Of a stretch of 64,000 nt of DNA, positions 1-64,000 are shown piece by piece. Positions within the stretch are counted from its first letter, which is position 1. Every line of letters begins with the position of its first letter. The stretch covers positions 372,001 to 436,000 of the forward strand of contig NZ_CP107812.1 of NCBI RefSeq assembly GCF_036346105.1, written 5' to 3'. This DNA comes from Streptomyces sp. NBC_00539 (GTDB lineage: Bacteria; Actinomycetota; Actinomycetes; Streptomycetales; Streptomycetaceae). A model generated the notes under the pieces. The model had not been told where the DNA came from, did no database searches, and saw nothing but the letters and a program-made list of their open reading frames with translations. The position numbers and the translations under genes are program-made.

Positions 1-34
1 GGCCGCCGTCTCCCAGCCGAGGTAGGGATCCGCC

Positions 35-844
35 ATGTTCGACGCCCCCGCACCCGCCACCGTCGACCGGATGCTGGCCGCCCAGCAGCACGCCGCAAAC
101 CAGTTCGGCCTGCGCGCCACCGGCCGGCGGGTGTGGGGGTACCGGGGCCGAACCTTGTCGGGGGCTGCCGGCCCGCACTGGCTCCGCGTCGTCTGCGCCG
201 AGGCCGGCACCGAGGGCGACAAGCTGTGGAACGGCCCCTCCACCTCCCGCGCCCTCCCCGCGTCGGTGCCGCGCCCCGACCTGTTCCGCATTCGGGACTG
301 GACCACTGAGGGCTACGCCTACCGGGCCGAGCTGTACGGCCTCGCCCCCGACCCGATCGTTTCCCCGCGTCCCGTCCTCGACGAAGACCCCGGCCTGCCC
401 GGGACGTGGTGGAAGGAGATGGTCGCCGCCTTGGACACCCTCGCCGACGTACCGCCGCCGACAGACCGCGAAGCCGTACACGAGGAGTACCTCCGCCGCG
501 TCATCCCCCAATTCACCGGCCACCAGCTCAACGACGCCATCACCTGGAGCACCGCCCACGGCGACCTCCACTACGGCAACATCACCCGCGGCCCACACAT
601 CCTGGACTGGGAAGGATGGGGCCGCGCCCCCTACGGCTCCGACGCCGCCACCCTGTACCTGTACGCACTGCTGGTCCCCGCCGCGGCCGCCCGCATCCGA
701 ACCGACCTCGCCCCCGTCCTGGACCGGCCCGAGGCCCGCACCGGCCTACTGACCGTGTGCGCCCAGGTCCTCCAGGCCCAGGACCGCACCGACTTCTACG
801 CCGAGCTCGCCGGCCCCGTACGCGAGCAGTTGCCCCACCTGTAG
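35..844 (+). CDS. Aminoglycoside phosphotransferase-like kinase
   Basis: A 269-residue protein of the aminoglycoside phosphotransferase (APH/ChoK) kinase-like superfamily. The catalytic-loop motif HGDLHYGN lies near residues 178-185, and the Mg-binding DWEGWGRAPYGSD segment follows about ten residues later. Both are typical of small-molecule kinases of this fold. The N-terminal glycine-rich loop is poorly conserved, and the protein resembles the uncharacterised APH-like proteins frequent in Streptomyces rather than a proven resistance enzyme. Substrate unknown. ATG at 35 follows a purine-rich GAGG stretch. The gene stands alone near the window edge, so any upstream operon partner cannot be seen. 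Confidence 0.75.
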   Translation: MFDAPAPATVDRMLAAQQHAANQFGLRATGRRVWGYRGRTLSGAAGPHWLRVVCAEAGTEGDKLWNGPSTSRALPASVPRPDLFRIRDWTTEGYAYRAELYGLAPDPIVSPRPVLDEDPGLPGTWWKEMVAALDTLADVPPPTDREAVHEEYLRRVIPQFTGHQLNDAITWSTAHGDLHYGNITRGPHILDWEGWGRAPYGSDAATLYLYALLVPAAAARIRTDLAPVLDRPEARTGLLTVCAQVLQAQDRTDFYAELAGPVREQLPHL

Positions 845-1241
845 CGGGGCTGCTGCACACCGGCCGCCGTTTCCATTAACCCGCGCTGGTGGAGCGGATC
901 GCCGACCGACTCACCACCGACTACGGCCTGCTCCAGTCTGACCGGACTGGACGCCCACGGAACGAGCCGCGTATGCCCCGGATGCTCAGCTCCCCGTTGT
1001 CCGCCCTGCGTAGCACCTCGCCCCCGTTCTTCAGCGCCACCAGCCGGTCCGGGTGCCTCGTGAGTTGCCTCCGGTACCAGGAGCCCGGCAAGACGATGGT
1101 CCGCACGCCGACCGATCGGCGTGCGGACCAAAAGAAAAGAGGGGCAGTGGCCAGCGATGGCGAGTGCCCCTTCAAGTGCGCCGACCGCAGCACGGGGTGC
1201 AGACCCCCGCCGGGTGACACGGCTGGTCTTGGACGGTCCTG
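845..1241. other. Gene-free spacer with one terminator
   Basis: About 400 bases between the kinase gene and the PIN toxin gene. Open frames here lack a convincing start, ribosome site or recognisable protein. The only structure seen is the long hairpin at 1098-1129. Confidence 0.5.
1098..1129. terminator. Perfect 14-bp hairpin, probable bidirectional terminator
   Basis: GGTCCGCACGCCGA (1098-1111) and its exact complement (1116-1129) flank a 4-base loop. An A-rich run follows on the plus strand, which is a T-rich run for minus-strand transcripts. It sits between the plus-strand kinase gene and the 3' end of the minus-strand toxin gene. Confidence 0.7.
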
Positions 1242-1640
1242 TCAATGATCAGGATGGACGGCCTGGACGCCGGTGCCGTCGTACAGCTCGGGCTCCAGAG
1301 TGAGCAGGTACCGGCCGGCGGGGAAGTCTGCCGAGGGGCGGGCCGCGTGGATGGCGTGGACGGAGGCCCAGCGGTGCCCGGCGTGCAGGAGCTCGGTGGC
1401 GGACAGGGCGGCGGCGGTGTCGAAGGGCTCGATCTCGATGAACCGCAGCCCGTTGATGTAGGCGAGCAGGCCGGGCCGCCCGGTATCACCCGCGGTCAGG
1501 GAGAGCACTGGGGCGTAGAGGGTGCCCAGGCCGCCGGAGGCTTGTACGTAGAACGCGGCGACGGCCTCGTTGTACGGGTCCTTGGGGTCGTGAAGGGCGG
1601 TAGCGGTCGTGTGGTCCAGGACGACCGCGATCGGCCCCAC
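1242..1640 (-). CDS. PIN-like toxin of a VapBC-type module
   Basis: A 132-residue protein starting at GTG 1640. It begins with a VVLDHTTATAL segment, resembling the first acidic position of PIN-domain RNases, and ends at a size normal for VapC-like toxins. The remaining PIN acidic residues are only weakly recognisable, so the family call rests partly on genetic context. The GTG overlaps the stop of the upstream antitoxin gene by one base (TAGTG), the usual translational coupling of toxin-antitoxin pairs. Expected role: RNA cleavage when the antitoxin is lost, promoting plasmid maintenance. Confidence 0.6.
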   Translation of the reverse strand: MGPIAVVLDHTTATALHDPKDPYNEAVAAFYVQASGGLGTLYAPVLSLTAGDTGRPGLLAYINGLRFIEIEPFDTAAALSATELLHAGHRWASVHAIHAARPSADFPAGRYLLTLEPELYDGTGVQAVHPDH

Positions 1641-1906
1641 TACGCGGCCGCCGAGTCCTGGCTGGCGCCGAGGCGCTCCAGGAGGCCACGGGCCTTCGCC
1701 TCGGCCTCCTCGCTCGGCACGGTGCCCAGCATGGAGGCGAGCTCGGCACGGGCCTGCTCCGCGCGCTCCGCGTACTCGGCCTGGGTTGGACGGCCCTCAG
1801 CGAGCTCCTCGACGAGTTGCCGGATCGTGGTGCCTTGCTCGGTCGCCAGCGCGGCCAGGCGGTCACGGGTGGCCGCACTTACCTTGATGCTCGTTTCATC
1901 TGCCAT
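1640..1906 (-). CDS. Antitoxin, ribbon-helix-helix-like
   Basis: An 88-residue acidic protein. The N-terminal segment TSIKVSAATRDRLAALA looks like the beta strand and first helix of a ribbon-helix-helix DNA-binding fold. The rest is a charged helical tail that would wrap the toxin. ATG at 1906. It directly precedes and overlaps the toxin gene. Such antitoxins normally repress their own promoter. The inverted repeat at 1988-2016, about 80 bases upstream, is a candidate operator. Confidence 0.7.
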   Translation of the reverse strand: MADETSIKVSAATRDRLAALATEQGTTIRQLVEELAEGRPTQAEYAERAEQARAELASMLGTVPSEEAEAKARGLLERLGASQDSAAA

Positions 1907-1987
1907 ACACAGACTCTACTGCGGGTAGAGACCTGTGTGGAGGTTCCGGCGACACCGTGCCCGGTTTGTTCGGCTGGGCAAGCGGGG

Positions 1988-2016
1988 CGTGGTCGTTTCC
2001 ACTGGAAACGACCACG
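1988..2016. promoter_or_regulatory. 13-bp inverted repeat upstream of the antitoxin gene
   Basis: CGTGGTCGTTTCC (1988-2000) and its exact complement (2004-2016) are separated by three bases. The position upstream of the minus-strand toxin-antitoxin operon suits an autoregulatory operator. A terminator role is also possible. Confidence 0.45.
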
Positions 2017-2155
2017 ACAGGCGGTTCCGCGCCTACCGTCCGCTGGAAGCGGCGACCGCTCCTTCTTCGCCCAGCCTGTGCAGGTCACGGAAATGATCAA
2101 GTTGCCTTCACCTCCCCCTCACCTGCCCCCTCCGAGCGTGAGGGAATACGAAAGC

Positions 2156-2189
2156 ACAAGGGCCGCCCGGCAAGCCGGGCGGCCCTTGT
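2156..2189. terminator. Perfect 16-bp hairpin terminator
   Basis: ACAAGGGCCGCCCGGC (2156-2171) and its exact complement (2174-2189) are separated by two bases. The strong, short-loop stem insulates the toxin-antitoxin region from the Abi-like gene that starts about 100 bases later. Confidence 0.75.
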
Positions 2190-2289
2190 CTGAGGTCTGA
2201 ACCCTGGGGGTATGGCCTGCCCACTTTCGAGGGCTACCAGGGACGATTCCAGGGTCTTCGCCACCCAGTGTACCTACGATTGCCCCACC

Positions 2290-2958
2290 ATGCACAGCAC
2301 GCCGCCCACCAGCATCGAGCCGCCCGACGACAAGGCCGTCATCGAGCTGATCACCCCCGACCGGCTGAACCCCTACCTGACCGCGTGCGCTGGCGATTCC
2401 ACCGCCGCACTCGCGCTGTACCGGTGGAACAGCGACCTCGCCGCAGCGTTCTTCGAACCGCTCGGGCATCTGGAGATCATGCTGCGCAACGCGCTGGACG
2501 CACGGCTCGTCGCCCGCCAGCAGCGCCGGGGCCGCACCACCGAGTGGTACATCGACAGGCAGGTCCCGCTCAGCGGCAAGGCCCGGGCCGATATCGCCCA
2601 GGCTCAGGAGCGTGCCGGACGGGCCGGCGCGACCATCCCGCGCGGGAAGATCATCGCGGAGCTGAGCTTCGGCTTCTGGCGCTTCCTGCTGGCCCGCCAG
2701 TACAAGACCAACCTGTGGCCCGACCTGGCCAGCGCCTTCCCCCACGCGCCCAACCGTGCCCTTGCCACGGTGGAAGATCCGGTCAAGCGGCTTCACAAGT
2801 TCCGCAACCGCATCGCCCACCACGAAGGCATCTGGCACCTGCCGCTCGAAGCCCGCCGAGACGACATCCACACCGTGCTCGGCTTCATAGCGCCAGCCGC
2901 CGCAACCTGGGTCGCCGACGCCTCCCGCATCGACGACGTCCTCGCCCGAAGCCCCTGA
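2290..2958 (+). CDS. Abi-like protein (Abi_2-type)
   Basis: A 222-residue protein with the landmarks of the Abi-like family. LEIMLRNAL lies near residue 62, the motif AELSFGFWRFLL in the middle, and RNRIAHHE near residue 180. The RNxxAHH signature is HEPN-like, and members include phage abortive-infection proteins that act on RNA or translation. ATG 2290 fits homolog starts. An upstream in-frame ATG at 2212 would add 26 unlike residues right after the terminator. No good Shine-Dalgarno precedes 2290, so the transcript may be leaderless. Defence function is inferred from family only. Confidence 0.7.
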   Translation: MHSTPPTSIEPPDDKAVIELITPDRLNPYLTACAGDSTAALALYRWNSDLAAAFFEPLGHLEIMLRNALDARLVARQQRRGRTTEWYIDRQVPLSGKARADIAQAQERAGRAGATIPRGKIIAELSFGFWRFLLARQYKTNLWPDLASAFPHAPNRALATVEDPVKRLHKFRNRIAHHEGIWHLPLEARRDDIHTVLGFIAPAAATWVADASRIDDVLARSP

Positions 2959-3049
2959 CCTCGCGCCCTTCCCCCACGCTGTCTCCTCCCGAACGCCTGC
3001 GCGGGGCGCGGCCGCCACCCGGGTGCCTGTTTGCCGCCGGGTGTCACGG

Positions 3050-3933
3050 TCAGGCGGAGGGACGCAGCCTGGTGCCGCCGCCGCTGCCGTTCAGCGGGCT
3101 CAGGGTCTCCAGGTGGGCGCCTTTCACCCATGAGCCCAGCAGGTCGCGGTGCAGGGCCACGATGTCCTGGCCCAGCGCCAGGCCCAGCGCCGCCTTCGTG
3201 AACGCGCGGCAGGTGGTGACGAACAGCGCGACGTCGGCGCCGTGCTCGAGGCGGGCGGTGCGCGACGCGGCGCAGGATCTGCTCGTTCGTGTTGGGCGGT
3301 ACGTCCGCGACGGCGGCCGGGCTGCCGGGCTTCCACGCACGGATCAGCTCGGGCAGGCGCAGCCGCTCAGGCCACCAAGGCAGCGCCTGTCCGGCGAGTG
3401 CGGCGACATCGCCCCATTCGGCTTCGTACTCGATACGGGGGTGAGCTACCTCGGCGGCGACCAGGGCGGGCCCGGTGATACCCACGTCGCCATACAGGGC
3501 GCAGACGGTGCGCACGCCGTCCGGGTTCCCGGCCTGGGTCAGGGCGGTGGCGACGTCGGTGGCGACCTTGCGGTTGTGGCTGTGCACGAAGCGGATCGTG
3601 CCGAGGGCGGTATGCCAATCCAGCGCCGGTCCACGCGAGGTGTCCTTGTAGCCGCCCCACCGGCCGGGCGTGAGGTCTTCAGGCAGCGGGCGCAGCAGCA
3701 CGGCGCCGCGGTGGGAGAACTCCGGCGTCCGGGCCGCCCACTGGTAGAGCTGGGTACCGTCCCAGACCTCTTCGGGCTCCTTCCGGTCACCGGTCAGGCC
3801 GAGTGGCACGGGCGGCTCGGTCGGCTGGGGGAAGTCGTCGTACTTCCGTGCCAGCCGCCACAGGCCGGAAGGAGGTGACGCCCAGTACTGCCTGGACCTC
3901 CGTCTTGGACAGGTAACTGCTGTTCACGCCCAT
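3050..3933 (-). pseudogene. Frameshifted HTH/Mrr-like protein gene
   Basis: Three successive reading frames together give one continuous protein-like sequence. It starts at ATG 3933 with an HTH-like segment (YLSKTEVQAVLGVTS) and shifts frame near 3858 into LWRLARKYDDFP. It shifts again near 3262 and ends with a domain containing ADVALFVTTCRAFTKAALGLAL and VALHRDLLGSWV. The end resembles the C-terminal half of Mrr-type restriction endonucleases (the VTT...ALHRDLL pattern). No clear catalytic D/QxK is visible. Two independent shifts suggest a dead gene, although sequence error cannot be excluded. Confidence 0.5.
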
Positions 3934-4032
3934 GTTGAGACTCCTCACCGCCCAAGGGCCGGCGGTGGCCCCGGCCAGATCATGGGACGGACCGGCCCCC
4001 GGCACGCGAAGAGCTCCTGGGCCTGCCCTAAT

Positions 4033-4641
4033 TCACACCTGCATTGGCTGAGAAGCTGCTGTTGGTCGTGGTGTCGATGCCCGCACCTGCCACTCGCGTT
4101 CCAGCTCAGGACAATGGCGAACAGAACGCCGGGACCGCATAACCCGATATGAGGAATGCACGGTGTTCCCCAGCACCGGCTCGATGCCGTCGTCGTCCCA
4201 CACCGGCTCCACGGCCTGGTCCAGGTGCACGCGCAGCCGGCGGTGCCGGGAGGTGATGTCCACCAGTGAGCCGACCGGTGCCCCGTTCGGCTGGGCGAAG
4301 GCGATGTCGGCCTCCTCGCCCCTGTTCAGGAACCAGGCGGCGGCCGCGGACTTCACGTACAGGTGGTCGGCGCTGGAGATGCCTCGGGCCCGGCGGCCGC
4401 AGATGTGGGGTTGGCCGTCCGGGCCGGGGTGATGGGCGAAGTGACAGACCCGGGCGGTGTAAAGCTTCGTGGTCCGCTGGGCTCCGCATCCGCCGAGGAG
4501 CAGACCGCACCAGAACGTGTCGAGCTGATGCCGATGCCGGCAGGCGTCCAGCTCGATTGCCTCCAGCGGCAGCATCAGCGGCTCCTCCGAGTCCGCGCTG
4601 CCCAGCACCGCCGTCTGGATCTGCCGCCGGTCACCCCGCAT
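4033..4641 (-). CDS. CoiA-like competence-family protein, C-terminus degraded
   Basis: A 202-residue product from ATG 4641. The central part, with CRHRHQLDTFWCG, CHFAHHP, HICGRRARGISSADHLYVK and VDITSRHRRLRVHLDQAV, matches a Streptomyces protein group annotated as CoiA-family. That group combines a zinc-binding region with a nuclease-like fold. After EPVLGN the sequence no longer resembles the family and ends early, which suggests a 3' truncation or frameshift. It may be non-functional. It lies between the decayed Mrr-like gene and the HEPN gene, all on the minus strand. Confidence 0.5.
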   Translation of the reverse strand: MRGDRRQIQTAVLGSADSEEPLMLPLEAIELDACRHRHQLDTFWCGLLLGGCGAQRTTKLYTARVCHFAHHPGPDGQPHICGRRARGISSADHLYVKSAAAAWFLNRGEEADIAFAQPNGAPVGSLVDITSRHRRLRVHLDQAVEPVWDDDGIEPVLGNTVHSSYRVMRSRRSVRHCPELEREWQVRASTPRPTAASQPMQV

Positions 4642-4744
4642 ACCCCCAGCCTTCGTTCCAACTTGACGTCGTCGGCTGGCTCCGCAGCGGGCCCTCCAGC
4701 GCGCTGACAGGAGCGGCGCACGATGGGCTCGGCCTGCCAACGGA

Positions 4745-5572
4745 TCAGGTCACAGGCGGAAGCACCTTGTAGCGGAAGTCCACGGCCGCATCCCAGCCGA
4801 CGGTCCCATAGCGGTGGTGCTGGCCGTCGCTGCTCACTGTCAAGAGCAGCGACGCGTTGGTATGGATGTGCTTTTCCTCAACCTGCCAGACGATCTCAAG
4901 GTCCTCACCCTCGCCAGCGTCGTGGCTTGTTCCGTCCGGCGTCTGCATACGCCACGTCAGGGGCCTGCTTTGCGGATCGACCGCGCGGCAGGTGAACCGC
5001 ACAACGTCGCCGGGGCGCAGGGTCACGCCGGTCCGCACCATGAACATCTGATCTTGAGCCGAGATAGCTGTCTCGGTGCTGTGGCCGAAGCTGTCGCGCA
5101 CGATTTCGACGCGGGGAAAGTATTCGCCGGAGGCGTCCTGGCCGCTGACGTGGATGGTCACTCGGTTCCTGATCTCTCCGGCGATGGCGCTCATCAGTTC
5201 CTGCTCGAACGGCAGGAGTTCCCGGCTATGTGCGACGGCGTTGCGCATAGCCTCGATGCGGTCCAGAAGGACGGTGATCTCCTTCTTGGCCCCCAGGGCT
5301 CCATCGAGGAGGTCCCAATGCCTGGTTACGAGTCGGGTCAGCTGGGTGAACTCGGCATAGGTGATCAAGCTCGCTGACACGGCGGCCGCACCTCGCTTGG
5401 TGCGGCGCTTGGCCTCTACCTCCTGCTTTTCACGGAGCCGGGCCAGGTCCTCGGTGGTGAAGACCTCCTGGAGCCAGTTGTCGCCGAACTTGTCGCGTAG
5501 CGAGATGGTAAGCAGTTCCCGCAGCGACCGTTCGCAGCTCGCGAGGGCTTCGGAAGGATCCATGAGAGGCAT
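4745..5572 (-). CDS. HEPN-domain protein (Swt1-like)
   Basis: A 275-residue protein from ATG 5572, with ATG 5563 as alternative. Residues 1-120 form a helical domain beginning SLRELLTISLRDKFGDNW and ending in AMRNAVAHSRE. The RNAVAH segment matches the R-x4-H catalytic motif of HEPN ribonucleases. The C-terminal half is beta-rich with an Ig-like look (GDVVRFTCRAVD, LTWRMQTPDG), suggesting a ligand- or partner-binding domain. HEPN proteins often serve as toxins or antiviral RNases. No obvious MNT antitoxin lies beside it. Function inferred from the motif only. Confidence 0.6.
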   Translation of the reverse strand: MPLMDPSEALASCERSLRELLTISLRDKFGDNWLQEVFTTEDLARLREKQEVEAKRRTKRGAAAVSASLITYAEFTQLTRLVTRHWDLLDGALGAKKEITVLLDRIEAMRNAVAHSRELLPFEQELMSAIAGEIRNRVTIHVSGQDASGEYFPRVEIVRDSFGHSTETAISAQDQMFMVRTGVTLRPGDVVRFTCRAVDPQSRPLTWRMQTPDGTSHDAGEGEDLEIVWQVEEKHIHTNASLLLTVSSDGQHHRYGTVGWDAAVDFRYKVLPPVT

Positions 5573-5653
5573 TGGACAATTCTCGCTGTCCGGGTGGTTA
5601 ACAGCTAGCGGATTCCACAGAGCGCGGAGACAACGAGTGAGCCTCCGACACGG

Positions 5654-5695
5654 CGGCACGGCGACGCCGCCGTATGCCCGTGCCGCACGCGCTCT
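5654..5695. terminator. Hairpin between two minus-strand genes
   Basis: CGGCACGG (5654-5661) pairs with CCGTGCCG (5688-5695). It lies downstream of the Cys-rich gene that ends at 5793 and upstream of the HEPN gene. Confidence 0.4.
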
Positions 5696-5792
5696 TGCGG
5701 GCCGGGCGCAGCGTGGCGGCCTCCGTCGCCGCGGCCTGACGGCGACGCTGGACGCGGCGGCCTGCTCGTCGGTCCGGTGTAGCAGGCGGGGA

Positions 5793-6641
5793 TTACAGGG
5801 CGGGGGCGCACCGTTGGCAGCGGGCGTAGTTCCGACCGCCCTTGGGGCCGGTGCGCTCGGCAATCCATGCCCTGGCCTCCTCTGGGGTCATCGCCGTGAA
5901 GGAGGGGTAGGAGCGGGCGCCTTCGAAGATGTCGCGGTCGTAGGGCACGACGGTGTGGCTGTAGAGGTGCAGTGCCTGCGTGTACGCCTCGCCGACCGGG
6001 CGGGCGTAGTTGTCCGGGGTTTCCCGCTTGACCACCGAACATGTGGTGTCGTGAATCCCTCGGCGTCCGGCAGCGAAGGGGTACACCTCCGGCTGCTGAA
6101 GGCGGTGCCACAACACGTCCGACTGGTCGAGCAGCTTCTCGAACCACGAGCGCTGCTCTTCGCACAGGGCGCACCCGCCGGCTGCCTGGCAGCTGGCCCG
6201 GACCTTGGCAGGGTCCTCGAACGCCCTGCAGCCGAAGGGGCCGTACAACTTCTCGGCGGCTTCGAGGAGCAGGGCTCGGGCCGCGCTCGCTTCCACGATG
6301 CCTTGCTCAACATGCTCAAGGAGGTCAAGGACGGCTGGGAGTTCCACCGCGTACCCCCACCCTGCAGAGATCTCCCGCCGGCGCTCTTTCGCAAACAGGT
6401 CCCCGAACGACATGAGCACCCCGGGCAAAACGGCTCCACGGAACGTGAAATCTACCGCGACCCCTCCAGTGGACTCGCCGCCGTAGAGGTCGCCGTCACC
6501 CTCCACGTCCCATGGTTCCACGGTCACCGGGGTGGACTGTTCGGGAATGTGTACGGCCGCCGTGCTGCCCGTCGGCGTTTTGACATCGGGGCGGGGCTTC
6601 TTGGCGGAGGAACCCTGCTTTGTTCGGCGCTTCTTCGACAT
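5793..6641 (-). CDS. Uncharacterised Cys-rich protein
   Basis: A 282-residue protein of unrecognised family from ATG 6641 (MSKKRRTKQG). The N-terminal 45 residues are basic and disordered. The middle is predicted helical (LPAVLDLLEHVEQGIVEASAA). A cluster of cysteines (RASCQAAGGCALCEEQ) and a second pair near the end (CQRCAP) suggest zinc binding. It is the first of a run of minus-strand genes and may share transcription with the HEPN gene downstream, although a hairpin separates them. No function assigned. Confidence 0.55.
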   Translation of the reverse strand: MSKKRRTKQGSSAKKPRPDVKTPTGSTAAVHIPEQSTPVTVEPWDVEGDGDLYGGESTGGVAVDFTFRGAVLPGVLMSFGDLFAKERRREISAGWGYAVELPAVLDLLEHVEQGIVEASAARALLLEAAEKLYGPFGCRAFEDPAKVRASCQAAGGCALCEEQRSWFEKLLDQSDVLWHRLQQPEVYPFAAGRRGIHDTTCSVVKRETPDNYARPVGEAYTQALHLYSHTVVPYDRDIFEGARSYPSFTAMTPEEARAWIAERTGPKGGRNYARCQRCAPAL

Positions 6642-6735
6642 CTCACCGACTCCATCGTCCGACCGGCTCTCCTGGCTGACCACCCCGAGAGCCGGATATC
6701 CAGGGCAGCACATTCTGCCCCTTGGCACCCTCCTT

Positions 6736-6789
6736 CACGGACCGGCGGCTCAGCCGGTCTGACACGGACCGGCGGCTCAGCCGGTCTGA
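6736..6789. repeat. Two tandem 27-bp copies forming twin hairpins
   Basis: Identical units at 6736-6762 and 6763-6789. Each holds GACCGGC, six bases, then GCCGGTC, so two identical stem-loops follow each other. The stop codon of the DciA-like gene lies inside the second copy. A double terminator for the replication operon is the simplest reading. Confidence 0.65.
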
Positions 6790-7610
6790 TCCAGTGAGTA
6801 GGTTGCCCTCGGGACCTGGGCCGGCAGCTGGGCGAGTCCGGCCCGCTCGGCTCGGGCTCGGTGCAGTGCCCGCAGGCGTACGGCTTCGGCGTCACGGCGC
6901 CGCTGGACAAGTACAGCGTCGACAGGCGCTGGCTGATCGACGCGCACCGCCTCGGGCTCCGGGAACGCGTGACGGCTTGCCTCCCGAAGGACCCGGTTCT
7001 GCCGCCCGACGGCAGCCGCGGTGGCCGGGTCCGGCTGTCGCTGGGTGTGGGCCTGCTGGTGGGCCTCGAGTGCACGGCGGTAGCCGGCCGTCGCTGTTTC
7101 GCGCGTACGTACCGGACCCTGCACGACCGGTGCACTTCCCGGGACCGGCTCGGCGGCCGCGATGGGCGCGGGCAGGGGGCCGGGTGACAGCACGCGCACC
7201 GTACAGACCGCGTCGGTGCGCGCCGAGCGGTTGGCGTCGGTGATGATTCGCGACGCCTCCAGCCGGGCCTTCGTCGCCCAGGCCGTGGAGTCCGGGCGCA
7301 GCGTCAGCTCCCCGCGTTCCGCGTCGTAGCCGACCGCCGCGACGTGTTCGGCGAGGTCAGGGGCGAGGACCGCCCACCGCTCGCACAGCCCGGCGCCGGC
7401 TGTCGGGGTCTCCCAGCCGCGCTCGGCCATGAGCGCGGTGAACGCCTCGCCGAGGCCCATGGGGGCGCGGCCGTCGCGCCGGACCGTCCGGGTCAGCCGC
7501 GGCTTGTTCTTCGCCGTGCGGGCGCCGGTCTTCTTGGCGGCCTCCCGCGCGGCCCGCAGGGCGACACGGGCCAGGTCCACGCCGCTGGGCTCAGCACTCT
7601 GGCTCATCAC
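6777..7610 (-). CDS. DciA-like (DUF721) protein, candidate helicase loader
   Basis: A 277-residue protein. Residues 45-150 match DUF721/DciA: APMGLGEAFTALMAERGW, a CERWAVLAPDLAEHVAAVGYD segment, and LRPDSTAWATKARLEASRI. DciA is the bacterial factor that helps load the replicative helicase DnaB where DnaC is absent. The C-terminal 120 residues are Arg/Ala-rich and probably disordered. It overlaps the initiator candidate by four bases (ATGA), so the two are co-translated. Together they suggest initiation plus helicase recruitment for plasmid replication. That role is inferred. Confidence 0.65.
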   Translation of the reverse strand: MMSQSAEPSGVDLARVALRAAREAAKKTGARTAKNKPRLTRTVRRDGRAPMGLGEAFTALMAERGWETPTAGAGLCERWAVLAPDLAEHVAAVGYDAERGELTLRPDSTAWATKARLEASRIITDANRSARTDAVCTVRVLSPGPLPAPIAAAEPVPGSAPVVQGPVRTRETATAGYRRALEAHQQAHTQRQPDPATAAAVGRQNRVLREASRHAFPEPEAVRVDQPAPVDAVLVQRRRDAEAVRLRALHRARAERAGLAQLPAQVPRATYSLDQTG

Positions 7611-9496
7611 GCCACCTCCCCGGCAAGCTCCCGGGAGCGGTGAGTGAGGCAGACGTTGCGGGTCGGCAGGGCCCTGCGGGTGCAGGGCACTTCACCGTCG
7701 AACCCGGAGCAGGCCCCCGGCACCGACGGCGCAGCGGGAGCGGCAACGGCGACAGTCAGGGCATCGGCCTCCTCGCGGCACAGCTTGCACAGACCGGTGT
7801 CGACGGCCCGCCCGGTCAGGAAGATCACGCACCCGCAGTCGCCACACGAGGCACGCCGCGGGCCTTCGGGCTCCCGGGGCACCAGAACCGGCGCGGGGCG
7901 CCGGATGGCGGCGTCCAGCTCACAGTCGGCGCAGCGCCCAAACGGTCCGGGTCGGGTGCCGTGCTGGGGGCACAGGCCCTGCTCCAGGCGCTGTTCGCAC
8001 TGGCGGGCGGCGCGCTGGTCCTGGACGATTTCGGCGCACAGATCGCAGGCCGCGCCGGTCCGCCAGATGATGCTGGCCTCGCAGTCCTGGTAGCCGCAGC
8101 CCCAGCGGGGCAGGGCCACCCCCAGCAGCCACCGGCCCGGATCGCGGATGTCGGAGAGCATCACCTTGGCCAGGCGGGCCGTCAGCCGGTGCCGGAGACG
8201 GTCGGGGGCGGTGCCCTCGCGCAGCTGACGGCCCACCTCACGGGCGATCTTCCGGGCAACGAAGCTGCTCGTTACCTGCTCCAGCAGCACGTGGACCGGC
8301 TCCAGCACAGCGTAGATCTCCGGGCTCATGGCCAGCTGCGGTCCGGTGTGCGATGACCGGGACGACCCGCCATCCTTGCTGGTGCGCTTTTCGCTGCTCG
8401 GCTTCGAGGAGGGCTGGCTGATCTCACCCGCGCGCAGCGCGACACCACCCCCGCTGGTCGAACGTGTCGTCGCGGCAGCCGGGATTTCCACAGCCTCAGC
8501 GCCCTCAACTACCTGTACCTCGCCTACGGCGGGTGAGATGAGTGCACGCTCGTCATCCGGTGAGTCAGTCCTAGGTGATTCCTTATAGGCGAGGGATCCC
8601 TCACCAACCAGGGAACCCGATCCCTCACCAACCAGGGAACCCGATCCCTCACCAACTTGGGAACCCGATCCCTCACCAACTTGGGAACTGGCCGACCCCT
8701 CAGAACCACTGTCCACAGCTGTCTCAGCGGCCTCCGGAGCAGCGCTGCAACCGTCGGCCGGGACGCCCGGCCGGGCCTCCGGAGCGAGGTCGTGCGCGAT
8801 GTACAGGTTCCGGCCCCGCTGCCCCGCACGCCGCTGCACCGTCAACCAGCGCGCAGCCTCCACCTCGGTGACGACCGCTGACGCAGCCGTCACCGACAGC
8901 GCCTCGCCGGCCTTCTTGCCCGAGTGGTGCCAAAGACACGAGGCGAGCTCCGCCTCGGTCAACGCGATCCCCCGCGCCTGTGCGTACGCGACCAGCGCGT
9001 ACACCCGAAGCTGCCGGGGCGTGAGGTCCTCCGCGGCCGCCACCGGCAGCCACACGAACGCCTCCTCACCAGACATCGGCCGTACCGACCGCACCGCCGA
9101 CTGCCCCATCCCTCCCGGCAGCGTCCGGCGCGCCGAACGCAGCTCCACTACACCGTCCGGGCCCGGACGGCGTAGCTGCGTCATTCCTCGCTCCACCGAC
9201 GCCGCCGACAGCCCCAGGTACGAGGCGATCGTCTCCGTCTTTGCCTGGCAGCCCTCCGGCCGCGACGCCAGCGCCTTCACCTTCACGTACACCGACAGCG
9301 ACACGTCCTGATAGGCCGGCGACCACACCAGACGCATCGGCACACGAACCCGCTGCCGTCGTACCACCCCCGCACCCGGCACCGGCTGCAGCGCGCTCCG
9401 CTGGCCGGGAATCCTGACCGGGGCCCCGCCGACCTTGTCGACGTCGTCCCAGAGCGGGCGGTCCAGTACGGCGGCCGGCGCCGCCACGGCGCTCAT
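7607..9496 (-). CDS. Winged-helix replication-initiator candidate
   Basis: A 629-residue protein. Residues 50-130 look like a winged helix (YVKVKALASR, AKTETIASYLGLSAASVERGMTQLRR). A second helical segment (LTPRQLRVYALVAYAQ) follows at 155-240. A repetitive Ser/Gly/Val/Glu linker holds four near-identical eight-residue units. The C-terminal third has several Cys pairs (CGYQDC, CDLC, CADC, CGDCGC) that should bind zinc. HTH proteins of this layout next to DUF721 genes occur on Streptomyces plasmids, so a Rep role is proposed. A regulator cannot be excluded. ATG 9496 overlaps the end of a small leader ORF. Confidence 0.55.
   Translation of the reverse strand: MSAVAAPAAVLDRPLWDDVDKVGGAPVRIPGQRSALQPVPGAGVVRRQRVRVPMRLVWSPAYQDVSLSVYVKVKALASRPEGCQAKTETIASYLGLSAASVERGMTQLRRPGPDGVVELRSARRTLPGGMGQSAVRSVRPMSGEEAFVWLPVAAAEDLTPRQLRVYALVAYAQARGIALTEAELASCLWHHSGKKAGEALSVTAASAVVTEVEAARWLTVQRRAGQRGRNLYIAHDLAPEARPGVPADGCSAAPEAAETAVDSGSEGSASSQVGEGSGSQVGEGSGSLVGEGSGSLVGEGSLAYKESPRTDSPDDERALISPAVGEVQVVEGAEAVEIPAAATTRSTSGGGVALRAGEISQPSSKPSSEKRTSKDGGSSRSSHTGPQLAMSPEIYAVLEPVHVLLEQVTSSFVARKIAREVGRQLREGTAPDRLRHRLTARLAKVMLSDIRDPGRWLLGVALPRWGCGYQDCEASIIWRTGAACDLCAEIVQDQRAARQCEQRLEQGLCPQHGTRPGPFGRCADCELDAAIRRPAPVLVPREPEGPRRASCGDCGCVIFLTGRAVDTGLCKLCREEADALTVAVAAPAAPSVPGACSGFDGEVPCTRRALPTRNVCLTHRSRELAGEVA
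8595..8690. repeat. Four 24-bp direct repeats inside the initiator gene
   Basis: Four consecutive 24-base units starting at 8595, 8619, 8643 and 8667. Units 1 and 2 are identical, and units 3 and 4 differ by a CA-to-TT change in the middle. They encode four copies of a Gly/Ser-Val-Gly-Glu octapeptide. Size and tandem arrangement also fit iterons, which in some plasmids lie in or next to rep. Confidence 0.7.
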
Positions 9497-9558
9497 CGGC
9501 CCACCGCCCCAACAGGAGCGGCGAAGACCGCATGGACTGAAAGCGTCTGTGTCGTCAT
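9493..9558 (-). CDS. Possible 21-residue leader peptide coupled to the initiator gene
   Basis: ATG 9558 opens a 21-codon frame (MTTQTLSVHAVFAAPVGAVGR) whose TGA overlaps the initiator ATG (ATGA). The frame continues upstream without a stop to about 10122, so the short start is a choice. No strong ribosome site is visible. Translational coupling to rep would resemble leader-peptide control in other plasmids. Confidence 0.35.
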   Translation of the reverse strand: MTTQTLSVHAVFAAPVGAVGR

Positions 9559-10727
9559 CGAGGTGTACACGCCAAAGCGGACACCCCCCTGAGCAGTCGG
9601 AACGCGCGATTCGTCATCCACCCGCCGACCCTGCACAAGACGGCCTGTGGACAGAGCCCGCTGAGCCCGGATCACCCCCGGCGCTCCCGCGCGGCGGGCA
9701 GAAAGCTTGGAACCCGTTTCGTCACACGTGACGCGGCCCTGGCGGACGCCGCCGTCGACGGAGTTGTCGTCGACCTCCCAGATGGGGTGCACGAGCGGGG
9801 CGGCAGACACCGCGACCGCGCTCGCCGATCCGAGGCCGAAGGGGTTGCTCTTGTAGCTTCGTACCGGAAATCCAACTTCCGGTGGGAACCGCGTAAAGAT
9901 GAATGAACCGGACACCGATCCCGTCACACGGGAAGCGGGAATGACTCGAACCGGACCGAATCGGACACGGTCGAGCTGACAGGGGACACCATTCTCGTGC
10001 ACTATGGCGGGACACCAACCTTCATATGGATCGTCCCGACCCGCGACCAGGCCCCTGCCAAGGGACCTGACCACGGCCGAGCGCTCTGTACGGACGGAGC
10101 CCCGAGCCCGACGGCCTGCCAAAGCCGCCGGAACCCGGGGTGACGCTGGTGGCTCAACAGAGGCCCCCTGCCAAAGGGACTTCTGAGGAGCCGGGGTGGT
10201 CCGCTGCCAAGCGGACCGGGTGACCCGCTCGCCAAAGCGGGGTTTTGCAGGGAACAGATCCAGCTCTATGAGCTGGAGCCCAGGACCGGGGCCTAATCCG
10301 GGAACTGGGCGGCCGACCTGATGGTCGGCGAGATGGGCCGCGCGGGGCCACAGTGGATTGCTAGTCCACCTATCGGCGCGCGCGGCCGATGGCCGCTAGG
10401 TCATGCCGACCCCCTCGAACTCGAGCGGAGTCGGCGCATACCCAAAGGCGCGCCCGATGGCGTGATCGCGAAGACGAAACGGCGCAGATACGCGTGCAGT
10501 TCCGCAGACGCGGGTACTCTTCATCCCGCGATCACCTCCCATCAGGTCTCGCCCAAACGAGGCTTCGCCCCGTTCGAGAGCCCTGGGACCCGGCATGGTC
10601 CTGGGGCTTTCGCCGTTTCCGATGATCCACAGCCTAGCCTCATGTCCCGACACAACCGCAGGATGAATTCCAGCAACGTCCGACGTGCCTCGAGTGCCGA
10701 GTCCACCCGACGGGAATCGCGGAAAAT
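9559..10727. other. 1.2-kb noncoding leader/origin-like region
   Basis: No convincing gene. Besides the five-hairpin array described separately, it holds several other perfect stem-loops. ACCGGAA pairs across 9863-9883. TCCCGT-CAC-ACGGGA lies near 9930. An 8-bp stem occupies 10259-10277, and GCCGACC-TGAT-GGTCGGC lies at 10312-10329. GTGGA-7-TCCAC lies near 10354. The density of structure upstream of the initiator gene suggests replication control or origin function. Confidence 0.5.
10048..10241 (-). promoter_or_regulatory. Five hairpins with a conserved UUGGC(A/G) loop
   Basis: Read on the minus strand, five stem-loops present the loop TTGGCA (four copies) or TTGGCG (one). Plus-strand loop positions are 10056-10061, 10117-10122, 10169-10174, 10205-10210 and 10230-10235. 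Stems differ in sequence but keep pairing: 8 bp with one mismatch at 10048-10069, 8 with one mismatch at 10108-10131, 10 with one mismatch at 10158-10185, 7 perfect at 10198-10217 and 6 perfect at 10224-10241. Loops of the UUGGC type are the classical U-turn contact loops of antisense-controlled plasmid leaders. They lie upstream of the initiator gene on its coding strand. Confidence 0.6.
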
Positions 10728-11435
10728 TCATCGGTCACCTGTTTCGCGCGGCCAGCCCAGAGCGGTCAACAGGGTGTCGGGCTGCCCGTCGTAGACAATG
10801 TGGGTCTCGTCAGTGTCGGGCTCGTGAAACCGGCCTGCGAATCGGATCAGGTCCTCCTCACTGAACTCGATCGAGTTGGGGTCGATGTCAGCGAGCTGAT
10901 TCCGTTCCCGGATCCGTGACCAGCGCACGTCATGCGGGACCGGCAAGTACACCAGGACTGGAATGCCACCGGACTCCATCACCAGGGCCTGCCACTCGGC
11001 CCGCTCCTCCGGCGTCCAGAAGCCGTGGTCGACCACGACATCCTCGCCAGCCTCCACGAGAGCGCGGAGTTCAGCAGCGATGTCGTTGAGGACAGGAGCT
11101 TCTCGAACCCGAAACTCCCCCCGGGGGAAGTCAACGCCGTACCTGCCGTAACGGCGGAACATCTCCTCGTCCGGACACAACCGCTTGAAGCCAGCCCTTG
11201 CGAGCGCCAACGCCAGCGTTGTCTTACCGGCACCTGGCATTCCCGTCATCAGAACCACGCAAGGCCCCTGCATAAGCACGCCTCCGGCTAGGGCGGAACT
11301 GATGCGAGCGATCTCAGGCTCCCTTTCCTCGGTCAGAGCCTCAACCCGCTTTGCGCGCAGGAGATCGCCGAGGCGCTGCTCCAGACAACTGATCAGGGTG
11401 TCATCCATGGCGAAGGTGTAGGTCGTGGTCAGCAC
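10728..11435 (-). CDS. AAA/zeta-toxin-like P-loop kinase
   Basis: A protein of about 235 residues with a Walker A motif GMPGAGKTT, a typical nucleotide-kinase layout (KRLCPDEEMFRRYG after the P-loop), DVVVDHGFWTPEER, and a basic lid region (WSRIRERNQ). It belongs to the AAA_33 group that includes zeta-toxin-like and small-molecule kinases. GTG 11435 overlaps the upstream stop (GTGCTGA), and ATG 11408 is an alternative. It is the last gene of a three-gene operon with a PP2C-like phosphatase fusion and an HTH protein. A kinase beside a phosphatase suggests antagonistic phosphorylation, but substrates are unknown. Confidence 0.7.
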   Translation of the reverse strand: MLTTTYTFAMDDTLISCLEQRLGDLLRAKRVEALTEEREPEIARISSALAGGVLMQGPCVVLMTGMPGAGKTTLALALARAGFKRLCPDEEMFRRYGRYGVDFPRGEFRVREAPVLNDIAAELRALVEAGEDVVVDHGFWTPEERAEWQALVMESGGIPVLVYLPVPHDVRWSRIRERNQLADIDPNSIEFSEEDLIRFAGRFHEPDTDETHIVYDGQPDTLLTALGWPRETGDR

Positions 11436-12772
11436 GTCATATCCGCCGTTTCGACACGAGTACGGCCGGGGGCGCCGAGGTCCACGCCGAACTCCAGAGG
11501 TCGGCCTTCGCCGTCGAGGAACCGAGCGGAGAGGACCAGGATCGCTTCCCTCGAGGCGGGATCGAGCTCCAGGAGCTGGGCGTCCTCGGCGGTGGCGATG
11601 CGGGCTGCCGTCTCGTCCATGCGTTTCACAGCGTGCCGACCCGTTTCCCTGGCGATGAGGTCCAAGGACGTGCCGCCAACGAGACGTTCGCTGCGGACCA
11701 GTGCGGGCACGGCGTGGGCGAACTCTGCCGGAATCCAAGACGTCGAGTGCGCGACGATGCCGTGCCGGTCGCGATAGACGCGAGTTCGCCGGATGACGTC
11801 GACTCCAGCCTCTACGTCGAGCGCGGCCGCAACGTCCTGCGGGGCGGGAGTGAGTGCTGCGGTGTGTCCGTCCGACCGCTCCCCGGCGCCCCAGGAGGAG
11901 CCGGTGTGTTTTCCACGCTCCAGGCGCTGGGCTCCGGAGGAGAGCGGTACGGGCTGGCCGATGCGCACGTATGCCGCGGTAGCGTCGTCAGACCGCTTGA
12001 AGCGCGGCCATCGCTCGCCAACCGGATCAGCAAGCTCGGCCTCACGGGTACGGGCGATAAGCGCTGCCGGCCCCTCCGAGCGCAGCAGGTCGAGGAGTTG
12101 CGCCCAGCTCAGGGCACCGAAGCTGTCGACGAGGCGGCTCGCGCCGTCCGTCAGCAGAGCGGCCTGCCGGACCCGGGCGAGGTCGACCGTCCCGGCGATC
12201 GCCTCGTCTGCAGCGGCCGGGTCGGTTGCTGCCACCCAGTAGCCGCCGGGCCGGTTCCGGAGCCGACGCTGGACAGTGACAAGTGCGGAGACGCGAGCGG
12301 CATGCTCTGGAGTGCCGGTCGGACCCTGCAGGGCGGCGCGCATCTCTTCGCCAGCAACCTCCTCGACCCGCTTGTCGGTGATCGTACGAACGCCCTCGTC
12401 GCCGAGGTCCAGCACCAGCACGTTGTCGGAGAGCACCAGGTAGTCGAGGACGTCGTCGCGCTCCCGGATCATCACGACGGTCGAGGCGGGCACGGCGTCC
12501 TGGTCCAATGCACAGGTGTCCCGATGAAGGTCGTTCACCTCGGCGATGGCGGTTCGCAGCGCTGCGCGCAGCGACACCGCGTTGTCGCCAATCAGGTTGA
12601 TCAAGCATGTGCCGAGCTGCCGTACGAACCATGGGGTGCCATGGACGCACCCCATGGGAAGGTCCTTCGGGGCTGACAGGCCGTCCAGCACGACGACCCC
12701 GGTAGGGCTGACGTGGACGATGTCCTCGTTCGCATGGCCCACACCCTGGGTCGATGCCATGGATACCTGCAC
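11429..12772 (-). CDS. PP2C-like phosphatase fused to a UTRA ligand-binding domain
   Basis: A 447-residue protein. Residues 1-265 look like a PP2C fold: VVVLDGLS near residue 30 in place of the usual DGMGG, PASTVVMI, LLTDGASR and SDDATAAYV, with acidic metal-binding positions retained. Residues 300-447 match the UTRA domain of GntR/HutC regulators (VDVIRRTRVYRDRHGIVAHSTSW, REAILVLSARFLDGEGRPLEFGVD). UTRA normally follows a winged helix, but here no HTH is present in this chain. GTG 12772 has a good GGAAGGGG site six bases upstream and lies next to the stop of the HTH gene. Confidence 0.7.
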   Translation of the reverse strand: MQVSMASTQGVGHANEDIVHVSPTGVVVLDGLSAPKDLPMGCVHGTPWFVRQLGTCLINLIGDNAVSLRAALRTAIAEVNDLHRDTCALDQDAVPASTVVMIRERDDVLDYLVLSDNVLVLDLGDEGVRTITDKRVEEVAGEEMRAALQGPTGTPEHAARVSALVTVQRRLRNRPGGYWVAATDPAAADEAIAGTVDLARVRQAALLTDGASRLVDSFGALSWAQLLDLLRSEGPAALIARTREAELADPVGERWPRFKRSDDATAAYVRIGQPVPLSSGAQRLERGKHTGSSWGAGERSDGHTAALTPAPQDVAAALDVEAGVDVIRRTRVYRDRHGIVAHSTSWIPAEFAHAVPALVRSERLVGGTSLDLIARETGRHAVKRMDETAARIATAEDAQLLELDPASREAILVLSARFLDGEGRPLEFGVDLGAPGRTRVETADMTC

Positions 12773-12773
12773 G

Positions 12774-13688
12774 TCAGGCCCCTTCCGGGCGGTAGAAGGG
12801 CGTGATGCGCTCGCTTTCGACGATCTCCAGCGTCTCCGGGTCGAACCGACTGGAGATGAGCGTGGAGAACCTCTTGGCCTTTAGCTCACGGTGCACGTCG
12901 GCCAGTTCGTTGGCGAGCCAGTGAACGACGCCGCCGGAGCCGCGGGCGTGGATGCCTGCGATGTAGAGGAAGGTTCCCTGGCCATCTGGCCGGGGCAGCC
13001 GGCCAAAGTACGCGACATCACCGTTCTCGCCGCGGTCCATAGGGGAGCGATACACCTGGCCGGTGTTGCGGTCGATGAGGTGCCAGCCGTCCTCGTCCCT
13101 GCCGAACCGCAGGTGAGGGTCGCCCTCGAGGATCTGCTCGATCAAGGGCGAGAGCCGCGGACCGCAGATCACGATCAAGTTGTTGCGGTTGAGTCGGACG
13201 TTGCCTCCGAGGGGGATCCGCTCGAACCCGATCTCAAGGCCGACCTCTACGGCCAGTTCACGAAGCCGCTCGTACGTTTGGACGTCCTCGGTAGCGATCA
13301 CAGGTCCCTGCACCGGCTTGTCTCGGCCGTCCCTCAGCCTTCCGTCCTCGAGCTTTTCAGCGAGGGCCACGACGACCTTCCCTGAGCCGAGGAACAGTCG
13401 CTCCGGCGGTGCTCCCTTGGCGAGCTGGCTCACTCGGCCCTTGCTGATGCCCAGTTCGGCCGCCAGCTGGGTGCTGTTCAGCTGGCCCACGCGCAGCGTC
13501 TCGTTCATCGCCTCGTTGCGCACGACCTGGAACTCGTTGCCGTAGTCCTGTACCCGGCCAACGAGTGTGTGGGCGACTTTCGCGCGCTCCAGAGGATCGG
13601 GCACTTCCTTGAGCTGGGACAAGACCACGTCGTAGGTCGCATCGAGCTGCTCTTTCAGAGCGGGCAGAGCCTCGTCGAGCGGTTCCAT
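12774..13688 (-). CDS. HTH protein with a C-terminal sensor-like domain
   Basis: A 304-residue protein. Residues 60-95 hold an HTH (NSTQLAAELGISKGRVSQLAKG). The C-terminal 170 residues form a domain with LIVICGPRLSPLIEQIL, WHLIDRNTGQVYRSPMD and FLYIAGIHARGSGG, which looks like a nucleotide- or ligand-binding alpha/beta fold. ATG 13688 was chosen because GGAAGGGAGG lies just upstream; an ATG at 13736 has none. It probably binds the palindrome in its own promoter and controls the operon, in which the missing HTH of the UTRA protein would be supplied separately. Confidence 0.6.
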   Translation of the reverse strand: MEPLDEALPALKEQLDATYDVVLSQLKEVPDPLERAKVAHTLVGRVQDYGNEFQVVRNEAMNETLRVGQLNSTQLAAELGISKGRVSQLAKGAPPERLFLGSGKVVVALAEKLEDGRLRDGRDKPVQGPVIATEDVQTYERLRELAVEVGLEIGFERIPLGGNVRLNRNNLIVICGPRLSPLIEQILEGDPHLRFGRDEDGWHLIDRNTGQVYRSPMDRGENGDVAYFGRLPRPDGQGTFLYIAGIHARGSGGVVHWLANELADVHRELKAKRFSTLISSRFDPETLEIVESERITPFYRPEGA

Positions 13689-13728
13689 GCCGTGCCTCCC
13701 TTCCTGAGGTGTCATGTTTACCTCATTA

Positions 13729-13741
13729 AACCGCATCGGTT
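13729..13741. promoter_or_regulatory. Palindromic operator candidate of the signalling operon
   Basis: AACCGCATCGGTT is an inverted repeat (AACCG/CGGTT) about 40 bases upstream of the HTH gene start. A related half (ATCGGTT) recurs near 13813, beside GGTTTAG-GGCG-CTAAATCC at 13792-13810. The cluster is a plausible autoregulatory promoter region. Confidence 0.4.
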
Positions 13742-14064
13742 CAAGGTGGTTGACGCGCGCCGTGACGAGACCTATGGTTTCGGTAGCCGAGCGGTTTAGG
13801 GCGCTAAATCCATCGGTTGCGTTCGCTACATCGGCACGTCAAGCGCCCACCACTGCAGGACGCACTTCCCCCGAAGAGGGGGAGGGCCAGGGTCGATAGC
13901 TCCACCAAATCCCCTGGGCCGGTCACCTGACTGGATGCCTCTGTCTGCACGTCGCAGCGCAGATGCGCTGTCTGTCCATCAGGACGCCGGGATCGACCCG
14001 CGCGGCCTGACGGGCGGAGAGAGCACCGCGACGCGCCCCGTCCCTTCGAACACGAGGAGTCCCC

Positions 14065-14916
14065 ATGACCACGACGCCTGCGATGCCGACGGCCTGCAAG
14101 CGCCGCCGCAAGACCCGCACCCCGAACGTCAACTACCTCACGCCGATCACCGCCTCCGACCTCAAGGTCAACGAGATCGACCTGACACCCGGCAAGGAGC
14201 ACCTGGTCTGCCCCGACTGCTCCACCTGGGTTCCGATCACCGGCACGCTGGGCACGCCGAAGCTGGTGCCCCACCACACCGGCCGCGCCAAGACCGCCGA
14301 ACCGCGCCGCTGCACGGCCGGTAGCAACCGACTCGTCACCATCGACGTCGAGGCCGACGCCTGGCGCACGAAGCTGATCGAGGGGGCCCCGACCGCCGCC
14401 TGCCGGCGCGCCACCAAGGTGCTGCCGAAGCCGAAGGTGAAGACGGCCCCGGCCGCCACCCAGATCAAGCCCGCCCCGATCAACGCGGAGCAGGTCAGCC
14501 GGGCGTTCCGCCAGCACCAGCAGCAGTGCCTGGCCTGCAAGGGCGAGGCCAAGAACCGAGACGGGCAGACGCTGCCTTGCCCCGACGGAGAGCGCGTGGC
14601 CGTCACTGTCCTCCGGCTGCTCCGCCAGGAGCCCAAGCGGGAGGCCCTGCGCGAATTCTTCGCCCGGGAGCGCCGGCGCTTCGACCGCCAGTACGCCGCA
14701 GCGGCCCCCGCGAAGCGGGCGTCCGAGTGGGCCGCAGTGCTGCCGAAGGTGAAGGACGCCGACACCCGACGCTCGCAGCTGCCCGTCGGCGACAGGCCGA
14801 CCGACGCCCGCAACGTGCCGCTCGCCCCGGGCGACGAGAAGGCGTTCGACCAGCGGCAGGCCGAGCTGGGCAGGCAGTACGCCGCCCGGAAGGACCTGGC
14901 CCCGACGGCGGCCTGA
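14065..14916 (+). CDS. Plasmid-type hypothetical protein with zinc-ribbon-like start
   Basis: A 283-residue protein of no known function. After a basic N-terminus (CKRRRKTRTP) it has CPDCSTWVPI and a later Cys (RRCTAG), giving a zinc-ribbon-like pattern in residues 49-85. A second pair follows in the middle (CLACKGEAKNRDGQTLPC), reminiscent of a DnaJ-type CxxCxG unit. The remainder is basic and helical. ATG 14065 follows an ACGAGGAG site. It opens a long plus-strand run of small plasmid genes leading to the transfer genes. Confidence 0.6.
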   Translation: MTTTPAMPTACKRRRKTRTPNVNYLTPITASDLKVNEIDLTPGKEHLVCPDCSTWVPITGTLGTPKLVPHHTGRAKTAEPRRCTAGSNRLVTIDVEADAWRTKLIEGAPTAACRRATKVLPKPKVKTAPAATQIKPAPINAEQVSRAFRQHQQQCLACKGEAKNRDGQTLPCPDGERVAVTVLRLLRQEPKREALREFFARERRRFDRQYAAAAPAKRASEWAAVLPKVKDADTRRSQLPVGDRPTDARNVPLAPGDEKAFDQRQAELGRQYAARKDLAPTAA

Positions 14917-15006
14917 CCAGCACACCGCGACGAACGATCACGGCCTCGACCGCCCTGCACGACGGGGCGGCCGAGGCCGTGGCTGCTCGTACGGCAGTCA
15001 TGAAAC

Positions 15007-15041
15007 GACGAACCCCCGGGCTTAGGCCCCCGGGGGTCGTC
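15007..15041 (+). terminator. Hairpin terminator
   Basis: GACGAACCCCCGG on the left pairs with CCGGGGGTCGTC on the right around a GGCTTAGGCC-type loop. A short T run (CTTTG) follows. It separates the hypothetical gene from the WhiB-like gene. Confidence 0.7.
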
Positions 15042-15074
15042 TTTGCAGTCACCCTCCGGAAAGGGAAGACGCAC

Positions 15075-15617
15075 ATGCACAGGATGACATCCACTCAGGC
15101 CCGCCGGATGCGGCGCCCGGTGCTCCAGGCCGCGATCGACGCCGGCGCCAAGTGCGCCCAGGCCGACCCCGACCTCTTCTTCCGGGCCGACGGCGAGCCG
15201 CCGGCCACTTGGCAGGCGCAGCGCGCCGAGGCGATCCGCTTCTGCCACGGCTGCCCCGTCCGGGCGGCCTGCGAGGAGCTGGCCCTGCGTGACGGCGACG
15301 GCAACGACCGCGTCGACGACCTGGTCCGCGGCGGCCGTTCTGGCTACGAGCTGGTCGCCCTCCGCGAGCTCCAGGCCCAGCGCCTGGCCGCCGCGATCAC
15401 CGCCGACGAGGCCAGCGACCAGGAGTGGAACAAGCTCACGGACCTCGCCGTGAAGCTGAACCGCGAAGCCCGCAGGATGCCGACCCGGAGCGGTGGCATG
15501 CCGCACCAGGCCGTACTCCTGGGGCAGCAGAACGAGCGGATCGCCGAGCTCGCCGCCAAGCTGGCTGTGGTGCGCACCGCCCGTCGCGCCCGGACCGGTT
15601 GGGAGGTCGCGGCATGA
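15075..15617 (+). CDS. WhiB-like (Wbl) iron-sulfur regulator
   Basis: A 180-residue protein with the four-cysteine pattern of Wbl proteins: an early Cys (AKCAQADPDLFF), then FCHGCPVRAAC (C-x2-C-x5-C). These bind a 4Fe-4S cluster that tunes interaction with the principal sigma factor. The usual GVWGG turn is replaced by a VRGGRSG segment. The C-terminal half is a longer helical, basic extension than in chromosomal Wbls. ATG 15075 follows GGAAAGGGAAG. The stop overlaps the next ATG (ATGA). It may regulate the transfer-region genes downstream. Confidence 0.75.
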   Translation: MHRMTSTQARRMRRPVLQAAIDAGAKCAQADPDLFFRADGEPPATWQAQRAEAIRFCHGCPVRAACEELALRDGDGNDRVDDLVRGGRSGYELVALRELQAQRLAAAITADEASDQEWNKLTDLAVKLNREARRMPTRSGGMPHQAVLLGQQNERIAELAAKLAVVRTARRARTGWEVAA

Positions 15618-15958
15618 CCGCCACCCTGACCCCGCGCGCCGGGAAGATCGACGACATCCGGCGCGAGGACGACTCCCGCGGCTACGAGCGGGACGAGACC
15701 GACTCCTTCCACCAGGTCGGCACCATGCTGCGCACGATGGCCGAGCGGGACGACGCCCGGATCCCCAAAGGCCGCCGCGCCCGGCGCACCCTCGCCGAGA
15801 TGGCCCCCGGCTACGTCCGGCCCCCGCTGCTGTCCTTCAACGTGCCGTTCCGCGCGGCGGACGACGCCTGCGTCCTGTGCGGCTTCTGGACCTGCCGCTG
15901 CGGCCAGAACGCCGCCGCCCCGGCGCCGTCGGCGAGCGCGACGGGCACGGTCCGGTGA
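15614..15958 (+). CDS. Small uncharacterised protein with Cys motif
   Basis: A 114-residue protein translated from ATG 15614, overlapping the Wbl stop. Charged N-terminal half (KIDDIRREDDSRGYERDETDSF), then VLCGFWTCRCGQ near the end, a possible metal site. No family recognised. Its stop overlaps the next GTG, so three genes are coupled. Confidence 0.6.
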   Translation: MTATLTPRAGKIDDIRREDDSRGYERDETDSFHQVGTMLRTMAERDDARIPKGRRARRTLAEMAPGYVRPPLLSFNVPFRAADDACVLCGFWTCRCGQNAAAPAPSASATGTVR

Positions 15959-16089
15959 GCGGCTGCGGCCACCCGCCGACCCTGGTCACCGTGAACTCCA
16001 CCGGTGCGGACGGCAAGCCGTACCAGTCGGTCAAGCACGAGCCCTGCACCTGCGGGACGCCGCCGCAGCCGCAGCCCGAACAGGAGTAG
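15955..16089 (+). CDS. 44-residue Cys/His protein
   Basis: GTG 15955 overlaps the previous stop (GTGA). The product has CGHPP and CTCG motifs separated by about 25 residues, plausibly one small zinc site. Coupling to the two upstream genes is the main support for it being real. Confidence 0.5.
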   Translation: MSGCGHPPTLVTVNSTGADGKPYQSVKHEPCTCGTPPQPQPEQE

Positions 16090-16094
16090 CCGGC

Positions 16095-16280
16095 TTGCAC
16101 ATACCGGCCGCCCGTACTGCCCAGCACCACGGGGTACGGGCCATCGCCGCGCGCGGCCTGACCCACCCCCTCACCCAGGCGCTCCTGGCGGCCGCCGTGC
16201 TCACCGCGGCGGCCGCCTGGGACGCAGGCCACCGCGTCACCGACATCCACCCGCCCCTCGCCCGACGCGGCAAGAACTGA
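16095..16280 (+). CDS. Small membrane protein candidate
   Basis: A TTG-initiated 61-residue frame five bases after the previous gene. It has one hydrophobic helix (ALLAAAVLTAAAAW). No strong ribosome site, so it is tentative. Confidence 0.35.
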   Translation: MHIPAARTAQHHGVRAIAARGLTHPLTQALLAAAVLTAAAAWDAGHRVTDIHPPLARRGKN

Positions 16281-16432
16281 ATACCCGGCGTCCCGCCCGA
16301 CGGGCCCGGAGGCCAGATTCTCGACCGCAGCCCTGGCCCGCCGCGTACCGGCCGTCGCCCTCTGGGATGCCGCCCTTTCACATGCCTTCGGTCCGGGAGA
16401 GTCTCGGGCCCGTCACTCGCCAGGAGAGCCAC

Positions 16433-16810
16433 ATGCAGCGCAGCACCAAGCTCGACACCGCGACGACCCCGACCGGCAGCCGGCTGCCGAAGTCCCTGTG
16501 CACGCACCGGCCGACGTGCCCGACCGCCGACAGCCCCGACCGCGAGGCCGCGCGCACCATCGCCTCCCACCCCGAACAGGGCTGGAGCCTTCTCTGCAAC
16601 TCCGTCCTGGTCTTCGAGGACACCGGGGAACTGCTGCCCGACGGCCGGATCATCGACCCGCACCGGCCCGTCGGGGCCATGCGTGCCGGGCTGCCCTTCC
16701 GGCTTGCGGACACGCACGCGCTCATCGAGGGCACGGTCGGCAGCGGCAAGACCGACAGCGCCGCGTTCCACAAGATGGCGACCCTGGCCAACTCCTCCCG
16801 GTCGGCCTGA
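16433..16810 (+). CDS. DUF5999 family protein with P-loop-like tail
   Basis: A 125-residue protein. Residues 22-80 match the Streptomyces DUF5999 family: CTHRPTCPTADSPDREAAR, then HPEQGWSLLCN and FEDTGELLPDG. The family usually ends near this point. Here 45 more residues follow, including IEGTVGSGKTDSAA, which looks like a Walker A loop without the rest of an ATPase. The tail may be a remnant of a fused ATPase gene. ATG 16433 has AGGAGAG upstream. Function of DUF5999 is unknown. Confidence 0.7.
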   Translation: MQRSTKLDTATTPTGSRLPKSLCTHRPTCPTADSPDREAARTIASHPEQGWSLLCNSVLVFEDTGELLPDGRIIDPHRPVGAMRAGLPFRLADTHALIEGTVGSGKTDSAAFHKMATLANSSRSA

Positions 16811-16912
16811 CGACTGCCTGACCCGCCCGCACCGACCGCCGAACATCTGGCGGCCGGGTCGGGCGGTGAAGGGGAGCCGGACAGCCCGGACCATCAGGAC
16901 TGAGGAGTTGCT

Positions 16913-17278
16913 GTGCCCGACACCGCACAGAGCACCGCCCCCGTGACCACATACAAGCGGGGTCAGTACGTCCTCTACCGCAACCCGGAGATGTTCTGGA
17001 CCGGGCAGGAGGGCCACACCTTCGTCTGCCGTGTCGAGCGGATCTGCGTGGGCGGGACCACCTACGACCTGACCCCGCTGCCGTCGGGCCGCCAGATCGG
17101 CGCCGCGAGCCCCGAGTACATGCGGCCGCTGCCGGCCGTCGACGCGATGCGCGACATCGACACCGCCCCGCTCAACACCGGTACGGCCGCCGACATGACC
17201 CCGGCCGCCGTCGCCTGGCTCACCCAGCAGGCCGCCACCATCTCCCGGCGCCCGGAACTGCCGCCCCACAGCGGCTGA
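16913..17278 (+). CDS. Hypothetical small beta-rich protein
   Basis: A 121-residue protein from GTG 16913, preceded by GAGGAG. The middle (YKRGQYVLYRNPEMFWTG, FVCRVERICVGG, YDLTPL) looks like a small beta barrel or SH3-like fold. It is followed by a helical tail. It is common in style to Streptomyces plasmid genes. No function assigned. It precedes the Spd-like gene by about 90 bases. Confidence 0.6.
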   Translation: MPDTAQSTAPVTTYKRGQYVLYRNPEMFWTGQEGHTFVCRVERICVGGTTYDLTPLPSGRQIGAASPEYMRPLPAVDAMRDIDTAPLNTGTAADMTPAAVAWLTQQAATISRRPELPPHSG

Positions 17279-17370
17279 CCCGGCCACGCTCCCCCACCCC
17301 TTCCTCCGTCTGCCGACCGGCCCCCGGTCGGCCGATGCAGGAAGCGCACTGCCAGAAAGGACTTCCCGCT

Positions 17371-19389
17371 GTGACCACCCGACGCCCTGCCCGCCGGCCC
17401 GCCACGAAGCCCACGACGAAGAAGACCACCGCCGCCGACCAGTCCGCCGAGCCCACCGAGACCGCCACCGCTGTGGCCGAGCCCACCGCGACCGCCCCGG
17501 TGGAGGAAACCGAGGCGCTGGTGACCTCCGCGCGCGCCGAGGCCGACCAACTGCTCGCCGCCGCCCGCACCGAAGCCGCGTCCCTGGTGGACCAGGCCCG
17601 CCGGCAGGTCGACGACGCGGACGCCGCCGCCCTGAAGGCGCAGAGCGAGGCGGAGGAGATCCTGGCGGCGGCGACCGCGCAGGCCGAGCGGATGCGCAAG
17701 CTCACCGACGAGCAGATCACCGCGGCCGAGGAGACCGTGCAACGCGCCCGCACGATCGCCGACGGCGACCTGGCCGCCGCCGAGCAGACCCTGGCCCGCC
17801 GCCGCCAGGCCGCCGAGAAGCTCCAGGCCGAAGCCGAGCTGGAGGCCGGCCGGATCGTGGAAGCGGCCCGCACCCGGGCCGAGCAGATCCGCGCCGAGGC
17901 CGAGGAGGACAAGACCCGCGCCCAGACCGAATCCGACGCCACCACCGCGCACGCCGCGCACCTGGTGGAGGAAGCCAAGCAGCGGGCCGCGGACCTCATC
18001 GCGGCCGCCGAGGCCGACGCGGAGGCCCGGCGCGAGGCCGCGGCGCAGATGCGCGAGCAGGCGGAGAAGGACTCCGAGCAGCTGCGCACGCAGGCCCGCG
18101 ACGGAGTGGCCGCCGCCGAGGAGGACGCGGCCCGGATTCTGGACGCCGCCCGCAGCCAGGCCCGTGAGGTGCTGCGGGAGGCCGAGGACGATGCCGACGA
18201 TCGCCGCACGGAGGCGCAGCAGACGCTCCAGGCGGCGCAGGAGCAGGCCGAGGACGAGGTCCTCAAGGTCCGCTCGCTGGCCGAGGCGAAGGCCGCCGGG
18301 GTCATCACCGGCGCGGAAGCCGCGGCCGCCGAACGGATCGCGGTCGCCGAGAAGGAAGCCGCACGGCTGGTCGCCGCCGCCGAGGAGGAAGCCGAGTCGG
18401 TTCGCTCCCGCTTCCGCTACGAGCAGCAGGAGGTGTGGCAGGAGCTGACCGCCTCTCGCGAGGAGATCGCCAAGGCGCAGGCGCTCATCGCACTCCAGGA
18501 GAAGCGGAAGAACTTCGTCAACACCTGGGGCCCCCGGGTGGCGCTCGGCGCGACGATCGTCCTCACCGCGTCCGGCGAGTTCGCTCTGGCCAAGCTGTCC
18601 GGCTGGCCGTGGCAGGTCGCCTGGGCGCTGCCGCTCGCGATCGACGTGTACGTCGTGCAGGCGTTCCGCCGGCACCGCGACGTCGCCGCCGCGCTCATCC
18701 TCATGGTCGCCGCGAACGCCGCCTACCACCTGGCGGCCGCCGGCCTCGTCGGCGTCGAGACGCCCGTCGGCGACAAGCTGAAGCCGCTGTGGTGGCTGAT
18801 CGTGTCGGTAGCCGCCATCGCCCCGTGGGTGATGTGGCGCATCCACCAGATCACCAAGGAACCCGGTGAGACGGCCCCCGGTGAGACCGGCACAGCCACG
18901 ACGGCGCAGCCGGATGAGACCGACCGCACCCGGCTCACCGGTGAGACCGACACCGCCCGGTCCGCCGATCTCACCGCCCCCGGTGAGACGGTCCCGCACC
19001 CGCGCACCGCTCCGGCGACCCTGGCTGAGACGGCCGAGGGTGAGACGCGGTGGGCCCTTGAGACGACACCCGGTGAGACCGGGGCCCCGGTGAGCACGAC
19101 TGAGACGACGTCTCACACGGGTGAGACCCGCAGGTCAGACCGTGAGACGAACACCAGCACCGGGGGCGCGGTCGCCCTCCCGCTGCGCTCGGTTGAGACG
19201 AACCGCCCCGCCCTCGCCCGGGACGCTGAGATCGAAGGACAGGTCACCTCGCTGCTGAGCCTCATGTACCGGCGGCAGGGCCTCGACACCGTCTCAGTCG
19301 ACGAGGCCAAGGACATCCTCGGCGTCTCACGGGCCACCGCCGGCCGCCGACTTGAGATCGCACGGTCCCGCTACACGAACGTCTCGTGA
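17371..19389 (+). CDS. Spd-like coiled-coil membrane protein with C-terminal HTH
   Basis: A 672-residue protein from GTG 17371 (AAAGGA upstream). Residues 45-375 are an Ala/Glu/Arg-rich coiled coil. Then come three to four membrane helices with DUF2637-like features (LAKLSGWPWQVAWALPLAIDVYVVQAF). Next is a Gly-Glu-Thr-rich linker, and last an HTH (SVDEAKDILGVSRATAGRRL). DUF2637-type proteins accompany Streptomyces transfer genes as spread (Spd) proteins that help plasmid movement through septa. The linker DNA carries the TGAGAC cluster. Coiled coil, membrane anchor and DNA-binding end would suit a scaffold linking plasmid DNA to the transfer complex. Confidence 0.6.
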   Translation: MTTRRPARRPATKPTTKKTTAADQSAEPTETATAVAEPTATAPVEETEALVTSARAEADQLLAAARTEAASLVDQARRQVDDADAAALKAQSEAEEILAAATAQAERMRKLTDEQITAAEETVQRARTIADGDLAAAEQTLARRRQAAEKLQAEAELEAGRIVEAARTRAEQIRAEAEEDKTRAQTESDATTAHAAHLVEEAKQRAADLIAAAEADAEARREAAAQMREQAEKDSEQLRTQARDGVAAAEEDAARILDAARSQAREVLREAEDDADDRRTEAQQTLQAAQEQAEDEVLKVRSLAEAKAAGVITGAEAAAAERIAVAEKEAARLVAAAEEEAESVRSRFRYEQQEVWQELTASREEIAKAQALIALQEKRKNFVNTWGPRVALGATIVLTASGEFALAKLSGWPWQVAWALPLAIDVYVVQAFRRHRDVAAALILMVAANAAYHLAAAGLVGVETPVGDKLKPLWWLIVSVAAIAPWVMWRIHQITKEPGETAPGETGTATTAQPDETDRTRLTGETDTARSADLTAPGETVPHPRTAPATLAETAEGETRWALETTPGETGAPVSTTETTSHTGETRRSDRETNTSTGGAVALPLRSVETNRPALARDAEIEGQVTSLLSLMYRRQGLDTVSVDEAKDILGVSRATAGRRLEIARSRYTNVS

Positions 19390-19392
19390 GAC
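18867..19392. repeat. Cluster of 17 TGAGAC motifs, candidate clt/TraB recognition locus
   Basis: TGAGAC occurs on the plus strand at 18867, 18882, 18915, 18942, 18984, 19026, 19041, 19059, 19074, 19101, 19122, 19143, 19194 and 19387. It occurs inverted at 19110, 19291 and 19324. In thirteen coding cases the T is the third base of seven different codons (GGT, GAT, GCT, CTT, ACT, CGT, GTT), all disfavoured in such GC-rich DNA. The DNA word rather than the peptide therefore seems to be conserved. TraB-type translocases of Streptomyces recognise clusters of short direct repeats. Confidence 0.65.
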
Positions 19393-19448
19393 GACGCGGC
19401 CAACCCGGCCGCGCCAGCCACCCCGCCAGACCGAGAGGAGCTCCTCCT

Positions 19449-19613
19449 GTGAGCACGTCCCAGTACGTGATCGGCATGGTCCTCGTCCTGGCAGCTCTGG
19501 CCGCCCTCGTGGCCACGCCGCTGCTGATCGTCCACTCCCGCACGACGTACGACCACGGCCCCAGCTGCTTCTGGTGCCACCCGCGCCTGCCGCGCGGGCG
19601 CACCCGGCACTGA
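19449..19613 (+). CDS. Small membrane protein with C-terminal Cys pair
   Basis: A 54-residue protein from GTG 19449, after AGGAGCTCCTCCT. One hydrophobic helix (MVLVLAALAALVATPLLIV) is followed by CFWCHPRLPRGR. It fits the small membrane proteins found in Streptomyces transfer regions. Confidence 0.55.
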   Translation: MSTSQYVIGMVLVLAALAALVATPLLIVHSRTTYDHGPSCFWCHPRLPRGRTRH

Positions 19614-19643
19614 CCGCCCCGCACAGCGTCCGACACCAACAGT

Positions 19644-19678
19644 GAAGGCCAGCCCAAGTCGAATTTGGGCTGGCCTTC
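19644..19678 (+). terminator. Perfect 14-bp hairpin terminator
   Basis: GAAGGCCAGCCCAA (19644-19657) and its exact complement (19665-19678) flank a 7-base loop. It closes the Spd-like operon. Confidence 0.8.
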
Positions 19679-19879
19679 GCCGCGACTGCCGGAAGCAGCA
19701 ACAGCCTGCCCAGTAGACCAGATCCACCGCCCCCAGCAGGCCCGGTCATCCGTACTGGGACCTCCTCTGTCCTCAGCTTCGGCGAGCCCGGCCCAGCCGG
19801 TCCTCGCCGGAGCTGTCGCGCCCTCGCCGAGACGCGCAAATGACGACAAAAGCACCTGACCTTCCAAGGAGGAACCAGC

Positions 19880-20437
19880 GTGACCCACGACCGCGAACGC
19901 GAATACATCGACCAGAGATTCACCAACCTGACTGCCGGCGTGGAGTGGGAGCAGCCCGCCCCCACCCCCTACGGACCGCCCGTCAAGGCCCCGATGACGG
20001 GACAGACCAAGGCCCTGCTCGCGATGGCCGGACTGGTCATCGTCGGCGCCAGCGCGGTCGGCGTTTCCGCCTTCAGCGCGTCCTCCGGGCAGGCCGAGGT
20101 GCGGGCCCAGGAGCTTGCGCTCCAGGCCCAGCAGCTCGAGGTGGAGCGGGCCAAGGTCAACGTCCCGGACGCGAAAGCGGAAGAGCGGCGCATCGCCGGA
20201 TTCCAGGCGTGCATCGAGAAGGCCGGCATGAACAAGGACGTCTGCGCGCAGGCGTTCCCGCCCGCCAACACAACGAACCTCGGGGGCTCCCGGGGCGCGG
20301 CCAACGTGTCCTCCGTTTCCGACTCCAACCAGGGCGGAGGGTCTGGCATCACGGGAGGTCTCGTCATCGCCGGAGTGGCGGTCGTCGGGATCGGATTCAT
20401 GGTCCGCAAGGCCAACAAGGCCGGTAACGCCGCGTAA
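19880..20437 (+). CDS. Two-helix membrane protein
   Basis: A 185-residue protein from GTG 19880 with an excellent AAGGAGGAAC site. A membrane helix at residues 45-68 (LLAMAGLVIVGASAVGVSAF) is followed by a coiled coil (QAEVRAQELALQAQQLEVERAK). Then come two cysteines (ACIEKAGMNKDVCAQ), which may form a disulfide, and a second helix near the end (GGLVIAGVAVVGIGFMV). Probably an envelope-located partner in the transfer module. No family name recognised. Confidence 0.65.
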   Translation: MTHDREREYIDQRFTNLTAGVEWEQPAPTPYGPPVKAPMTGQTKALLAMAGLVIVGASAVGVSAFSASSGQAEVRAQELALQAQQLEVERAKVNVPDAKAEERRIAGFQACIEKAGMNKDVCAQAFPPANTTNLGGSRGAANVSSVSDSNQGGGSGITGGLVIAGVAVVGIGFMVRKANKAGNAA

Positions 20438-20438
20438 G

Positions 20439-20527
20439 TTCCTTCCTTCCCTCCCACACGGAAAGGCCCGTTCCCGCGCCCCATGGGGCCGTGAACGGGC
20501 CCTTTCGGTCGGGAGGGAAGGAAGGAA
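20439..20527. terminator. Nested 89-base inverted repeat with polypurine arms
   Basis: TTCCTTCCTTCCCTCCC (20439-20455) is the exact complement of 20511-20527. Inside it sit a second stem (20465-20473 with 20493-20501) and a 12-bp palindrome (20478-20489). It starts two bases after a stop codon. A terminator is likely, but the pyrimidine/purine arms are unusual. Confidence 0.6.
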
Positions 20528-20555
20528 GGAAGTCACAGAAAGTGAGGATTCCGCA

Positions 20556-22340
20556 GTGTCGACCCCGCCCGCCCCGCCCCCGATGCCCCCTCAGCCGCCC
20601 GTCGGCGCTGCCCCGGCCAGCCCCCCGGCCCAGGCCCCCGCGCCGCCCTCCACCCCCGCTCCGACCGCCCCGGCTGGGGGCGGCATCCTCGCTCCGGTTA
20701 CGCTCGCCCGCCCCACCCGGGACGCCTCCGGAGGATCCGCCGCCTACGCCTCCCAGGAGGAGAACGGCAGCACGGACAGCAAGCCCGGCAAGGGGGTGAA
20801 GAACACCGCGAGCCCCGGTATGTGGAAGGGGATCGCCGCCTACATCGCGAACCGTCCGCAGCGGAAGATCGCGGTTCAGCACACGATCAGCGAGATCCGC
20901 GGAACGTCCACCGATCGCAAGATCAACCACGGGATCACGGAGAAGAAGGGCGCCACCTCCGACACGAAGTCGAACCGAACGGCGACCACCGCCCACGCCA
21001 GCAAGAGTGACAAGTCCGCCAAGGACCACAGCGCCCGCGACGCCAAGACCTCGGCGGCCAGCACCAAGGCCGACAAGAACAGCCGCGACGCGAAGACCGC
21101 CGACACCCGCAGCTCCGCGGACAAGAACAGCCGGGACGCCAAGACGGCCGACACGCGTAGCTCGGCGGACAAGAACAGCAACACCCGGGACGCGAAGACG
21201 GCCGACACCCGCAGTTCCGCGGACAAGAACAGCCGCGATGCGAAGACAGCCTCGGACCGCAAGGACCACAACACCCGCCAGCAGACGGGCAAGTCGTCCG
21301 CGGACACCCAGGACCGTACGGCCCGCGACGACAAGACCAGCCGCAAGACCGACACCAACGGGCGGCAACCGCCGGAGAGCAAGCCCGCCTCCGCCACCAC
21401 GCCGCCGAAGGCCCCCGCCCCCGGCACAGCTACCGCACCCCCCACTCCGGCCAAGGCCGTGGACAAGCCCACGGCGGTGAAGCCGGACCCGGCCACCACG
21501 AAGCCGGGTCCCCAGCCCGCGCCCGGCGCGCCGGCGCCCGGCCCGTCCGCACCGACCAGTCCGGCTCCGGCCGGGCCGACCGGTCCGTCCGGCCCCGCTC
21601 CCACCGGCAAGCGGGGCAAGGTCAGGCTCCGCAAGGGCCCCTACAGCGCGCAGCCCGCGCGCGAGGAGGGCTTCAAGGCCGGTGCGCAGCAGGCCGCCGT
21701 CGAAGCGGACAAGGCCGCGTGGAAGGACGGCTACGCGGACGGCCAGCAGGCCATCCGGGACAAGGCCGCCCGAGACAAGGCGCAGATGGACGCCGCCCGT
21801 GACCGAACCCGAGGAGTTCCGCCCGTGCCCGCCAATCCCACCGTCCCGCCGGCTCCGTCCACTCCCCCCGCGCCCGCTTCGGGGGCGCCGGGAGTGACGC
21901 CCCTGGGGGCGAAGGTCGTCGGCGACAACGTGCAGCTGTCCAACGGCACCACCCTGACCCGCGGCGAGGTCCTCAACCTGCGCGCCTTCACCCGGTTCCT
22001 TCACGGCAAGGAGCAGCAGACCCACCAGATCACCGACCAGTGCAAGCAAGCCAAGGAAGTCTCGGCGAACCGCGTCAAACAGATCCAGCAGCTGATCGAG
22101 CAGTGCCAGGACCCGAAGATCAAGGGCGGCAAGCACCTGGTCGCCTCCCTGCAGAAGCTCCACGACGCCACCGAGGCCCAGGCAAAGGAGGCCGACAAGA
22201 TGCACGCCAACGCGGCGCGCGGCATCGACGCTCTGCAGACCCTCAACAAGAACGCGGAGACCCGCCACGGCGGCGTCTACAAGGCCGTGGCCGACTCCCC
22301 CGAGACCAGCCCCGCCGAACGCGCCTTCTACACCCGATAG
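20556..22340 (+). CDS. Low-complexity Pro/Ala- and Lys/Asp-repeat protein
   Basis: A 594-residue protein from GTG 20556. It starts with a Pro/Ala-rich tract. Residues 160-235 contain about four copies of a SSADKNSRDAKTADTR unit. A second Pro/Thr/Ala-rich tract and a helical region (EEGFKAGAQQAAVEADKAAW) follow. A longer helical C-terminus has RGEVLNLRAFTRFLHGKEQQTHQ and coiled-coil character. No signal peptide or membrane helix is visible. It is immediately upstream of a small coiled-coil gene and the TraB-like gene, so it is probably a transfer-associated structural protein. Function not recognised. Confidence 0.6.
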   Translation: MSTPPAPPPMPPQPPVGAAPASPPAQAPAPPSTPAPTAPAGGGILAPVTLARPTRDASGGSAAYASQEENGSTDSKPGKGVKNTASPGMWKGIAAYIANRPQRKIAVQHTISEIRGTSTDRKINHGITEKKGATSDTKSNRTATTAHASKSDKSAKDHSARDAKTSAASTKADKNSRDAKTADTRSSADKNSRDAKTADTRSSADKNSNTRDAKTADTRSSADKNSRDAKTASDRKDHNTRQQTGKSSADTQDRTARDDKTSRKTDTNGRQPPESKPASATTPPKAPAPGTATAPPTPAKAVDKPTAVKPDPATTKPGPQPAPGAPAPGPSAPTSPAPAGPTGPSGPAPTGKRGKVRLRKGPYSAQPAREEGFKAGAQQAAVEADKAAWKDGYADGQQAIRDKAARDKAQMDAARDRTRGVPPVPANPTVPPAPSTPPAPASGAPGVTPLGAKVVGDNVQLSNGTTLTRGEVLNLRAFTRFLHGKEQQTHQITDQCKQAKEVSANRVKQIQQLIEQCQDPKIKGGKHLVASLQKLHDATEAQAKEADKMHANAARGIDALQTLNKNAETRHGGVYKAVADSPETSPAERAFYTR

Positions 22341-22349
22341 GAGCCCCCG

Positions 22350-22721
22350 ATGGCAGAGACCACCTACCGCGCGCTGCGCGCCGAGGTACAGAAGGTCGCC
22401 TACTCCGTGGCCAGGGAGGGCGAGACGATCCGGGAGATCGGCCAGCGCGCCGACCAGAACGCCCAGCGGGTGGCCCAGGTCGCCGACAACCTGGCGAACC
22501 TCGAAGTCGACACCCACACCACCGGCGAGGCCAAGGACACGGCGCGGATCATGCGCGGCCTGTCCCAGGTCGCCATCGCCGCGGCGTCGGCCGCCGACAA
22601 CGTCGGCGGCGCCGCGCGTGCCGCCGACGCCCAGGCCCAGAAGTCCCACGAGGGCATCGACGAGCAGGTCGGTGCGATGACCGTCCCCATGGCCCGCGCC
22701 TCTTTCTACGAACAGGAGTAA
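22350..22721 (+). CDS. Small helical protein upstream of traB
   Basis: A 123-residue, largely helical protein (ALRAEVQKVAYSVAREGETIREIGQRADQNAQRVAQVADNLANLE) that probably forms a coiled coil. ATG 22350 has TAGGAG upstream. It lies nine bases after the previous gene and six before the translocase gene, so all three form an operon. Likely an accessory factor of the translocase. No family recognised. Confidence 0.6.
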   Translation: MAETTYRALRAEVQKVAYSVAREGETIREIGQRADQNAQRVAQVADNLANLEVDTHTTGEAKDTARIMRGLSQVAIAAASAADNVGGAARAADAQAQKSHEGIDEQVGAMTVPMARASFYEQE

Positions 22722-22727
22722 CCGAGC

Positions 22728-24938
22728 ATGTCCGAGATCACCGTGACCCGCCGCCCTCAACTCGCCGACCAGGTCCCCGCGCTGGTCTCGGTGATCGCCC
22801 CGCCCGTCCTCAGCGCGCTGACCCCGCTCCTCGAGCCCGGCCTCGCCGCCCTCACCGCGGCCGCCACGGTCTGCGGCAGCGCCGCCTTCGCCACCCACTA
22901 CGTGGGCCGCGTCCCGGCGAACATCGTCAACGCCACGGGGATCGGGGACGTCCTGGCCGCCCAGCGCTCCACGCTGCTCGGCTCCAGCCTCCTGACCTCC
23001 ATGGCCGTCGTACCGGGCGCGTTCCTCGGCCCCGCGTACGCGGACGCCCTCATGGCCGGCTTCCTCGACCCGGCCAGCATCTCCGGGCTTGTCTCCGCCG
23101 CCTGGTGGACGATGTGGGCCGGCCTCACCATCAAGCTCCGCCCCGCCCTGGCCGCCCGCAAGGTCCGCATCACCGCCCCCACCCCGGAGGCCGGCCCGGC
23201 CGCCGCCCCGGGGCCGGGGGGCCTCTACAAGGTGTGGGCCGACCACATCTCCGGCGAGGGCGGCGCGCACCCGGGCCAGCACCTCGTCGGCGTGAGCGAC
23301 ACCGGGGACCGGTGGGAGGGGATCATCGAGGCCCCCCAGGGCCGGTCGGTGAACGTCTCCGCCGAGTCCGTCGGCTCCGCGTACCGGGTCCCGGCCGAGT
23401 GGGTCAGCTTCGCGGCCGGCCACCACCCCGGCGAGCAGTACGTCACCGTGCGCCGGACCCCGCCGGCGGAGCTGGACCCCACCACGATGGAGGGGATGTG
23501 GGCCCGCCTGGTCCGGCCGACGGTCATGCCGGGCACCCACCTCAAGGACGCCCAGGTCGACCCGGCGACCGGCGGCTGGGTGGCGTGGGTTGTGGCCGAC
23601 GAGGACAAGGCGTCCCTGCCCGTTCCCAACCGCACGGACCTGGTGGGGGCGCTGCGGTCCACCATGACCCTGGTCGACTACCAGCCCAACAAGTCCGACC
23701 CTCGCAAGGCGAAGATCCACATCATGGAGAAGAACCCCCTGGAGGACGGGGTGCCCTTCCCCGGCCCGCAGGTGCTCAAGCCGTCCCCGGGCGGATACAT
23801 CTCCATCGGGCGCGGCGTCTCCGGCCGCCCCGCCCGCCTCCAGCTCTTCGACCCCGTCCTCGGCGCCCAGCACGTGTTCATCGCCGGGGTCACCGGCTCC
23901 GGCAAGGGCGGCGCCGTCCAGATCATCGCCCTCGCCGGACACCTCGCCGGGATGGCGATCATCTACGCCGACCCCAAGGGCAGCTCCAACCCCGACGTCG
24001 AGACGATGGCCGCCTACGCCGCCACCGGCGACGACGCGATCAAGGCCCTGCGCCTGTCCTACGCCATCCTCAAGCACCGGATCGCCGAGTCGGCACGCCT
24101 GGGCCGGAAGAACTTCAAGGCGACGGACGACTGCCCGTGGGTCATGACGGTCGTGGACGAGACCCACATGATCACCGACACGGCCACCGAGACCGGCAAG
24201 GAAGCGGTGTTCATCCTGGACAAGCTCGCCTCGCTGGGCCGCAACCTCGGCATGACGCTGCTGATCGTCAACCAGGCCGTCAACGCCGCCAAGCTCGGCG
24301 GAGACACCGCGATCCGCACCAACGTCATCCAGGGCGGCGCGATGATCATGCTGCGCACCGACAGCGCCCAGTCCAACCTCGTGACCGTGGAGGGCTTCGA
24401 GGGCATCGACCCCGGCGCGATCCCCGCCGCCTGGAACATCGAGGACGAGCCCCTCATCTGGTCCGACGACCTGCCCATCAACGACCCGGCGAGGACGTTC
24501 GGCCTCGGCTACGTCGGCTCGCCCGGCGAGCCGGTGCAGATGATGCGGACCTGGGTCCTGGAATCCGCCGCCCCCTACATCCGCCACGACGCCATCATCT
24601 GGCCGCAGGACTTCACCAGCTGGAACGACCGGCACCAGATCGCTGACACCCCCGTGAACGGCGACGGCGACACCCCTGCCGGCAGCAGCGGCTCGGGCTG
24701 GGGCAGCGGCGGATACGAACCCCCGCCCAGCGGCGGGTTCAAGGCGCCGGCCGAACCCGCCGCGGACGTCGCCATCCTGGCCTGCCTCGACGACCACGCC
24801 GGCCTGGAGATGCCCAAAGCCACGATCCTCGCCCTCACCGGCCTCAACGAGAAGACGCTCTCCAACACGCTGACCGACCTGGTCAAGAAGGGAGCCATCG
24901 AACGCGTCAAGAACGGCGTCTACCGCAAGAACGCATAG
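22728..24938 (+). CDS. traB: FtsK/TraB-type conjugative DNA translocase
   Basis: A 736-residue motor protein. Residues 15-140 hold hydrophobic segments for membrane anchoring. The RecA-like domain carries Walker A GVTGSGKGG near residue 386 and Walker B VMTVVDETH near 471. The last 60 residues (AILACLDDHAGLEM to the end) form a winged helix corresponding to the FtsK gamma/TraB DNA-recognition domain. Streptomyces TraB proteins form hexameric pores and move double-stranded plasmid DNA between hyphae after recognising short repeats at clt. ATG 22728 follows an AGGAG site. The symbol is given by function. The TGAGAC cluster 3.5 kb upstream is the candidate target. Confidence 0.85.
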   Translation: MSEITVTRRPQLADQVPALVSVIAPPVLSALTPLLEPGLAALTAAATVCGSAAFATHYVGRVPANIVNATGIGDVLAAQRSTLLGSSLLTSMAVVPGAFLGPAYADALMAGFLDPASISGLVSAAWWTMWAGLTIKLRPALAARKVRITAPTPEAGPAAAPGPGGLYKVWADHISGEGGAHPGQHLVGVSDTGDRWEGIIEAPQGRSVNVSAESVGSAYRVPAEWVSFAAGHHPGEQYVTVRRTPPAELDPTTMEGMWARLVRPTVMPGTHLKDAQVDPATGGWVAWVVADEDKASLPVPNRTDLVGALRSTMTLVDYQPNKSDPRKAKIHIMEKNPLEDGVPFPGPQVLKPSPGGYISIGRGVSGRPARLQLFDPVLGAQHVFIAGVTGSGKGGAVQIIALAGHLAGMAIIYADPKGSSNPDVETMAAYAATGDDAIKALRLSYAILKHRIAESARLGRKNFKATDDCPWVMTVVDETHMITDTATETGKEAVFILDKLASLGRNLGMTLLIVNQAVNAAKLGGDTAIRTNVIQGGAMIMLRTDSAQSNLVTVEGFEGIDPGAIPAAWNIEDEPLIWSDDLPINDPARTFGLGYVGSPGEPVQMMRTWVLESAAPYIRHDAIIWPQDFTSWNDRHQIADTPVNGDGDTPAGSSGSGWGSGGYEPPPSGGFKAPAEPAADVAILACLDDHAGLEMPKATILALTGLNEKTLSNTLTDLVKKGAIERVKNGVYRKNA

Positions 24939-24954
24939 AAGGGAGCAAGAACCC

Positions 24955-25362
24955 ATGCTCGGCAACCTCGCGAGGCCCGCACACCGTGCCGGCCTCCCCC
25001 GCCCCGATGCCCGAGCCGTGCAGGGCCTGATCGGCCAGGTCGACACGGTGTTCGCCACCGGCCCGGCTGGCTACCCGGAGCCCAGCATCCGCCACACCCT
25101 GCGCACCGGCCGGGAGCTGATCATCCGATACGGCTGGACCCGCGGAACCCTCTGCGACCGACACGGCCTGTGCCTCCTCGGGTCCGTCCAGACCGCCGCC
25201 CTCGCCTACGACCCGACCGTATGGGCACTCGAAGTGAAGGCGGCGGAACTCCGGCTGATGGACACCCTCGGCACCGCCGACCCCCACGAGCTCCCCCGCT
25301 TCAACAACCGCCAGACGTGGGCCGGCCCGGTCCTCGACCTCCTGCTCCGCGCCGCGAACTGA
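24955..25362 (+). CDS. DUF6197-like protein
   Basis: A 135-residue protein. It shows the DUF6197 pattern: a helix ending RELIIRYGWTRGTLCDRHGLCLLGSVQTAAL, then FNNRQTWAGPVLDLLLRAA, corresponding to the family's WND...VLxLLxxAA end. These small proteins are common on actinobacterial phages and plasmids and their function is unknown. ATG 24955 follows GAAGGGAGCAAG, 16 bases after the translocase stop, so it is probably co-transcribed with it. Confidence 0.65.
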   Translation: MLGNLARPAHRAGLPRPDARAVQGLIGQVDTVFATGPAGYPEPSIRHTLRTGRELIIRYGWTRGTLCDRHGLCLLGSVQTAALAYDPTVWALEVKAAELRLMDTLGTADPHELPRFNNRQTWAGPVLDLLLRAAN

Positions 25363-25421
25363 CCCAACTCGGGCTCCTGTAACCCCTGCGCGCACGACCC
25401 CGACTGCGGTTTCATGAGGCC

Positions 25422-25895
25422 ATGCAACCGAGCGAGGGCAGCAGCGACTTCGAGGCGCCGTGCAACTGCGGCGCCCTCGGCGACCACGAGCCCAACCGGG
25501 ACTGCTCCCATCAGCCGGTCATCCACATCGAAGTGACCGGTGGCCGCTCGGCCTGCCTCGAAGCCCTCGGAGTGCTCCGAGCGCACTACCACGTGTTCCC
25601 TGAGCACGAGTGGCAGGACCCGAACAGCGAGCAGTGGGTGTTCCAGCTCGGCGCCGTCCGGAACTACTGGCGGCCGCTCGCGCCGGCCCCGGCGCTCACC
25701 GCACCGGCGGCGCCCACCCCGGAAGCCGCCGTACTCGCCTGCCTCCACGACGCGCTCGGCCTGGAAGTCGACGAGAACGCCATCGGCGCCCTCACCAACC
25801 TGACCGGCGAAACCCTCACCACCACCCTGACCGCCCTGGTCAAGGTCGGCAAGATCGAACACGTCCGGCCCGGCTACTACCGCAAGAACACCTAG
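25422..25895 (+). CDS. Stand-alone protein carrying the TraB C-terminal winged helix
   Basis: A 157-residue protein. Its last 60 residues (AAVLACLHDALGLEVDENA through GYYRKNT) align without gaps to the C-terminus of the neighbouring translocase (AILACLDDHAGLEMPKATI through GVYRKNA), with about half the positions identical. The N-terminal 90 residues include a Cys/His cluster (CNCGALGDHEPNRDCSH) and a small alpha/beta segment. With the recognition helix largely shared, it could bind the same DNA repeats as TraB and act as regulator or competitor. It is a clear duplication of the domain. ATG 25422. Confidence 0.7.
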   Translation: MQPSEGSSDFEAPCNCGALGDHEPNRDCSHQPVIHIEVTGGRSACLEALGVLRAHYHVFPEHEWQDPNSEQWVFQLGAVRNYWRPLAPAPALTAPAAPTPEAAVLACLHDALGLEVDENAIGALTNLTGETLTTTLTALVKVGKIEHVRPGYYRKNT

Positions 25896-25995
25896 CCGCA
25901 CCCCCCCAGCTCAGCCCCCCGCCCCGCCCGGAGACCCTTCCCGGCGGGGCGTCGCACTGTCCTGCCCAAAACCCAGCCACCAGGAGACACCGCCC

Positions 25996-26331
25996 GTGCG
26001 CCGCTACGCCTACCGCTGCACCGTCTGCCGCACCACCAGCCCCGTCGTCCACCAGCCCGACGACCTGGCCGCCGAAGGCGCAGCCCACCGCCTCGCACTC
26101 CACGGCGGGCACATACCCGACAACGAAGGCGCCGGTGAAGTCGACCGCCTCGGCCGCTGGTACACCGCCCTGTCCCCGCTGATCGCGATGCACGCGCGCC
26201 TCGCGGACGGACTCAGCGACCTCCGCGACCCCAAGGGCATCGGCCACCCCTTCTGGGCCACCGCCGCCGCCACCCTCGTCCTCGGCAGCGCGGCCGCCCT
26301 CATCCTCGGCGTCATCTCCGCCGCCTTCTGA
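25996..26331 (+). CDS. Small protein with zinc-ribbon start and C-terminal membrane helix
   Basis: A 111-residue protein from GTG 25996, after an AGGAGA site. It opens with YRCTVCRTTSP, a Cys-x2-Cys motif, and ends with a hydrophobic helix (FWATAAATLVLGSAAALILGVI). Tail-anchored membrane protein of the transfer region. No family recognised. Confidence 0.6.
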   Translation: MRRYAYRCTVCRTTSPVVHQPDDLAAEGAAHRLALHGGHIPDNEGAGEVDRLGRWYTALSPLIAMHARLADGLSDLRDPKGIGHPFWATAAATLVLGSAAALILGVISAAF

Positions 26332-26508
26332 ACCCTGCTCCGACTGCCCTGCCTGGTCACCGGCAGCCGCCCGCCCGCACTCGGGCGGCCGACTGCCGGT
26401 GACCGGACAGGCCGACCGGCCTACACGCTCAACCCGCGCCCGCCGACCCGCACCCCGAGGCTGGTGGGCGCATCCACGTCCAACTTCACCGACACGGAAG
26501 GGTTCATC

Positions 26509-26691
26509 GTGCTCACCCCCCGCCCCCGCCGCGGGACCAGGAGCGGGCGCTGGACCGCGCGATGGCTGCTCGGCAGACGTGCCCTCTGCCCACCTGCGGC
26601 CGAAGGTACGTGTTCTGCCTCCAGGCTGCTGATCGTCCTGCCAGGGCTTTGTACTGATTCCGTGTCTCGGCAAAAGTGGTTAGTGGCGTGA
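26509..26691 (+). CDS. Doubtful 60-residue ORF
   Basis: GTG 26509 has a good GGAAGGG site six bases upstream, but the Arg-rich product matches nothing. A different frame of the same DNA reads CPLPTCGRRYVFCLQAADRPARALY before a stop, which looks more like a natural Cys-containing tail. A frameshift inside a small gene is possible. The rest of 26332-26723 shows no gene. Confidence 0.25.
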   Translation: MLTPRPRRGTRSGRWTARWLLGRRALCPPAAEGTCSASRLLIVLPGLCTDSVSRQKWLVA

Positions 26692-26723
26692 GGAAATGCC
26701 GTAGCGGTCCTTCGTCTTGCCCC

Positions 26724-28031
26724 TCAGCGGATGCGGACTTTGAGGTACAAGTCGCCACGGTCGCCTTCACTGTCTGGGTGCCCCATGCGCGGCAGGAGGA
26801 GGAAAGTGCCCGCACTGAGGCCAGGCGCGAAGGCGATGGTGACGGACTGGGGCGTGCCGGGGAGGTGACCGGAGCCTCCGCAAAAATTGCAAAGCCCCTT
26901 CGCGCTCACTCCCCGTCCGCTGCAGGTGGCACACATCTCACGGACGTCTGCAAGGAAGGTCGTGGGTCCGCCTGATTGGGCTGCTGCGTGGCTGAGGTGC
27001 AATTCCTGAACAGCCGGGCCTCTGTCGACGGGCACTCCGTTAAAGGCGTCTTTCAGTTGTTGCCACAGAGCCGGGCGCGGGGGTGCGGGGACGCTCTCGG
27101 TGAAGGTGGGCGCGGGCTCGGCATGCGGATCGGTGCGCTGCGTGTTCTGGGGTGCCTTCAGACGTAGCAGCTGCTCGGCAGCGGCGGCGATGTCGGCAAG
27201 GATTGATGCGGGAAGCCACGCCTGCGCCAGGTCGGGTTTTGGGATTGCACGGAGGACAGCGAGCAGTGGTGGGCGCCGATATGGGTTCTTGTCGAGAAGT
27301 GCTGCCAGCAACTCGGCTACGTGGGGTTCCACTCCGGTGAGATCCGGCGGTTCGTGAACGGACCGGTATTGCACCTGTTCCCAGGGCCCTTGTCCGAAGG
27401 GGTGTCGGCCGGTCGCCGCGTAGGCGAGTACCCCTCCGAAGGCGAAGAGATCAGCGCGCTCGTCCGCTGTTGCGGAGGTGAGATACTCGGGCGCCATGTA
27501 TCCGATCGTGCCGATGGCTTGGCCCACTTTCGTTAGGGCGCTGTCGCTGTGTGCACGGGCGATGCCGAAGTCGGTCAGGCACGGACCGGTGCGTGACAGT
27601 AAGACGTTGGCTGGCTTCAGGTCTCGGTGCACAGTGCCGGTCTCGTGGACCGTGTGCAGAGCGGTTCCCAGCTGGTGAGCCAAACCTGCCCATACGGGCG
27701 ATTCCAGTGGGCCGTGCCTGATGACCGCGTCAGCAAGGGTGGGGCCAGCGATGTACTCGGTAGCCAGCCATGGCTGAGGCGCGTCCGTGTCCGCAGCAAC
27801 GATCCTGACCAGCCCTGGTCCCGTCGTTCCTTGTGCGAGGCGAACTTCGCGCACGAACCGGCGGCGGAACTCGCTGTCGTGGGCGTACTGGGGGTGCACC
27901 ACTTTGATGGCCACTGCGTTGCCCTGCGGCCCGCGGCCTATGTAGACCACACCCATCCCGCCTTGACCAAGCCGCCCCAGCAGCTGATAGCCGCCAATCT
28001 TGACTGGGTCATCCGTACGTAGCTGCTGCAC
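26724..28031 (-). CDS. Ser/Thr protein kinase fused to DnaJ-like zinc and C-terminal segments
   Basis: A 435-residue protein from GTG 28031, after a G-rich ribosome site. Residues 12-275 are a Hanks-type kinase: GQGGMGVVY, the lysine in VAIKVV, HRDLKPANVLL, DFGIA and GYMAPEYL. After a linker, residues near 365-400 contain CATCSGRG and CNFCGGSG, two CxxCxGxG units as in the DnaJ zinc domain. The last 40 residues (VTIAFAPGLSAGTFLLL through GDLYLKVRIR) resemble the DnaJ/Hsp40 client-binding end. No J domain or membrane helix is present. It is transcribed divergently from the 28435 gene. A chaperone-like sensor domain coupled to a kinase is inferred. Confidence 0.8.
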   Translation of the reverse strand: MQQLRTDDPVKIGGYQLLGRLGQGGMGVVYIGRGPQGNAVAIKVVHPQYAHDSEFRRRFVREVRLAQGTTGPGLVRIVAADTDAPQPWLATEYIAGPTLADAVIRHGPLESPVWAGLAHQLGTALHTVHETGTVHRDLKPANVLLSRTGPCLTDFGIARAHSDSALTKVGQAIGTIGYMAPEYLTSATADERADLFAFGGVLAYAATGRHPFGQGPWEQVQYRSVHEPPDLTGVEPHVAELLAALLDKNPYRRPPLLAVLRAIPKPDLAQAWLPASILADIAAAAEQLLRLKAPQNTQRTDPHAEPAPTFTESVPAPPRPALWQQLKDAFNGVPVDRGPAVQELHLSHAAAQSGGPTTFLADVREMCATCSGRGVSAKGLCNFCGGSGHLPGTPQSVTIAFAPGLSAGTFLLLPRMGHPDSEGDRGDLYLKVRIR

Positions 28032-28434
28032 TGTTCCCCCATCTTTATGGCCCAGGCAACATGCCATCCGTTGGAGTCCCTGTGGGCAAGAGACTTTGCG
28101 GACTCGTTTATCGCCGCAGGTCCCCGCCTCAACAGGAAGACAACGGCTGCGGAACAAGTGCTCTCCGCCAGTACCGCTCAAGACCCTCGGCTCGTGCCTG
28201 GAATGCCACGACGGCACCCCGGCCGACCCCAGCTCCTACTTCGCGCCCCCGGCCAACCACTGGCTTGCCGCCTGACCCCATCCCGGCCTGGGACGAGCCG
28301 CCCTTCTAATACTTCGTCGCCCCGGCCGGAATCCGGCCGGGACGAAAGCGCATCGCGGGGCGCCCGCAGCATCGACCAAGGGCTGGGCCGCCCCGCACAC
28401 CCCACCCGAACATCCCAGATGAGGAGCACCCAGC
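28032..28434. other. Divergent promoter region
   Basis: About 400 bases between the minus-strand kinase gene and the plus-strand 28435 gene. Open frames here look like chance frames. No clear operator palindrome was seen. Confidence 0.4.
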
Positions 28435-29052
28435 ATGACCGATCGCCTCCGCGCCATTGAGGGCCTCGCCCTGGTCGCCGCCCTGACCGCCGTCTTCGAC
28501 GGGGTCCACGGCCTCGGGGACCAGTTCGTCCAGAACAGCCACGACGCTTCGACCAAGGGCATGCACGGCTCCCACCTGGTCTACAAGAACGACGGTTCCC
28601 CCGTGACGGAGGACCCCTGGCGCCACGGCCCCGAAGGCCGCACCTGCACCGCCAGCGCGTACGGCAGGCGCTCGGTCAGCCGGCACGTCGCCAGCTACTC
28701 CACCGTGCAGCTCGCCTCGACCCTCGCGGTCACCCGCACCCTGGGCTACCGCGTTCCCGCGACCGCGCTCCTGACCAGCGCCGCGATCAACGCGGTCACC
28801 CACGGAATTCTGGACCGGCGCGACCCGCTGATCTGGCTCGCCGAGAAGGCCGGTAAGGGCGGCTACATCAAGCACGCCACCGTCGTCCGCAAGGCCGGCG
28901 GCGAGGGCACCGAGTACCCCAAGGCCGTCCAGGACGTCTCCGGTCCGGGTACCGCGCTGATGGAGCTGGACCAGGCGGCCCACCGCGCGATCGGCGTGGC
29001 CGCGGCCCTGGTCACCACCTGGTTCACCCTGCGCAAGGGCGACCGCCGGTGA
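28435..29052 (+). CDS. Hypothetical integral-membrane-like protein
   Basis: A 205-residue protein from ATG 28435 (GAGGAGCACC upstream). It has a hydrophobic start (LRAIEGLALVAALTAVFDGVHGLGDQF) and a second hydrophobic part (ATALLTSAAINAVTHGIL), with His/Asp residues in a layout resembling small membrane proteins of the DUF3307 type. The family match is weak. Genes of this sort occur on Streptomyces plasmids. Function not assigned. Confidence 0.55.
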   Translation: MTDRLRAIEGLALVAALTAVFDGVHGLGDQFVQNSHDASTKGMHGSHLVYKNDGSPVTEDPWRHGPEGRTCTASAYGRRSVSRHVASYSTVQLASTLAVTRTLGYRVPATALLTSAAINAVTHGILDRRDPLIWLAEKAGKGGYIKHATVVRKAGGEGTEYPKAVQDVSGPGTALMELDQAAHRAIGVAAALVTTWFTLRKGDRR

Positions 29053-29270
29053 CCCCCGCCGCCCGCACCCGGCTCCAGCGTGTCCGCGCCTCCCAAGCTC
29101 GCCCTGCAGTAGATCGGGGACGAGCTGGGCGGTCCGGTCGACGCCGAGCTCCTGGCGGAGACGCTGTTGTTCAATCCGCTGACTAGCCCCCGCGACTTCG
29201 AGGCCCGATCTTGGGCACCTTCGTTCTCGTCTCCGCAGGCCCCGTTGGACAGCACCACTAGGAGGAACCA

Positions 29271-29660
29271 GTGTCATACCCGCGACTGCTCACCCCCGAG
29301 GAGAAGCTCGCCGACGCGAAGAAGCTGTTGAGCCTTCCGCCTATCGTCGCGATCTGCGGCTCTACCCGCTTCATGACCGAGATGAACGAGGCCGATCTGC
29401 GGGAGACCGCAGCCGGGCGGATCGTCGTCAAGCCGGGCTGTGACATGAAGTCGCCGCACGCACTCTGGGCCGATCCTGTCGAGGGCGAGGGGTTGAAGGC
29501 TCGGCTTGACGAGCTGCACCGGGCGAAGATTCGGCTCGCCGATGAGGTGCTCGTGGTCGGCGACTACATCGGAGACAGCACCCGAGCCGAAATCGCCTAC
29601 GCCCGGTCACTGGGCAAGCCCGTGCGGTTCACGCACCCCGAGGTCGACCGTGGCGCCTGA
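29271..29660 (+). CDS. Nucleoside 2-deoxyribosyltransferase-like protein
   Basis: A 129-residue protein from GTG 29271 with a good AGGAGGAACC site. VAICGSTRFMTEMNEAD near residue 27 and LHRAKIRLADEVLVVGDYIGDSTRAEI near residue 85 match the nucleoside deoxyribosyltransferase-like fold found in phage and plasmid proteins. That fold cleaves or transfers the N-glycosidic bond of nucleosides. The shortness suggests a DUF4406-type member whose substrate is uncertain. Stands alone between small genes. Confidence 0.65.
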   Translation: MSYPRLLTPEEKLADAKKLLSLPPIVAICGSTRFMTEMNEADLRETAAGRIVVKPGCDMKSPHALWADPVEGEGLKARLDELHRAKIRLADEVLVVGDYIGDSTRAEIAYARSLGKPVRFTHPEVDRGA

Positions 29661-29924
29661 CCGCCCGCTGCCATGTCAACAACCAGGGTCGGCAGCCCAC
29701 CGCACCTGACCGTGTCGCGGTGGCTTCGGCCACCGCCCACTCCACACCCTCAGCAGGCATCTCTTGGAATTGATCACTAGCGCAGGGTTGGACACCAACT
29801 CTTCCCCAGTCGGTGCAGCCGGCCTTGCCGCGCACCGCCGCACGGTCCACAACCCGCGCCGTGACTACGGCGACCACCGCATCGGTCCACCTCGGCTTCT
29901 GGCCCTTCCGAAGGAGATCCGCTC

Positions 29925-30262
29925 ATGCCCATGTCCCAGACCACCCGCGCCTACTACGCCGCCCACACCCAGGCCCTGCGCGACCACGGCGCGATGAACG
30001 CCGCCCGCATCTGGCCGCGCCAGGCCCTGCAGTACACCACCGTCAACGCTCCAAGTTCCTGCCGTTCCCCTCCCGGCTGCCCGACAGGTCGGTAGCCCCG
30101 GCCGTCCGCTCCGCCCTTAAGAAGCACACCGTCCACGAGTACGACGTCGCCGCCCGCGACGGCTCCCCGCTGCGCATCGTCTACATCCGCCACGCCCCCG
30201 GCACCTGGTCCGGTGGCGAGGACGTGATCGACGTCTACGAGGTCCCGACCGCGCTCGGGTGA
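29925..30262 (+). pseudogene. Frameshifted small plasmid gene
   Basis: ATG 29925, with an AAGGAGATCC site, opens MPMSQTTRAYYAAHTQALRD and runs to about 30048. There the natural-looking sequence jumps frame to SKFLPFPSRLPDRSVAPAV and continues to 30262 (RIVYIRHAPGTWSGGEDV). The two halves look like one protein of about 112 residues. The first frame hits a stop at about 30094. Either a one-base indel inactivated it or the sequence has an error. Confidence 0.5.
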
Positions 30263-30360
30263 TGGTCCTCCGTGCCGCCCCGCCCCCTGCCGCCACCGGC
30301 CGGGGCCGGGGCAGTCGCGGTGGTCCCTCACCACCGCGAGCACGAGAGGAGCTGGACGTC

Positions 30361-30657
30361 ATGACCAAGGACTACTTCGAGGTGGACGTCCCCATACGGA
30401 ACACCGAGGGCCTGCGCGGCGTGCACGTCTTCACCGGCCAGGCAGACAGCGACAGCGCCGCCATCAAGGCCGCGCACGAGGTGTACAACGCGGCCCGCGC
30501 CGCGGCGGCAGCCGGACGCGAGATCCCCCACGGGCGCCCGGACGGCTGGGGCGCCTGCGGCTACCGGCCCGGCTGGGAGCTCGACTGGCCCGCCGCGAAG
30601 GCCGGCCCCTGGAAGAGCCCGTACAGCTGGCTCACCCGCCGGCCCTTCGAGCTGTAG
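30361..30657 (+). CDS. Hypothetical 98-residue protein
   Basis: From ATG 30361 with GAGAGGAG upstream. It shows YFEVDVPIRNTEGLRGVHVFTGQ, an Ala-rich helix and a Trp-rich end (WELDWPAAKAGPWKSPYSWL). No family recognised. It belongs to a run of small plus-strand genes. Confidence 0.55.
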   Translation: MTKDYFEVDVPIRNTEGLRGVHVFTGQADSDSAAIKAAHEVYNAARAAAAAGREIPHGRPDGWGACGYRPGWELDWPAAKAGPWKSPYSWLTRRPFEL

Positions 30658-30748
30658 CTCTGCCCCGGGACAGACGCACATCGGCGTCCAAACCAGTTCG
30701 CCTGCCCCGGGCCTTCCCTCCCGTACGAGACGAGACGGAGACCCAAGT

Positions 30749-30949
30749 ATGTCCTCCCACCGCGACGTCGACCACGCCCTCGCCTACCCGGAACCGCCGC
30801 CCTCGCCGCTCTGGCACCGCCACGGCCCCAAGCCCCGGCCGGTCACCCCCGGCCAGCAGCAGCGCAACTGCGAGCTGCTACTCCGCGCCCAATACACCCC
30901 CCGACCCCGCACCCCGCGCACCGCCAAGACCCGGACAGAGGACCGATGA
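30749..30949 (+). CDS. Small basic protein
   Basis: A 66-residue Pro/Arg-rich protein. Its stop overlaps the next ATG (ATGATGA), the main sign that it is real. No domain recognised. Confidence 0.45.
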   Translation: MSSHRDVDHALAYPEPPPSPLWHRHGPKPRPVTPGQQQRNCELLLRAQYTPRPRTPRTAKTRTEDR

Positions 30950-31362
30950 TGACCAACCCCCAGACCCACCTCGCCATAGACGGCTACCTCGACGCGATCC
31001 CGGCCCCCGGCACCAGCTGGGGCACCGCCACGTTCGACCTGATCCACTCCCCCGGCGACGCGGACCAGCTCATCCCCGACGCCCCGGACACCATGTACGC
31101 CTGCACCACCTCCGACCCGCGCATCGCCGACGCGCTGCTGCGCGAGATCCAGCCCGGCGACCTTCTCCGTGTCACCGGCACCGTCCTCCAGCCCGACACC
31201 GAAGGCGCCCCGGCCCGGCTCACCGTCGACGCCCTGGAGGTCCTGGACACCGCCCCACTCCCCGTGCTGCACGACCTCGTGATCGAGCGCTGGGGCAACT
31301 ACGCGAGCGTCTTCGACGCCGACCGCGACGGCGTCCCCGTGTTCACCGTCGATGGGAAGTGA
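30946..31362 (+). CDS. OB-fold-like protein with premature stop
   Basis: A 138-residue protein. Alternating strands (HLAIDGYLDAIPAP, GDLLRVTGTVLQPD, ARLTVDALEVLD) suggest an OB-like nucleic-acid-binding fold. It ends at TGA 31360. The same frame continues after that stop for 23 sensible codons (IGEAANPDAISDLMEAYENG and more) to a TGA at 31432 that overlaps the next gene's ATG. The gene therefore probably lost its last 24 residues through a TGG-to-TGA change. Function unknown. Confidence 0.55.
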   Translation: MMTNPQTHLAIDGYLDAIPAPGTSWGTATFDLIHSPGDADQLIPDAPDTMYACTTSDPRIADALLREIQPGDLLRVTGTVLQPDTEGAPARLTVDALEVLDTAPLPVLHDLVIERWGNYASVFDADRDGVPVFTVDGK

Positions 31363-31430
31363 ATCGGCGAAGCCGCCAACCCCGACGCCATCAGCGACCT
31401 CATGGAGGCCTACGAGAACGGCACCACGCC

Positions 31431-31613
31431 ATGAAGACCATGCTCCCCGCGCAGCGCACCGTCCTGGAGCGGTTCCCCGCCGGCCACCCCCGCGGCTCCT
31501 GGCCCGCTGACGAATACGCGGCGGCCCAGCGCGCCCAGGGCACCGACGCCCGCGTCGTGATGGACCTCGCCAGCGACCAGTTCCTCGTCGTCACCGACCC
31601 CGCCCACTCCTAA
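31431..31613 (+). CDS. Small hypothetical protein
   Basis: A 60-residue protein from ATG 31431, overlapping the ancestral stop of the upstream gene. It has a mixed alpha/beta composition (RTVLERFPAGHPRGSWPADEY, DQFLVVTDP). No family recognised. Confidence 0.5.
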   Translation: MKTMLPAQRTVLERFPAGHPRGSWPADEYAAAQRAQGTDARVVMDLASDQFLVVTDPAHS

Positions 31614-31626
31614 CCGAGAGGCGAAC

Positions 31627-32157
31627 ATGACCGAGATGAAGCCCGCGACCGTCCAGTACACCGCCGACGTTGTCGTCCTGACCCGCAGTGGCCACGTCCT
31701 GCTGGTCGAGCGGGGCTGGCCGCCCTTCGAAGGTGCCTGGGCGCTGCCGGGAGGTTACGTCGAGGCCGGGGAGGCGCCGTACGCGGCGGCAGACCGCGAG
31801 CTCGCCGAGGAGGTCAGCGTTGAGGTACCGGTCGGCGCCCTGCACCAGATCGGCGTCTGGGACCAGTCCGACCGGGCCCCGTGTGGCACCTTCGTCACCT
31901 TCACCTACATGGCCCATCGTCCTCGACGGTACGAAGGCCACCGCGGGGACGACTCCTGCGAAGCCCGCTGGTGGCCGCTGAACGACCTGCCCGGACAGAT
32001 GGCGTTCGACCACGCCGACATCATTATGTCGGACTCTCAAGCTGCAGATGGCTCCAGGCATCCTGCGGGGGGGAGCGCCAGTACGGAACCCTGGCCTCAG
32101 CCCGACATCACCACGCATCGCTCGTTCCCAAAGGATCCAACGAAGCCGGTGCCGTAA
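31627..32157 (+). CDS. Nudix hydrolase
   Basis: A 176-residue protein with a complete Nudix box near residues 42-64 (GGYVEAGEAPYAAADREL followed by AEEV), the Mg-binding helix-loop that cleaves nucleoside diphosphates linked to another moiety. RWWPLNDLP, as in many members, follows near residue 118. The last 40 residues are unlike Nudix proteins and run into the half palindrome at 32152-32163, suggesting that recombination replaced the natural end. ATG 31627 follows CCGAGAGGCG. Substrate unknown. Confidence 0.8.
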   Translation: MTEMKPATVQYTADVVVLTRSGHVLLVERGWPPFEGAWALPGGYVEAGEAPYAAADRELAEEVSVEVPVGALHQIGVWDQSDRAPCGTFVTFTYMAHRPRRYEGHRGDDSCEARWWPLNDLPGQMAFDHADIIMSDSQAADGSRHPAGGSASTEPWPQPDITTHRSFPKDPTKPVP

Positions 32158-32163
32158 GCACCC
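32152..32163. promoter_or_regulatory. Half parS-like site
   Basis: CCGTAAGCACCC is the right half of the parS-like palindrome, located 24 bases before the first full copy and overlapping the end of the Nudix gene. Confidence 0.45.
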
Positions 32164-32186
32164 AGGCATGGACGGGTGAGGGGAGA

Positions 32187-32213
32187 CGGGGTGCTTACGG
32201 CGTAAGCACCCCG
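32187..32213. promoter_or_regulatory. parS-like palindrome, copy 1
   Basis: A perfect 27-base palindrome with 13-base arms around a central G. The core is GTGCTTACGGCGTAAGCAC. The same core recurs upstream of parA and inside parB, so it is the probable ParB-binding centromere site. Confidence 0.7.
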
Positions 32214-33281
32214 AGGGGGGATCGGTCGCGTGTCGCGGGTGGTATGTCAGGGCCGAAGAGCGAGTACAGCGCTGCCGAAGTGGGGTGACTCGTGTTCGCG
32301 CAGTCCGGCGCGGGATGAGCCAGGGCCGCGACGAGATCGTGCAGCCGCTGGCGCTGTGTGTCGCGGCTTTACTGAACCAGGTGATCCGGCTGCTGCAGAA
32401 GGCCGAGCCTGTCCCGTCGTGAAGCGCCCTGACCTTCTGGGACTGGCTCCGTGGCGCTCACAAGGGGCGATAGAGTCGTGACTGCGCTTGGAGGTTGAGA
32501 GCTTCAGCGCCAGAGCCGTGGTCAGTCACGCCGACATGTGACCTCGCACGGCCTGACAGATACACCGATCTTCCGCGGCAACCGATCCGGCAGGGCGCAG
32601 ACGACGAGGCGACCTTGGGGCGAGGGAACCCGAGGAGATTGCTGAGTTGTTGCTGCGTCGGCCAGCAGTGCTCAACCCATCGTCCGCATATGGCGGGCGA
32701 TGCGAAGCCACCCCTTATTCAGGGCGGCTCGGTTGAGCCTGCCCTCGCGCTCTACCTGGCCGCCTTCCCGCATCGGAAGGAAAACGACCTTGAGCGGGTC
32801 GCATGACATGGCTGTCTGGGTAGCCGTAGCCACCCTGTTCTCCGCGCTTGTGGGCGTTGTTACGGGACTGTTCGCCGCGCAGTTGGGGGCAAGCCCGCTT
32901 GCCTGCTGGGGTGGGGGAGGTGCTGCGTTTCTGTCGATCGCGACTATCGCCTTGATGGCTATCGGGTTGTTCGTCGCATAGCTCCGAACCCGGGGACAGG
33001 AGGCTTTCGTGCGACGTCTCGTTCGGGTCCTTCGTGGGCCAGCACAGGCTCCCGCTCGCCAGGTGGGTTGCTCCAGTTGAGTACAGGGCCGGTCCGGATA
33101 CTGGCTCGAGGGGCTGGGCAGTTGCCAGGGGTTGGGATGGCCGGTCCAGTTGGTCGACAAGCCTTCGGCGGCCAGCTCGTGGAGGTGGATCCCTCGCCAC
33201 GCTGATGCTGTCCCGTGTTGGTCCGCCTGGACGGGACAGCCCCCGGCAGCGCCCGGTGCTGTGAGTAGCAGGAGTGTCGGA
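32214..33281. other. Centromere-flanking spacer
   Basis: About 1.07 kb between the two full parS-like sites. Apart from the small membrane-protein ORF at 32808-32981 no gene is supported. Many frames are open only by composition. Confidence 0.4.
32808..32981 (+). CDS. Small two-helix membrane protein candidate
   Basis: From ATG 32808: MAVWVAVATLFSALVGVVTG and a second hydrophobic stretch (AAFLSIATIALMAIGLFVA), 57 residues. The hydrophobic pattern argues for a real peptide. No clear ribosome site. It lies between two parS-like sites. Confidence 0.4.
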   Translation: MAVWVAVATLFSALVGVVTGLFAAQLGASPLACWGGGGAAFLSIATIALMAIGLFVA

Positions 33282-33308
33282 ACGGGTGCTTACGCCGTAA
33301 GCACCCGT
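33282..33308. promoter_or_regulatory. parS-like palindrome, copy 2 (upstream of parA)
   Basis: A perfect 27-base palindrome, core GTGCTTACGCCGTAAGCAC, 78 bases before the parA start. Besides partition it may mediate autoregulation of parAB. Confidence 0.75.
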
Positions 33309-33385
33309 CTGTCTCCGCCAGCGAGGTCCTTGTTGGCATCTGAGAGGGAACTAACGCAGCTTGGAGGCAAAACACCCCTAACGGA

Positions 33386-34624
33386 ATGTCTGAAATTCTG
33401 TATGGCGACAGTATGCTGCCGTGTATGTCATCTCCGAACTCCGGAGGCGAGCGGGAGAAGCTGATCTCCAAGTTGCCCGCCTATCTCCAGCAGGCCCTCA
33501 AGGTCCGTGCAGCCCAACTGCAGACGGACATGCAGGACGCCGTCACCGCTGGCATCCACTCCTGGCGCAGCTGCACCGACGAGCTTCCTACCGTCAACAC
33601 GGCCGGCGCCGCGTCATTCGGCACCTTCCTCCCGGAAGGCCTCTACGACGTCTTCAAGGAAGACTGTCGTACCCGGGGTGTCTCCTACATCCAGGGGCTA
33701 GCCCAGTCGGTCGAGCTGTGGCTGACGGAGAATCCCGCTGGCCACGAGGCTCCGCCGACCACGCGACGCATCATCGTCTGCAACCAGAAGGGCGGCGTCG
33801 GCAAGACCGCCATCTCGGCGGGCCTCGCCCAGGCACTCGCGGAAGGTGCCATCGATCCCGACGAAGCAATGGCGGCGGCGATCGAAGCGGCGGAGAGCGG
33901 TCAGCGTGTCCTGCTGGTCGACTACGACGCACAGGGGCATCTATCCCACCAGCTCGGCCTGAAGGCTATCCCCGCCGGGGAGGAAAGCCTCATTACGCAC
34001 ATGCTCCACCGCGAGCAGGCCAACCTTTCGCTGCTCGACCTGACCGTGGTCATAGAGGGTGCACGGTTCGGCGGTCGGCTTCGGATCCTGCCGGCCGCGT
34101 TCGACGCCTTCCTGCTGGACTCCGGACTCACCGTCTTCCGCGGCCCGCGCCACGCCACCCTGGAGAGGGCAATGGCGCCCATCGAGGAGCACTTCGACGT
34201 CATCGTCATCGACTCCCCGCCCAGCCTGGGCTTGGCGATGGACGCCGCGCTTTTCTACGGCCGCCAGCGCGACGATGAGGCTCCCGGCGCCTCCGGCCTA
34301 GTTATCCCGGTGGAAGCAGAGGACACCTCCGCCCAGGCGTACGGCATGCTCATCCAGCAAACCGATTCCCTGGCCCGCGACTACGACATCGTCATCGAGC
34401 AGATCGGTCTGGTCGTCAACAAGTTCGACTCCCGGCGCGGCTATATCGCCACCTCCTCCCTCGACAAGTGGAAGGCCCTCGGTACGCCTCCGGTTCTGGC
34501 CGTAGTCCCTGACCTCAAGGAACAGCGCGAGGCAGTACGCAAACAGCGTCCTCTCCTGGACTACTCCCCCGACTGCGATCAGTCCCACGCAATGAGGAAG
34601 ATCGCCCGGGCGGTGAAGGTATGA
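33386..34624 (+). CDS. parA: ParA-family partition ATPase
   Basis: A 412-residue protein. After a helical N-terminal region of about 120 residues comes the deviant Walker A CNQKGGVGKTAISAGLAQAL near residue 132, then VLLVDYDAQGHLSHQL and VIVIDSPPSLGLAMDAAL. All three are standard ParA motifs. ParA uses ATP on nucleoid DNA to position ParB-parS complexes. The long N-terminus resembles type Ia plasmid ParA proteins, which can also repress their own promoter. ATG 33386 is used, with ATG 33425 as alternative. The stop overlaps the parB ATG (ATGA). Confidence 0.9.
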   Translation: MSEILYGDSMLPCMSSPNSGGEREKLISKLPAYLQQALKVRAAQLQTDMQDAVTAGIHSWRSCTDELPTVNTAGAASFGTFLPEGLYDVFKEDCRTRGVSYIQGLAQSVELWLTENPAGHEAPPTTRRIIVCNQKGGVGKTAISAGLAQALAEGAIDPDEAMAAAIEAAESGQRVLLVDYDAQGHLSHQLGLKAIPAGEESLITHMLHREQANLSLLDLTVVIEGARFGGRLRILPAAFDAFLLDSGLTVFRGPRHATLERAMAPIEEHFDVIVIDSPPSLGLAMDAALFYGRQRDDEAPGASGLVIPVEAEDTSAQAYGMLIQQTDSLARDYDIVIEQIGLVVNKFDSRRGYIATSSLDKWKALGTPPVLAVVPDLKEQREAVRKQRPLLDYSPDCDQSHAMRKIARAVKV

Positions 34625-35838
34625 GCAAAGCAGACATGTTGGGGGACTCCGCGACCTTCGACGCAGTGACGCAGCCCATGAGCAGTCGGGCCGCTGCGTT
34701 CGCCCGGTTCAGCGGACAGGACAACGCTGAGGCGACAGAGCAGCCGACCCGCCCTGCGGAGGGGATGCGGCTCGCGGTCGACTCGCTGGCCCACAATCCG
34801 TACAACCCGCGCGAAGAACTCCAGGACATCGAGGACCTTGCCGACAGCCTCGCGGCCCGCGGCCTCATCCAGCCTGTAGCCGTCGTTACCCGGCAGGCCT
34901 TTCTGACCGCCCACCCCGACCACGAGCAGAGCATCGGCGACGCCGCGTACGTCGTCGTCGACGGCAACCGGCGACTGGCTGCCGCAGTCATGGCAGGGCT
35001 CGACGACCTTCCCGCTCACCTCGACGACTCACTCGCCGAGGATGCCGACACTCTCCTCGAGAACGCTCTCGTGGCGGCAGTCCACAACAAGGACCTGGAA
35101 CCCATCGAGCAAGCCCGGGCCCTGGAAAAGTTGGTGGCCAAGCACGGCTCCCAGCGCCAGGTCGCGAAGGCTTTGCACAAGTCCTCCGGCTGGGTAACTC
35201 AACGGCTCGCCCTGCTGAAGCTCACCCCCGAGCTGCAGCAGGCCGTTGAGGCCAAGACTCTCCCAGTTGAGGTGGCCCGGCAGGTGGGACAGCTGCCGCA
35301 GCAACAACAGCACGGGGCAGCCCAAGAGGCCCTCGCGGCCCGTGCCGCCGCCAAGTCGCGTCGTAAAAGCGAGCTGGCATCCAATGAGGGTGCTTACGCC
35401 GTAAGCACCCCACCGCAGGATGATCAGGTCCAGGGGACGGAAGCACGTCCTGTCCGAGTAGTGCCCCAGCCCGACGGAGCCGCTGGCGCTCAAGACACAA
35501 GCTCGCCCCAGCACCCTGCGGGGGAGCGCCAGGTGCCGGCGCCCGCTGCGGGAGCAGCAGCAGCCGCGGGCGCGACAGTGCTGGATGTGCACGACACTCC
35601 GCAGCAGGAGGTCACCACCGCGACCGTCGTACCCTGGCACGACGGCATCGCCGTCATGGACCTGGCTCTCGCAGAGTTGAGCCCAAAGCAGCGATCCCGC
35701 CTCCTACACCGCTACATCGAACGCAGCGGCAGCACGGAAGGCCTGCTCGCCGATCTTTCCCGCGGTCTCCCCCAGGAAGGACGCCGCCAGCTCGCGGAGA
35801 TCCTCGGGCAAGTTGCGGACCGTCTACGTGCGGTGTAG
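34621..35838 (+). CDS. parB: ParB-family centromere-binding protein
   Basis: A 405-residue protein. Residues 45-110 hold the ParB/Sulfiredoxin-like region (RLAVDSLAHNPYNPREEL, YVVVDGNRRLAAAVMAG). The HTH follows (ALEKLVAKHGSQRQVAKALHKSSGWVTQRLALLKL). A flexible linker encoded partly by the internal palindrome separates these from a C-terminal dimerisation-like domain of 65 residues (VPWHDGIAVMDLALAEL through LGQVADRLRAV). The C-terminal domain recurs as a separate gene at 42678. Coupled to parA. Confidence 0.9.
   Translation: MSKADMLGDSATFDAVTQPMSSRAAAFARFSGQDNAEATEQPTRPAEGMRLAVDSLAHNPYNPREELQDIEDLADSLAARGLIQPVAVVTRQAFLTAHPDHEQSIGDAAYVVVDGNRRLAAAVMAGLDDLPAHLDDSLAEDADTLLENALVAAVHNKDLEPIEQARALEKLVAKHGSQRQVAKALHKSSGWVTQRLALLKLTPELQQAVEAKTLPVEVARQVGQLPQQQQHGAAQEALAARAAAKSRRKSELASNEGAYAVSTPPQDDQVQGTEARPVRVVPQPDGAAGAQDTSSPQHPAGERQVPAPAAGAAAAAGATVLDVHDTPQQEVTTATVVPWHDGIAVMDLALAELSPKQRSRLLHRYIERSGSTEGLLADLSRGLPQEGRRQLAEILGQVADRLRAV
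35388..35410. promoter_or_regulatory. parS-like palindrome, copy 3, inside parB
   Basis: A 23-base palindrome with core GTGCTTACGCCGTAAGCAC, identical in core to copy 2. It encodes EGAYAVST in the ParB linker. Confidence 0.75.
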
Positions 35839-35858
35839 GCGCGCATCTCAGGGGAGGT

Positions 35859-35888
35859 AGCCCAGCCGCCCATTTGGGAGGCTGGGCT
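35859..35888 (+). terminator. parAB terminator
   Basis: AGCCCAGC (35859-35866) pairs with GCTGGGCT (35881-35888), with an inner CCCA/TGGG stem. A short pyrimidine run follows, 20 bases after the parB stop. Confidence 0.7.
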
Positions 35889-35992
35889 TCTCGCGGCCCA
35901 CGCCGCTTCGTCAGCCTTCTGGCATCACGGCCGCAGCGAGCGTGGCCCCACAAGCGCATCCAGCCGGGCGAGTGAGGACCTACCGGGACTAA

Positions 35993-37040
35993 CGAGCTCG
36001 TGCATGGTTGGCGGTGCGACGTCGAAAGGTGCAGGTAGGCCTGGTGGTCACTGCCGCTGATCGGGCTTGCGGGTGGCGGTCTGCTGGTGGGAGAGCAGGC
36101 CGGCGACCGCTTGGATCGTGTCACTCATGTGCTCGCGTCGGCTGTGGTGGCGGGCGAGTGCTCGCCAGTTCTTGAGGTGTGCGATGCCGTGCTCGACCCT
36201 GATCCGGCGGGAGGAATGCGCCTTGCGCTGGCGTTCGTAGATCTCCTCGTACCAGTCCGGTGGGTTCTTCTTGAACTTGCGGTGTGGTGGCGTCACCACC
36301 TGGCCACCGGTCTGGGCGGCCAGCCCCTGGTAGCCCGCATCGGCCAGGATCTCGACGGGCGGGCCGCCGGCTAGGTTTTTGACCAGGCCTAACTGCCGGG
36401 CGTGGGTGATGTCGGCGCAACTTGCGGGCTGGGCTGGACTGCAGAACAGAAGCCTGCCGCTGGCATCGGTGAGGACCATGGCTTTGACGGCGTTCTGCTT
36501 GTTCTTGCCGGAGATGAACTTCTCCCGGTCCTTGCGGCCGACAGCGGGCCTGCGGACCCGGATTTCGGTGCCGTCGATGATGCCGGTCTGTCCGCTGGTG
36601 CCGAGATGGCCGATGACCTCGGCGAGGGTGCGGAGCCGGATGCCGGCCGCGATGGTGCAGCCGCGTGCCGCGAGTAGGGGCCGCACCTCGCCGATCGCCC
36701 GGGTGATGGTGGAGCGGTCGACGTCGAACCAGCAGGCCAGCACATCGTGGGTGGCACCGTGGCGAAGGTGGACGAGTGTGGCCAGGAGGCGGTCGATGAA
36801 GACCAGCCGGTGCTTCGCGCCGGCGCCGACGGCCCGCTTCCGTGGCCTGGACTCCAGTCTCGCCTGGTGCCGTTCCTGCCATAGAGGGCCTACCTCGGCG
36901 ACGAGTTCGGCGATCACCTCGGCCGACAACCCCGTGATCCTCCGGTCGCTGATGATCGCCGCACGCGACCCGTTCCCCACCACACGAACATGATCAGGGA
37001 TCACGATCCAGCGCCGCACCGCCAACCATGCACGAGCTCG
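35993..37040 (-). mobile_element. IS5-family insertion sequence (about 1.05 kb)
   Basis: The left end (from 35993, CGAGCTCGTGCATGG) is repeated inverted and perfectly at the right end (to 37040) over at least 26 bases. TAA flanks both ends (35990-35992 and 37041-37043), a 3-base TNA-type target duplication typical of the IS5/IS1031 group. One DDE transposase gene lies inside. Confidence 0.85.
36048..37019 (-). CDS. IS5-family DDE transposase
   Basis: About 323 residues. An HTH region (HDVLACWFDVDRSTITRAIGEVRPLL) precedes the DDE domain: GIIDGTEIRVRRP (first D), ILADAGYQGLA (second D) and RIRVEHGIAHLKNW (E). It catalyses cut-and-paste movement of the element. The start is uncertain because the frame is open beyond the element's right end. 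GTG 37019 is the first start well inside. The reading frame appears intact, so the IS may be active. Confidence 0.8.
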   Translation of the reverse strand: MRRWIVIPDHVRVVGNGSRAAIISDRRITGLSAEVIAELVAEVGPLWQERHQARLESRPRKRAVGAGAKHRLVFIDRLLATLVHLRHGATHDVLACWFDVDRSTITRAIGEVRPLLAARGCTIAAGIRLRTLAEVIGHLGTSGQTGIIDGTEIRVRRPAVGRKDREKFISGKNKQNAVKAMVLTDASGRLLFCSPAQPASCADITHARQLGLVKNLAGGPPVEILADAGYQGLAAQTGGQVVTPPHRKFKKNPPDWYEEIYERQRKAHSSRRIRVEHGIAHLKNWRALARHHSRREHMSDTIQAVAGLLSHQQTATRKPDQRQ

Positions 37041-37041
37041 T

Positions 37042-37911
37042 AAAGGGTGTTGCAGAAGGTCCGGCTTCGGCAGGCCGAAGTGGCGCCTGACCTGGTCTTT
37101 CACTGTGTCATGGCGAGGTTGTGCATGGTGGCGACGGCCTGGACGGCGTGGTGGAGGCCGTCTCCTTTTTGGCGGCAGTCGCGGAGGATCTTCCAGTTCT
37201 TCATGCGGGCGAAGGTGTGCTCGACGCGGGCCCGGACCCGTCGGTGTTCGGCGTTGTCCTCCTCCTGGCCGCGCAGGAGGGGGCGTCCTGCCCTTCTGCG
37301 GTGCGGGACGATCAGGCCGGTTCCCAGGTAGGCGCCGTCCGCGATCACCGTCGTGCCGGCCGCCGCGGCCGGCAGATCCGACTCCCGCCAGACGTGGGCA
37401 TCGGCCTTGTTCCCCGGCGCCGGCCGGGCGCTCGCGACGACCAGGCGGGTGTCGGCGTCGATGATGACCTGCACGTTCGCCGAGAAGCGGTAGTTGCGGG
37501 AGGAGGCGGCGATGGTGCGGTCGCGGACTGGGATGAGGGTGCCGTCCACGATCCACAACCGCTCGACCTCGGCGACCGGCCGCGGGGCCGGCTCCAACGC
37601 GAGCAACGGACGCAGCCGCTGGATGACCCTGCAGACGGTGGCCGGGGAGATCCCGAAGAGCGGAGCGAGCTGGCGCATCGTGAGGTTGGTGCGGTAGTAC
37701 ACGGCAACCAGCAGCACCCGGTCCGCCAGCGGCAGGCACCACGGGCGGCCGCCACGGGCCCGTTCCCGCCCCGCTCCCGCACCACCTTCACCAGCTTCGC
37801 GAACCGATCCATCCGCAAGCCCGTGAACGTCTCCACCCACACCGACTCAGCCCTCAACACCCCACCCATACAGGGAAAATGCCCGGAGATGAGCCTTCTG
37901 CAACACCCTTT
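37042..37911 (-). mobile_element. Second IS5-like element (about 0.87 kb)
   Basis: Perfect 18-base terminal inverted repeats AAAGGGTGTTGCAGAAGG at 37042-37059 and 37894-37911. The left end abuts the first IS, whose TAA duplication includes the first bases of this element. The first IS therefore inserted exactly at its edge. Confidence 0.8.
37100..37869 (-). pseudogene. IS5-like transposase in two frames
   Basis: The N-terminal part (from ATG 37869, VWVETFTGLRMDRFAKLVK) lies in one frame. The remainder lies in another after a shift near 37760: YYRTNLTMRQLAPLFGIS, LWIVDGTLIPVRDR, VIADGAYLGTGLIVPHRR and VRARVEHTFARMKNWKI. D, D and E of the catalytic triad are present. Some IS elements use programmed frameshifting, but no slippery sequence was identified. 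The call is a frameshifted or frameshift-expressed transposase. Confidence 0.65.
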
Positions 37912-38104
37912 AAGCCTCGAACGGGGTTGGCGTTCGAGTGAGGGCGCAGGATGTCCCGTGCACACTCAAACGCATTGAGTTAGGTCCGCCGGCTCCGGCC
38001 TTCAGTACGGATTCGGGGCGTACGTCGAACGGGATGTCGGGGATCCCGCTGCAAGCAGCTGGGAAGCTGGCGGTCCTGTCAGTGGCTATGGGTACTCTCA
38101 CGCG

Positions 38105-39055
38105 GTGATTATCGACCGTGATGCCAATGTCACGCCGCACCGCTACCAACATGCAGTTGTCCGCAAAGAGATGGGTCGCCTCATCGCACGTGGGGACAAG
38201 GACGATCTTCTCGCCTGTTTGCTGTGGACGGGCGAGTGCCGGATAGCCGAGACCATCTGCAAAGCGTGGGAGGACCACGTTGGGTGGCTGCGCAAGGAGA
38301 GGGACGAAGCCAAGCACCGCAGTCAAAGTCGCCTGGGCCACTGGGATCAGGTCTCCATCGACTGCCGTGCTGCCGCAAGCGACCTACAGGAGGGTCTGGA
38401 GATCGAGCTCGTCGAGGCGAAGCAGGCGCTGGCCGAGGCGACTGTCCTCAGCTCCGAGATCAGCGAGCACTTCGGCCTCAACCTGGAAGCGCGGGCGCAA
38501 GCCGAGAAGGCACACGGCTACACCCTCGACACTCTTGCCATTCTGCGTAACCAGCTGGAGCAAGCTCAGTCCCGGCTGGCTGACCTCCTTGCGCATGACC
38601 GCAGGCAGCTCCACGATCTCGCCATCACCGAGTCCTTCAAGAGGCGCGCAGAGCGGACGCTCACCCTGGCGCAGATCGACCAGATGTCCGCGACAGCCTT
38701 CAGAGAGCTGGTCCAACAACTGCTGGCAACGGATGTCCACCCGGTCGTCACGCCTGTGGGCCGCTCCCTGCTCGCATCACTCGGTAGCGGGCGCCGTATA
38801 TCGGTCACCGCAAAACACGTACGCAGAAGCCAGGCAGGGGGCCTGCCCAACGATGCGGTAAGCACGTCCGTTGTGCACGAGGCGCACAGGGCGGCTGTCT
38901 CTGCAGACGCAGAAGCGATTGTCGTCACCAACGGCACCATCACCCAGCCCGCTCTCCGCTACGCGGCCGCCAACCAGGTACGCCTGATCGACCGCACAAA
39001 ACTTCAGCGCTGGGCCGAGTGGGGCGAGCCCATGACCCCCACCGGGGCGGCATGA
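38105..39055 (+). CDS. Mrr-like protein with degenerate catalytic site
   Basis: A 316-residue protein. The N-terminal 180 residues are helical and coiled coil (LVEAKQALAEATVLSSEISEHF). The C-terminal 120 residues follow the Mrr-catalytic fold (QMSATAFRELVQQLLATD, ISVTAKHVRRSQ, AEAIVVTNGTITQPALRYAA, VRLIDRTKLQRWAEWG). Compared with the next gene, the GADVVA strand that should hold the catalytic Asp reads RSLLAS, and QCKH reads TAKH. Nuclease activity is therefore doubtful. ATG 38111 is near this GTG/ATT-rich start, so the exact start is uncertain. Its stop overlaps the next ATG. Confidence 0.7.
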   Translation: MIIDRDANVTPHRYQHAVVRKEMGRLIARGDKDDLLACLLWTGECRIAETICKAWEDHVGWLRKERDEAKHRSQSRLGHWDQVSIDCRAAASDLQEGLEIELVEAKQALAEATVLSSEISEHFGLNLEARAQAEKAHGYTLDTLAILRNQLEQAQSRLADLLAHDRRQLHDLAITESFKRRAERTLTLAQIDQMSATAFRELVQQLLATDVHPVVTPVGRSLLASLGSGRRISVTAKHVRRSQAGGLPNDAVSTSVVHEAHRAAVSADAEAIVVTNGTITQPALRYAAANQVRLIDRTKLQRWAEWGEPMTPTGAA

Positions 39056-40038
39056 TGCACATCAACTGGAAGAGCAGAACAGTCATGCCCGCCTTCGAAG
39101 ACCTGAGGCTGAAGGAAGCACTGTCACAGTTCGTCAGCGACGCCACCGACGACGATCTCCTCGCGGCCTTTCTCCACATGACCGAAGGCCGCTTCATCGA
39201 TCAGACTTTCGAGCAGCTCTACGCATTAGAACAAGAGGTGGAAGCCGAACACGACCACTTCTGCCGCTTCGCGGCGGACTTACTCACCCCTACCGGTCGT
39301 GACTCTTCGCAGGCCAACATGAAGCTGCGCGAGGCCTTCCGGGCAGAGCTGGTCAACATCAGGGCGGCCGAGAACGAGTTGCTCGAGATCCACGACACGT
39401 TGAGGAAGCTCAGCAGCTCGCATCTTGCGAAGCGGCATCATCGCAGCAACCGCGACTGCCACACAGAGATGGATCGCGTGGGGGAGATCATCCACGAGCA
39501 GGCCCGGACACGCCGACGTCTGGACGCAGCGGTACGCGGGCACAGGGAGGTCATGCACGAGATCGCCCTAAGAGAAGTTGCCTTCCAGGCCTTTGCCACG
39601 ACGAGCGACAGCATCAGCAAGCCCGAGTTCGACTCGATGACCCCGATCGAGTTCGAGCAAGCCACCGCGGCTCTAGCCCGCCGCGACGGCCTGATCGTCA
39701 CCCAGCGCCAAGGCGGCCCCCGAGACCTGGGCGCCGACGTCGTCGCTCACACCCTGGACGGCCGGAAGATCGTCTTTCAGTGCAAGCATCGCCAGCCCGG
39801 AGGCCGCCCCGTAGGCTCCCAGGCAATTCAGACGATCAACGGCACGGCTCGCCCTGTGCACAAGGCAGATATCGTCATCGCGATCACGAACACATCCTTC
39901 ACAGCCCCCGCCCACCAGCTAGCTAAGGCTCAAGACATCCGCCTCGTCTGGGGAGTCGATCTCATCCGCTGGGCCACATGGGGCACGCCCTTGCTGCAGG
40001 TCCTCGGACTGCCCGAGCCCGATGTGTGGATTGCGTGA
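39052..40038 (+). CDS. Mrr-family restriction endonuclease-like protein
   Basis: A 328-residue protein from ATG 39052 (ATGA overlap with the upstream gene). The N-terminal 185 residues are helical. The C-terminal Mrr domain is complete: SMTPIEFEQATAALARRDG, DLGADVVAHTLDGRKIVFQCKH with catalytic D and QxK, IVIAITNTSFTAPAHQLA and IRLVWGVDLIRWATWG. Mrr enzymes cut modified or foreign DNA. The pairing with a probably inactive paralogue suggests a heteromeric nuclease or a sensor/effector pair. No methyltransferase lies beside it. Confidence 0.8.
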   Translation: MMHINWKSRTVMPAFEDLRLKEALSQFVSDATDDDLLAAFLHMTEGRFIDQTFEQLYALEQEVEAEHDHFCRFAADLLTPTGRDSSQANMKLREAFRAELVNIRAAENELLEIHDTLRKLSSSHLAKRHHRSNRDCHTEMDRVGEIIHEQARTRRRLDAAVRGHREVMHEIALREVAFQAFATTSDSISKPEFDSMTPIEFEQATAALARRDGLIVTQRQGGPRDLGADVVAHTLDGRKIVFQCKHRQPGGRPVGSQAIQTINGTARPVHKADIVIAITNTSFTAPAHQLAKAQDIRLVWGVDLIRWATWGTPLLQVLGLPEPDVWIA

Positions 40039-40385
40039 CGCGAGCAACGCGGTTGCGGAACCTCTTCGGTGAGCAGGGCTGGCACCCATCCGCTGACCGA
40101 ATCCAGGCCGACCTGCTGCCAAGGCGCATCCAGGCATCATGTGTTCAAGGCCGATGCCCTCGCACGCCGGGTGACGGTAACCGGCGTCGCGTTCGCCTTC
40201 CGTCCGCACCCGACGGTCTACTTGCTGTGGCGTTGGGGGATAAGGAGACCCGGCGGGCGTTCGAGGCCGCGCACGTCGCGCACCCGGCGGACGAAACGAT
40301 CGGGATTTCGCACGGTGGCGTTGGGGAGCTGTGCCTGGGCGACAGCGACGCAGGGCGTAGCGGGTGATTGCCCAGGTTGTGGCTG
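40039..40385. other. Convergent intergenic stretch
   Basis: About 350 bases between the convergent Mrr-like and HNH genes. An open frame at 40031-40367 has no recognisable product or ribosome site. Nothing else seen. Confidence 0.4.
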
Positions 40386-41393
40386 TCAGGGTTCGACGAT
40401 AAACCGGTCCCCCTTGTGGAGGTTGCAGATCCAATGACTTAGCTGGACGTTGCTAAGTGAGTGTTCGCCACCAGCCGTTAGAGGTATTCGATGGTCCAGA
40501 GTGGCGCTCCACATGTCAGGCCACGCCCGCTGCGGATCGACGGGGGTACGGCAGATCTGGCAGCACCACTCATCTCGTTCGTAGACAACGAAAGGATCCA
40601 ATCGCTCGATCGTGCCGTCGATACCCAACTTGCGCATGCGCGCCGCATAGCTGCCTGCCGAGCGAGACTCGCGCTTCAGCCGCTCCGATCTGGAGGCATA
40701 CGCCGGCGTCCACATCCGGGGCACCGAGTGCCGACCGCATACGTAAGCCGACCAGGTGTACTCCTGGCCGTTGACGTCTACGTCGCGGATGATCTCGCCG
40801 TACCAGCGCCACGTGCCCCCCTCAGCCTCGAAGGCTGCGAACGTTTCGAGACGACGGAGCCCCAGGTATGGGCCCAGGATCAGACTGGTCGGCGTCCACG
40901 AGGCATCAGTGAGGTAGTAAAACGCCGAGCCGGTCTGCGTATGAATGGCTGCAGCCACGCGACTGAGATCCCAGCGATCCGTGCGGAGTTCACTGGGCAG
41001 AACGTGGGAAGGAAGGTCTACCGCCCGGTGCACCGCAGTCATCGACCCATGTCGTTCCACCAGATCTCCGGGCTTCGGGGAGTAGCCGAAGAGCTCGTAT
41101 GGGAAGGAAGCCTCCGCTGCCAAGGTGCGGAACACCCGAGGTGGCCGTGGAGGCTGCGGATCGGGTGCGAACACAGGCGGCGGGGTGAACTCACCACGCT
41201 CGACCTTCCGATTGAACCGACGGTTCAGGTTCAGATTGCAGCGCGGCGAACACACGTGCCGATCACGATGCTTCCAATGCGCGTTAGCCGGTACAGGCTG
41301 GTCGCAGACCCGACAAGGCTCACCACCCTTCGCGCGACTCTCAGCCAGAAGCTGCTCATCGCGCCACTCCCAGTACGCGCTGTCATTGCCCAT
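40386..41393 (-). CDS. HNH endonuclease
   Basis: A 335-residue protein from ATG 41393 with AGGGGAAACC just upstream. The N-terminus has a zinc site (CRVCDQPVPANAHWKH, CSPRC). The C-terminal HNH domain is clear: DEWCCQICRTPVD, SATLDHRIPLTAGGEHSLSN and VQLSHWICNLHKG. HNH nucleases act in restriction, homing or mobile-element functions. It sits next to the Mrr-like pair and may be part of the same defence cluster, although it is on the opposite strand. Confidence 0.85.
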   Translation of the reverse strand: MGNDSAYWEWRDEQLLAESRAKGGEPCRVCDQPVPANAHWKHRDRHVCSPRCNLNLNRRFNRKVERGEFTPPPVFAPDPQPPRPPRVFRTLAAEASFPYELFGYSPKPGDLVERHGSMTAVHRAVDLPSHVLPSELRTDRWDLSRVAAAIHTQTGSAFYYLTDASWTPTSLILGPYLGLRRLETFAAFEAEGGTWRWYGEIIRDVDVNGQEYTWSAYVCGRHSVPRMWTPAYASRSERLKRESRSAGSYAARMRKLGIDGTIERLDPFVVYERDEWCCQICRTPVDPQRAWPDMWSATLDHRIPLTAGGEHSLSNVQLSHWICNLHKGDRFIVEP

Positions 41394-42114
41394 GGTTTCC
41401 CCTTGTGTATGTGTCGGTGGGAGCCGAGCCCATGAAGGTCACCACCGGTTTGGGCCAGCTTGTCAGCGGAAGTACCCAGCGCGCAGGTCGTCCACGAAGG
41501 CGGTCAAGGCACTCGAGGCGTTGGCGTGCCTTGCAGGCGTAGTGGCCTTCGCGGGCTCGCGGTGAACTGACCGGAGGCGAGGCCCCCCGGCTGCTGAGGT
41601 GAGAACTCTTCCTCCCGGTACACCGCGGTCCGTCACCGTGCGTAAGAGGTGTGCGGGTGCGGACGATGCCCTGCGCTCCCGCATCACGGTGCGCTCCACC
41701 GGGTGGCTGGTGGGGAAGGTTGCGCTAGTAGCGGGAGCTGCCCCTGCCCGGCCCCGACTTCGCCCACACCATCCGTACCCTTCTGGCCGCGGCCGCTGAC
41801 CAACCCGACAGCCCCAGCGACATCCCGGCCCGCCCTCAAGCCCGTACCACCCGGCGGCGAAACACCGACCGCGCCACACGACGCACACGCCGCAAGGTCG
41901 ACGAGGCAGCGACCCACTGAACTACAGCCGGCGGCTCCCCCGGCGGTCTGCCGCCGAGGGAGCCGACCGGGGTGCTCTTCCTCGTTTCGGTGACGTGGTG
42001 TGCTCAGCGATGGCCGGTGGTCGGGCGAGAGGCGCACTGGTGCGGGCTCGATGACGGTGGAGTCGGTTGCATGACGATGCCGGGGCCGCGCGGCGCAGTA
42101 ATCGCACGGCGTTG
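41394..42114. other. Decayed region without intact gene
   Basis: About 720 bases. A plus-strand stretch from about 41730 to 41921 reads like the C-terminus of a plasmid protein (ELPLPGPDFAHTIRTLLAAA and a basic tail) but follows a stop and has no start, so it is a remnant. Nothing else supported. Confidence 0.4.
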
Positions 42115-42318
42115 TCAGGCGTCGTTGTCGCCGGGGAGGGGCGGCATTTCCTTCCTCCAGTGGTCGAGTTGGAGCAGGTGGCAACCGGCGGGGCGCCAGC
42201 GGTCCCGGATGACTTCTCTCAGCGGGAAGGGCGATTGGGCGCTGAGGACCAGGTACACCAGCTCCTCGGTGATCGTGGGGCAGAGGGGACAGGCGATTCC
42301 GGCTCGTGTGATTTCCAT
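42115..42318 (-). CDS. Small Cys protein, fragment-like paralogue
   Basis: A 67-residue frame from ATG 42318: MEITRAGIACPLCPTITEEL and SAQSPFPLREVIRDRW. It is related to the C-terminal 65 residues of the 43276-43692 gene (MNITRYGEPCPLCNDPLLLA, SAQSDFPIAERITGRRC). A similar upstream sequence (CTCTCC before the ATG) is shared. It may be a small gene or the last piece of a lost longer one. Confidence 0.45.
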   Translation of the reverse strand: MEITRAGIACPLCPTITEELVYLVLSAQSPFPLREVIRDRWRPAGCHLLQLDHWRKEMPPLPGDNDA

Positions 42319-42544
42319 GCGTCGGAGAGTGCACACACCGGCGGCTTACCGTCTCGGGCTGGTGTGGCGGCCCGCCTGGCGGGCGGGCCGGTGAAGACTT
42401 AGTGATGGCTTCCCGCCCGGCGGATCAGACCCCAGACCGCGCTTTCGCACAGGGCACAAGCGATGTTCCATGGCCCGGTGATCAGCATGTCGAAGGTCAG
42501 TCCGGGTAGCGGGTGGCGCTATCTCTTCCGCGGTGTGATGGTCG

Positions 42545-42628
42545 GCGACGGCCGGCGCACCGCGCCTGCGGGGCGCCCGGGCGCGGCGAGGGCACCACCG
42601 CGGCGCGGTGCGACGGCCGGCGCACCGC
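42545..42628. repeat. Pair of 20-bp direct repeats
   Basis: GCGACGGCCGGCGCACCGCG occurs near 42546-42565 and again near 42610-42629, in the extremely GC-rich stretch upstream of the parB-derived gene. Confidence 0.55.
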
Positions 42629-42677
42629 GGACACACCGCTGCGGGCCGCCGCCCCCCAACCATGACGCCGTAGCGTC

Positions 42678-43097
42678 GTGCCGACTCAGCCTTCGGCCCC
42701 TGCGAGCGATAACGCCGTTATCAGCCCGCTGGCTGCCCACTTAACCTCGGTCCCGCAGAAGACCGATAACGCCGTTATCACCTCCAAGACACAGAACCGG
42801 CGCGCCGAGCACCCGCCGACTGATAAGGGCGTTATCACCGACGAAGCCCCGTCCGCACGTCCAATGGACCTTCAGCCGGTGCCTCCTGTGCCGTGGCACG
42901 ACGGCAACGCCGTTATGGACCTCGTCATGGCCACCCTGGATGAAGACCAGCGAAGCCGATTCCTCCATCGCTATGTCGAGCGCAGCGGCAGCAAGGAGGC
43001 ATTGGTCCCTGACCTCGCGCGTGGCCTCCCCCGAGAAGGGCGCCTCCAACTCGCTTCGATCTTGTCCGCAGTCGCGGCCGACCTGGGCGCTCTCTGA
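42678..43097 (+). CDS. ParB C-terminal-domain protein with embedded palindromes
   Basis: A 139-residue frame from GTG 42678 without a clear ribosome site. Its last 70 residues (VPWHDGNAVMDLVMATL, RSRFLHRYVERSGSKEAL, GLPREGRLQLASIL) closely match the ParB C-terminus (VPWHDGIAVMDLALAEL, RSRLLHRYIERSGSTEGL, GLPQEGRRQLAEIL). The N-terminal part is an unstructured linker containing DNAVI-type repeats, encoded by palindromic DNA. The ParB nuclease-like and HTH domains are absent. It is either a parB remnant or a small dimerising adaptor. Confidence 0.6.
   Translation: MPTQPSAPASDNAVISPLAAHLTSVPQKTDNAVITSKTQNRRAEHPPTDKGVITDEAPSARPMDLQPVPPVPWHDGNAVMDLVMATLDEDQRSRFLHRYVERSGSKEALVPDLARGLPREGRLQLASILSAVAADLGAL
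42708..42836. repeat. Three GATAACGCCGTTATC palindromes
   Basis: Perfect copies at 42708-42722 and 42765-42779, and one imperfect copy (GATAAGGGCGTTATC) at 42822-42836. The inner AACGCCGTT recurs at 42906-42914. They share the ACGCCGT centre with the parS-like sites but differ in the outer arms. Confidence 0.75.
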
Positions 43098-43141
43098 TCG
43101 ACATACCGATCAAGGACTGGGCTCATGCAGTGCTCATCCTC

Positions 43142-43172
43142 AGAGGCCGGATTCGGAGAGATTCCGGCCTCT
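43142..43172 (+). terminator. Hairpin after the ParB-C gene
   Basis: AGAGGCCGGA (43142-43151) pairs perfectly with TCCGGCCTCT (43163-43172), followed by TCGTCT. Confidence 0.7.
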
Positions 43173-43275
43173 TCGTCTGGATGGACCGTTGCGCAGCTGG
43201 GGAGCTATAGAGCGCAGTGGAACTCCGGGGCGGGCGGGGCTCGTGGGGGTGGGGCGCAGCATTCGCACGGCACCA

Positions 43276-43692
43276 TCAGCTGTCGCCGTAGTGCTCCCAC
43301 ATCACCTCCACCCACTCGGGCCGGTCCGCCTGGCAGCCGGAGCATCGGCGCCCTGTGATGCGCTCGGCGATGGGGAAGTCGGACTGCGCAGAGTGCCCTT
43401 GGAGCACTGCCAAGAGCAGCGGATCGTTGCAGAGGGGGCAGGGCTCGCCGTACCTGGTGATGTTCATGCGGGGGAGAGTGCGAACCTCGGCGCGGATTCG
43501 ACGAGCGATGATGCTGCTCGCTGCGGCTGGCGGCAGCACCGTCCCCATTTTTGTCGGCCAGTAATGGGCCAGCGAAGTGCCTTCTGGCGTGAGACGCGCC
43601 CCCGCCTCGTCGAAGCGGGGGGCTTTGGTGAAGGTCGCGCCGAATGGCGCCTCGCCGGTGAAGGTCGCGCCGTCGAACCGGGCGGCGTCCAT
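43276..43692 (-). pseudogene. 5'-truncated pentapeptide-repeat protein
   Basis: From ATG 43692, 138 residues. Pentapeptide repeats (ARFDGATFTGEAPFGATF) begin before the ATG (ARFHRATFNGTAWFEHALF) and run upstream into a stop at about 43784, so the natural start is missing. After the repeats comes a linker and then the Cys-containing end MNITRYGEPCPLCN and CSGCQADRPEW. Pentapeptide proteins often mimic DNA or act as membrane toxins. This copy is probably dead. Confidence 0.55.
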
Positions 43693-43759
43693 GAAGAGCG
43701 CGTGCTCGAACCAGGCGGTGCCGTTAAAGGTCGCGCGATGGAACCTAGCAGTGTCATTG

Positions 43760-44110
43760 GAGCCCGTGACGTGGAAACGGCGTCACCCTCAACGTCACGC
43801 TCTCTTTTGGTTCACTACCAGCGCGCGGCGCTCGAATTCCTCATCGGTTTCGCCTGCTCGGCCTGCTTGAGTCGCCTACTCCATCCGCCGTACGGGCGGT
43901 TACACGCAAACCCTCTCACCGTTCCCCCGACTCGACATGCCGTGCATCCGGCGAGACGATGGAACGGCGTCCCCGGATCTCTGGAGCCGCGGTCGGCCCT
44001 GCAATGCAGACGTTCTTCGACCGCGGTGGCCTCTCGGGCGCCAATACGGGCTACTCAGCCTGGTACCGCATACCAAGTGCCCACGATTTCCCTAAAAAGA
44101 AGGTGCATCG
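43760..44110. other. Promoter-length spacer
   Basis: About 350 bases upstream of the secreted-protein gene, less GC-biased than its surroundings near 44060-44110 (CCCTAAAAAGAAGG). No gene recognised. Confidence 0.35.
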
Positions 44111-44608
44111 ATGAACAGGCGTATGCGAATAGCTGTAATGTCTCCCCTCTCGATTTCGGCACTGGCACTCGGTTCGGTGACGTTCTTCGCGACACCGGCA
44201 CAATCGGCCAGCTCGTCCTGCGCGATGGCCCAGGGCGCAGCGGGAACTACGATCACGGTCACCGGCAAGAATTTCGTGCCGAACAAGACCGTGATCGTCG
44301 ACTCCGGCGGCGCGGACGCCACTATCAAAGCGAACGTCAACGGCGCATTCACACTGCTGTTGCCCGGCGCAACAGGCACGGTCACCGCACAGCAGGTCAA
44401 TGGAGCTGCAGTCAAATGCGGATCGGTCGAGGAGCAGGAGGCGTCCGAAAGTAGGGCCTCGTTTGACGAGGGCTGGCAGGCGGGATTCAAGAGGGGCAAG
44501 GCCACCTGCAAGACGACGCCGCTGCAGGGCGACGTTGCGAACACCGAGCAGTTCAACAAAGGCTTCGCGGCCGGCGCAAGTGACGCAGTGCAAAAGTTCT
44601 GCCGGTAG
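44111..44608 (+). CDS. Secreted protein with IPT/TIG-like domain
   Basis: A 165-residue protein from ATG 44111 (AGAAGG upstream). Residues 1-32 form a signal peptide (MNRRMRIAVMSPLSISALAL, then ATPAQSA cleavage region). The next 70 residues are beta-rich (AGTTITVTGKNFVPNKTVIV, GAFTLLLPGATGTVTAQQ), like an IPT/TIG Ig fold. The last 55 residues are charged with Cys residues (FDEGWQAGFKRGKATC, FCR), possibly disulfide-linked. Extracellular function unknown. Confidence 0.65.
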   Translation: MNRRMRIAVMSPLSISALALGSVTFFATPAQSASSSCAMAQGAAGTTITVTGKNFVPNKTVIVDSGGADATIKANVNGAFTLLLPGATGTVTAQQVNGAAVKCGSVEEQEASESRASFDEGWQAGFKRGKATCKTTPLQGDVANTEQFNKGFAAGASDAVQKFCR

Positions 44609-44826
44609 GACTGTGGTCGTGACAGGCATGCAACTCAGCAATGTCCAGCGGTAGCTCGTCGCGCCGTACCTGCCGATCGGTAGGTACGGCCCGTACTCCG
44701 AGCGGTTCCGGTCCAGTGCCTAAGGGCTGTCTACCTGTCCAGCCTGCCGGCAGATTTGGGGCACAGGCGGTGCCTGATCGGTACTGGATCGTCTGTTACC
44801 TACTGACCGGCGTAGAGGGCAGCAGC

Positions 44827-45081
44827 TCACTCCTCGCCAGGTTCGGGACTCCACACGGTTGGGCCGCCGCCGCGCCACTCGATCAATCGCGTGTCGTCCA
44901 GGTCGACGTTGTCGGGGTCGAGGCCGGCGCGGCGAAGGAACTCGAATAGGTCGGCGGGGCCGAGGGCGCGGCCGAGGATTTCGCCGTCGCAGCGGACCCG
45001 GCGTCCGCCCTGGGCGTCGGGCGGGTAGACGATGATGCGCGGGGCGGGACTCATCCCTCCACCCTGCTGCGAGGTGGTCAT
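44827..45081 (-). CDS. Small Streptomyces-type hypothetical protein
   Basis: An 84-residue protein from ATG 45081; ATG 45054 is an alternative. It reads APRIIVYPPDAQGGRRVRCDG, ILGRALGPADLFEFLRRAGLD and DDTRLIEWRGGGPTVW, a compact alpha/beta protein seen in many Streptomyces. The start overlaps the end of the DUF6233 gene (AATGA), so it was part of that operon. Confidence 0.6.
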   Translation of the reverse strand: MTTSQQGGGMSPAPRIIVYPPDAQGGRRVRCDGEILGRALGPADLFEFLRRAGLDPDNVDLDDTRLIEWRGGGPTVWSPEPGEE

Positions 45082-45412
45082 TCCAGCACTCCGAGTGCGG
45101 TGTCGGGGCGGCATTGGGGGCAGGCGGGGACGCCTTGGGCCTTGGGCGAGTAGGTCGCGGATCTGGTCGGCGGTGGCGGGGGCGCAACGTTTGCCCGTGT
45201 CCCAGCACGTTCCGACGTGGACGCGGCCCGGGGGTCGGCCGGCGCCGATCTCGCGCTCGACCAACCACGCGGGCGGCTCCTTCGGCGGGCGTCGGCGCGC
45301 GGCGGCCTCCTCGGCGGCCTCGGCAGCGTTCAGCGCCCGCTCGGCCGAGCTCGCCGCGCAGGTAGGTGACCAGCGTCCGCAGACGCGGCATATCCGGAGG
45401 CAGGACGGACAC
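45078..45412 (-). pseudogene. DUF6233-like gene with two frameshifts
   Basis: Three frames in sequence match the DUF6233 pattern: LPPDMPRLRTLVTYLRGELG from GTG 45412, then after a shift near 45340 LNAAEAAEEAAARRR and PPAWLVEREIGAGRPPGRVH, GTCWDTGKRCAPATADQIRD, then after a shift near 45135 VPACPQCRPDTALGVLE to the stop at 45078. The full-length protein would have about 110 residues. Function of the family is unknown. Confidence 0.55.
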
Positions 45413-45415
45413 GGT

Positions 45416-45586
45416 TCAGCCTCCGTACTGCGCCTGCCGCAGCGCCCTGCAGGCCCCGCACAGCGGGTTCCCGCCCGTCCCGTACCTGCATGTGGGGGCG
45501 TGGCACCGGGCGCATGGTCCGGTCTGGCTCGGCGCCCACGTGACGGCTTGCGGGCGGGGCTGGGGGGTGTGCTCGGGCTCGTTCAT
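45416..45586 (-). CDS. 56-residue zinc-ribbon-like protein
   Basis: From ATG 45586, overlapping the upstream stop. Two Cys pairs (CARCHAPTC and CGAC) suggest a small zinc ribbon. It directly precedes the DUF6233 remnant. Confidence 0.5.
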   Translation of the reverse strand: MNEPEHTPQPRPQAVTWAPSQTGPCARCHAPTCRYGTGGNPLCGACRALRQAQYGG

Positions 45587-45837
45587 GCCGTCTCCCGTTC
45601 CGCGGGTGTCGGAGTGTGGCTGCGGGCGGCGCGGCGCAGCTCGACGCCGCCGGCCCGCCAGCCGGCGGGGGCCGTCCAGTACGGATGGGTGTACAGGCGC
45701 CCGGACAGGAGGATCAGCCGGCGCCGCAGCGCGGTCGAACCGGAGGCGGGCGGGGCCTCGGCGAGATCGGTGTAAGTACGCAGCCACGCCCTTTGGAGGG
45801 CGAGCAGGTTATCGGGGAAACGGAACGGTGGCCTCAC
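45583..45837 (-). CDS. Small Streptomyces-type hypothetical protein
   Basis: An 84-residue protein from GTG 45837, with GGAGGA immediately upstream: RFPDNLLALQRAWLRTYTDLA, STALRRRLILLSGRLYTHPYW. Typical of a family of short helical proteins in Streptomyces accessory regions that end in an Arg-rich segment. It is the first of a four-gene minus-strand operon of small proteins (45837 to 44827). Function unknown. Confidence 0.55.
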   Translation of the reverse strand: MRPPFRFPDNLLALQRAWLRTYTDLAEAPPASGSTALRRRLILLSGRLYTHPYWTAPAGWRAGGVELRRAARSHTPTPAERETA

Positions 45838-46083
45838 TCCTCCATTGCAACACGCGTTCGAATATCTACGCGAGTGTCGCCACCGGGTCACGACGCGGAT
45901 GTGTGGTCGGCGGCGTGCTGGCGGTGGGCGCAGGAGGCGCAAGGCGGTGATCGCGGGGCGGTCACGCCGTACGCGGCGCGCAGCCCCGCGGCCGGCGCGG
46001 CTTGCGGCCCCGCCCGCCGGGCCGCCGCGCTCGGTCCGGGTGAGGCTGGTCCCGGGTGACGTACGAGGGCGAGGAGGCCGGTC

Positions 46084-47109
46084 ATGCTGCGTCCGCCGGT
46101 GGAGCCGATGCTGGCGCAGGCCGCCGAGGTGATCCCGCCGGTGCGTCCGCTCGCCTCCGGGGTGGCGTATGAGCAGAAGTTCGACGGGTACCGGGCGCTG
46201 GTGTTCACCCCGGCCGCCCCCGGTGGGCGGGTGCTGCTCCAGACCCGCCGCGGCTCCCTGGTCCAGGGCGCGTTCCCTGATCTTGTCGCGGCCGCCAGGC
46301 AGCTGCCGGCCGGCCTGGTCCTCGATGGCGAATTGCTGGTGTGGGACGCCGAGGCCGGTGCCCTGTCGTTCGAGGGATTGCAGCGCCGGACCGCCGCCCG
46401 CACCCGCAGCGCCCCCGGCCTGGCCGCGAAGCTGCCGGCCTTCTTCGTGGCGTTCGACGTCTTGCAGCAGAACGGCCAGGAGCTTTTGCACCTACCGTAT
46501 GTGGAGCGCCGGGCCCGCCTGGAGGCCCTGTTCGCCGACCACGTTCTGACGGCCCCGTGGACGCTGTGTCCGATGACGACGGATGCGGTCACGGCGCGGG
46601 AGTGGTTGGAGTCGTGGACGGATGTGTCGGGCGTCGAAGGCATCGTGGTCAAGCCCCTGACCAGCCGCTACATGCCGGGCCACAGGGGGGCGTGGACCAA
46701 GGTCCGGCGCCGGGACACCACCGAGGCGATCATCGGCGCCGTCACCGGCACCCTCACCCGCCCCGGCCTGCTCGTCCTCGGCCGCCACGACCAGGACGGC
46801 CGGCTCCGCGCGGTCGGCCGTACCGTACCGCTGCGCATGGAGGCGGCCCGCCTGGTCGCCGAGCACCTGACGGCCGCCGGCCCCGGTCACCCGTGGGAGG
46901 GCGTCACGTTCGCCGCGACCTGGGGGAGCCGTGACGTCCTGGACGTGCGCCTGGTCCGCCCCGACCTGGTCGCGGAGGTCAGCGCTGACCGGGCCGTCGA
47001 CCGCGGCGGGGTGTGGCGTCACCCGCTGCGGTTCAAACGGCTGCGCCTGGACGTGGCCGTGGAGGACGTTCCCTGGTTTGGGGCGGGGCCGGCGGCAGTT
47101 ACCGGTTGA
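46084..47109 (+). CDS. ATP-dependent DNA ligase (LigC-like)
   Basis: A 341-residue ligase. The nucleotidyl-transfer lysine is K32 in YEQKFDGYRA (motif I, KxDGxR). Later motifs are VLDGELLVWD, FFVAFDVLQ, VEGIVVKP and GAWTKVRR. An OB-fold C-terminus follows. The size matches the short actinobacterial LigC group used in non-homologous end joining or repair. No Ku gene lies nearby. It seals nicks using ATP. ATG 46084 follows GAGGAGG. It stands alone. Confidence 0.85.
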   Translation: MLRPPVEPMLAQAAEVIPPVRPLASGVAYEQKFDGYRALVFTPAAPGGRVLLQTRRGSLVQGAFPDLVAAARQLPAGLVLDGELLVWDAEAGALSFEGLQRRTAARTRSAPGLAAKLPAFFVAFDVLQQNGQELLHLPYVERRARLEALFADHVLTAPWTLCPMTTDAVTAREWLESWTDVSGVEGIVVKPLTSRYMPGHRGAWTKVRRRDTTEAIIGAVTGTLTRPGLLVLGRHDQDGRLRAVGRTVPLRMEAARLVAEHLTAAGPGHPWEGVTFAATWGSRDVLDVRLVRPDLVAEVSADRAVDRGGVWRHPLRFKRLRLDVAVEDVPWFGAGPAAVTG

Positions 47110-47484
47110 GCGGGTGGTGGCTAGTCCCGAGGCGGCTGCCGTGTATCCGGCGGTGCGCTTTGTGGTCGTGAAGGGGGGCGTTGTCGGGTTGTCGGGTTGT
47201 CGGGTCGTTGAGTGCCGGGCGCCGCCGGCTCCCCGCTGGGGGTGCTCCGGCGCATACGCCGGGGTGGTTGGGCTCGCGTTGTTCTGAATTGACCGCAGCT
47301 GACCGAGTCACGTTCGCTGGCTGATCATCTGTTTTGGTATCGGCTTCATTACCATACGTAATAAATTTTCTTGTACTTCTCTCTGCACACATCGGGCTCT
47401 CCTGACGCTGTACCGGTGAAGGCACCCGCCTTCACCGCCGCGCTGAGGGGGCTGCGGTGGACCGGATCGGTTGTGGGAGGGAAC
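47110..47484. other. Spacer with 8-bp tandem repeat and AT-rich pocket
   Basis: TTGTCGGG is repeated three times at about 47180-47203. An unusually AT-rich stretch (ACCATACGTAATAAATTTTC, near 47351-47370) stands out from the GC-rich background and is a plausible promoter or DNA-unwinding element for the sigma-factor operon downstream. Confidence 0.45.
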
Positions 47485-47667
47485 GTGCAGCACAGCCCTG
47501 TGACGTTGCTCGAGATCTTGCTGGGCGCCCGGGTGTTCGGCCCCGACATCCTGCGCGTCGGCCGTCGGCTGCTGAGTGCCGGGGTGCGGTTGGGGATTTC
47601 GCACATCACGACCGCGGTACCCCGGGCGGGGAACCCGGACGATCTGCGTCATGAGGTGGACAGGTGA
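47485..47667 (+). CDS. Small protein leading a sigma-factor operon
   Basis: A 60-residue protein from GTG 47485, with GGGAGG four bases upstream: SPVTLLEILLGARVFGPDIL, RRLLSAGVRLGISHIT. Its stop overlaps the sigma-factor GTG. Amphipathic, unknown function. The frame is open upstream to 47371 but the ribosome site favours 47485. Confidence 0.5.
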   Translation: MQHSPVTLLEILLGARVFGPDILRVGRRLLSAGVRLGISHITTAVPRAGNPDDLRHEVDR

Positions 47668-48278
47668 GCGCAGGGGGCTCGGACGAGCCGGGCGGTGCAG
47701 TGGGCCTGCCTGGCCGCCCCCGTTCCATAGACCAGTTGCCGGCGGCCTTCCAGGAGTCCTACTGGCGTTTCCATGACGCCGCGTATGACCGGTACTGGGG
47801 TTTCGCGTGGCAGGCCCTGGGCTGCTCGCACGCAGATGCGGACGACGCCGCGGACGCCGCGTTCGCGGGGATCGGAAAGGAATGGCTGCGTATGCAGTCG
47901 ATGAAGAACCCGGCGGGCTTCGCCTGGCGGATTCTGAAAAACCGGATCGAGGACGTGCGGCGCAAGCGCAAGAAGCAGCCGGTACCGATGGACCCGATGG
48001 ACCTCACCGCGTTCGAGCCCGACCCCGACGACAGCGCCGAAGACCCCTACCACCAGCTGACCCAGCGCATCGTGGTGCACGAGGCGATGCGGCACCTCAC
48101 CGAACGCCAGCGTGACGTCCTCAATATGACGACCCGACTCGAATACACCGACCAAGAGACCGCAGCGATCATGGGCGTCACGCCCAACACGGTCCGCACC
48201 ACCCGCAGCCAGGCCACGCAGAAACTGACCCGGCTGCTCGCCTCTGCAACGGACCACCCGGACGGGAGGACATCGTGA
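47664..48278 (+). CDS. ECF-like sigma-70 family factor
   Basis: A 204-residue sigma factor from GTG 47664. Region 2 lies in residues 28-105 (ESYWRFHDAAYDRYWGFAW, NPAGFAWRILKNRIEDVRRK). Region 4 lies in 130-190 (HLTERQRDVLNMTTRLEYTD, ETAAIMGVTPNTVRTTRSQA). The layout is that of extracytoplasmic-function sigma factors. It overlaps both neighbours by four bases, so the small protein, sigma factor and fusion protein are made together. The fusion protein would be the natural controlling partner. Confidence 0.8.
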   Translation: MSAGGSDEPGGAVGLPGRPRSIDQLPAAFQESYWRFHDAAYDRYWGFAWQALGCSHADADDAADAAFAGIGKEWLRMQSMKNPAGFAWRILKNRIEDVRRKRKKQPVPMDPMDLTAFEPDPDDSAEDPYHQLTQRIVVHEAMRHLTERQRDVLNMTTRLEYTDQETAAIMGVTPNTVRTTRSQATQKLTRLLASATDHPDGRTS

Positions 48279-50215
48279 GTGAAAGGACCGAAGTCGACCT
48301 TCTCCAAGACCTGCTGCGCGCAGGCCCGGAGCGCCCTGCCCGGCGCTCGCGTGCCGACCGGGAGGCAGCGCGGGCCCGTCTCCTTGCCCGCCCGGAACCG
48401 GCCGACGGTGCATCCACCGATGCCCGCGCCTCGTTTTGGCCTGACCCGTTCGCCGAGGACCCTGTTCATCCCGAGCGCGCCGACGTGGTATTGAAGACGC
48501 TGAGCGTGTCGGTGGTGCATGCCTTGAAGTCCGCGTCCCGGCTCGCGGTGTTCGCCTCCGACGTCACTCTCACCACCGGTGCCCTCGTATTTGCCTGTGT
48601 TCTCCATCTGGCGGGTGACGAGCATGGCGCCCGCTTCTGGTGGCAGTACGCGGCAGGCGCGGACAACCGCACCGCCGCCTACTGCCTGTACCTCGACCAC
48701 AGCCGCAACGGGGACTACCAAGACGCGCAGCGCTGGGCGGATCTTGCCTGCCCCAGCGGCGCCCCGTTCACGCCCGAGCCCTGGTGGGGCCGCGGCACCA
48801 CCCAATCTGCTCCTGCGGCGGCCTATGTGCGGATGGCCCGCCACACCGCCCAGGCGCACCACCCTGATCTCGGAGACGTCCCGCTGCCCGCCCCCCGCCT
48901 CGCCAAGGACGTCATCGCCGTCGTACCTACGCCTGCGCCCTGGGACTACCCCCTGATCCCGGGCGGCTGGATGCTCCACCGCTCGGAGCACAGCAAGACC
49001 GCAGAACCGGCTGGCACCGGCCCGCGCCGGCCCAAAGCCCCCACACCGCAGGTACCGCCCCCCGCCAGGCCCGTCCGGAAGGCACCACCGCACGCGGCCC
49101 CGCCGACGACGAGCCAGGCACTCAAGGAAGCACGCCGGGCCCTGACCGTGGTCCGGGTCCTCCAGGACCACCGCCTGGGAGTGGAGATCAGGCAGATCAG
49201 CCAGGAGACCGGCCTGCCCGAAACCACCCTCGCGCCCCTTTTGGGCATGCTGTGCGAGGAGGAGTTCGCCGAACCCATCACCGAAACCGTCTTCGCCCCC
49301 GGCCTTGCCCTGGACCGGCTCGCCCTGCCCGGCGGCGCCGGCATCGCCGCTCAGCTCCAGCGCACCCTGGCGATCACCCGCCAGGAAATCGGAGCCGCCA
49401 TCTACCTCGGCCGCTACGCAGCGGGAGACATCTGCATCACCCAGGCCTCCACCGCCGACAACACCCCACCGGTGCGTGAGTACATCCCCTTCCGCTACGC
49501 CGGCCACGCCACCGCCGTCGGAAAGTCCCTCATCGGCCAACTCGACCCCGCAGGCCAAGCCGACCACGTCTCCCGCTACAAGACCGAAGCCTTCACCGAA
49601 CGCACCATCACCAACCCCCGCGCGCTCCTGGACCGCCTCAGCCGGCTCAGGCCCGGCGCACCCGTCTACGACGCCTTCGAGTACGGCACCGACACGTGCT
49701 GCTCGGCGGTCGCCGTCAGCATCGGCGGCGAAGCCGGCTCCCTTGCCCTGTCCCTGCCCGCCGACCACATCCACCGCCTGGGCGACACCACCCAACAACT
49801 ACGGCGCAAAGCCGTCCCCATCATGCTCGTCCTGCTCCTCGCCGGCGAGATCCCGGCCGAAGGACCAGCCCAGGACAGTGACCCATCCCCCCTGGCACAG
49901 ACCACGGACGACGGCATCATCACGGCAGGGGCCCTGGTCCGCCTACGCCGGATGTTCACCAAACCTCTGATCAGCCCCGCGGCCATCCGTACCACCGCCC
50001 AGGCATGGTCGGGCCCGCATCTCGTCACCGATGAAAGCTCCCTCAACGTGTACTACTTCGACGCGGCCCCCGGGCCGATGCGGGACGGGCCGCTTACCCT
50101 TCCCCAGACCCTCACGGTCCGGCCTCCGGCCAAACCGACTCCGCAGAACACGCCGTCCGAGTGGGGAAGCACCGCCGCACACACCTTGGGAGAGCTGACC
50201 GTGTACCGGACATGA
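48275..50215 (+). CDS. Fusion of TPR-like region and IclR-type HTH/effector domain
   Basis: A 646-residue protein from GTG 48275. Residues 60-180 contain a repeat-like helical region (FWWQYAAGADNRTAAYCLYL, YQDAQRWADLA), as found in proteins encoded after ECF sigma genes. Residues 285-345 are an IclR-like winged helix (VVRVLQDHRLGVEIRQISQE, LPETTLAPLLGMLCEE). Residues 350-530 match the IclR effector domain (YIPFRYAGHATAVGKSLIGQ, CCSAVAVSIGG). A ligand-sensing regulator coupled directly to a sigma factor is likely. The remaining 110 residues are of unknown type. Confidence 0.65.
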   Translation: MSERTEVDLLQDLLRAGPERPARRSRADREAARARLLARPEPADGASTDARASFWPDPFAEDPVHPERADVVLKTLSVSVVHALKSASRLAVFASDVTLTTGALVFACVLHLAGDEHGARFWWQYAAGADNRTAAYCLYLDHSRNGDYQDAQRWADLACPSGAPFTPEPWWGRGTTQSAPAAAYVRMARHTAQAHHPDLGDVPLPAPRLAKDVIAVVPTPAPWDYPLIPGGWMLHRSEHSKTAEPAGTGPRRPKAPTPQVPPPARPVRKAPPHAAPPTTSQALKEARRALTVVRVLQDHRLGVEIRQISQETGLPETTLAPLLGMLCEEEFAEPITETVFAPGLALDRLALPGGAGIAAQLQRTLAITRQEIGAAIYLGRYAAGDICITQASTADNTPPVREYIPFRYAGHATAVGKSLIGQLDPAGQADHVSRYKTEAFTERTITNPRALLDRLSRLRPGAPVYDAFEYGTDTCCSAVAVSIGGEAGSLALSLPADHIHRLGDTTQQLRRKAVPIMLVLLLAGEIPAEGPAQDSDPSPLAQTTDDGIITAGALVRLRRMFTKPLISPAAIRTTAQAWSGPHLVTDESSLNVYYFDAAPGPMRDGPLTLPQTLTVRPPAKPTPQNTPSEWGSTAAHTLGELTVYRT

Positions 50216-51268
50216 CCGATACAGCGCACCCACGGCCAGCGGGCTGGCCGCATCCCCTCGCCGGTCGGAACTGCCGGCGCCCGGGAGGGTGCTGCGAGCT
50301 CTCATAGACCCGGTGGTTGAGCCCCCCGATGTCGACTGGGTGGAGGCGAGTGTCCGAGGGTGCCTGCTCGGACCCGGAAGCGGAACCCGGCGGCACTTAT
50401 TGCGAACATCTGCTCGACTCGGGGTCACGTGTTCGCGTTCAGCGGCCGTGCAACGGCGGGCGGTTCAGGTGAAGTCGCTCACATGTGTCGCCATCTTGGA
50501 GAGGCGCGCCGCCGGTTGTTCACAGATGATGCCCCCGCTGTAAAGGAACGGGATGAACCGGGACAAGTCGACTTTTCATGGGCAGGTGTCTGCGGCAAGT
50601 TTTTCGCCCCCCTGCTCACGCAGGGGGGCGTCAAGGTGCACTCAGGCCATGAGATGCCTCTTGATATCGCGGTCAGTTGGAGCTGAGCCGCGTCCCCATG
50701 GTGGCGTGCCGCCAGGGGGCTTCGGGTGCGATTCGGTGCCTGGCGGACAGGTCCGCGCGCAAGCCTGAAGAACCGCAACAACTAAACAATACCTCTGACC
50801 TGCAGACCTTGCTCTGTGGGAGCCCTCTCACTGGACAATTCTGTGAGGTTCTCATCACCCCAACAGCGGCACGGAGTCTTTGAAAGGCGTGTCACGGAGC
50901 CGAACCGCTCTACCAGATACCAATTGATCCCGCCGTAAGGCAGCCCAACGTGTCGCGGCCGAAAGGGTTGTTCACCCGCGCGGGCTGCCCCTCAGAGAGC
51001 ACGAACGCAGACCCGAGTGGAACCGCCCGTAGGGCAGACTGATGTACGCGTGCGGAAGCCCGGAGGACCCTCGTCCTCCGCCGGTAAGGGGAGTTGGAGC
51101 TCCCCGGTCCGGTAGCGGCCAGGCCCGTCCTAACTGAATACGCACTCAGGCCGAGTTACACCCCGCCCGGAGAGCTCTCCGTGGCCCAGGTGAGCGAGGG
51201 CGCCCTGCCGACAGGCCGGGCGCCCTCGCTCATACCCGGGGTTCGACTTTCCGTTTCCAGGAGATGAG
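50216..51268. other. 1.05-kb gene-poor, structured region
   Basis: No convincing gene. Stem-loops accumulate toward the right: CGGAGGA-6-TCCTCCG near 51060-51080, the palindrome CGGAGAGCTCTCCG near 51168-51182, and a 15-bp hairpin at 51191-51232. Unusually even base composition occurs near 50770-50900. A noncoding RNA or a relic is possible. Confidence 0.4.
51191..51232. terminator. Perfect 15-bp hairpin
   Basis: TGAGCGAGGGCGCCC (51191-51205) pairs exactly with 51218-51232 around a 12-base loop, 36 bases before the 51269 gene. A terminator or 5' leader structure. Confidence 0.6.
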
Positions 51269-51808
51269 ATGCCTAGCACCCCCCGTTCCCCCCGTAAGCG
51301 CCGCCTGGCCATGGCTGCCGCTGCGGCCAACGCTGCCGGCGCAGTCGCTGGCACCACCGCCCACTTCATCGGATGCGACCCCGACACCTCCGTCTCGGTC
51401 GGCATCCTCGTCGCCACCACCATCGGCGACGTCCTCAAGCAGTGGGCGTCCGACGGCACCGTGGTCAACGGCCCCGTCGGCCCCGACCGCAGCGCCGGGA
51501 CCGAGCTGACCACCCCCGTCAGCCTCACCGCGTTCACCGCCGAGCCGGCGGCCGACGCCGCCATCCCGACGACCTCCGGGCAGCCTCACCGCCCGGGACA
51601 CCCCCACCGGGGCTACGCCCGGTGCAACCGCCGGCGCATCCCGTCCAGCACCGTGCCCGTCGAACTGCCCCTGCCCCGCGCCGCTCCGGCCGGCCCCCGG
51701 CACGCCGGCCACCGGCAGCTCCACCGAGGCGCCCAGAAGTTCGTGCGGCGCGCCCACGACCGTGCGCACGGCTCCCTGGGGGTGACGGGGGCAGATGGCA
51801 CGGCCTGA
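51269..51808 (+). CDS. Hypothetical protein upstream of an XRE regulator
   Basis: A 179-residue frame from ATG 51269, preceded by an AGGAGATGAG site. The first 80 residues look natural ([40 protein letters not shown]), with two weakly hydrophobic helices. The rest is His/Arg/Pro-rich and may be an out-of-frame tail, so a frameshift near 51570 is possible. It overlaps the following regulator start by 14 bases. Confidence 0.45.
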
Positions 51809-52742
51809 GAAGGACATACCGGCGGATGCGCCGATGGAAGTGGCGGAGCTCGCCCGCGAATTGCGGGCGCTCCGGCGCCGAAGCAACCTCACCTACAGGG
51901 AGCTGGCCTCCACATCGCACTACTCCTCTGCGGCCCTGTCCCTGGCGGCATCGGGCCAGCGCACCCCGAAGTGGGAAGTAGTCGAGGCGTTCGTCCGCGG
52001 CTGCGGCTACAGCGGGGATCTGCGTCCCTGGCGCACCATCCACCGCAACGCGCTCGCCGGCGAGGCCGGCGAGGAGGCACGCAAGAACGTCACGGCCGGG
52101 AACGAGACGGCCGTGGAGGTGCCGCCCGGGCCGACGATCCCGGCCCCCACTGACGGCCTCCTCGCCCTGGTCCAGCAGTTCGTGGACACTCACCCGCGCG
52201 ACGAGCTGCAGCGGGTCACCAGCCCCACCGTGGACCGCTTTCACACGGCCCTCGCCCTGTGCACCACCCCGCAGGACGTGCTGTCCGTCATGCGGGAACT
52301 GGTGGCAGAGAAAGGGCTGACCATCGCGACCCTGGAAAAGCGCAGTGGGCGGCTCTACCAGATCTCCGGCGCGACGTTCGCCTCCGTCCTCAACAGCGAG
52401 AAGGAACTCCCCACCACTGAGTTCCTGCACATCTTCCTCACCGCCTGCGGGGTCGAGGAGGAACGTTCTCTGATCTGGCACCACACGGTGACCCGCATCA
52501 AGATCGCGAATCTGCGGCACCGCGAACGGCCAGTCCCGGCGTCTCCGGAGCCCCCGGACCGGCTGGTGTCCATCGTGCGGCTGGTGTGGCAGCTCCTTCT
52601 CGGCGTGGTCTCTGGGGTCGGCGCAGGGCTGATCGCGTACACCACCACCCAGTCCGTCAGTAACGCTGTCGCGGTGGGTCTGGCGGTCACCACCGCCACC
52701 CCGCTCGCCGCGCGCTGGGTGACCGACCGGTTGTGGGAGTAG
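51795..52742 (+). CDS. XRE-type regulator with C-terminal membrane helices
   Basis: A 315-residue protein from ATG 51795. The N-terminal HTH ([40 protein letters not shown]) is of the XRE type often found in Streptomyces multi-domain regulators. A second helical region ([20 protein letters not shown]) follows. The C-terminus has two hydrophobic helices ([36 protein letters not shown]), so it should be membrane-anchored. Target and signal unknown. Confidence 0.7.
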
Positions 52743-52766
52743 TCAAGTACTCCGCCGCGCACCCAT

Positions 52767-52801
52767 AGCGGGGTCGCCACCACACTGGTGGCGACCCCGC
52801 T
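52767..52801 (+). terminator. Perfect 15-bp hairpin terminator
   Basis: AGCGGGGTCGCCACC (52767-52781) pairs exactly with 52787-52801 around ACACT, followed by TT. It closes the XRE-regulator operon. Confidence 0.8.
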
Positions 52802-53254
52802 TTGGTGGGGGAAGCTGATAGGTCCTGAACGTGTGTGGGGGGCCTCACGCTGGGCGCCGCCACAGTTCCGTGGTCGAAGCGACATGCGAGCTATGGGCGT
52901 GCGCGCGAAGAACTCCGCAGAACGGTTGTTACTTGATCAACTACTCCGGGTGGGTGAGGTGGGGGAGGGGCGCGCCTGGTGGTGCGCCGGAGCGTGTTGT
53001 CTGTGGGTGCCGTTTGTGGGGCGGGTGAGCGTGGGGGCGGCGAATGTCAGGGCCACGGCGGGCAGGTTTGTGTGGGGTGTACAGGCGTGTGTGACGGATA
53101 TGTCCGTGTCCGGTAACCGGCCTCGGCAAGGGCTGCGCTTGGGCGGGTGCGGGGTCGAGAGTGTGGGCCTCGGCTCATTCCGGGCCGGGGTTCCGCACCG
53201 GTTGCCGTCTCCTGCTTCGGCGGGTGGGGCACTGTTGTTGAGGGAGCGTCATCC
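52802..53254. other. Gene-free leader of the lamin-tail gene
   Basis: About 450 bases, G/T-rich. No supported gene. It probably contains the promoter of the secreted lamin-tail protein. Confidence 0.4.
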
Positions 53255-53719
53255 ATGTCTTCTGCTTCTTCCGTTCGTCGTATCGCCGCGACTGTTCTGG
53301 CCGCCGGGGCCTTGGTGGGGGCTGCCGCGCTGCCGGCGACGGCGCAGGATCGTGATCACGGCCGGCATTCGCGGGTGGAGATCAGTCGGGTCCAGGCCGA
53401 CAGTCCCGGACGCGACGACCGCTCCAACCGGTCCCTGAACGCGGAGTGGGTGGAGATCACCAACACCACCCGCGACGCCGTCAATCTCCGCGGCTGGACC
53501 CTGCGCGATGAGGACGGCAACCGCTACCGCTTCGACAACGTCCGTATCAACGGCCGCGCCACCATCCGCATCCACACCGGCACCGGCCACGACACCCGCA
53601 CCGACCTGTTCCAAAACCGCCGCGACTACATCTGGGACAACCACGGCGACACCGCCACGCTGCGCGATGACCGCGGCCGCACGGTCGACACCGAGTCCTG
53701 GGGCCGTCGCCACCACTGA
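53255..53719 (+). CDS. Secreted lamin-tail-domain protein
   Basis: A 154-residue protein from ATG 53255 (GAGGGAGC upstream). A signal peptide covers residues 1-31 (RRIAATVLAAGALVGAAALP, then ATAQD). The remainder is a lamin tail domain (LTD): EWVEITNTTRDAVNLRGWTL, YRFDNVRINGRATIRIHTG, DYIWDNHGDTATLRDDRG. LTD proteins are Ig-like and are exported, often attached to nucleases or cell-surface proteins. Here the domain stands alone. Extracellular role unknown. Confidence 0.8.
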   Translation: MSSASSVRRIAATVLAAGALVGAAALPATAQDRDHGRHSRVEISRVQADSPGRDDRSNRSLNAEWVEITNTTRDAVNLRGWTLRDEDGNRYRFDNVRINGRATIRIHTGTGHDTRTDLFQNRRDYIWDNHGDTATLRDDRGRTVDTESWGRRHH

Positions 53720-54150
53720 CCGGTGTCCGGGTGTGGGCGGCCGCCTGGACGGCGGGCGACCGCCCACACCGCACATCACAGGGCGAGCCGGCCAGCCCGG
53801 GTAACGGAGCAGGGCAGTACCGGCTGCGGGGCTGGCCGGAAGCCAGGGGTACGCCCGTGGGGTCGGGCGCTGGCCGTCACAGGGTCGAGGATGGGCGACG
53901 AGAGGGTGAGGCCCGGGAGTCAGGGGGGAAGGGTGACTGCCCGGGCCGGTGTCGCCTACCGCGGGGGAGCGGTGTGCATTGCGTCGCGACACCCGGAGGA
54001 ACGATTCGCCAGCCGGGAGGTAACGACCCTGCCGTGTCAGGTCGGCGCACCGGCCGCCTTCGAAGGGGTGTCCCTTCCCGCATCACTGCTCGGGCCCTGG
54101 TCTGGTGGTGGTTGGGTGTGGGGGTGGATGCGTGGTGGGTGGATCGGCGT

Positions 54151-54408
54151 GTGGACGGGGTAGAGCCGAGCGAGCGGGACCCGGGGCCGAAACCTGGACA
54201 CGTCTACGTCGAGCTGGTGGGCGGCCCCCTGGACGGCATGCTGCTCGACGTCACCGGGTGGGAGCCCCAGGAAGTGGTGGACGGGGCGGTGTTGATGTCG
54301 GAGCACGGCGCGTTCGGGCCGTCCGGCCGGTCCGGCTATGAGCCGGCCGAAGCGGACCCCGGCGCCGGTGGTGTCGGCCGGTTCGTGTGGCGGGGCGACG
54401 TCCCGTAG
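54151..54408 (+). CDS. Small hypothetical protein
   Basis: About 85 residues from GTG 54151. The frame is open further upstream, so the start is uncertain. HVYVELVGGPLDGMLLDVTG, SGYEPAEADPGAGGVGRFVW follow a beta-rich pattern seen in short Streptomyces accessory proteins. No ribosome site is convincing. Function unknown. Confidence 0.45.
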   Translation: MDGVEPSERDPGPKPGHVYVELVGGPLDGMLLDVTGWEPQEVVDGAVLMSEHGAFGPSGRSGYEPAEADPGAGGVGRFVWRGDVP

Positions 54409-55907
54409 TCGTGGGGAGTTTCGGGTAGCCCGCGCGCCGACTGTGGCGTGCGCGGGTGAGGCTCGATGCTCCCTGCTCGCCGTCGCATGCTGCCGTCGTT
54501 CCATGACTGCCAGGCTCCGTGAACCGGTTCACGGAGCCGTGACGTGGAGCGGCAGTGGTGGGGAGGTCGGAGCGAGCAGCTCGGGTTGTTCGGCGGGTGT
54601 GCCCGTCACCGGCCTGAACCGGAGCTGCGTCGCCGGAGTGGAGGGTGGGCGTAGGCGTCCGTAAGGTGCCTTGCGGAGCCGTCACGGGTAACGCCGGCCC
54701 GGGGAAAGCGGTGGGGCCGTGCGCGGCTGAGGTGGCCTTAGCGGGTTTGGTGCGATCGTAGGTGCGATCGCACTTGATGACCTGGTCCGCTTGATACGAG
54801 GCCTGTCGGGCTGCGAAGGTGGCGGGTGGGGAGGGGGAATTTACCGTTGGTGAATTCCCTATGGGTGCTGTCCGGCGGCCCTCGACGTGCGTGATGCGCG
54901 GGTACCCGCCGCTGGGTGCGGCGGGCCCCCTCACTGGACCGGTCGTCGGCTCCGTTTAGCGGACGGAGCCGGCGGCCTTCTCCAATAGCGCCAGCAGGTA
55001 GTAGGCGAACGCGGCTGGGTAGGCCCAGTCGTGGGCGAACCTGCGCGCGTGCCGGCCCCATGCCAGCGGTAGCGGATCTGCCCGGCGGTGACGTCCCATG
55101 GGACGCCTCCCCCCTTGTGCACGGCCCGATACGGCCGGGCTGCCGGAGCACCGGGTTTCCGGGCCCGCGGGACCCGGAAGGATCGACCCCCGGAAGGGGA
55201 AGGCGATCCGCCACGGCGGTAGTTCACCACATCGGCGCGTCCTCTCGGACTCATGCGATCGCAGCCCGTTCGGGGCTGGTAGCGGTGTGTAGCCGCCCTC
55301 CCCAACGGCGTCGCGGGTGGGAACGCACGCTCGCGCCGCGGGGGGCTCAGTCTCCGGGAGCTGTTAAACCCTACGACTACGGAAAGTTAACAATGTGGCG
55401 TACATCACAGACCGTGACTGGAGGTGATTTCTGCTTTCCCCCCGGTCACCGGAGGATGGGTCCTCGCGGGGGCCTCTAAGCCCTATCCGCTGCGTAACCA
55501 CCGCCAGTGGTTTGCGCATCGTCGCGCGCTGCATTCGGCAGTGGGGGCGAGCTTCGGAGGAGCGCGTGGCAGCCGCTCTCGCCGCATTGGGGTCGTCGGC
55601 CGGGCCGGCCCGTGCGGGACGGAGCGGCTCGCGTAGCCGTCGCTCCGAGGCCGGCCCCCGTCCTTGCCCCGCGCCGGGGCTTGTCGGGCTCAAGGCCTGC
55701 TAGTCGATTGATGGGTTCGATCTGGCCGCGACCTGGGCAGGCGTGTCCATCCGCCCCCGCTGTCCCGGCGTGGATGCCGAGCCGGAGACCGCCATCCCGC
55801 CCACTACACGACCGTGATACTGCCCGATGGCGGTTCATCTCATCGGTTGCGGGCGAGAGTTGGAGCAGTTGAGATGACAAAATCGAACTGACGTGCAATG
55901 ATCGCAA
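54409..55907. other. 1.5-kb sparse region
   Basis: Only a frameshifted remnant (54956-55122) resembles a gene. The palindrome GTGCGATCGCAC lies near 54761-54772, beside a near copy (GTGCGATCG). Nothing else supported. Confidence 0.4.
54956..55122 (-). pseudogene. Frameshifted remnant of a small gene
   Basis: From GTG 55122: HKGGGVPWDVTAGQIRYRWH, then after a shift near 55050 the natural-looking end RFAHDWAYPAAFAYYLLALL and EKAAGSVR. The halves appear to be one short protein. Inactive or mis-sequenced. Function unknown. Confidence 0.35.
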
Positions 55908-55953
55908 AGGTTTCAAAAATCTGACCTGATGTGAGGTACGGTTTATGAAACCT
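55908..55953. promoter_or_regulatory. Inverted repeat in front of the ImmA/IrrE operon
   Basis: AGGTTTCA (55908-55915) and its complement TGAAACCT (55946-55953) flank 30 bases just upstream of the first gene. A candidate operator for the XRE domain of the second gene. Confidence 0.5.
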
Positions 55954-55970
55954 AGTCAGGGAGGTTGTCT

Positions 55971-56633
55971 ATGGCCGGCATTGAAGCCATGCAGCTCGAC
56001 GCGCGACTCGCACAGTTAGGGGTGACCAAGCAGATCTTCGAGGATGCTCTGGGGTGGGCGGCCAGTCAGGCGAAGATGTCCACTGAGTTCGATGCTCCGT
56101 CCATGCCGGGCATTACGTTCTGGAGCAGGGCAAACCGCTACCTTGCGGAACACCTCACGGATCGCAAGAACGAGTCGCCCCCGTGGAAGTACACCCGAAG
56201 GGACAGCATCCTGCGCGTGGTCCACCCGGCCGCTACCCACGCGATCACTGCGATCAGTGGGGCCGGCGGGGTCGGGGACCTTGAGCGGCCCGTGCGCTCG
56301 AAGAACCCGAAGGGGCGCGCGATGGCGGTGATCGTGGAGAACAACGCCAAGTTCGAACGGCGCACCGGCCAAGGCGTCCTGCTGTCACGTGATGACATGG
56401 AGTTCGGCGGTGAGCTGGACGAGATGCCTCTGTGGTTCCTTCTGTACGAGCGCACTGCGGCGGGTCTGGCTGCTGAGCTCTCCCTTCCTGTGAAGATGGA
56501 AGGGAAGTACGTGAACGAGTGGAGTGTGCGTCTTCCGCTGTTCACCCTTCCTGACCCCGGAGTCAACATCGAGATTCTCGATGCCCCGGACGACGACAAC
56601 GGCGTGCACATTCCGGTGCAGTTCACCGGCTGA
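55971..56633 (+). CDS. Partner protein of the ImmA/IrrE-XRE gene
   Basis: A 220-residue protein from ATG 55971 with GGGAGG upstream. The N-terminal 40 residues are helical. The middle contains WKYTRRDSILRVVHPAATHA and a predicted alpha/beta core (AVIVENNAKFERRTGQGVLL). It is encoded 26 bases before an ImmA/IrrE-family gene, and such paired proteins are frequently toxins or repressor targets. No family recognised. A toxin role is inferred from position only. Confidence 0.55.
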   Translation: MAGIEAMQLDARLAQLGVTKQIFEDALGWAASQAKMSTEFDAPSMPGITFWSRANRYLAEHLTDRKNESPPWKYTRRDSILRVVHPAATHAITAISGAGGVGDLERPVRSKNPKGRAMAVIVENNAKFERRTGQGVLLSRDDMEFGGELDEMPLWFLLYERTAAGLAAELSLPVKMEGKYVNEWSVRLPLFTLPDPGVNIEILDAPDDDNGVHIPVQFTG

Positions 56634-56659
56634 TCCAAAGAAAACGGGAGTTGAGGAAA

Positions 56660-57745
56660 GTGTTCACCCCCGAGAGGCTTGTACTGGCTCGAAAAAGGCG
56701 GCGCATGACGCTTGCTGCGCTGGCCCGTGAATCCGGGATCTCCGCTCAGAGCATCACCGCGTTCGAGAACTCCAGGAAAGTCCCATCGGAGGAGACGCTT
56801 TCCTCACTCGCCTATAGCCTCGGTTTTCCCATCGGTTTTTTCCGTGCCGAGCCGGCGCCCGACGTAGTGGTTGGAGCCGTCAGCTTCCGAGCCCCCAGCA
56901 AGATGAGCGCAGTCGAGCGGGACAGCGCGCTGAGCTGCGGTGCCATCGCAGTGACCCTGAACCAGTGGCTCGAAGCCCACTTCGCGCTTCCTCGCCCCGA
57001 CGTGCCAGCCTACGGTGGCATGGACCCGGAAGCCGCGGCCGAGCAGGTACGCGCAGACTGGGGTCTGGGGGAAGCGCCCGCGCCCAACACGGTCCACCTC
57101 TTGGAAGCACACGGAGTGCGCATCTTTTCGTTGGCTCCCGACTGCCTCGACATCGACGCGTTCTCCACGACCAAGCAGGGCGTGCCCTACATCCTCCTGA
57201 ACACCCGCAAGAGCAGCGAGCGCGGCCGATTCGACGTCGCCCACGAGCTGGGCCACCTCGTCCTACACAGCGGCCCAGAGAGCCCCTCAGGGCCGACCGC
57301 AGAAGCCGAAGCCGACGCCTTCGCTTCCGCCTTCCTCATGCCGAAGGCTGGCATCCTCGCCCAGCAGCTCGACCAGCCCAGCGTGGAGCGAATCTTGAGC
57401 GCCAAGCGTCGATGGGGAGTATCTGCCATGGCCCTTGCTTACCGGTTGCGCACCCTGGGGCAGCTCTCCGAGTGGAAATACCATCAGACGGCCAAACAGC
57501 TCTCGCAAATGGGATACCGCAGAGGTGAGCCCGGTTCCAGCCTTGTCAGGGAAAGCAGTCAGATTCTCACTAAGGTATTCGAAGCGCTCCGAGCGGCACA
57601 CATGAGCCACTTCGACGTTGCAAAAGCCATGAATATCCGCCCCGACGAACTCAATGATTTCGTCTTTGGCCTGGCCCCCATTGGCGTTAACGGGGGTAAA
57701 AGCACGACGGAACCTGTCCGTCCAGCGCTACAACTCGTAAAATAG
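56660..57745 (+). CDS. XRE-HTH plus ImmA/IrrE metallopeptidase protein
   Basis: A 361-residue protein from GTG 56660 (TTG 56651 is in frame but badly spaced). The N-terminal XRE HTH reads RMTLAALARESGISAQSITA. The central Zn-peptidase domain has RGRFDVAHELGHLVLHSG with the HELGH motif and a downstream glutamate (EAEADAFASAFLMP). This architecture (COG2856-like) belongs to ImmA/IrrE proteins that cleave a repressor or antitoxin in response to a signal. The upstream gene is the probable partner or substrate. Confidence 0.8.
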   Translation: MFTPERLVLARKRRRMTLAALARESGISAQSITAFENSRKVPSEETLSSLAYSLGFPIGFFRAEPAPDVVVGAVSFRAPSKMSAVERDSALSCGAIAVTLNQWLEAHFALPRPDVPAYGGMDPEAAAEQVRADWGLGEAPAPNTVHLLEAHGVRIFSLAPDCLDIDAFSTTKQGVPYILLNTRKSSERGRFDVAHELGHLVLHSGPESPSGPTAEAEADAFASAFLMPKAGILAQQLDQPSVERILSAKRRWGVSAMALAYRLRTLGQLSEWKYHQTAKQLSQMGYRRGEPGSSLVRESSQILTKVFEALRAAHMSHFDVAKAMNIRPDELNDFVFGLAPIGVNGGKSTTEPVRPALQLVK

Positions 57746-57865
57746 ATTGACTGAGGGTGTCGTTGGTCAGTGAATCTGCGCAGTAGGCACGTTTCTGACC
57801 TGGGGATGTGCAGGTTGACTGAGCGAGTTGGGGGCTGTGCTGGCTCACTGAATCTGCTCAGAGTC
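57746..57865. repeat. Transposon left-end repeats
   Basis: TCAGTGAATCTGCGCAG (57767-57783) and TCACTGAATCTGCTCAG (57845-57861) are two copies of one site. CAGGTTGACTGAGC lies between them at 57811-57824, and a related TTGACTGAG precedes at 57747-57755. They are probable transposase-binding sites. Confidence 0.65.
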
Positions 57866-58095
57866 TGGGCATGATAGCTGTCTGACCTGCGGTGTTTCTG
57901 GGACCGGGCCTGGTTGCGCAGGTCATTTGGTTGCTGCGCAGTTTCACTGGTCCTTGGTATGTGGCCAGGGGGTGTCGCTGCGCTTGGGTGGGGCCTGGGG
58001 TGAGTTGCGTCGGTTCTCAGTGAAACCAGGTGTGTCTCGTCCGTTCCCTGACGTGGATCGTCAGGCACGATGGCGCCTCGGGAGAAGCGTCGAAG

Positions 58096-58836
58096 GTGGC
58101 AGCTGTGGGGTCTCGTCGATTCTGGTTGCGGGTGGGCGTCGTCGCCCTGTTGCTGGCTGCAGTTGCTGTAGCCGTCGCTGTACCTGGTGTGGGCAAGTGG
58201 ATCGTGGCTGCAGTCCTCGCGGGTCTCGCCTCAGCTCTCGGCGGGATCGTGGCTCGTGGCGCCGATAAGGCCATCATGCGTGGTCGAGATGCCGTACTGG
58301 TCCCTACACCGCAAGCTCCGCTCACTGTGCGGACTGAACAGGAGATGATCCTTGTAGGACATGTTGGCCCTCTTCCCGAGGATCTGACAGCGGTGCGTTC
58401 CCTGGACTTGGTGAGCATCCACGAGTGTGTCGTGCGCGTGTTTGTCGAAGCTGCCGTTGATCGTGCTGTGATCCTCACCAAGCTCGACGTGCAGGTGCAG
58501 TCACGTTGCACCCCGCCCCCGATCGGCTACGTGTTCCGGCTGAAGGATGAACTGAACGATTCCTATTTCGAGATTCCAAAGGAGCGTACCTTCGAGGTGG
58601 ATCTCGGCGGTCCAACGCCTGTGGTGAGGCCGGCCGAGGGTGTGCCGGACTTCCCGTACGGGGTCTCGCATCTGGAACCCGAGCGTTTCATCCTGAGGGC
58701 TTCTGCCAGTACGCCAGGAGATTTCAGTTGGCGCGTCGGTGTCCATTGGATTTGCAAGGGCGAGTCAGGGGTCGTCGTCGCTGAGCAGGAAGGACAGCCC
58801 TTCCGACTGGTGAGCCTTGGGCCGTCCGAACTGTGA
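58096..58836 (+). CDS. Membrane protein, transposon cargo
   Basis: A 246-residue protein from GTG 58096, with GGGAGAAG upstream. Two hydrophobic helices near the N-terminus (VGVVALLLAAVAVAVAVPGV, WIVAAVLAGLASALGGIV) are followed by a soluble, beta-rich domain (LDLVSIHECVVRVFVEAAVD, PERFILRASASTPGDFSWRV). No family recognised. It is the only gene between the left end and tniQ and is transcribed convergently to it, so it is the transposon's cargo. Confidence 0.55.
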   Translation: MAAVGSRRFWLRVGVVALLLAAVAVAVAVPGVGKWIVAAVLAGLASALGGIVARGADKAIMRGRDAVLVPTPQAPLTVRTEQEMILVGHVGPLPEDLTAVRSLDLVSIHECVVRVFVEAAVDRAVILTKLDVQVQSRCTPPPIGYVFRLKDELNDSYFEIPKERTFEVDLGGPTPVVRPAEGVPDFPYGVSHLEPERFILRASASTPGDFSWRVGVHWICKGESGVVVAEQEGQPFRLVSLGPSEL

Positions 58837-58898
58837 TCGATAGCCATCTGGCCTTGGTGGGTGGCCTGGGGTGGGCTCGGTGTGGCGGTTTCTGGGCG

Positions 58899-59972
58899 TC
58901 ATCTGGCTCGTTGTCTGCGGCTGGTGGTCTGGGGTGGGGGTGGTTGGTAGCCGAGTTGCGTGAGTTCGATGGTGTCTGGTCGGTGGCCGGGGGTGGGCTT
59001 GGTGTGGTGGCGGTAGGCGGTGGGGTGGTCGGGGTGGCGTGGGGTGTGCCGGATGAAGTGGGAGAGGTCTTCGGGGTAGTAGGTGGGGTCTTGGAGCCAC
59101 CGGCGGTTCAGACTCCGGGCGACGACTTCGTGGAAGGGGTGGGGTTGGCCGGGCCGGGTGCGGTGGTAGCGGGCTGAGGGCCGCCGGACGAGGAGCCCGG
59201 CCAGGGTGATGGTTTCGGGGTAGGTGATCGCTTCGCGGGCCAGGACTTCCCACATGGAGGTGTCCTTCCCGTTGCCGATGAGTCGGGCGCGGGCGGGCCA
59301 GATTCGTTCGGCCTTGGGGGCGTGGCGGCGCCAGTGTTCGGTGAGCCCGGCTGCCTGGGTGATGGCCTCGTCGGCGTCTGGTCCCCAGCGGCGTACCAGC
59401 CGCAGGTGGGCGTGGTGTGCGAGGACGATCTCGGGAGTCTTGTGCAGGAGGACGTGGGTGTGGGGGACGGTCATGTCCTGAAGGGTGTGGGGGCCCAGTG
59501 CCCAGGTGCGGTGCCGGCCGCACACGAGGTGCTGGTGGGGGAGGTAGCGCAGGACGGGGCGGGTTTGCCCGGTGCGGGCGATGGTGCAGTGAGGGCATCC
59601 GGTGACGGCCGGCAGGTCGGAGGGGCGCATGGTGCCGCCTGGACGTGTCGCGGTGGCGGGACCGCGGTCCTGGTGTCCTTGCCAGCAGGGCAGGGCGTGA
59701 GCGAGGTGAGCCTCGGGGATGCCGGTGTACTGGCTGACGCGAGTGCGTGCGCTGGCGTTGAGGTAAAGCTCGGTGGGCGCGTGAGGGCCGTGGATCCGTT
59801 GGCGGTCTGGGGAGATCTTGGGGCGGCGTATGCGCAGCCCGTCGAGGAGCTCGGTCGTGGTGAGGCGGTGCGCCCTGGCGAGGCGTTCGAGGAATGAGGC
59901 GTTGGTTTCGAAGGCCAGGGGCCTGATGGGGAACAGCGCCTGGTGGGACAGGTCCGGCAGCGCTCGGGGCAT
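58899..59972 (-). CDS. tniQ: TniQ-family protein
   Basis: A 357-residue protein. The N-terminal segment LFPIRPLAFETNASFLERLA and zinc-ligand groups (CPHCTIARTGQTRPVLRYLP, HLVCGRHRTWAL) are those of TniQ/TnsD-like target-selection proteins. TniQ bridges a DNA target site and the TniB/TnsC ATPase. ATG 59972 lies two bases before the tniB stop codon region. The long basic, His/Pro-rich C-terminus is probably DNA-binding. Confidence 0.8.
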   Translation of the reverse strand: MPRALPDLSHQALFPIRPLAFETNASFLERLARAHRLTTTELLDGLRIRRPKISPDRQRIHGPHAPTELYLNASARTRVSQYTGIPEAHLAHALPCWQGHQDRGPATATRPGGTMRPSDLPAVTGCPHCTIARTGQTRPVLRYLPHQHLVCGRHRTWALGPHTLQDMTVPHTHVLLHKTPEIVLAHHAHLRLVRRWGPDADEAITQAAGLTEHWRRHAPKAERIWPARARLIGNGKDTSMWEVLAREAITYPETITLAGLLVRRPSARYHRTRPGQPHPFHEVVARSLNRRWLQDPTYYPEDLSHFIRHTPRHPDHPTAYRHHTKPTPGHRPDTIELTQLGYQPPPPQTTSRRQRAR

Positions 59973-59973
59973 G

Positions 59974-60972
59974 TCAGCGCCGCCTTTGGGTGCCGGGGGT
60001 GTGTTCGGCGAGTTCGTCGAGGTCGATGTCGTTGAGGAGCTGCTTGGTGATCTTCTCGGTGCCGTCGAGGATGGCGGCGATCGCTGCTTCCCGTACGAGG
60101 GCGGACAAGCTTCCGATGCGGCCGCCGGTGCGGTGGTGGAGATAGGGGGCGTGCCGGACCAGTGCGCCCTTGTGGTGGGCTTCCAGTCGCAGCGCCTGGT
60201 CCATGCCCTGGATCAGTCCTTCCCAGGCTGTGCGCTGGGCGGGGCTGCCGTGTGGCAGGGGAGGGTTGCGGACGGTCTTGAAGCGGCCGGCGATCTGGGT
60301 GCCGCGGACTCCGGTCAGCAGGGGTGAGGCGTCGAGGGCGACGCCCGCGTAGACGAACGTCGCGGGGATGCGTTCGCTGAGGTGTTTCATCTGGTCGGAG
60401 GTCTCGGCGCCGTTGCGGGTCCGGGTGTTGAGGAGGTGGACGTCGTCGACCAGGACGAGCCGGGTGCCGAGCTGGTGCAGGGTGGCGCAGACGATGTCGG
60501 TGATGCGGGCCTGGTTCATGCTTGTGGTGATGGGCAGGTCGAGGAATCGGGCCAGTTCGGATACGAGCATCTTCGGGGTCGCGGCCGGTGGGACGGACAG
60601 GAACACCACTGGCAGGCGCTCGTCGAGGCCGCCGTGGCGGGCGCGGTCGGCGAGGTGGAAGGACCGGCCGAGCTGCTGCAGGGTGGTGGTCTTTCCGGTG
60701 GTCGGTGGCCCGGAGATCAGCAGCCCTCGCCGGGCGGTGCCGTTGTGCCGCCGGTTGAGGATCATCAGCCGGCGCAGGGTGAGGGAGATCTTGGCCATGA
60801 TGGGGGTGGACAGGATTACGAATCGGGAGTGGTAGTCCAGGCGTTCCTCGGCGTTCCAGGGGCCGGTCCCGGGCAGACATGGTGGTTCGGTGTCGACGAA
60901 CCGTGTCCACTCGCGCCAGGTACTTGGTGACGCGTACGGATCGTCGTGCGTCTCTTGGTCGGCGTCCGTCAC
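59974..60972 (-). CDS. tniB: TniB/TnsC-like transposition ATPase
   Basis: A 332-residue AAA+ protein. Walker A is GPPTTGKTT near residue 86, Walker B is LVLVDDVHLL near residue 168, and sensor and arginine-rich regions follow. It links the target selector to the transposase. GTG 60972 (or 60975) overlaps the tniA stop, with AGGAGG nine bases upstream, showing translational coupling. Confidence 0.85.
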   Translation of the reverse strand: MTDADQETHDDPYASPSTWREWTRFVDTEPPCLPGTGPWNAEERLDYHSRFVILSTPIMAKISLTLRRLMILNRRHNGTARRGLLISGPPTTGKTTTLQQLGRSFHLADRARHGGLDERLPVVFLSVPPAATPKMLVSELARFLDLPITTSMNQARITDIVCATLHQLGTRLVLVDDVHLLNTRTRNGAETSDQMKHLSERIPATFVYAGVALDASPLLTGVRGTQIAGRFKTVRNPPLPHGSPAQRTAWEGLIQGMDQALRLEAHHKGALVRHAPYLHHRTGGRIGSLSALVREAAIAAILDGTEKITKQLLNDIDLDELAEHTPGTQRRR

Positions 60973-63056
60973 CACTGCTGTGCCTCCTGGTGCGCGTCGA
61001 AGATGTTCCACGCCCTGGCCGATACCGCGGCGCCGGCGGCATCCGAGTCGGAGGTGATGCAGGTGTCCCCGTCCGCGGGCGGCAACTGCTCGGCGGCGCC
61101 GTTCGGCGGGTCCGTGTCCGCAGTCCGTCGCCGTGTGCGCGTGGCTCCTGTCCGCTGGCCCGGGACGCTGGCGATACCGGCGGCGCTCGAGCCCCCGGCG
61201 CCTGTGTGGGCGCGGCGCAGGAGTTCGTCCAGGCGGCGGGCGAGGTGTTCTTCGTGTTCGGCCCGGTCTGCGCGCCGTGCCACCACGCTGCGGATGTGCC
61301 GCCAGGTGGTGTCGGTGAACGGCTGCGATACCAACCCTCGGTGGATCCAGTCGGCCTGCGCCCAGCCGTCGGGGAGCCTGACCCAGCACCGCCACGGCTC
61401 GTAGGGGTTGTGGTGGACCTCCCATTTGCCGTCCGCGGCGGTGGAGGGGTGCCGGTGTCCGTTGAGTGCGGGGCCGTCGTAGGTGCGGTGTTCGAATCGG
61501 ATGCCTTCGTCTGTGATCGCGCAGCGCCGGGATGGCAGCAGTTCGGTCCAGTCGGCGCCTGTCAGGGGGACGGGTACGTGTCCGGCGATGCCGGTGAGCG
61601 CGGCCCACATCTCGTTGGGGGTGAGGGTCAGGCGGGGCATGAGCGGGTGCCGTAGCCGCTCGTGGCGGCGTTCCTGCCATCCGCAGACGATCCACTCGTC
61701 CAGCAGGTCCTGCAGCTGGGGCAGGGTCCAGCACGCCTCGTCCTCCACGCTGCTGCCGCGCGCCGCGAGGTGGTTTCCGGTGTATCCGGCGACGTACTGC
61801 GCGAACAGCGTGCCGATCGCCCCGAAGCCGCGCTCCACATGCCCCTTGGCGTACCCGGACGCGGGCGGGCAGGGCTGGACCGAGATCCCCAGGTGCTCGG
61901 CGGCGGCGAGGAAGCAGCGGGAGACGAACACCTTGCCCTGGTCGATGACCACGGTTGAGGGCCGGATCACCGGCCTGGCCGCGGCCCCCTGCACGCGGGC
62001 GTCGATGGAGGCGAGCCGCGTGTAGGGGATGATGGAAGCGGCCATGGACAGGTACTCGGGCCAGTCGGGCCGCATCGACTGCGGCACCAGTGTCTGTGCC
62101 AGCAACACGGCCGCGTCCACTGCCTTGGTGCCTTTCGGGCGCAGAACGGCCGCGGTGATGCTGCGGGTTGCCACGTCCACCGCCATCGTCAGCTCCGGCC
62201 GCCGCGCCTGGCCGTCCTCGCACATGACCATCACGTCCAGCAGGGTGCTGTCCATCATCACCAGTTCCCCAGGCAGCGTCGCGACCGTCGGAGTGAACAC
62301 CGGCACCGGCCGGGATGCCCGCCGCCGATGGCCGGCGGCTGTCAGCGCGAGCTGTTCCTGCTCGGCGACGGAGCGCACCAGCCGGTTGAACGTGGCCACC
62401 GGCGGCACCGCCACTGTTCCGGGCCCGTGGGCGTCTTCGAGTAACCATCCCACCTGGCGCCGCAGCCGGCTCAACGTCCCCGTCGAACGCCCCTGCTGCT
62501 CCTCCAGCGCCCGCTTGATCGCGGCCACCACCCGCGGATCGGCCCGCCCGAACGCGGACCGCTCCCGCGTCAGGCGACCGTCCACGAGACCCCACACCCC
62601 CTGCTCGCGGTAGCGGGCTCGCATCCGGCGCACGGTGGCCACGCTGACCTGCTCTCCGGCCGCGGTCAGCTCGGCGGCCTTGGTCGCCTCGCGCTCGGCA
62701 AGCCCGTACACGGCCGGGTCGTACCCGGGTCGAGACGGCCAGTCCCGGTGGGGCCCGATGTGCCCAGTCTCGACCTCCAGGATGTGCCGCTCCCAGGCCA
62801 GGGCCTTCTCCCGGACCGCGGGCTCAAGCCCGTCCAGCGGGCCGTGTACCGGAACACGCGACCGCCCGGGCCGGCGGGGTTCCAGGACGGCGAAGTCCTG
62901 CGCACCGAGTACTTGGGTGAGCAGCAGCACCTGCACTCTGGAGCCCTCCTCGGCGACCAGTCGGCAGCGCGGCCCGTCCAGACCGGCCAGGACGTGGACG
63001 CCACCGTCGAACCGGATCCGGTCCCCGACTTCCACGACGTCTACCGGACGTTTCAC
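60969..63056 (-). CDS. tniA: TniA/TnsB-like DDE transposase (Mu-type C-terminus)
   Basis: A 695-residue transposase. The N-terminal two thirds include HTH-like regions (ELTAAGEQVSVATVRRMRAR). The catalytic core has MMDST near residue 267 (D), VVIDQGKVF near 371 (D) and KGHVERGFG near 406 (E); the last two acidic residues are about 35 positions apart, as in D,D35E enzymes. A Mu-transposase C-terminal beta barrel follows. GTG 63056 overlaps the TnsA-like stop (GTGA). Confidence 0.85.
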   Translation of the reverse strand: MKRPVDVVEVGDRIRFDGGVHVLAGLDGPRCRLVAEEGSRVQVLLLTQVLGAQDFAVLEPRRPGRSRVPVHGPLDGLEPAVREKALAWERHILEVETGHIGPHRDWPSRPGYDPAVYGLAEREATKAAELTAAGEQVSVATVRRMRARYREQGVWGLVDGRLTRERSAFGRADPRVVAAIKRALEEQQGRSTGTLSRLRRQVGWLLEDAHGPGTVAVPPVATFNRLVRSVAEQEQLALTAAGHRRRASRPVPVFTPTVATLPGELVMMDSTLLDVMVMCEDGQARRPELTMAVDVATRSITAAVLRPKGTKAVDAAVLLAQTLVPQSMRPDWPEYLSMAASIIPYTRLASIDARVQGAAARPVIRPSTVVIDQGKVFVSRCFLAAAEHLGISVQPCPPASGYAKGHVERGFGAIGTLFAQYVAGYTGNHLAARGSSVEDEACWTLPQLQDLLDEWIVCGWQERRHERLRHPLMPRLTLTPNEMWAALTGIAGHVPVPLTGADWTELLPSRRCAITDEGIRFEHRTYDGPALNGHRHPSTAADGKWEVHHNPYEPWRCWVRLPDGWAQADWIHRGLVSQPFTDTTWRHIRSVVARRADRAEHEEHLARRLDELLRRAHTGAGGSSAAGIASVPGQRTGATRTRRRTADTDPPNGAAEQLPPADGDTCITSDSDAAGAAVSARAWNIFDAHQEAQQW

Positions 63057-63850
63057 TGCTCCAGCTCCTTCCGCCGACCGGTTGGCACGGCGGTCACGGG
63101 GGTCTCCTCGCTCAGGGGGCGGTCCCAGGCCATGCTCAGCAGGTCGTTCCAGAGCCCGTGGTAGACGGCCGGCAGTGTGGCGATCGGGTCTCCGAGCCGG
63201 AGTGCACCCTCGCCCAACGTGGTGGGCTTGGCGAACGCTGCGCGCAGCCGGGAGGCGGGGATAGTCACCGAACACCGCGGATGCCGGTAGACCGACAGCC
63301 AGCGCGCATTGGCCAGAACGACCGGATCCGCGGTGTCCGCGAACAGGTGCTCCCAGCCCGCGTCCCGAGCACACGCCCCGACCACCCGCGCCCGGCCAAC
63401 GAGCCGTGCGGACGGTCCGCCGCTCCCGGGGCAGTCCACAAGACGAATGCCCCCGTCAGCCATGCTCACGGCCAGGTCAGGGGCGTGGGTGACGATCCGC
63501 CCCCGCTCCTCCCACACGAACTCCAGGGGACGGCTCACCATGCCCGCCACCTGCGGATTCTGATCCAGCATCATGACCGCGTCCCGCATAGCCGCGCTCC
63601 CGTACCCCACCAGACGGCCGGTGGTCGCTGACCACCACCACCCCGGAGCCAACCGCCGCCCCCGCCGCAGCGGGAAACCACGCACCATCGCGCACTCCAT
63701 GAGGCGCAGCTCCCCGATGGCTGCCCGCCACGGCCTCTGGAGCATGACCCCGTCCGGCCCGACGAACCGCACGTCTACATGGCGCGGATGCACCCCGCCC
63801 CCTCCACCGAACCCAGTGGCCCCCCGAAGGCAAGCCGCCCTTGCGCCCAT
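63053..63850 (-). CDS. TnsA-like endonuclease subunit
   Basis: A 265-residue protein from ATG 63850; an upstream ATG at 63937 would pass through the end repeats. The middle segment (WWWSATTGRLVGYGSAAMRD, PLEFVWEERGRIVTHAPDLA, GGIRLVDCPG) fits the TnsA nuclease core that cuts the 5' strands in cut-and-paste Tn7-type movement. Catalytic positions look plausible but are not certain. It leads the four-gene operon, with the right-end repeats in its promoter region. Confidence 0.65.
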   Translation of the reverse strand: MGARAACLRGATGFGGGGGVHPRHVDVRFVGPDGVMLQRPWRAAIGELRLMECAMVRGFPLRRGRRLAPGWWWSATTGRLVGYGSAAMRDAVMMLDQNPQVAGMVSRPLEFVWEERGRIVTHAPDLAVSMADGGIRLVDCPGSGGPSARLVGRARVVGACARDAGWEHLFADTADPVVLANARWLSVYRHPRCSVTIPASRLRAAFAKPTTLGEGALRLGDPIATLPAVYHGLWNDLLSMAWDRPLSEETPVTAVPTGRRKELEQ

Positions 63851-63858
63851 TGAAGAAG

Positions 63859-63893
63859 GCTCGGTCAACCTGCGCAGTGCGCAGATATACCGA
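63859..63893. repeat. Transposon right-end repeats
   Basis: On the minus strand the region reads TCGGTATATCTGCGCACTGC followed by CAGGTTGACCGAGC. The second word differs from the left-end CAGGTTGACTGAGC by one base, and the first resembles the left-end TCAGTGAATCTGCGCAG. Orientation is inverted relative to the left end. Confidence 0.65.
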
Positions 63894-64000
63894 GCCACAC
63901 GATGTTGTGAAGCACCCTCTGACCAGCCCGAACACACCCCTTAACTCTGCTATTGCCCCCTGGCCTGCAGGAACCCAAGCCGACGACCCGAGCGCAGGGC

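Follow-up and report, generated by a model that had tools for sequence, protein, structure and literature searches.

The TGAGAC array at the 3' end of an Spd-like gene probably consists of sites to which the C-terminal HTH encoded by that same gene binds, and the protein would so tag its own plasmid for a membrane transfer or spreading complex, a reading to which we assign a probability of about three in four. In related plasmids, the word changes together with the part of the protein that would read it, which suggests self-recognition of the plasmid.

The array, its gene and its replicon

The window, by which we mean the whole 64-kb stretch of DNA analysed here, is part of a contig of 436,969 bp (C2). 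Within 526 bp it carries 14 direct (+ strand) and three inverted (- strand) copies of TGAGAC, a recount in agreement with the initial annotation, while the rest of the window has just three further copies. Thirteen of the 14 direct copies stand in one codon register behind seven kinds of codon (GGT, GAT, GCT, CTT, ACT, CGT and GTT), all ending in T as had been claimed, and such codons are indeed rare in the Spd-like gene (29 of 684); the 14th copy includes its TGA stop codon, again as described. On contig C2 the word occurs 17 times within the array and 62 times elsewhere, with at most three copies in the densest other 500-bp window, thus the replicon-wide count bears out the proposed clustering. 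Since the 31 + 31 copies outside the array are near the Markov-4 expectation (31.4 and 35.7), TGAGAC is at background elsewhere on C2. Synonymous recoding of the same peptide (300 recodings) gives a mean of 1.8 and a maximum of 7 copies, compared with the 16 observed ones which do not cross the stop codon. When the whole window is shuffled by dinucleotides, about 30 copies are expected where 20 are seen, so there is no window-wide enrichment; it is the clustering alone, not the overall count, that is enriched in the window. The features are collected in Table 1.

Table 1. Features of the array gene and its operon, in window coordinates
Feature	Position	Strand	Basis
Spd-like gene: coiled coil, membrane domain, linker, C-terminal HTH	17335..19389	+	ORF, plasmid homologues, membrane-domain alignment A4
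Region for conserved membrane domain with some four hydrophobic segments	18502..18855	+	profile match G000:C2:390502-390855
TGAGAC array, last copy over stop codon	18867..19392	+	word counts, contig scan, recoding null
Inverted pair TGAGAC-GAC-GTCTCA within array	19101..19115	.	positions and sequence
Region for C-terminal HTH, proposed reader	19207..19386	+	alignment A5, covariation with word
185-aa protein containing hydrophobic segments and conserved in operon of L026-L028	19880..20437	+	ORF, neighbours
594-aa low-complexity protein	20556..22340	+	ORF
123-aa protein	22350..22721	+	ORF; relatives' annotations
TraB/FtsK-like P-loop ATPase, C-terminal winged-helix-like end	22728..24938	+	Walker A GVTGSGKG

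The Spd-like protein has 684 aa with the predicted start codon; Pfam gives no family for it, and none above cut-off for nine of its relatives. Its coil shows a weak likeness to Scy/DivIVA, far below the cut-offs. The four segments of the membrane domain are read from the sequence, and in a hydropathy scan no segment rises above 1.4 but the third and, barely, the fourth. For the C-terminal HTH, Pfam returns only sub-threshold hits of mixed HTH families, and a solved-structure search with HTH alignment A5 gave no match at E 1. The TraB-type gene that had been noticed downstream forms one operon with the array gene. Among its products, the 185-aa and 594-aa proteins have no Pfam family, the 123-aa ORF takes the same place as a short 'conjugal transfer protein TraB' of some relatives (by position and annotation only), and the TraB-like protein has FtsK and MarR matches, both sub-threshold. 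Against the reading given above, just 3 of 17 loci (11 genomes) have a match to PF01580 no farther than 5 kb away, though the TraB of the window is also below the threshold of this model.

Some other elements were seen on the replicon. In the window, four 24-bp direct repeats starting GATCCCTCACCAAC (8595-8690) are iteron-like, a long inverted repeat with TTCCTTCC-type arms is found by eye between the 185-aa and 594-aa genes (20437-20540), and a 157-aa protein (25422-25895), with similar ORFs also in L026-L028, has a C-terminal end resembling the TraB-like winged-helix end (weak profile match, 44 bits). Elsewhere on C2, palindrome clusters around CGTTAACG lie near a ParB gene with ParB_N and HTH_ParB (G000:C2:269651-277079, L019) and are probably the plasmid's parS region; CGTTAA of this palindrome counts 34 on the + strand of C2.

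Arrays across the family

Relatives were collected in several ways. A tblastn search yielded 22 plasmid records, 14 of which were fetched (L039, a short unrelated stretch, was dropped), and a pattern scan of genome contigs yielded 33 loci. At E 1e-10, 50 of 395 family genomes contain relatives, and 60 of the 61 listed places from family genomes were used with their flanks, the window's own place being excluded. Phylum-wide, 4 of 396 genomes have matches at E 1e-8, all in the own genus, with two new loci which stand outside the analysed set, as do most of the 31 plasmid records from an additional protein search; another protein search for plasmid relatives found none. Among 107 loci with a profile match, L056 and L145 (N) and L158 (too short) were dropped, and removal of near-duplicates reduced 104 loci to 79 non-redundant ones.

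Overall, 96 of 105 loci lie above the maximum of 300 nulls for the chosen word, but in this count the word had been selected among the six most frequent ones. By a stricter measure, 59 of the 79 non-redundant loci have a linker array which is reached by none of 200 synonymous recodings. The remaining 20 fail this strict null, L060 only narrowly (2 of 200 recodings). The same null detects arrays in 0 of 57 coil segments and in 0 of 30 TraB 3' ends. By these nulls, the arrays are a real DNA-level feature across the family. The words in the same place of the relatives include CCGTACGG, CCGGTA, CGGAAA, CGGAAC, TGAGCG, TGAGAG, TGCAAC and others, with 12-19 copies per array in the TGAGAC class and up to about 40 in the family. 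In the Micromonosporaceae relatives (L054, L055, L057, L063 and L037) a coil lies after the membrane domain and before the HTH, and a CGGAAA-type word is spread throughout that coil. Where the class is clear, the fetched stretches contain no other cluster of the word that compares with the array, the exceptions being L137 and L151 (doubtful words) and L148.

It is of interest to ask whether the word or the peptide is kept. In the linker/HTH part of 19 TGAGAC-class genes, a T-ending codon precedes Glu-Thr in 217 of 231 cases, compared with 6 of 43 in the coil/membrane part of the same genes, in line with the claim of the initial annotation that the nucleotide word is selected and not the peptide. 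As L031 and L050 have identical linker and HTH, the 19 genes represent 18 distinct ones, and the stop codon starts a TGAGAC in 14 of these 18. In the Kitasatospora relatives L029 and L030 the word is relaxed to an in-frame TGA[AG]A[ACG]C; a T precedes the Glu codon in 10 of 20 and 10 of 17 cases respectively, and related sequence is present at the stop codons of both. Copies of the word in the GGAAC and TGAGC classes occupy several frames and lie in either orientation, an indication that double-stranded DNA is what matters, not RNA or peptide. One homologue, L112, has mostly lost the word and kept the peptide, an outcome that the initial annotation had named as speaking against its reading: T precedes just 3 of its 18 linker Glu-Thr pairs, and its 22 copies of GAGACC are only marginally above the synonymous null (mean 13.2, maximum 21). 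Its HTH is also changed (PRSTAAKR). Taken as a whole, these patterns indicate that selection acts on the DNA word rather than on the peptide.

Covariation of the word with the HTH

For the question of who reads the array, word-profile similarity was compared with protein similarity, the last 180 bases (HTH-coding) being excluded from the word profile. Over the 79 loci, HTH similarity is correlated with word similarity with r 0.89, and with partial r 0.80 when the membrane domain is given (reached by 0 of 2000 permutations); the corresponding value for the membrane domain given the HTH is 0.05 (67 of 2000). Given both the membrane domain and the TraB C-terminus, the word still follows the HTH with partial r 0.82 (0 of 2000, n=30). 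For example, the membrane domains of L062 and L064 are 98% identical and their coils 72%, but their HTHs are unlike and their words different.

Pairs of loci compared by blastn show where such changes take place. In L062/L064 the 84% similarity ends 14 bp beyond the membrane domain with no return within the fetched stretch; in L036/L060 it ends 22 bp beyond the membrane domain and is back some 45 bp downstream of the L036 stop codon; in L142/L143 it ends at the membrane-domain end and is back 6-7 bp before the stop codon; and in L042/L116 nearly the whole gene is dissimilar while 6.2 kb downstream are common at 83%. These breaks indicate that array and HTH are altered jointly, separately from the rest of the operon. 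The two are adjacent DNA, so co-inheritance adds to their association, but it does not account for a single word filling a whole array or for the graded word changes within a class. We regard it as quite probable, by covariation, that the reader is the HTH of the Spd-like protein encoded there, and both the covariation and the exchange as a block give good support to self-reading by this HTH.

Possible roles and comparison with known systems

In the mechanism that we propose, the C-terminal HTH would bind the array inside the gene encoding it, and the membrane anchor with the long coiled coil would hold the bound plasmid at the membrane, at the site where the transfer or spreading complex (the TraB/FtsK-like ATPase and its partners) works; tethering at this site is suggested by the membrane domain and by the coil's weak likeness to Scy/DivIVA. 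The Spd-like protein may thereby tag the plasmid that encodes it as the cargo to be transferred or to be spread through the mycelium. With sites and reader in one DNA stretch, they would be inherited, diverge and be exchanged jointly, and every plasmid would retain a matched private specificity of array and HTH. Physical binding, tethering and the role in transfer or spreading are what we infer from sequence, and the transfer role is less certain than self-reading. In a wider sense, actinobacterial plasmids and chromosomal elements might tag themselves in this way, with array and HTH as an exchangeable identity cassette which would determine the DNA that the membrane complex of the element handles, replacing or standing beside TraB/clt, a generalisation to which we give even odds.

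A role in partition or stability, in which the protein reads the array as a centromere-like element in the manner of SpdA2/sps, is a serious alternative because loss of sps or spdA2 on pIJ101 lowers segregational stability and not transfer, according to the available passages of the report (PMC4170104). A ParM-annotated gene in the related L033 operon also fits it, but the ParB gene of the replicon adjoins a palindrome array of its own (C2 269.6-277 kb) and the array's operon includes a TraB-like gene, and we consider the role possible though doubtful; it would retain self-reading and alter only what self-reading is for. Autoregulation, with binding within the own gene limiting transcription of the operon, seems unlikely: the sites are inside the gene and upstream of the remaining operon, as it would have them, but 12-19 sites at the gene's 3' end in the TGAGAC class would make an unusual operator, and the divergent GntR-type gene upstream of several relatives may be the likelier regulator.

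The initial annotation had taken the array for a TraB recognition (clt) locus; in such a locus the winged helix of the TraB-like ATPase would read the array and DNA transfer would start there. Such a reading has precedents, as in the accessible passages of PMC3583192 the clt repeats differ between plasmids, with TraB or TraA of other Streptomyces plasmids binding plasmid-specific short-repeat clusters, and the clt of pWTY27 overlaps the end of its tra gene; moreover, the window's TraB-like gene ends in a winged-helix-like domain. TraB candidates were found at 50 of 105 loci, or by a stricter method at 29 of 79, one of them (L160) upstream. Among the 30 C-termini compared, some are doubtful and were kept in, namely L057 and L063-type ends which adjoin a second FtsK-like ORF, and those of L062, L115 and L124 which look like wrong ORFs or frames; with these included, the word does not follow the TraB C-terminus (partial r -0.05, a value that 1671 of 2000 permutations reach). 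L042 (TGAGAC) and L116 (GTACGG) have TraB proteins 91% identical across 717 positions and unlike words, while TGAGAC is found next to unlike TraB C-termini, as in L042 and the window, which have the word in common and HTHs 90% identical with a TraB score of 0.03 of self. By eye, the TraB ends of L034, L035 and L042 have no winged helix. Accordingly, selection of the DNA word, the recognition-site-like cluster and the TraB operon stand from the earlier reading, while TraB as the reader is not supported by the covariation, the word following the Spd-like HTH, and we hold a clt locus in this sense to be very unlikely. Finally, an artefact of a disordered Glu-Thr linker with GAG ACx codons in GC-rich DNA is hardly credible: the linker is Glu-Thr-rich, L112 is near this state and the linkers failing the strict null would fit, but the T before Glu-Thr contradicts it for the TGAGAC class, and the stop-codon, inverted and out-of-frame copies as well as the several frames of the words in other classes argue against it.

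The way in which elements of the Streptomyces type select their own DNA, for transfer in double-stranded form and for spreading, is understood only in part. Should the Spd-like protein indeed read its own gene, a single purified domain and a single synonymous recoding would make the identity of an element accessible to testing, and self-tagging could supply a recognition site for elements without a described clt motif. The family would also provide numerous natural word/HTH pairs from which HTH-DNA specificity could be learned, and a plain example of coding DNA doubling as a binding array.

Searches of the open-licence PMC literature found no description of such arrays; subscription papers were outside this scope, and an earlier report is possible. 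Partial similarities are seen in several known systems. To our knowledge, O of phage lambda has no membrane domain. As described in part of PMC4488673, O has its binding sites as repeats (iterons) inside its own gene, as proposed here, but they are a replication origin of four 19-bp repeats and an A+T-rich segment. The parS sites of SCP1 are, in the available part of PMC13245405, single inverted repeats near their operons. SpdB2 of pSVH1, likened here by description only, is in the passages of PMC4170104 an integral membrane Spd protein that oligomerises, interacts with TraB and binds DNA, reportedly non-specifically; SpdB of pIJ101 has neither profile match nor array. Like the clt of pSVH1, pWTY27, pJV1 and pIJ101, as far as described in passages of PMC3583192 and PMC4170104, the arrays are short plasmid-specific repeat clusters near transfer genes, and in this the cluster appears to behave like a recognition site as first suggested; the reader of clt is the translocase, unlike here, and TGAGAC differs from the clt words in the passages compared, as the initial annotation had remarked.

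Closest is SpdA2 of pIJ101, which specifically binds the sps motif within spdA2 itself, in register with a peptide motif (PMC4170104, in the part available). The likeness lies in a motif within the gene of its own DNA-binding protein, here at 79 loci (59 significant) with the reader assigned by covariation. By the same passages, SpdA2 is a protein of 135 residues whose conserved N-terminal region putatively binds DNA, and spdA genes carry a 12-bp palindrome in 2-3 copies; the proteins here have a coil, a membrane domain and a C-terminal HTH, and the arrays have 12-19 (TGAGAC) to about 40 copies of many words. By inspection of word, layout and length, the 12-bp sps palindrome and the SpdA-type N-terminal domain are not matched here, and the exchange of the array together with the HTH is a further difference. 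By this analogy, SpdA2/sps is the nearest precedent, and the array described here can be regarded as a larger, modular variant of it.
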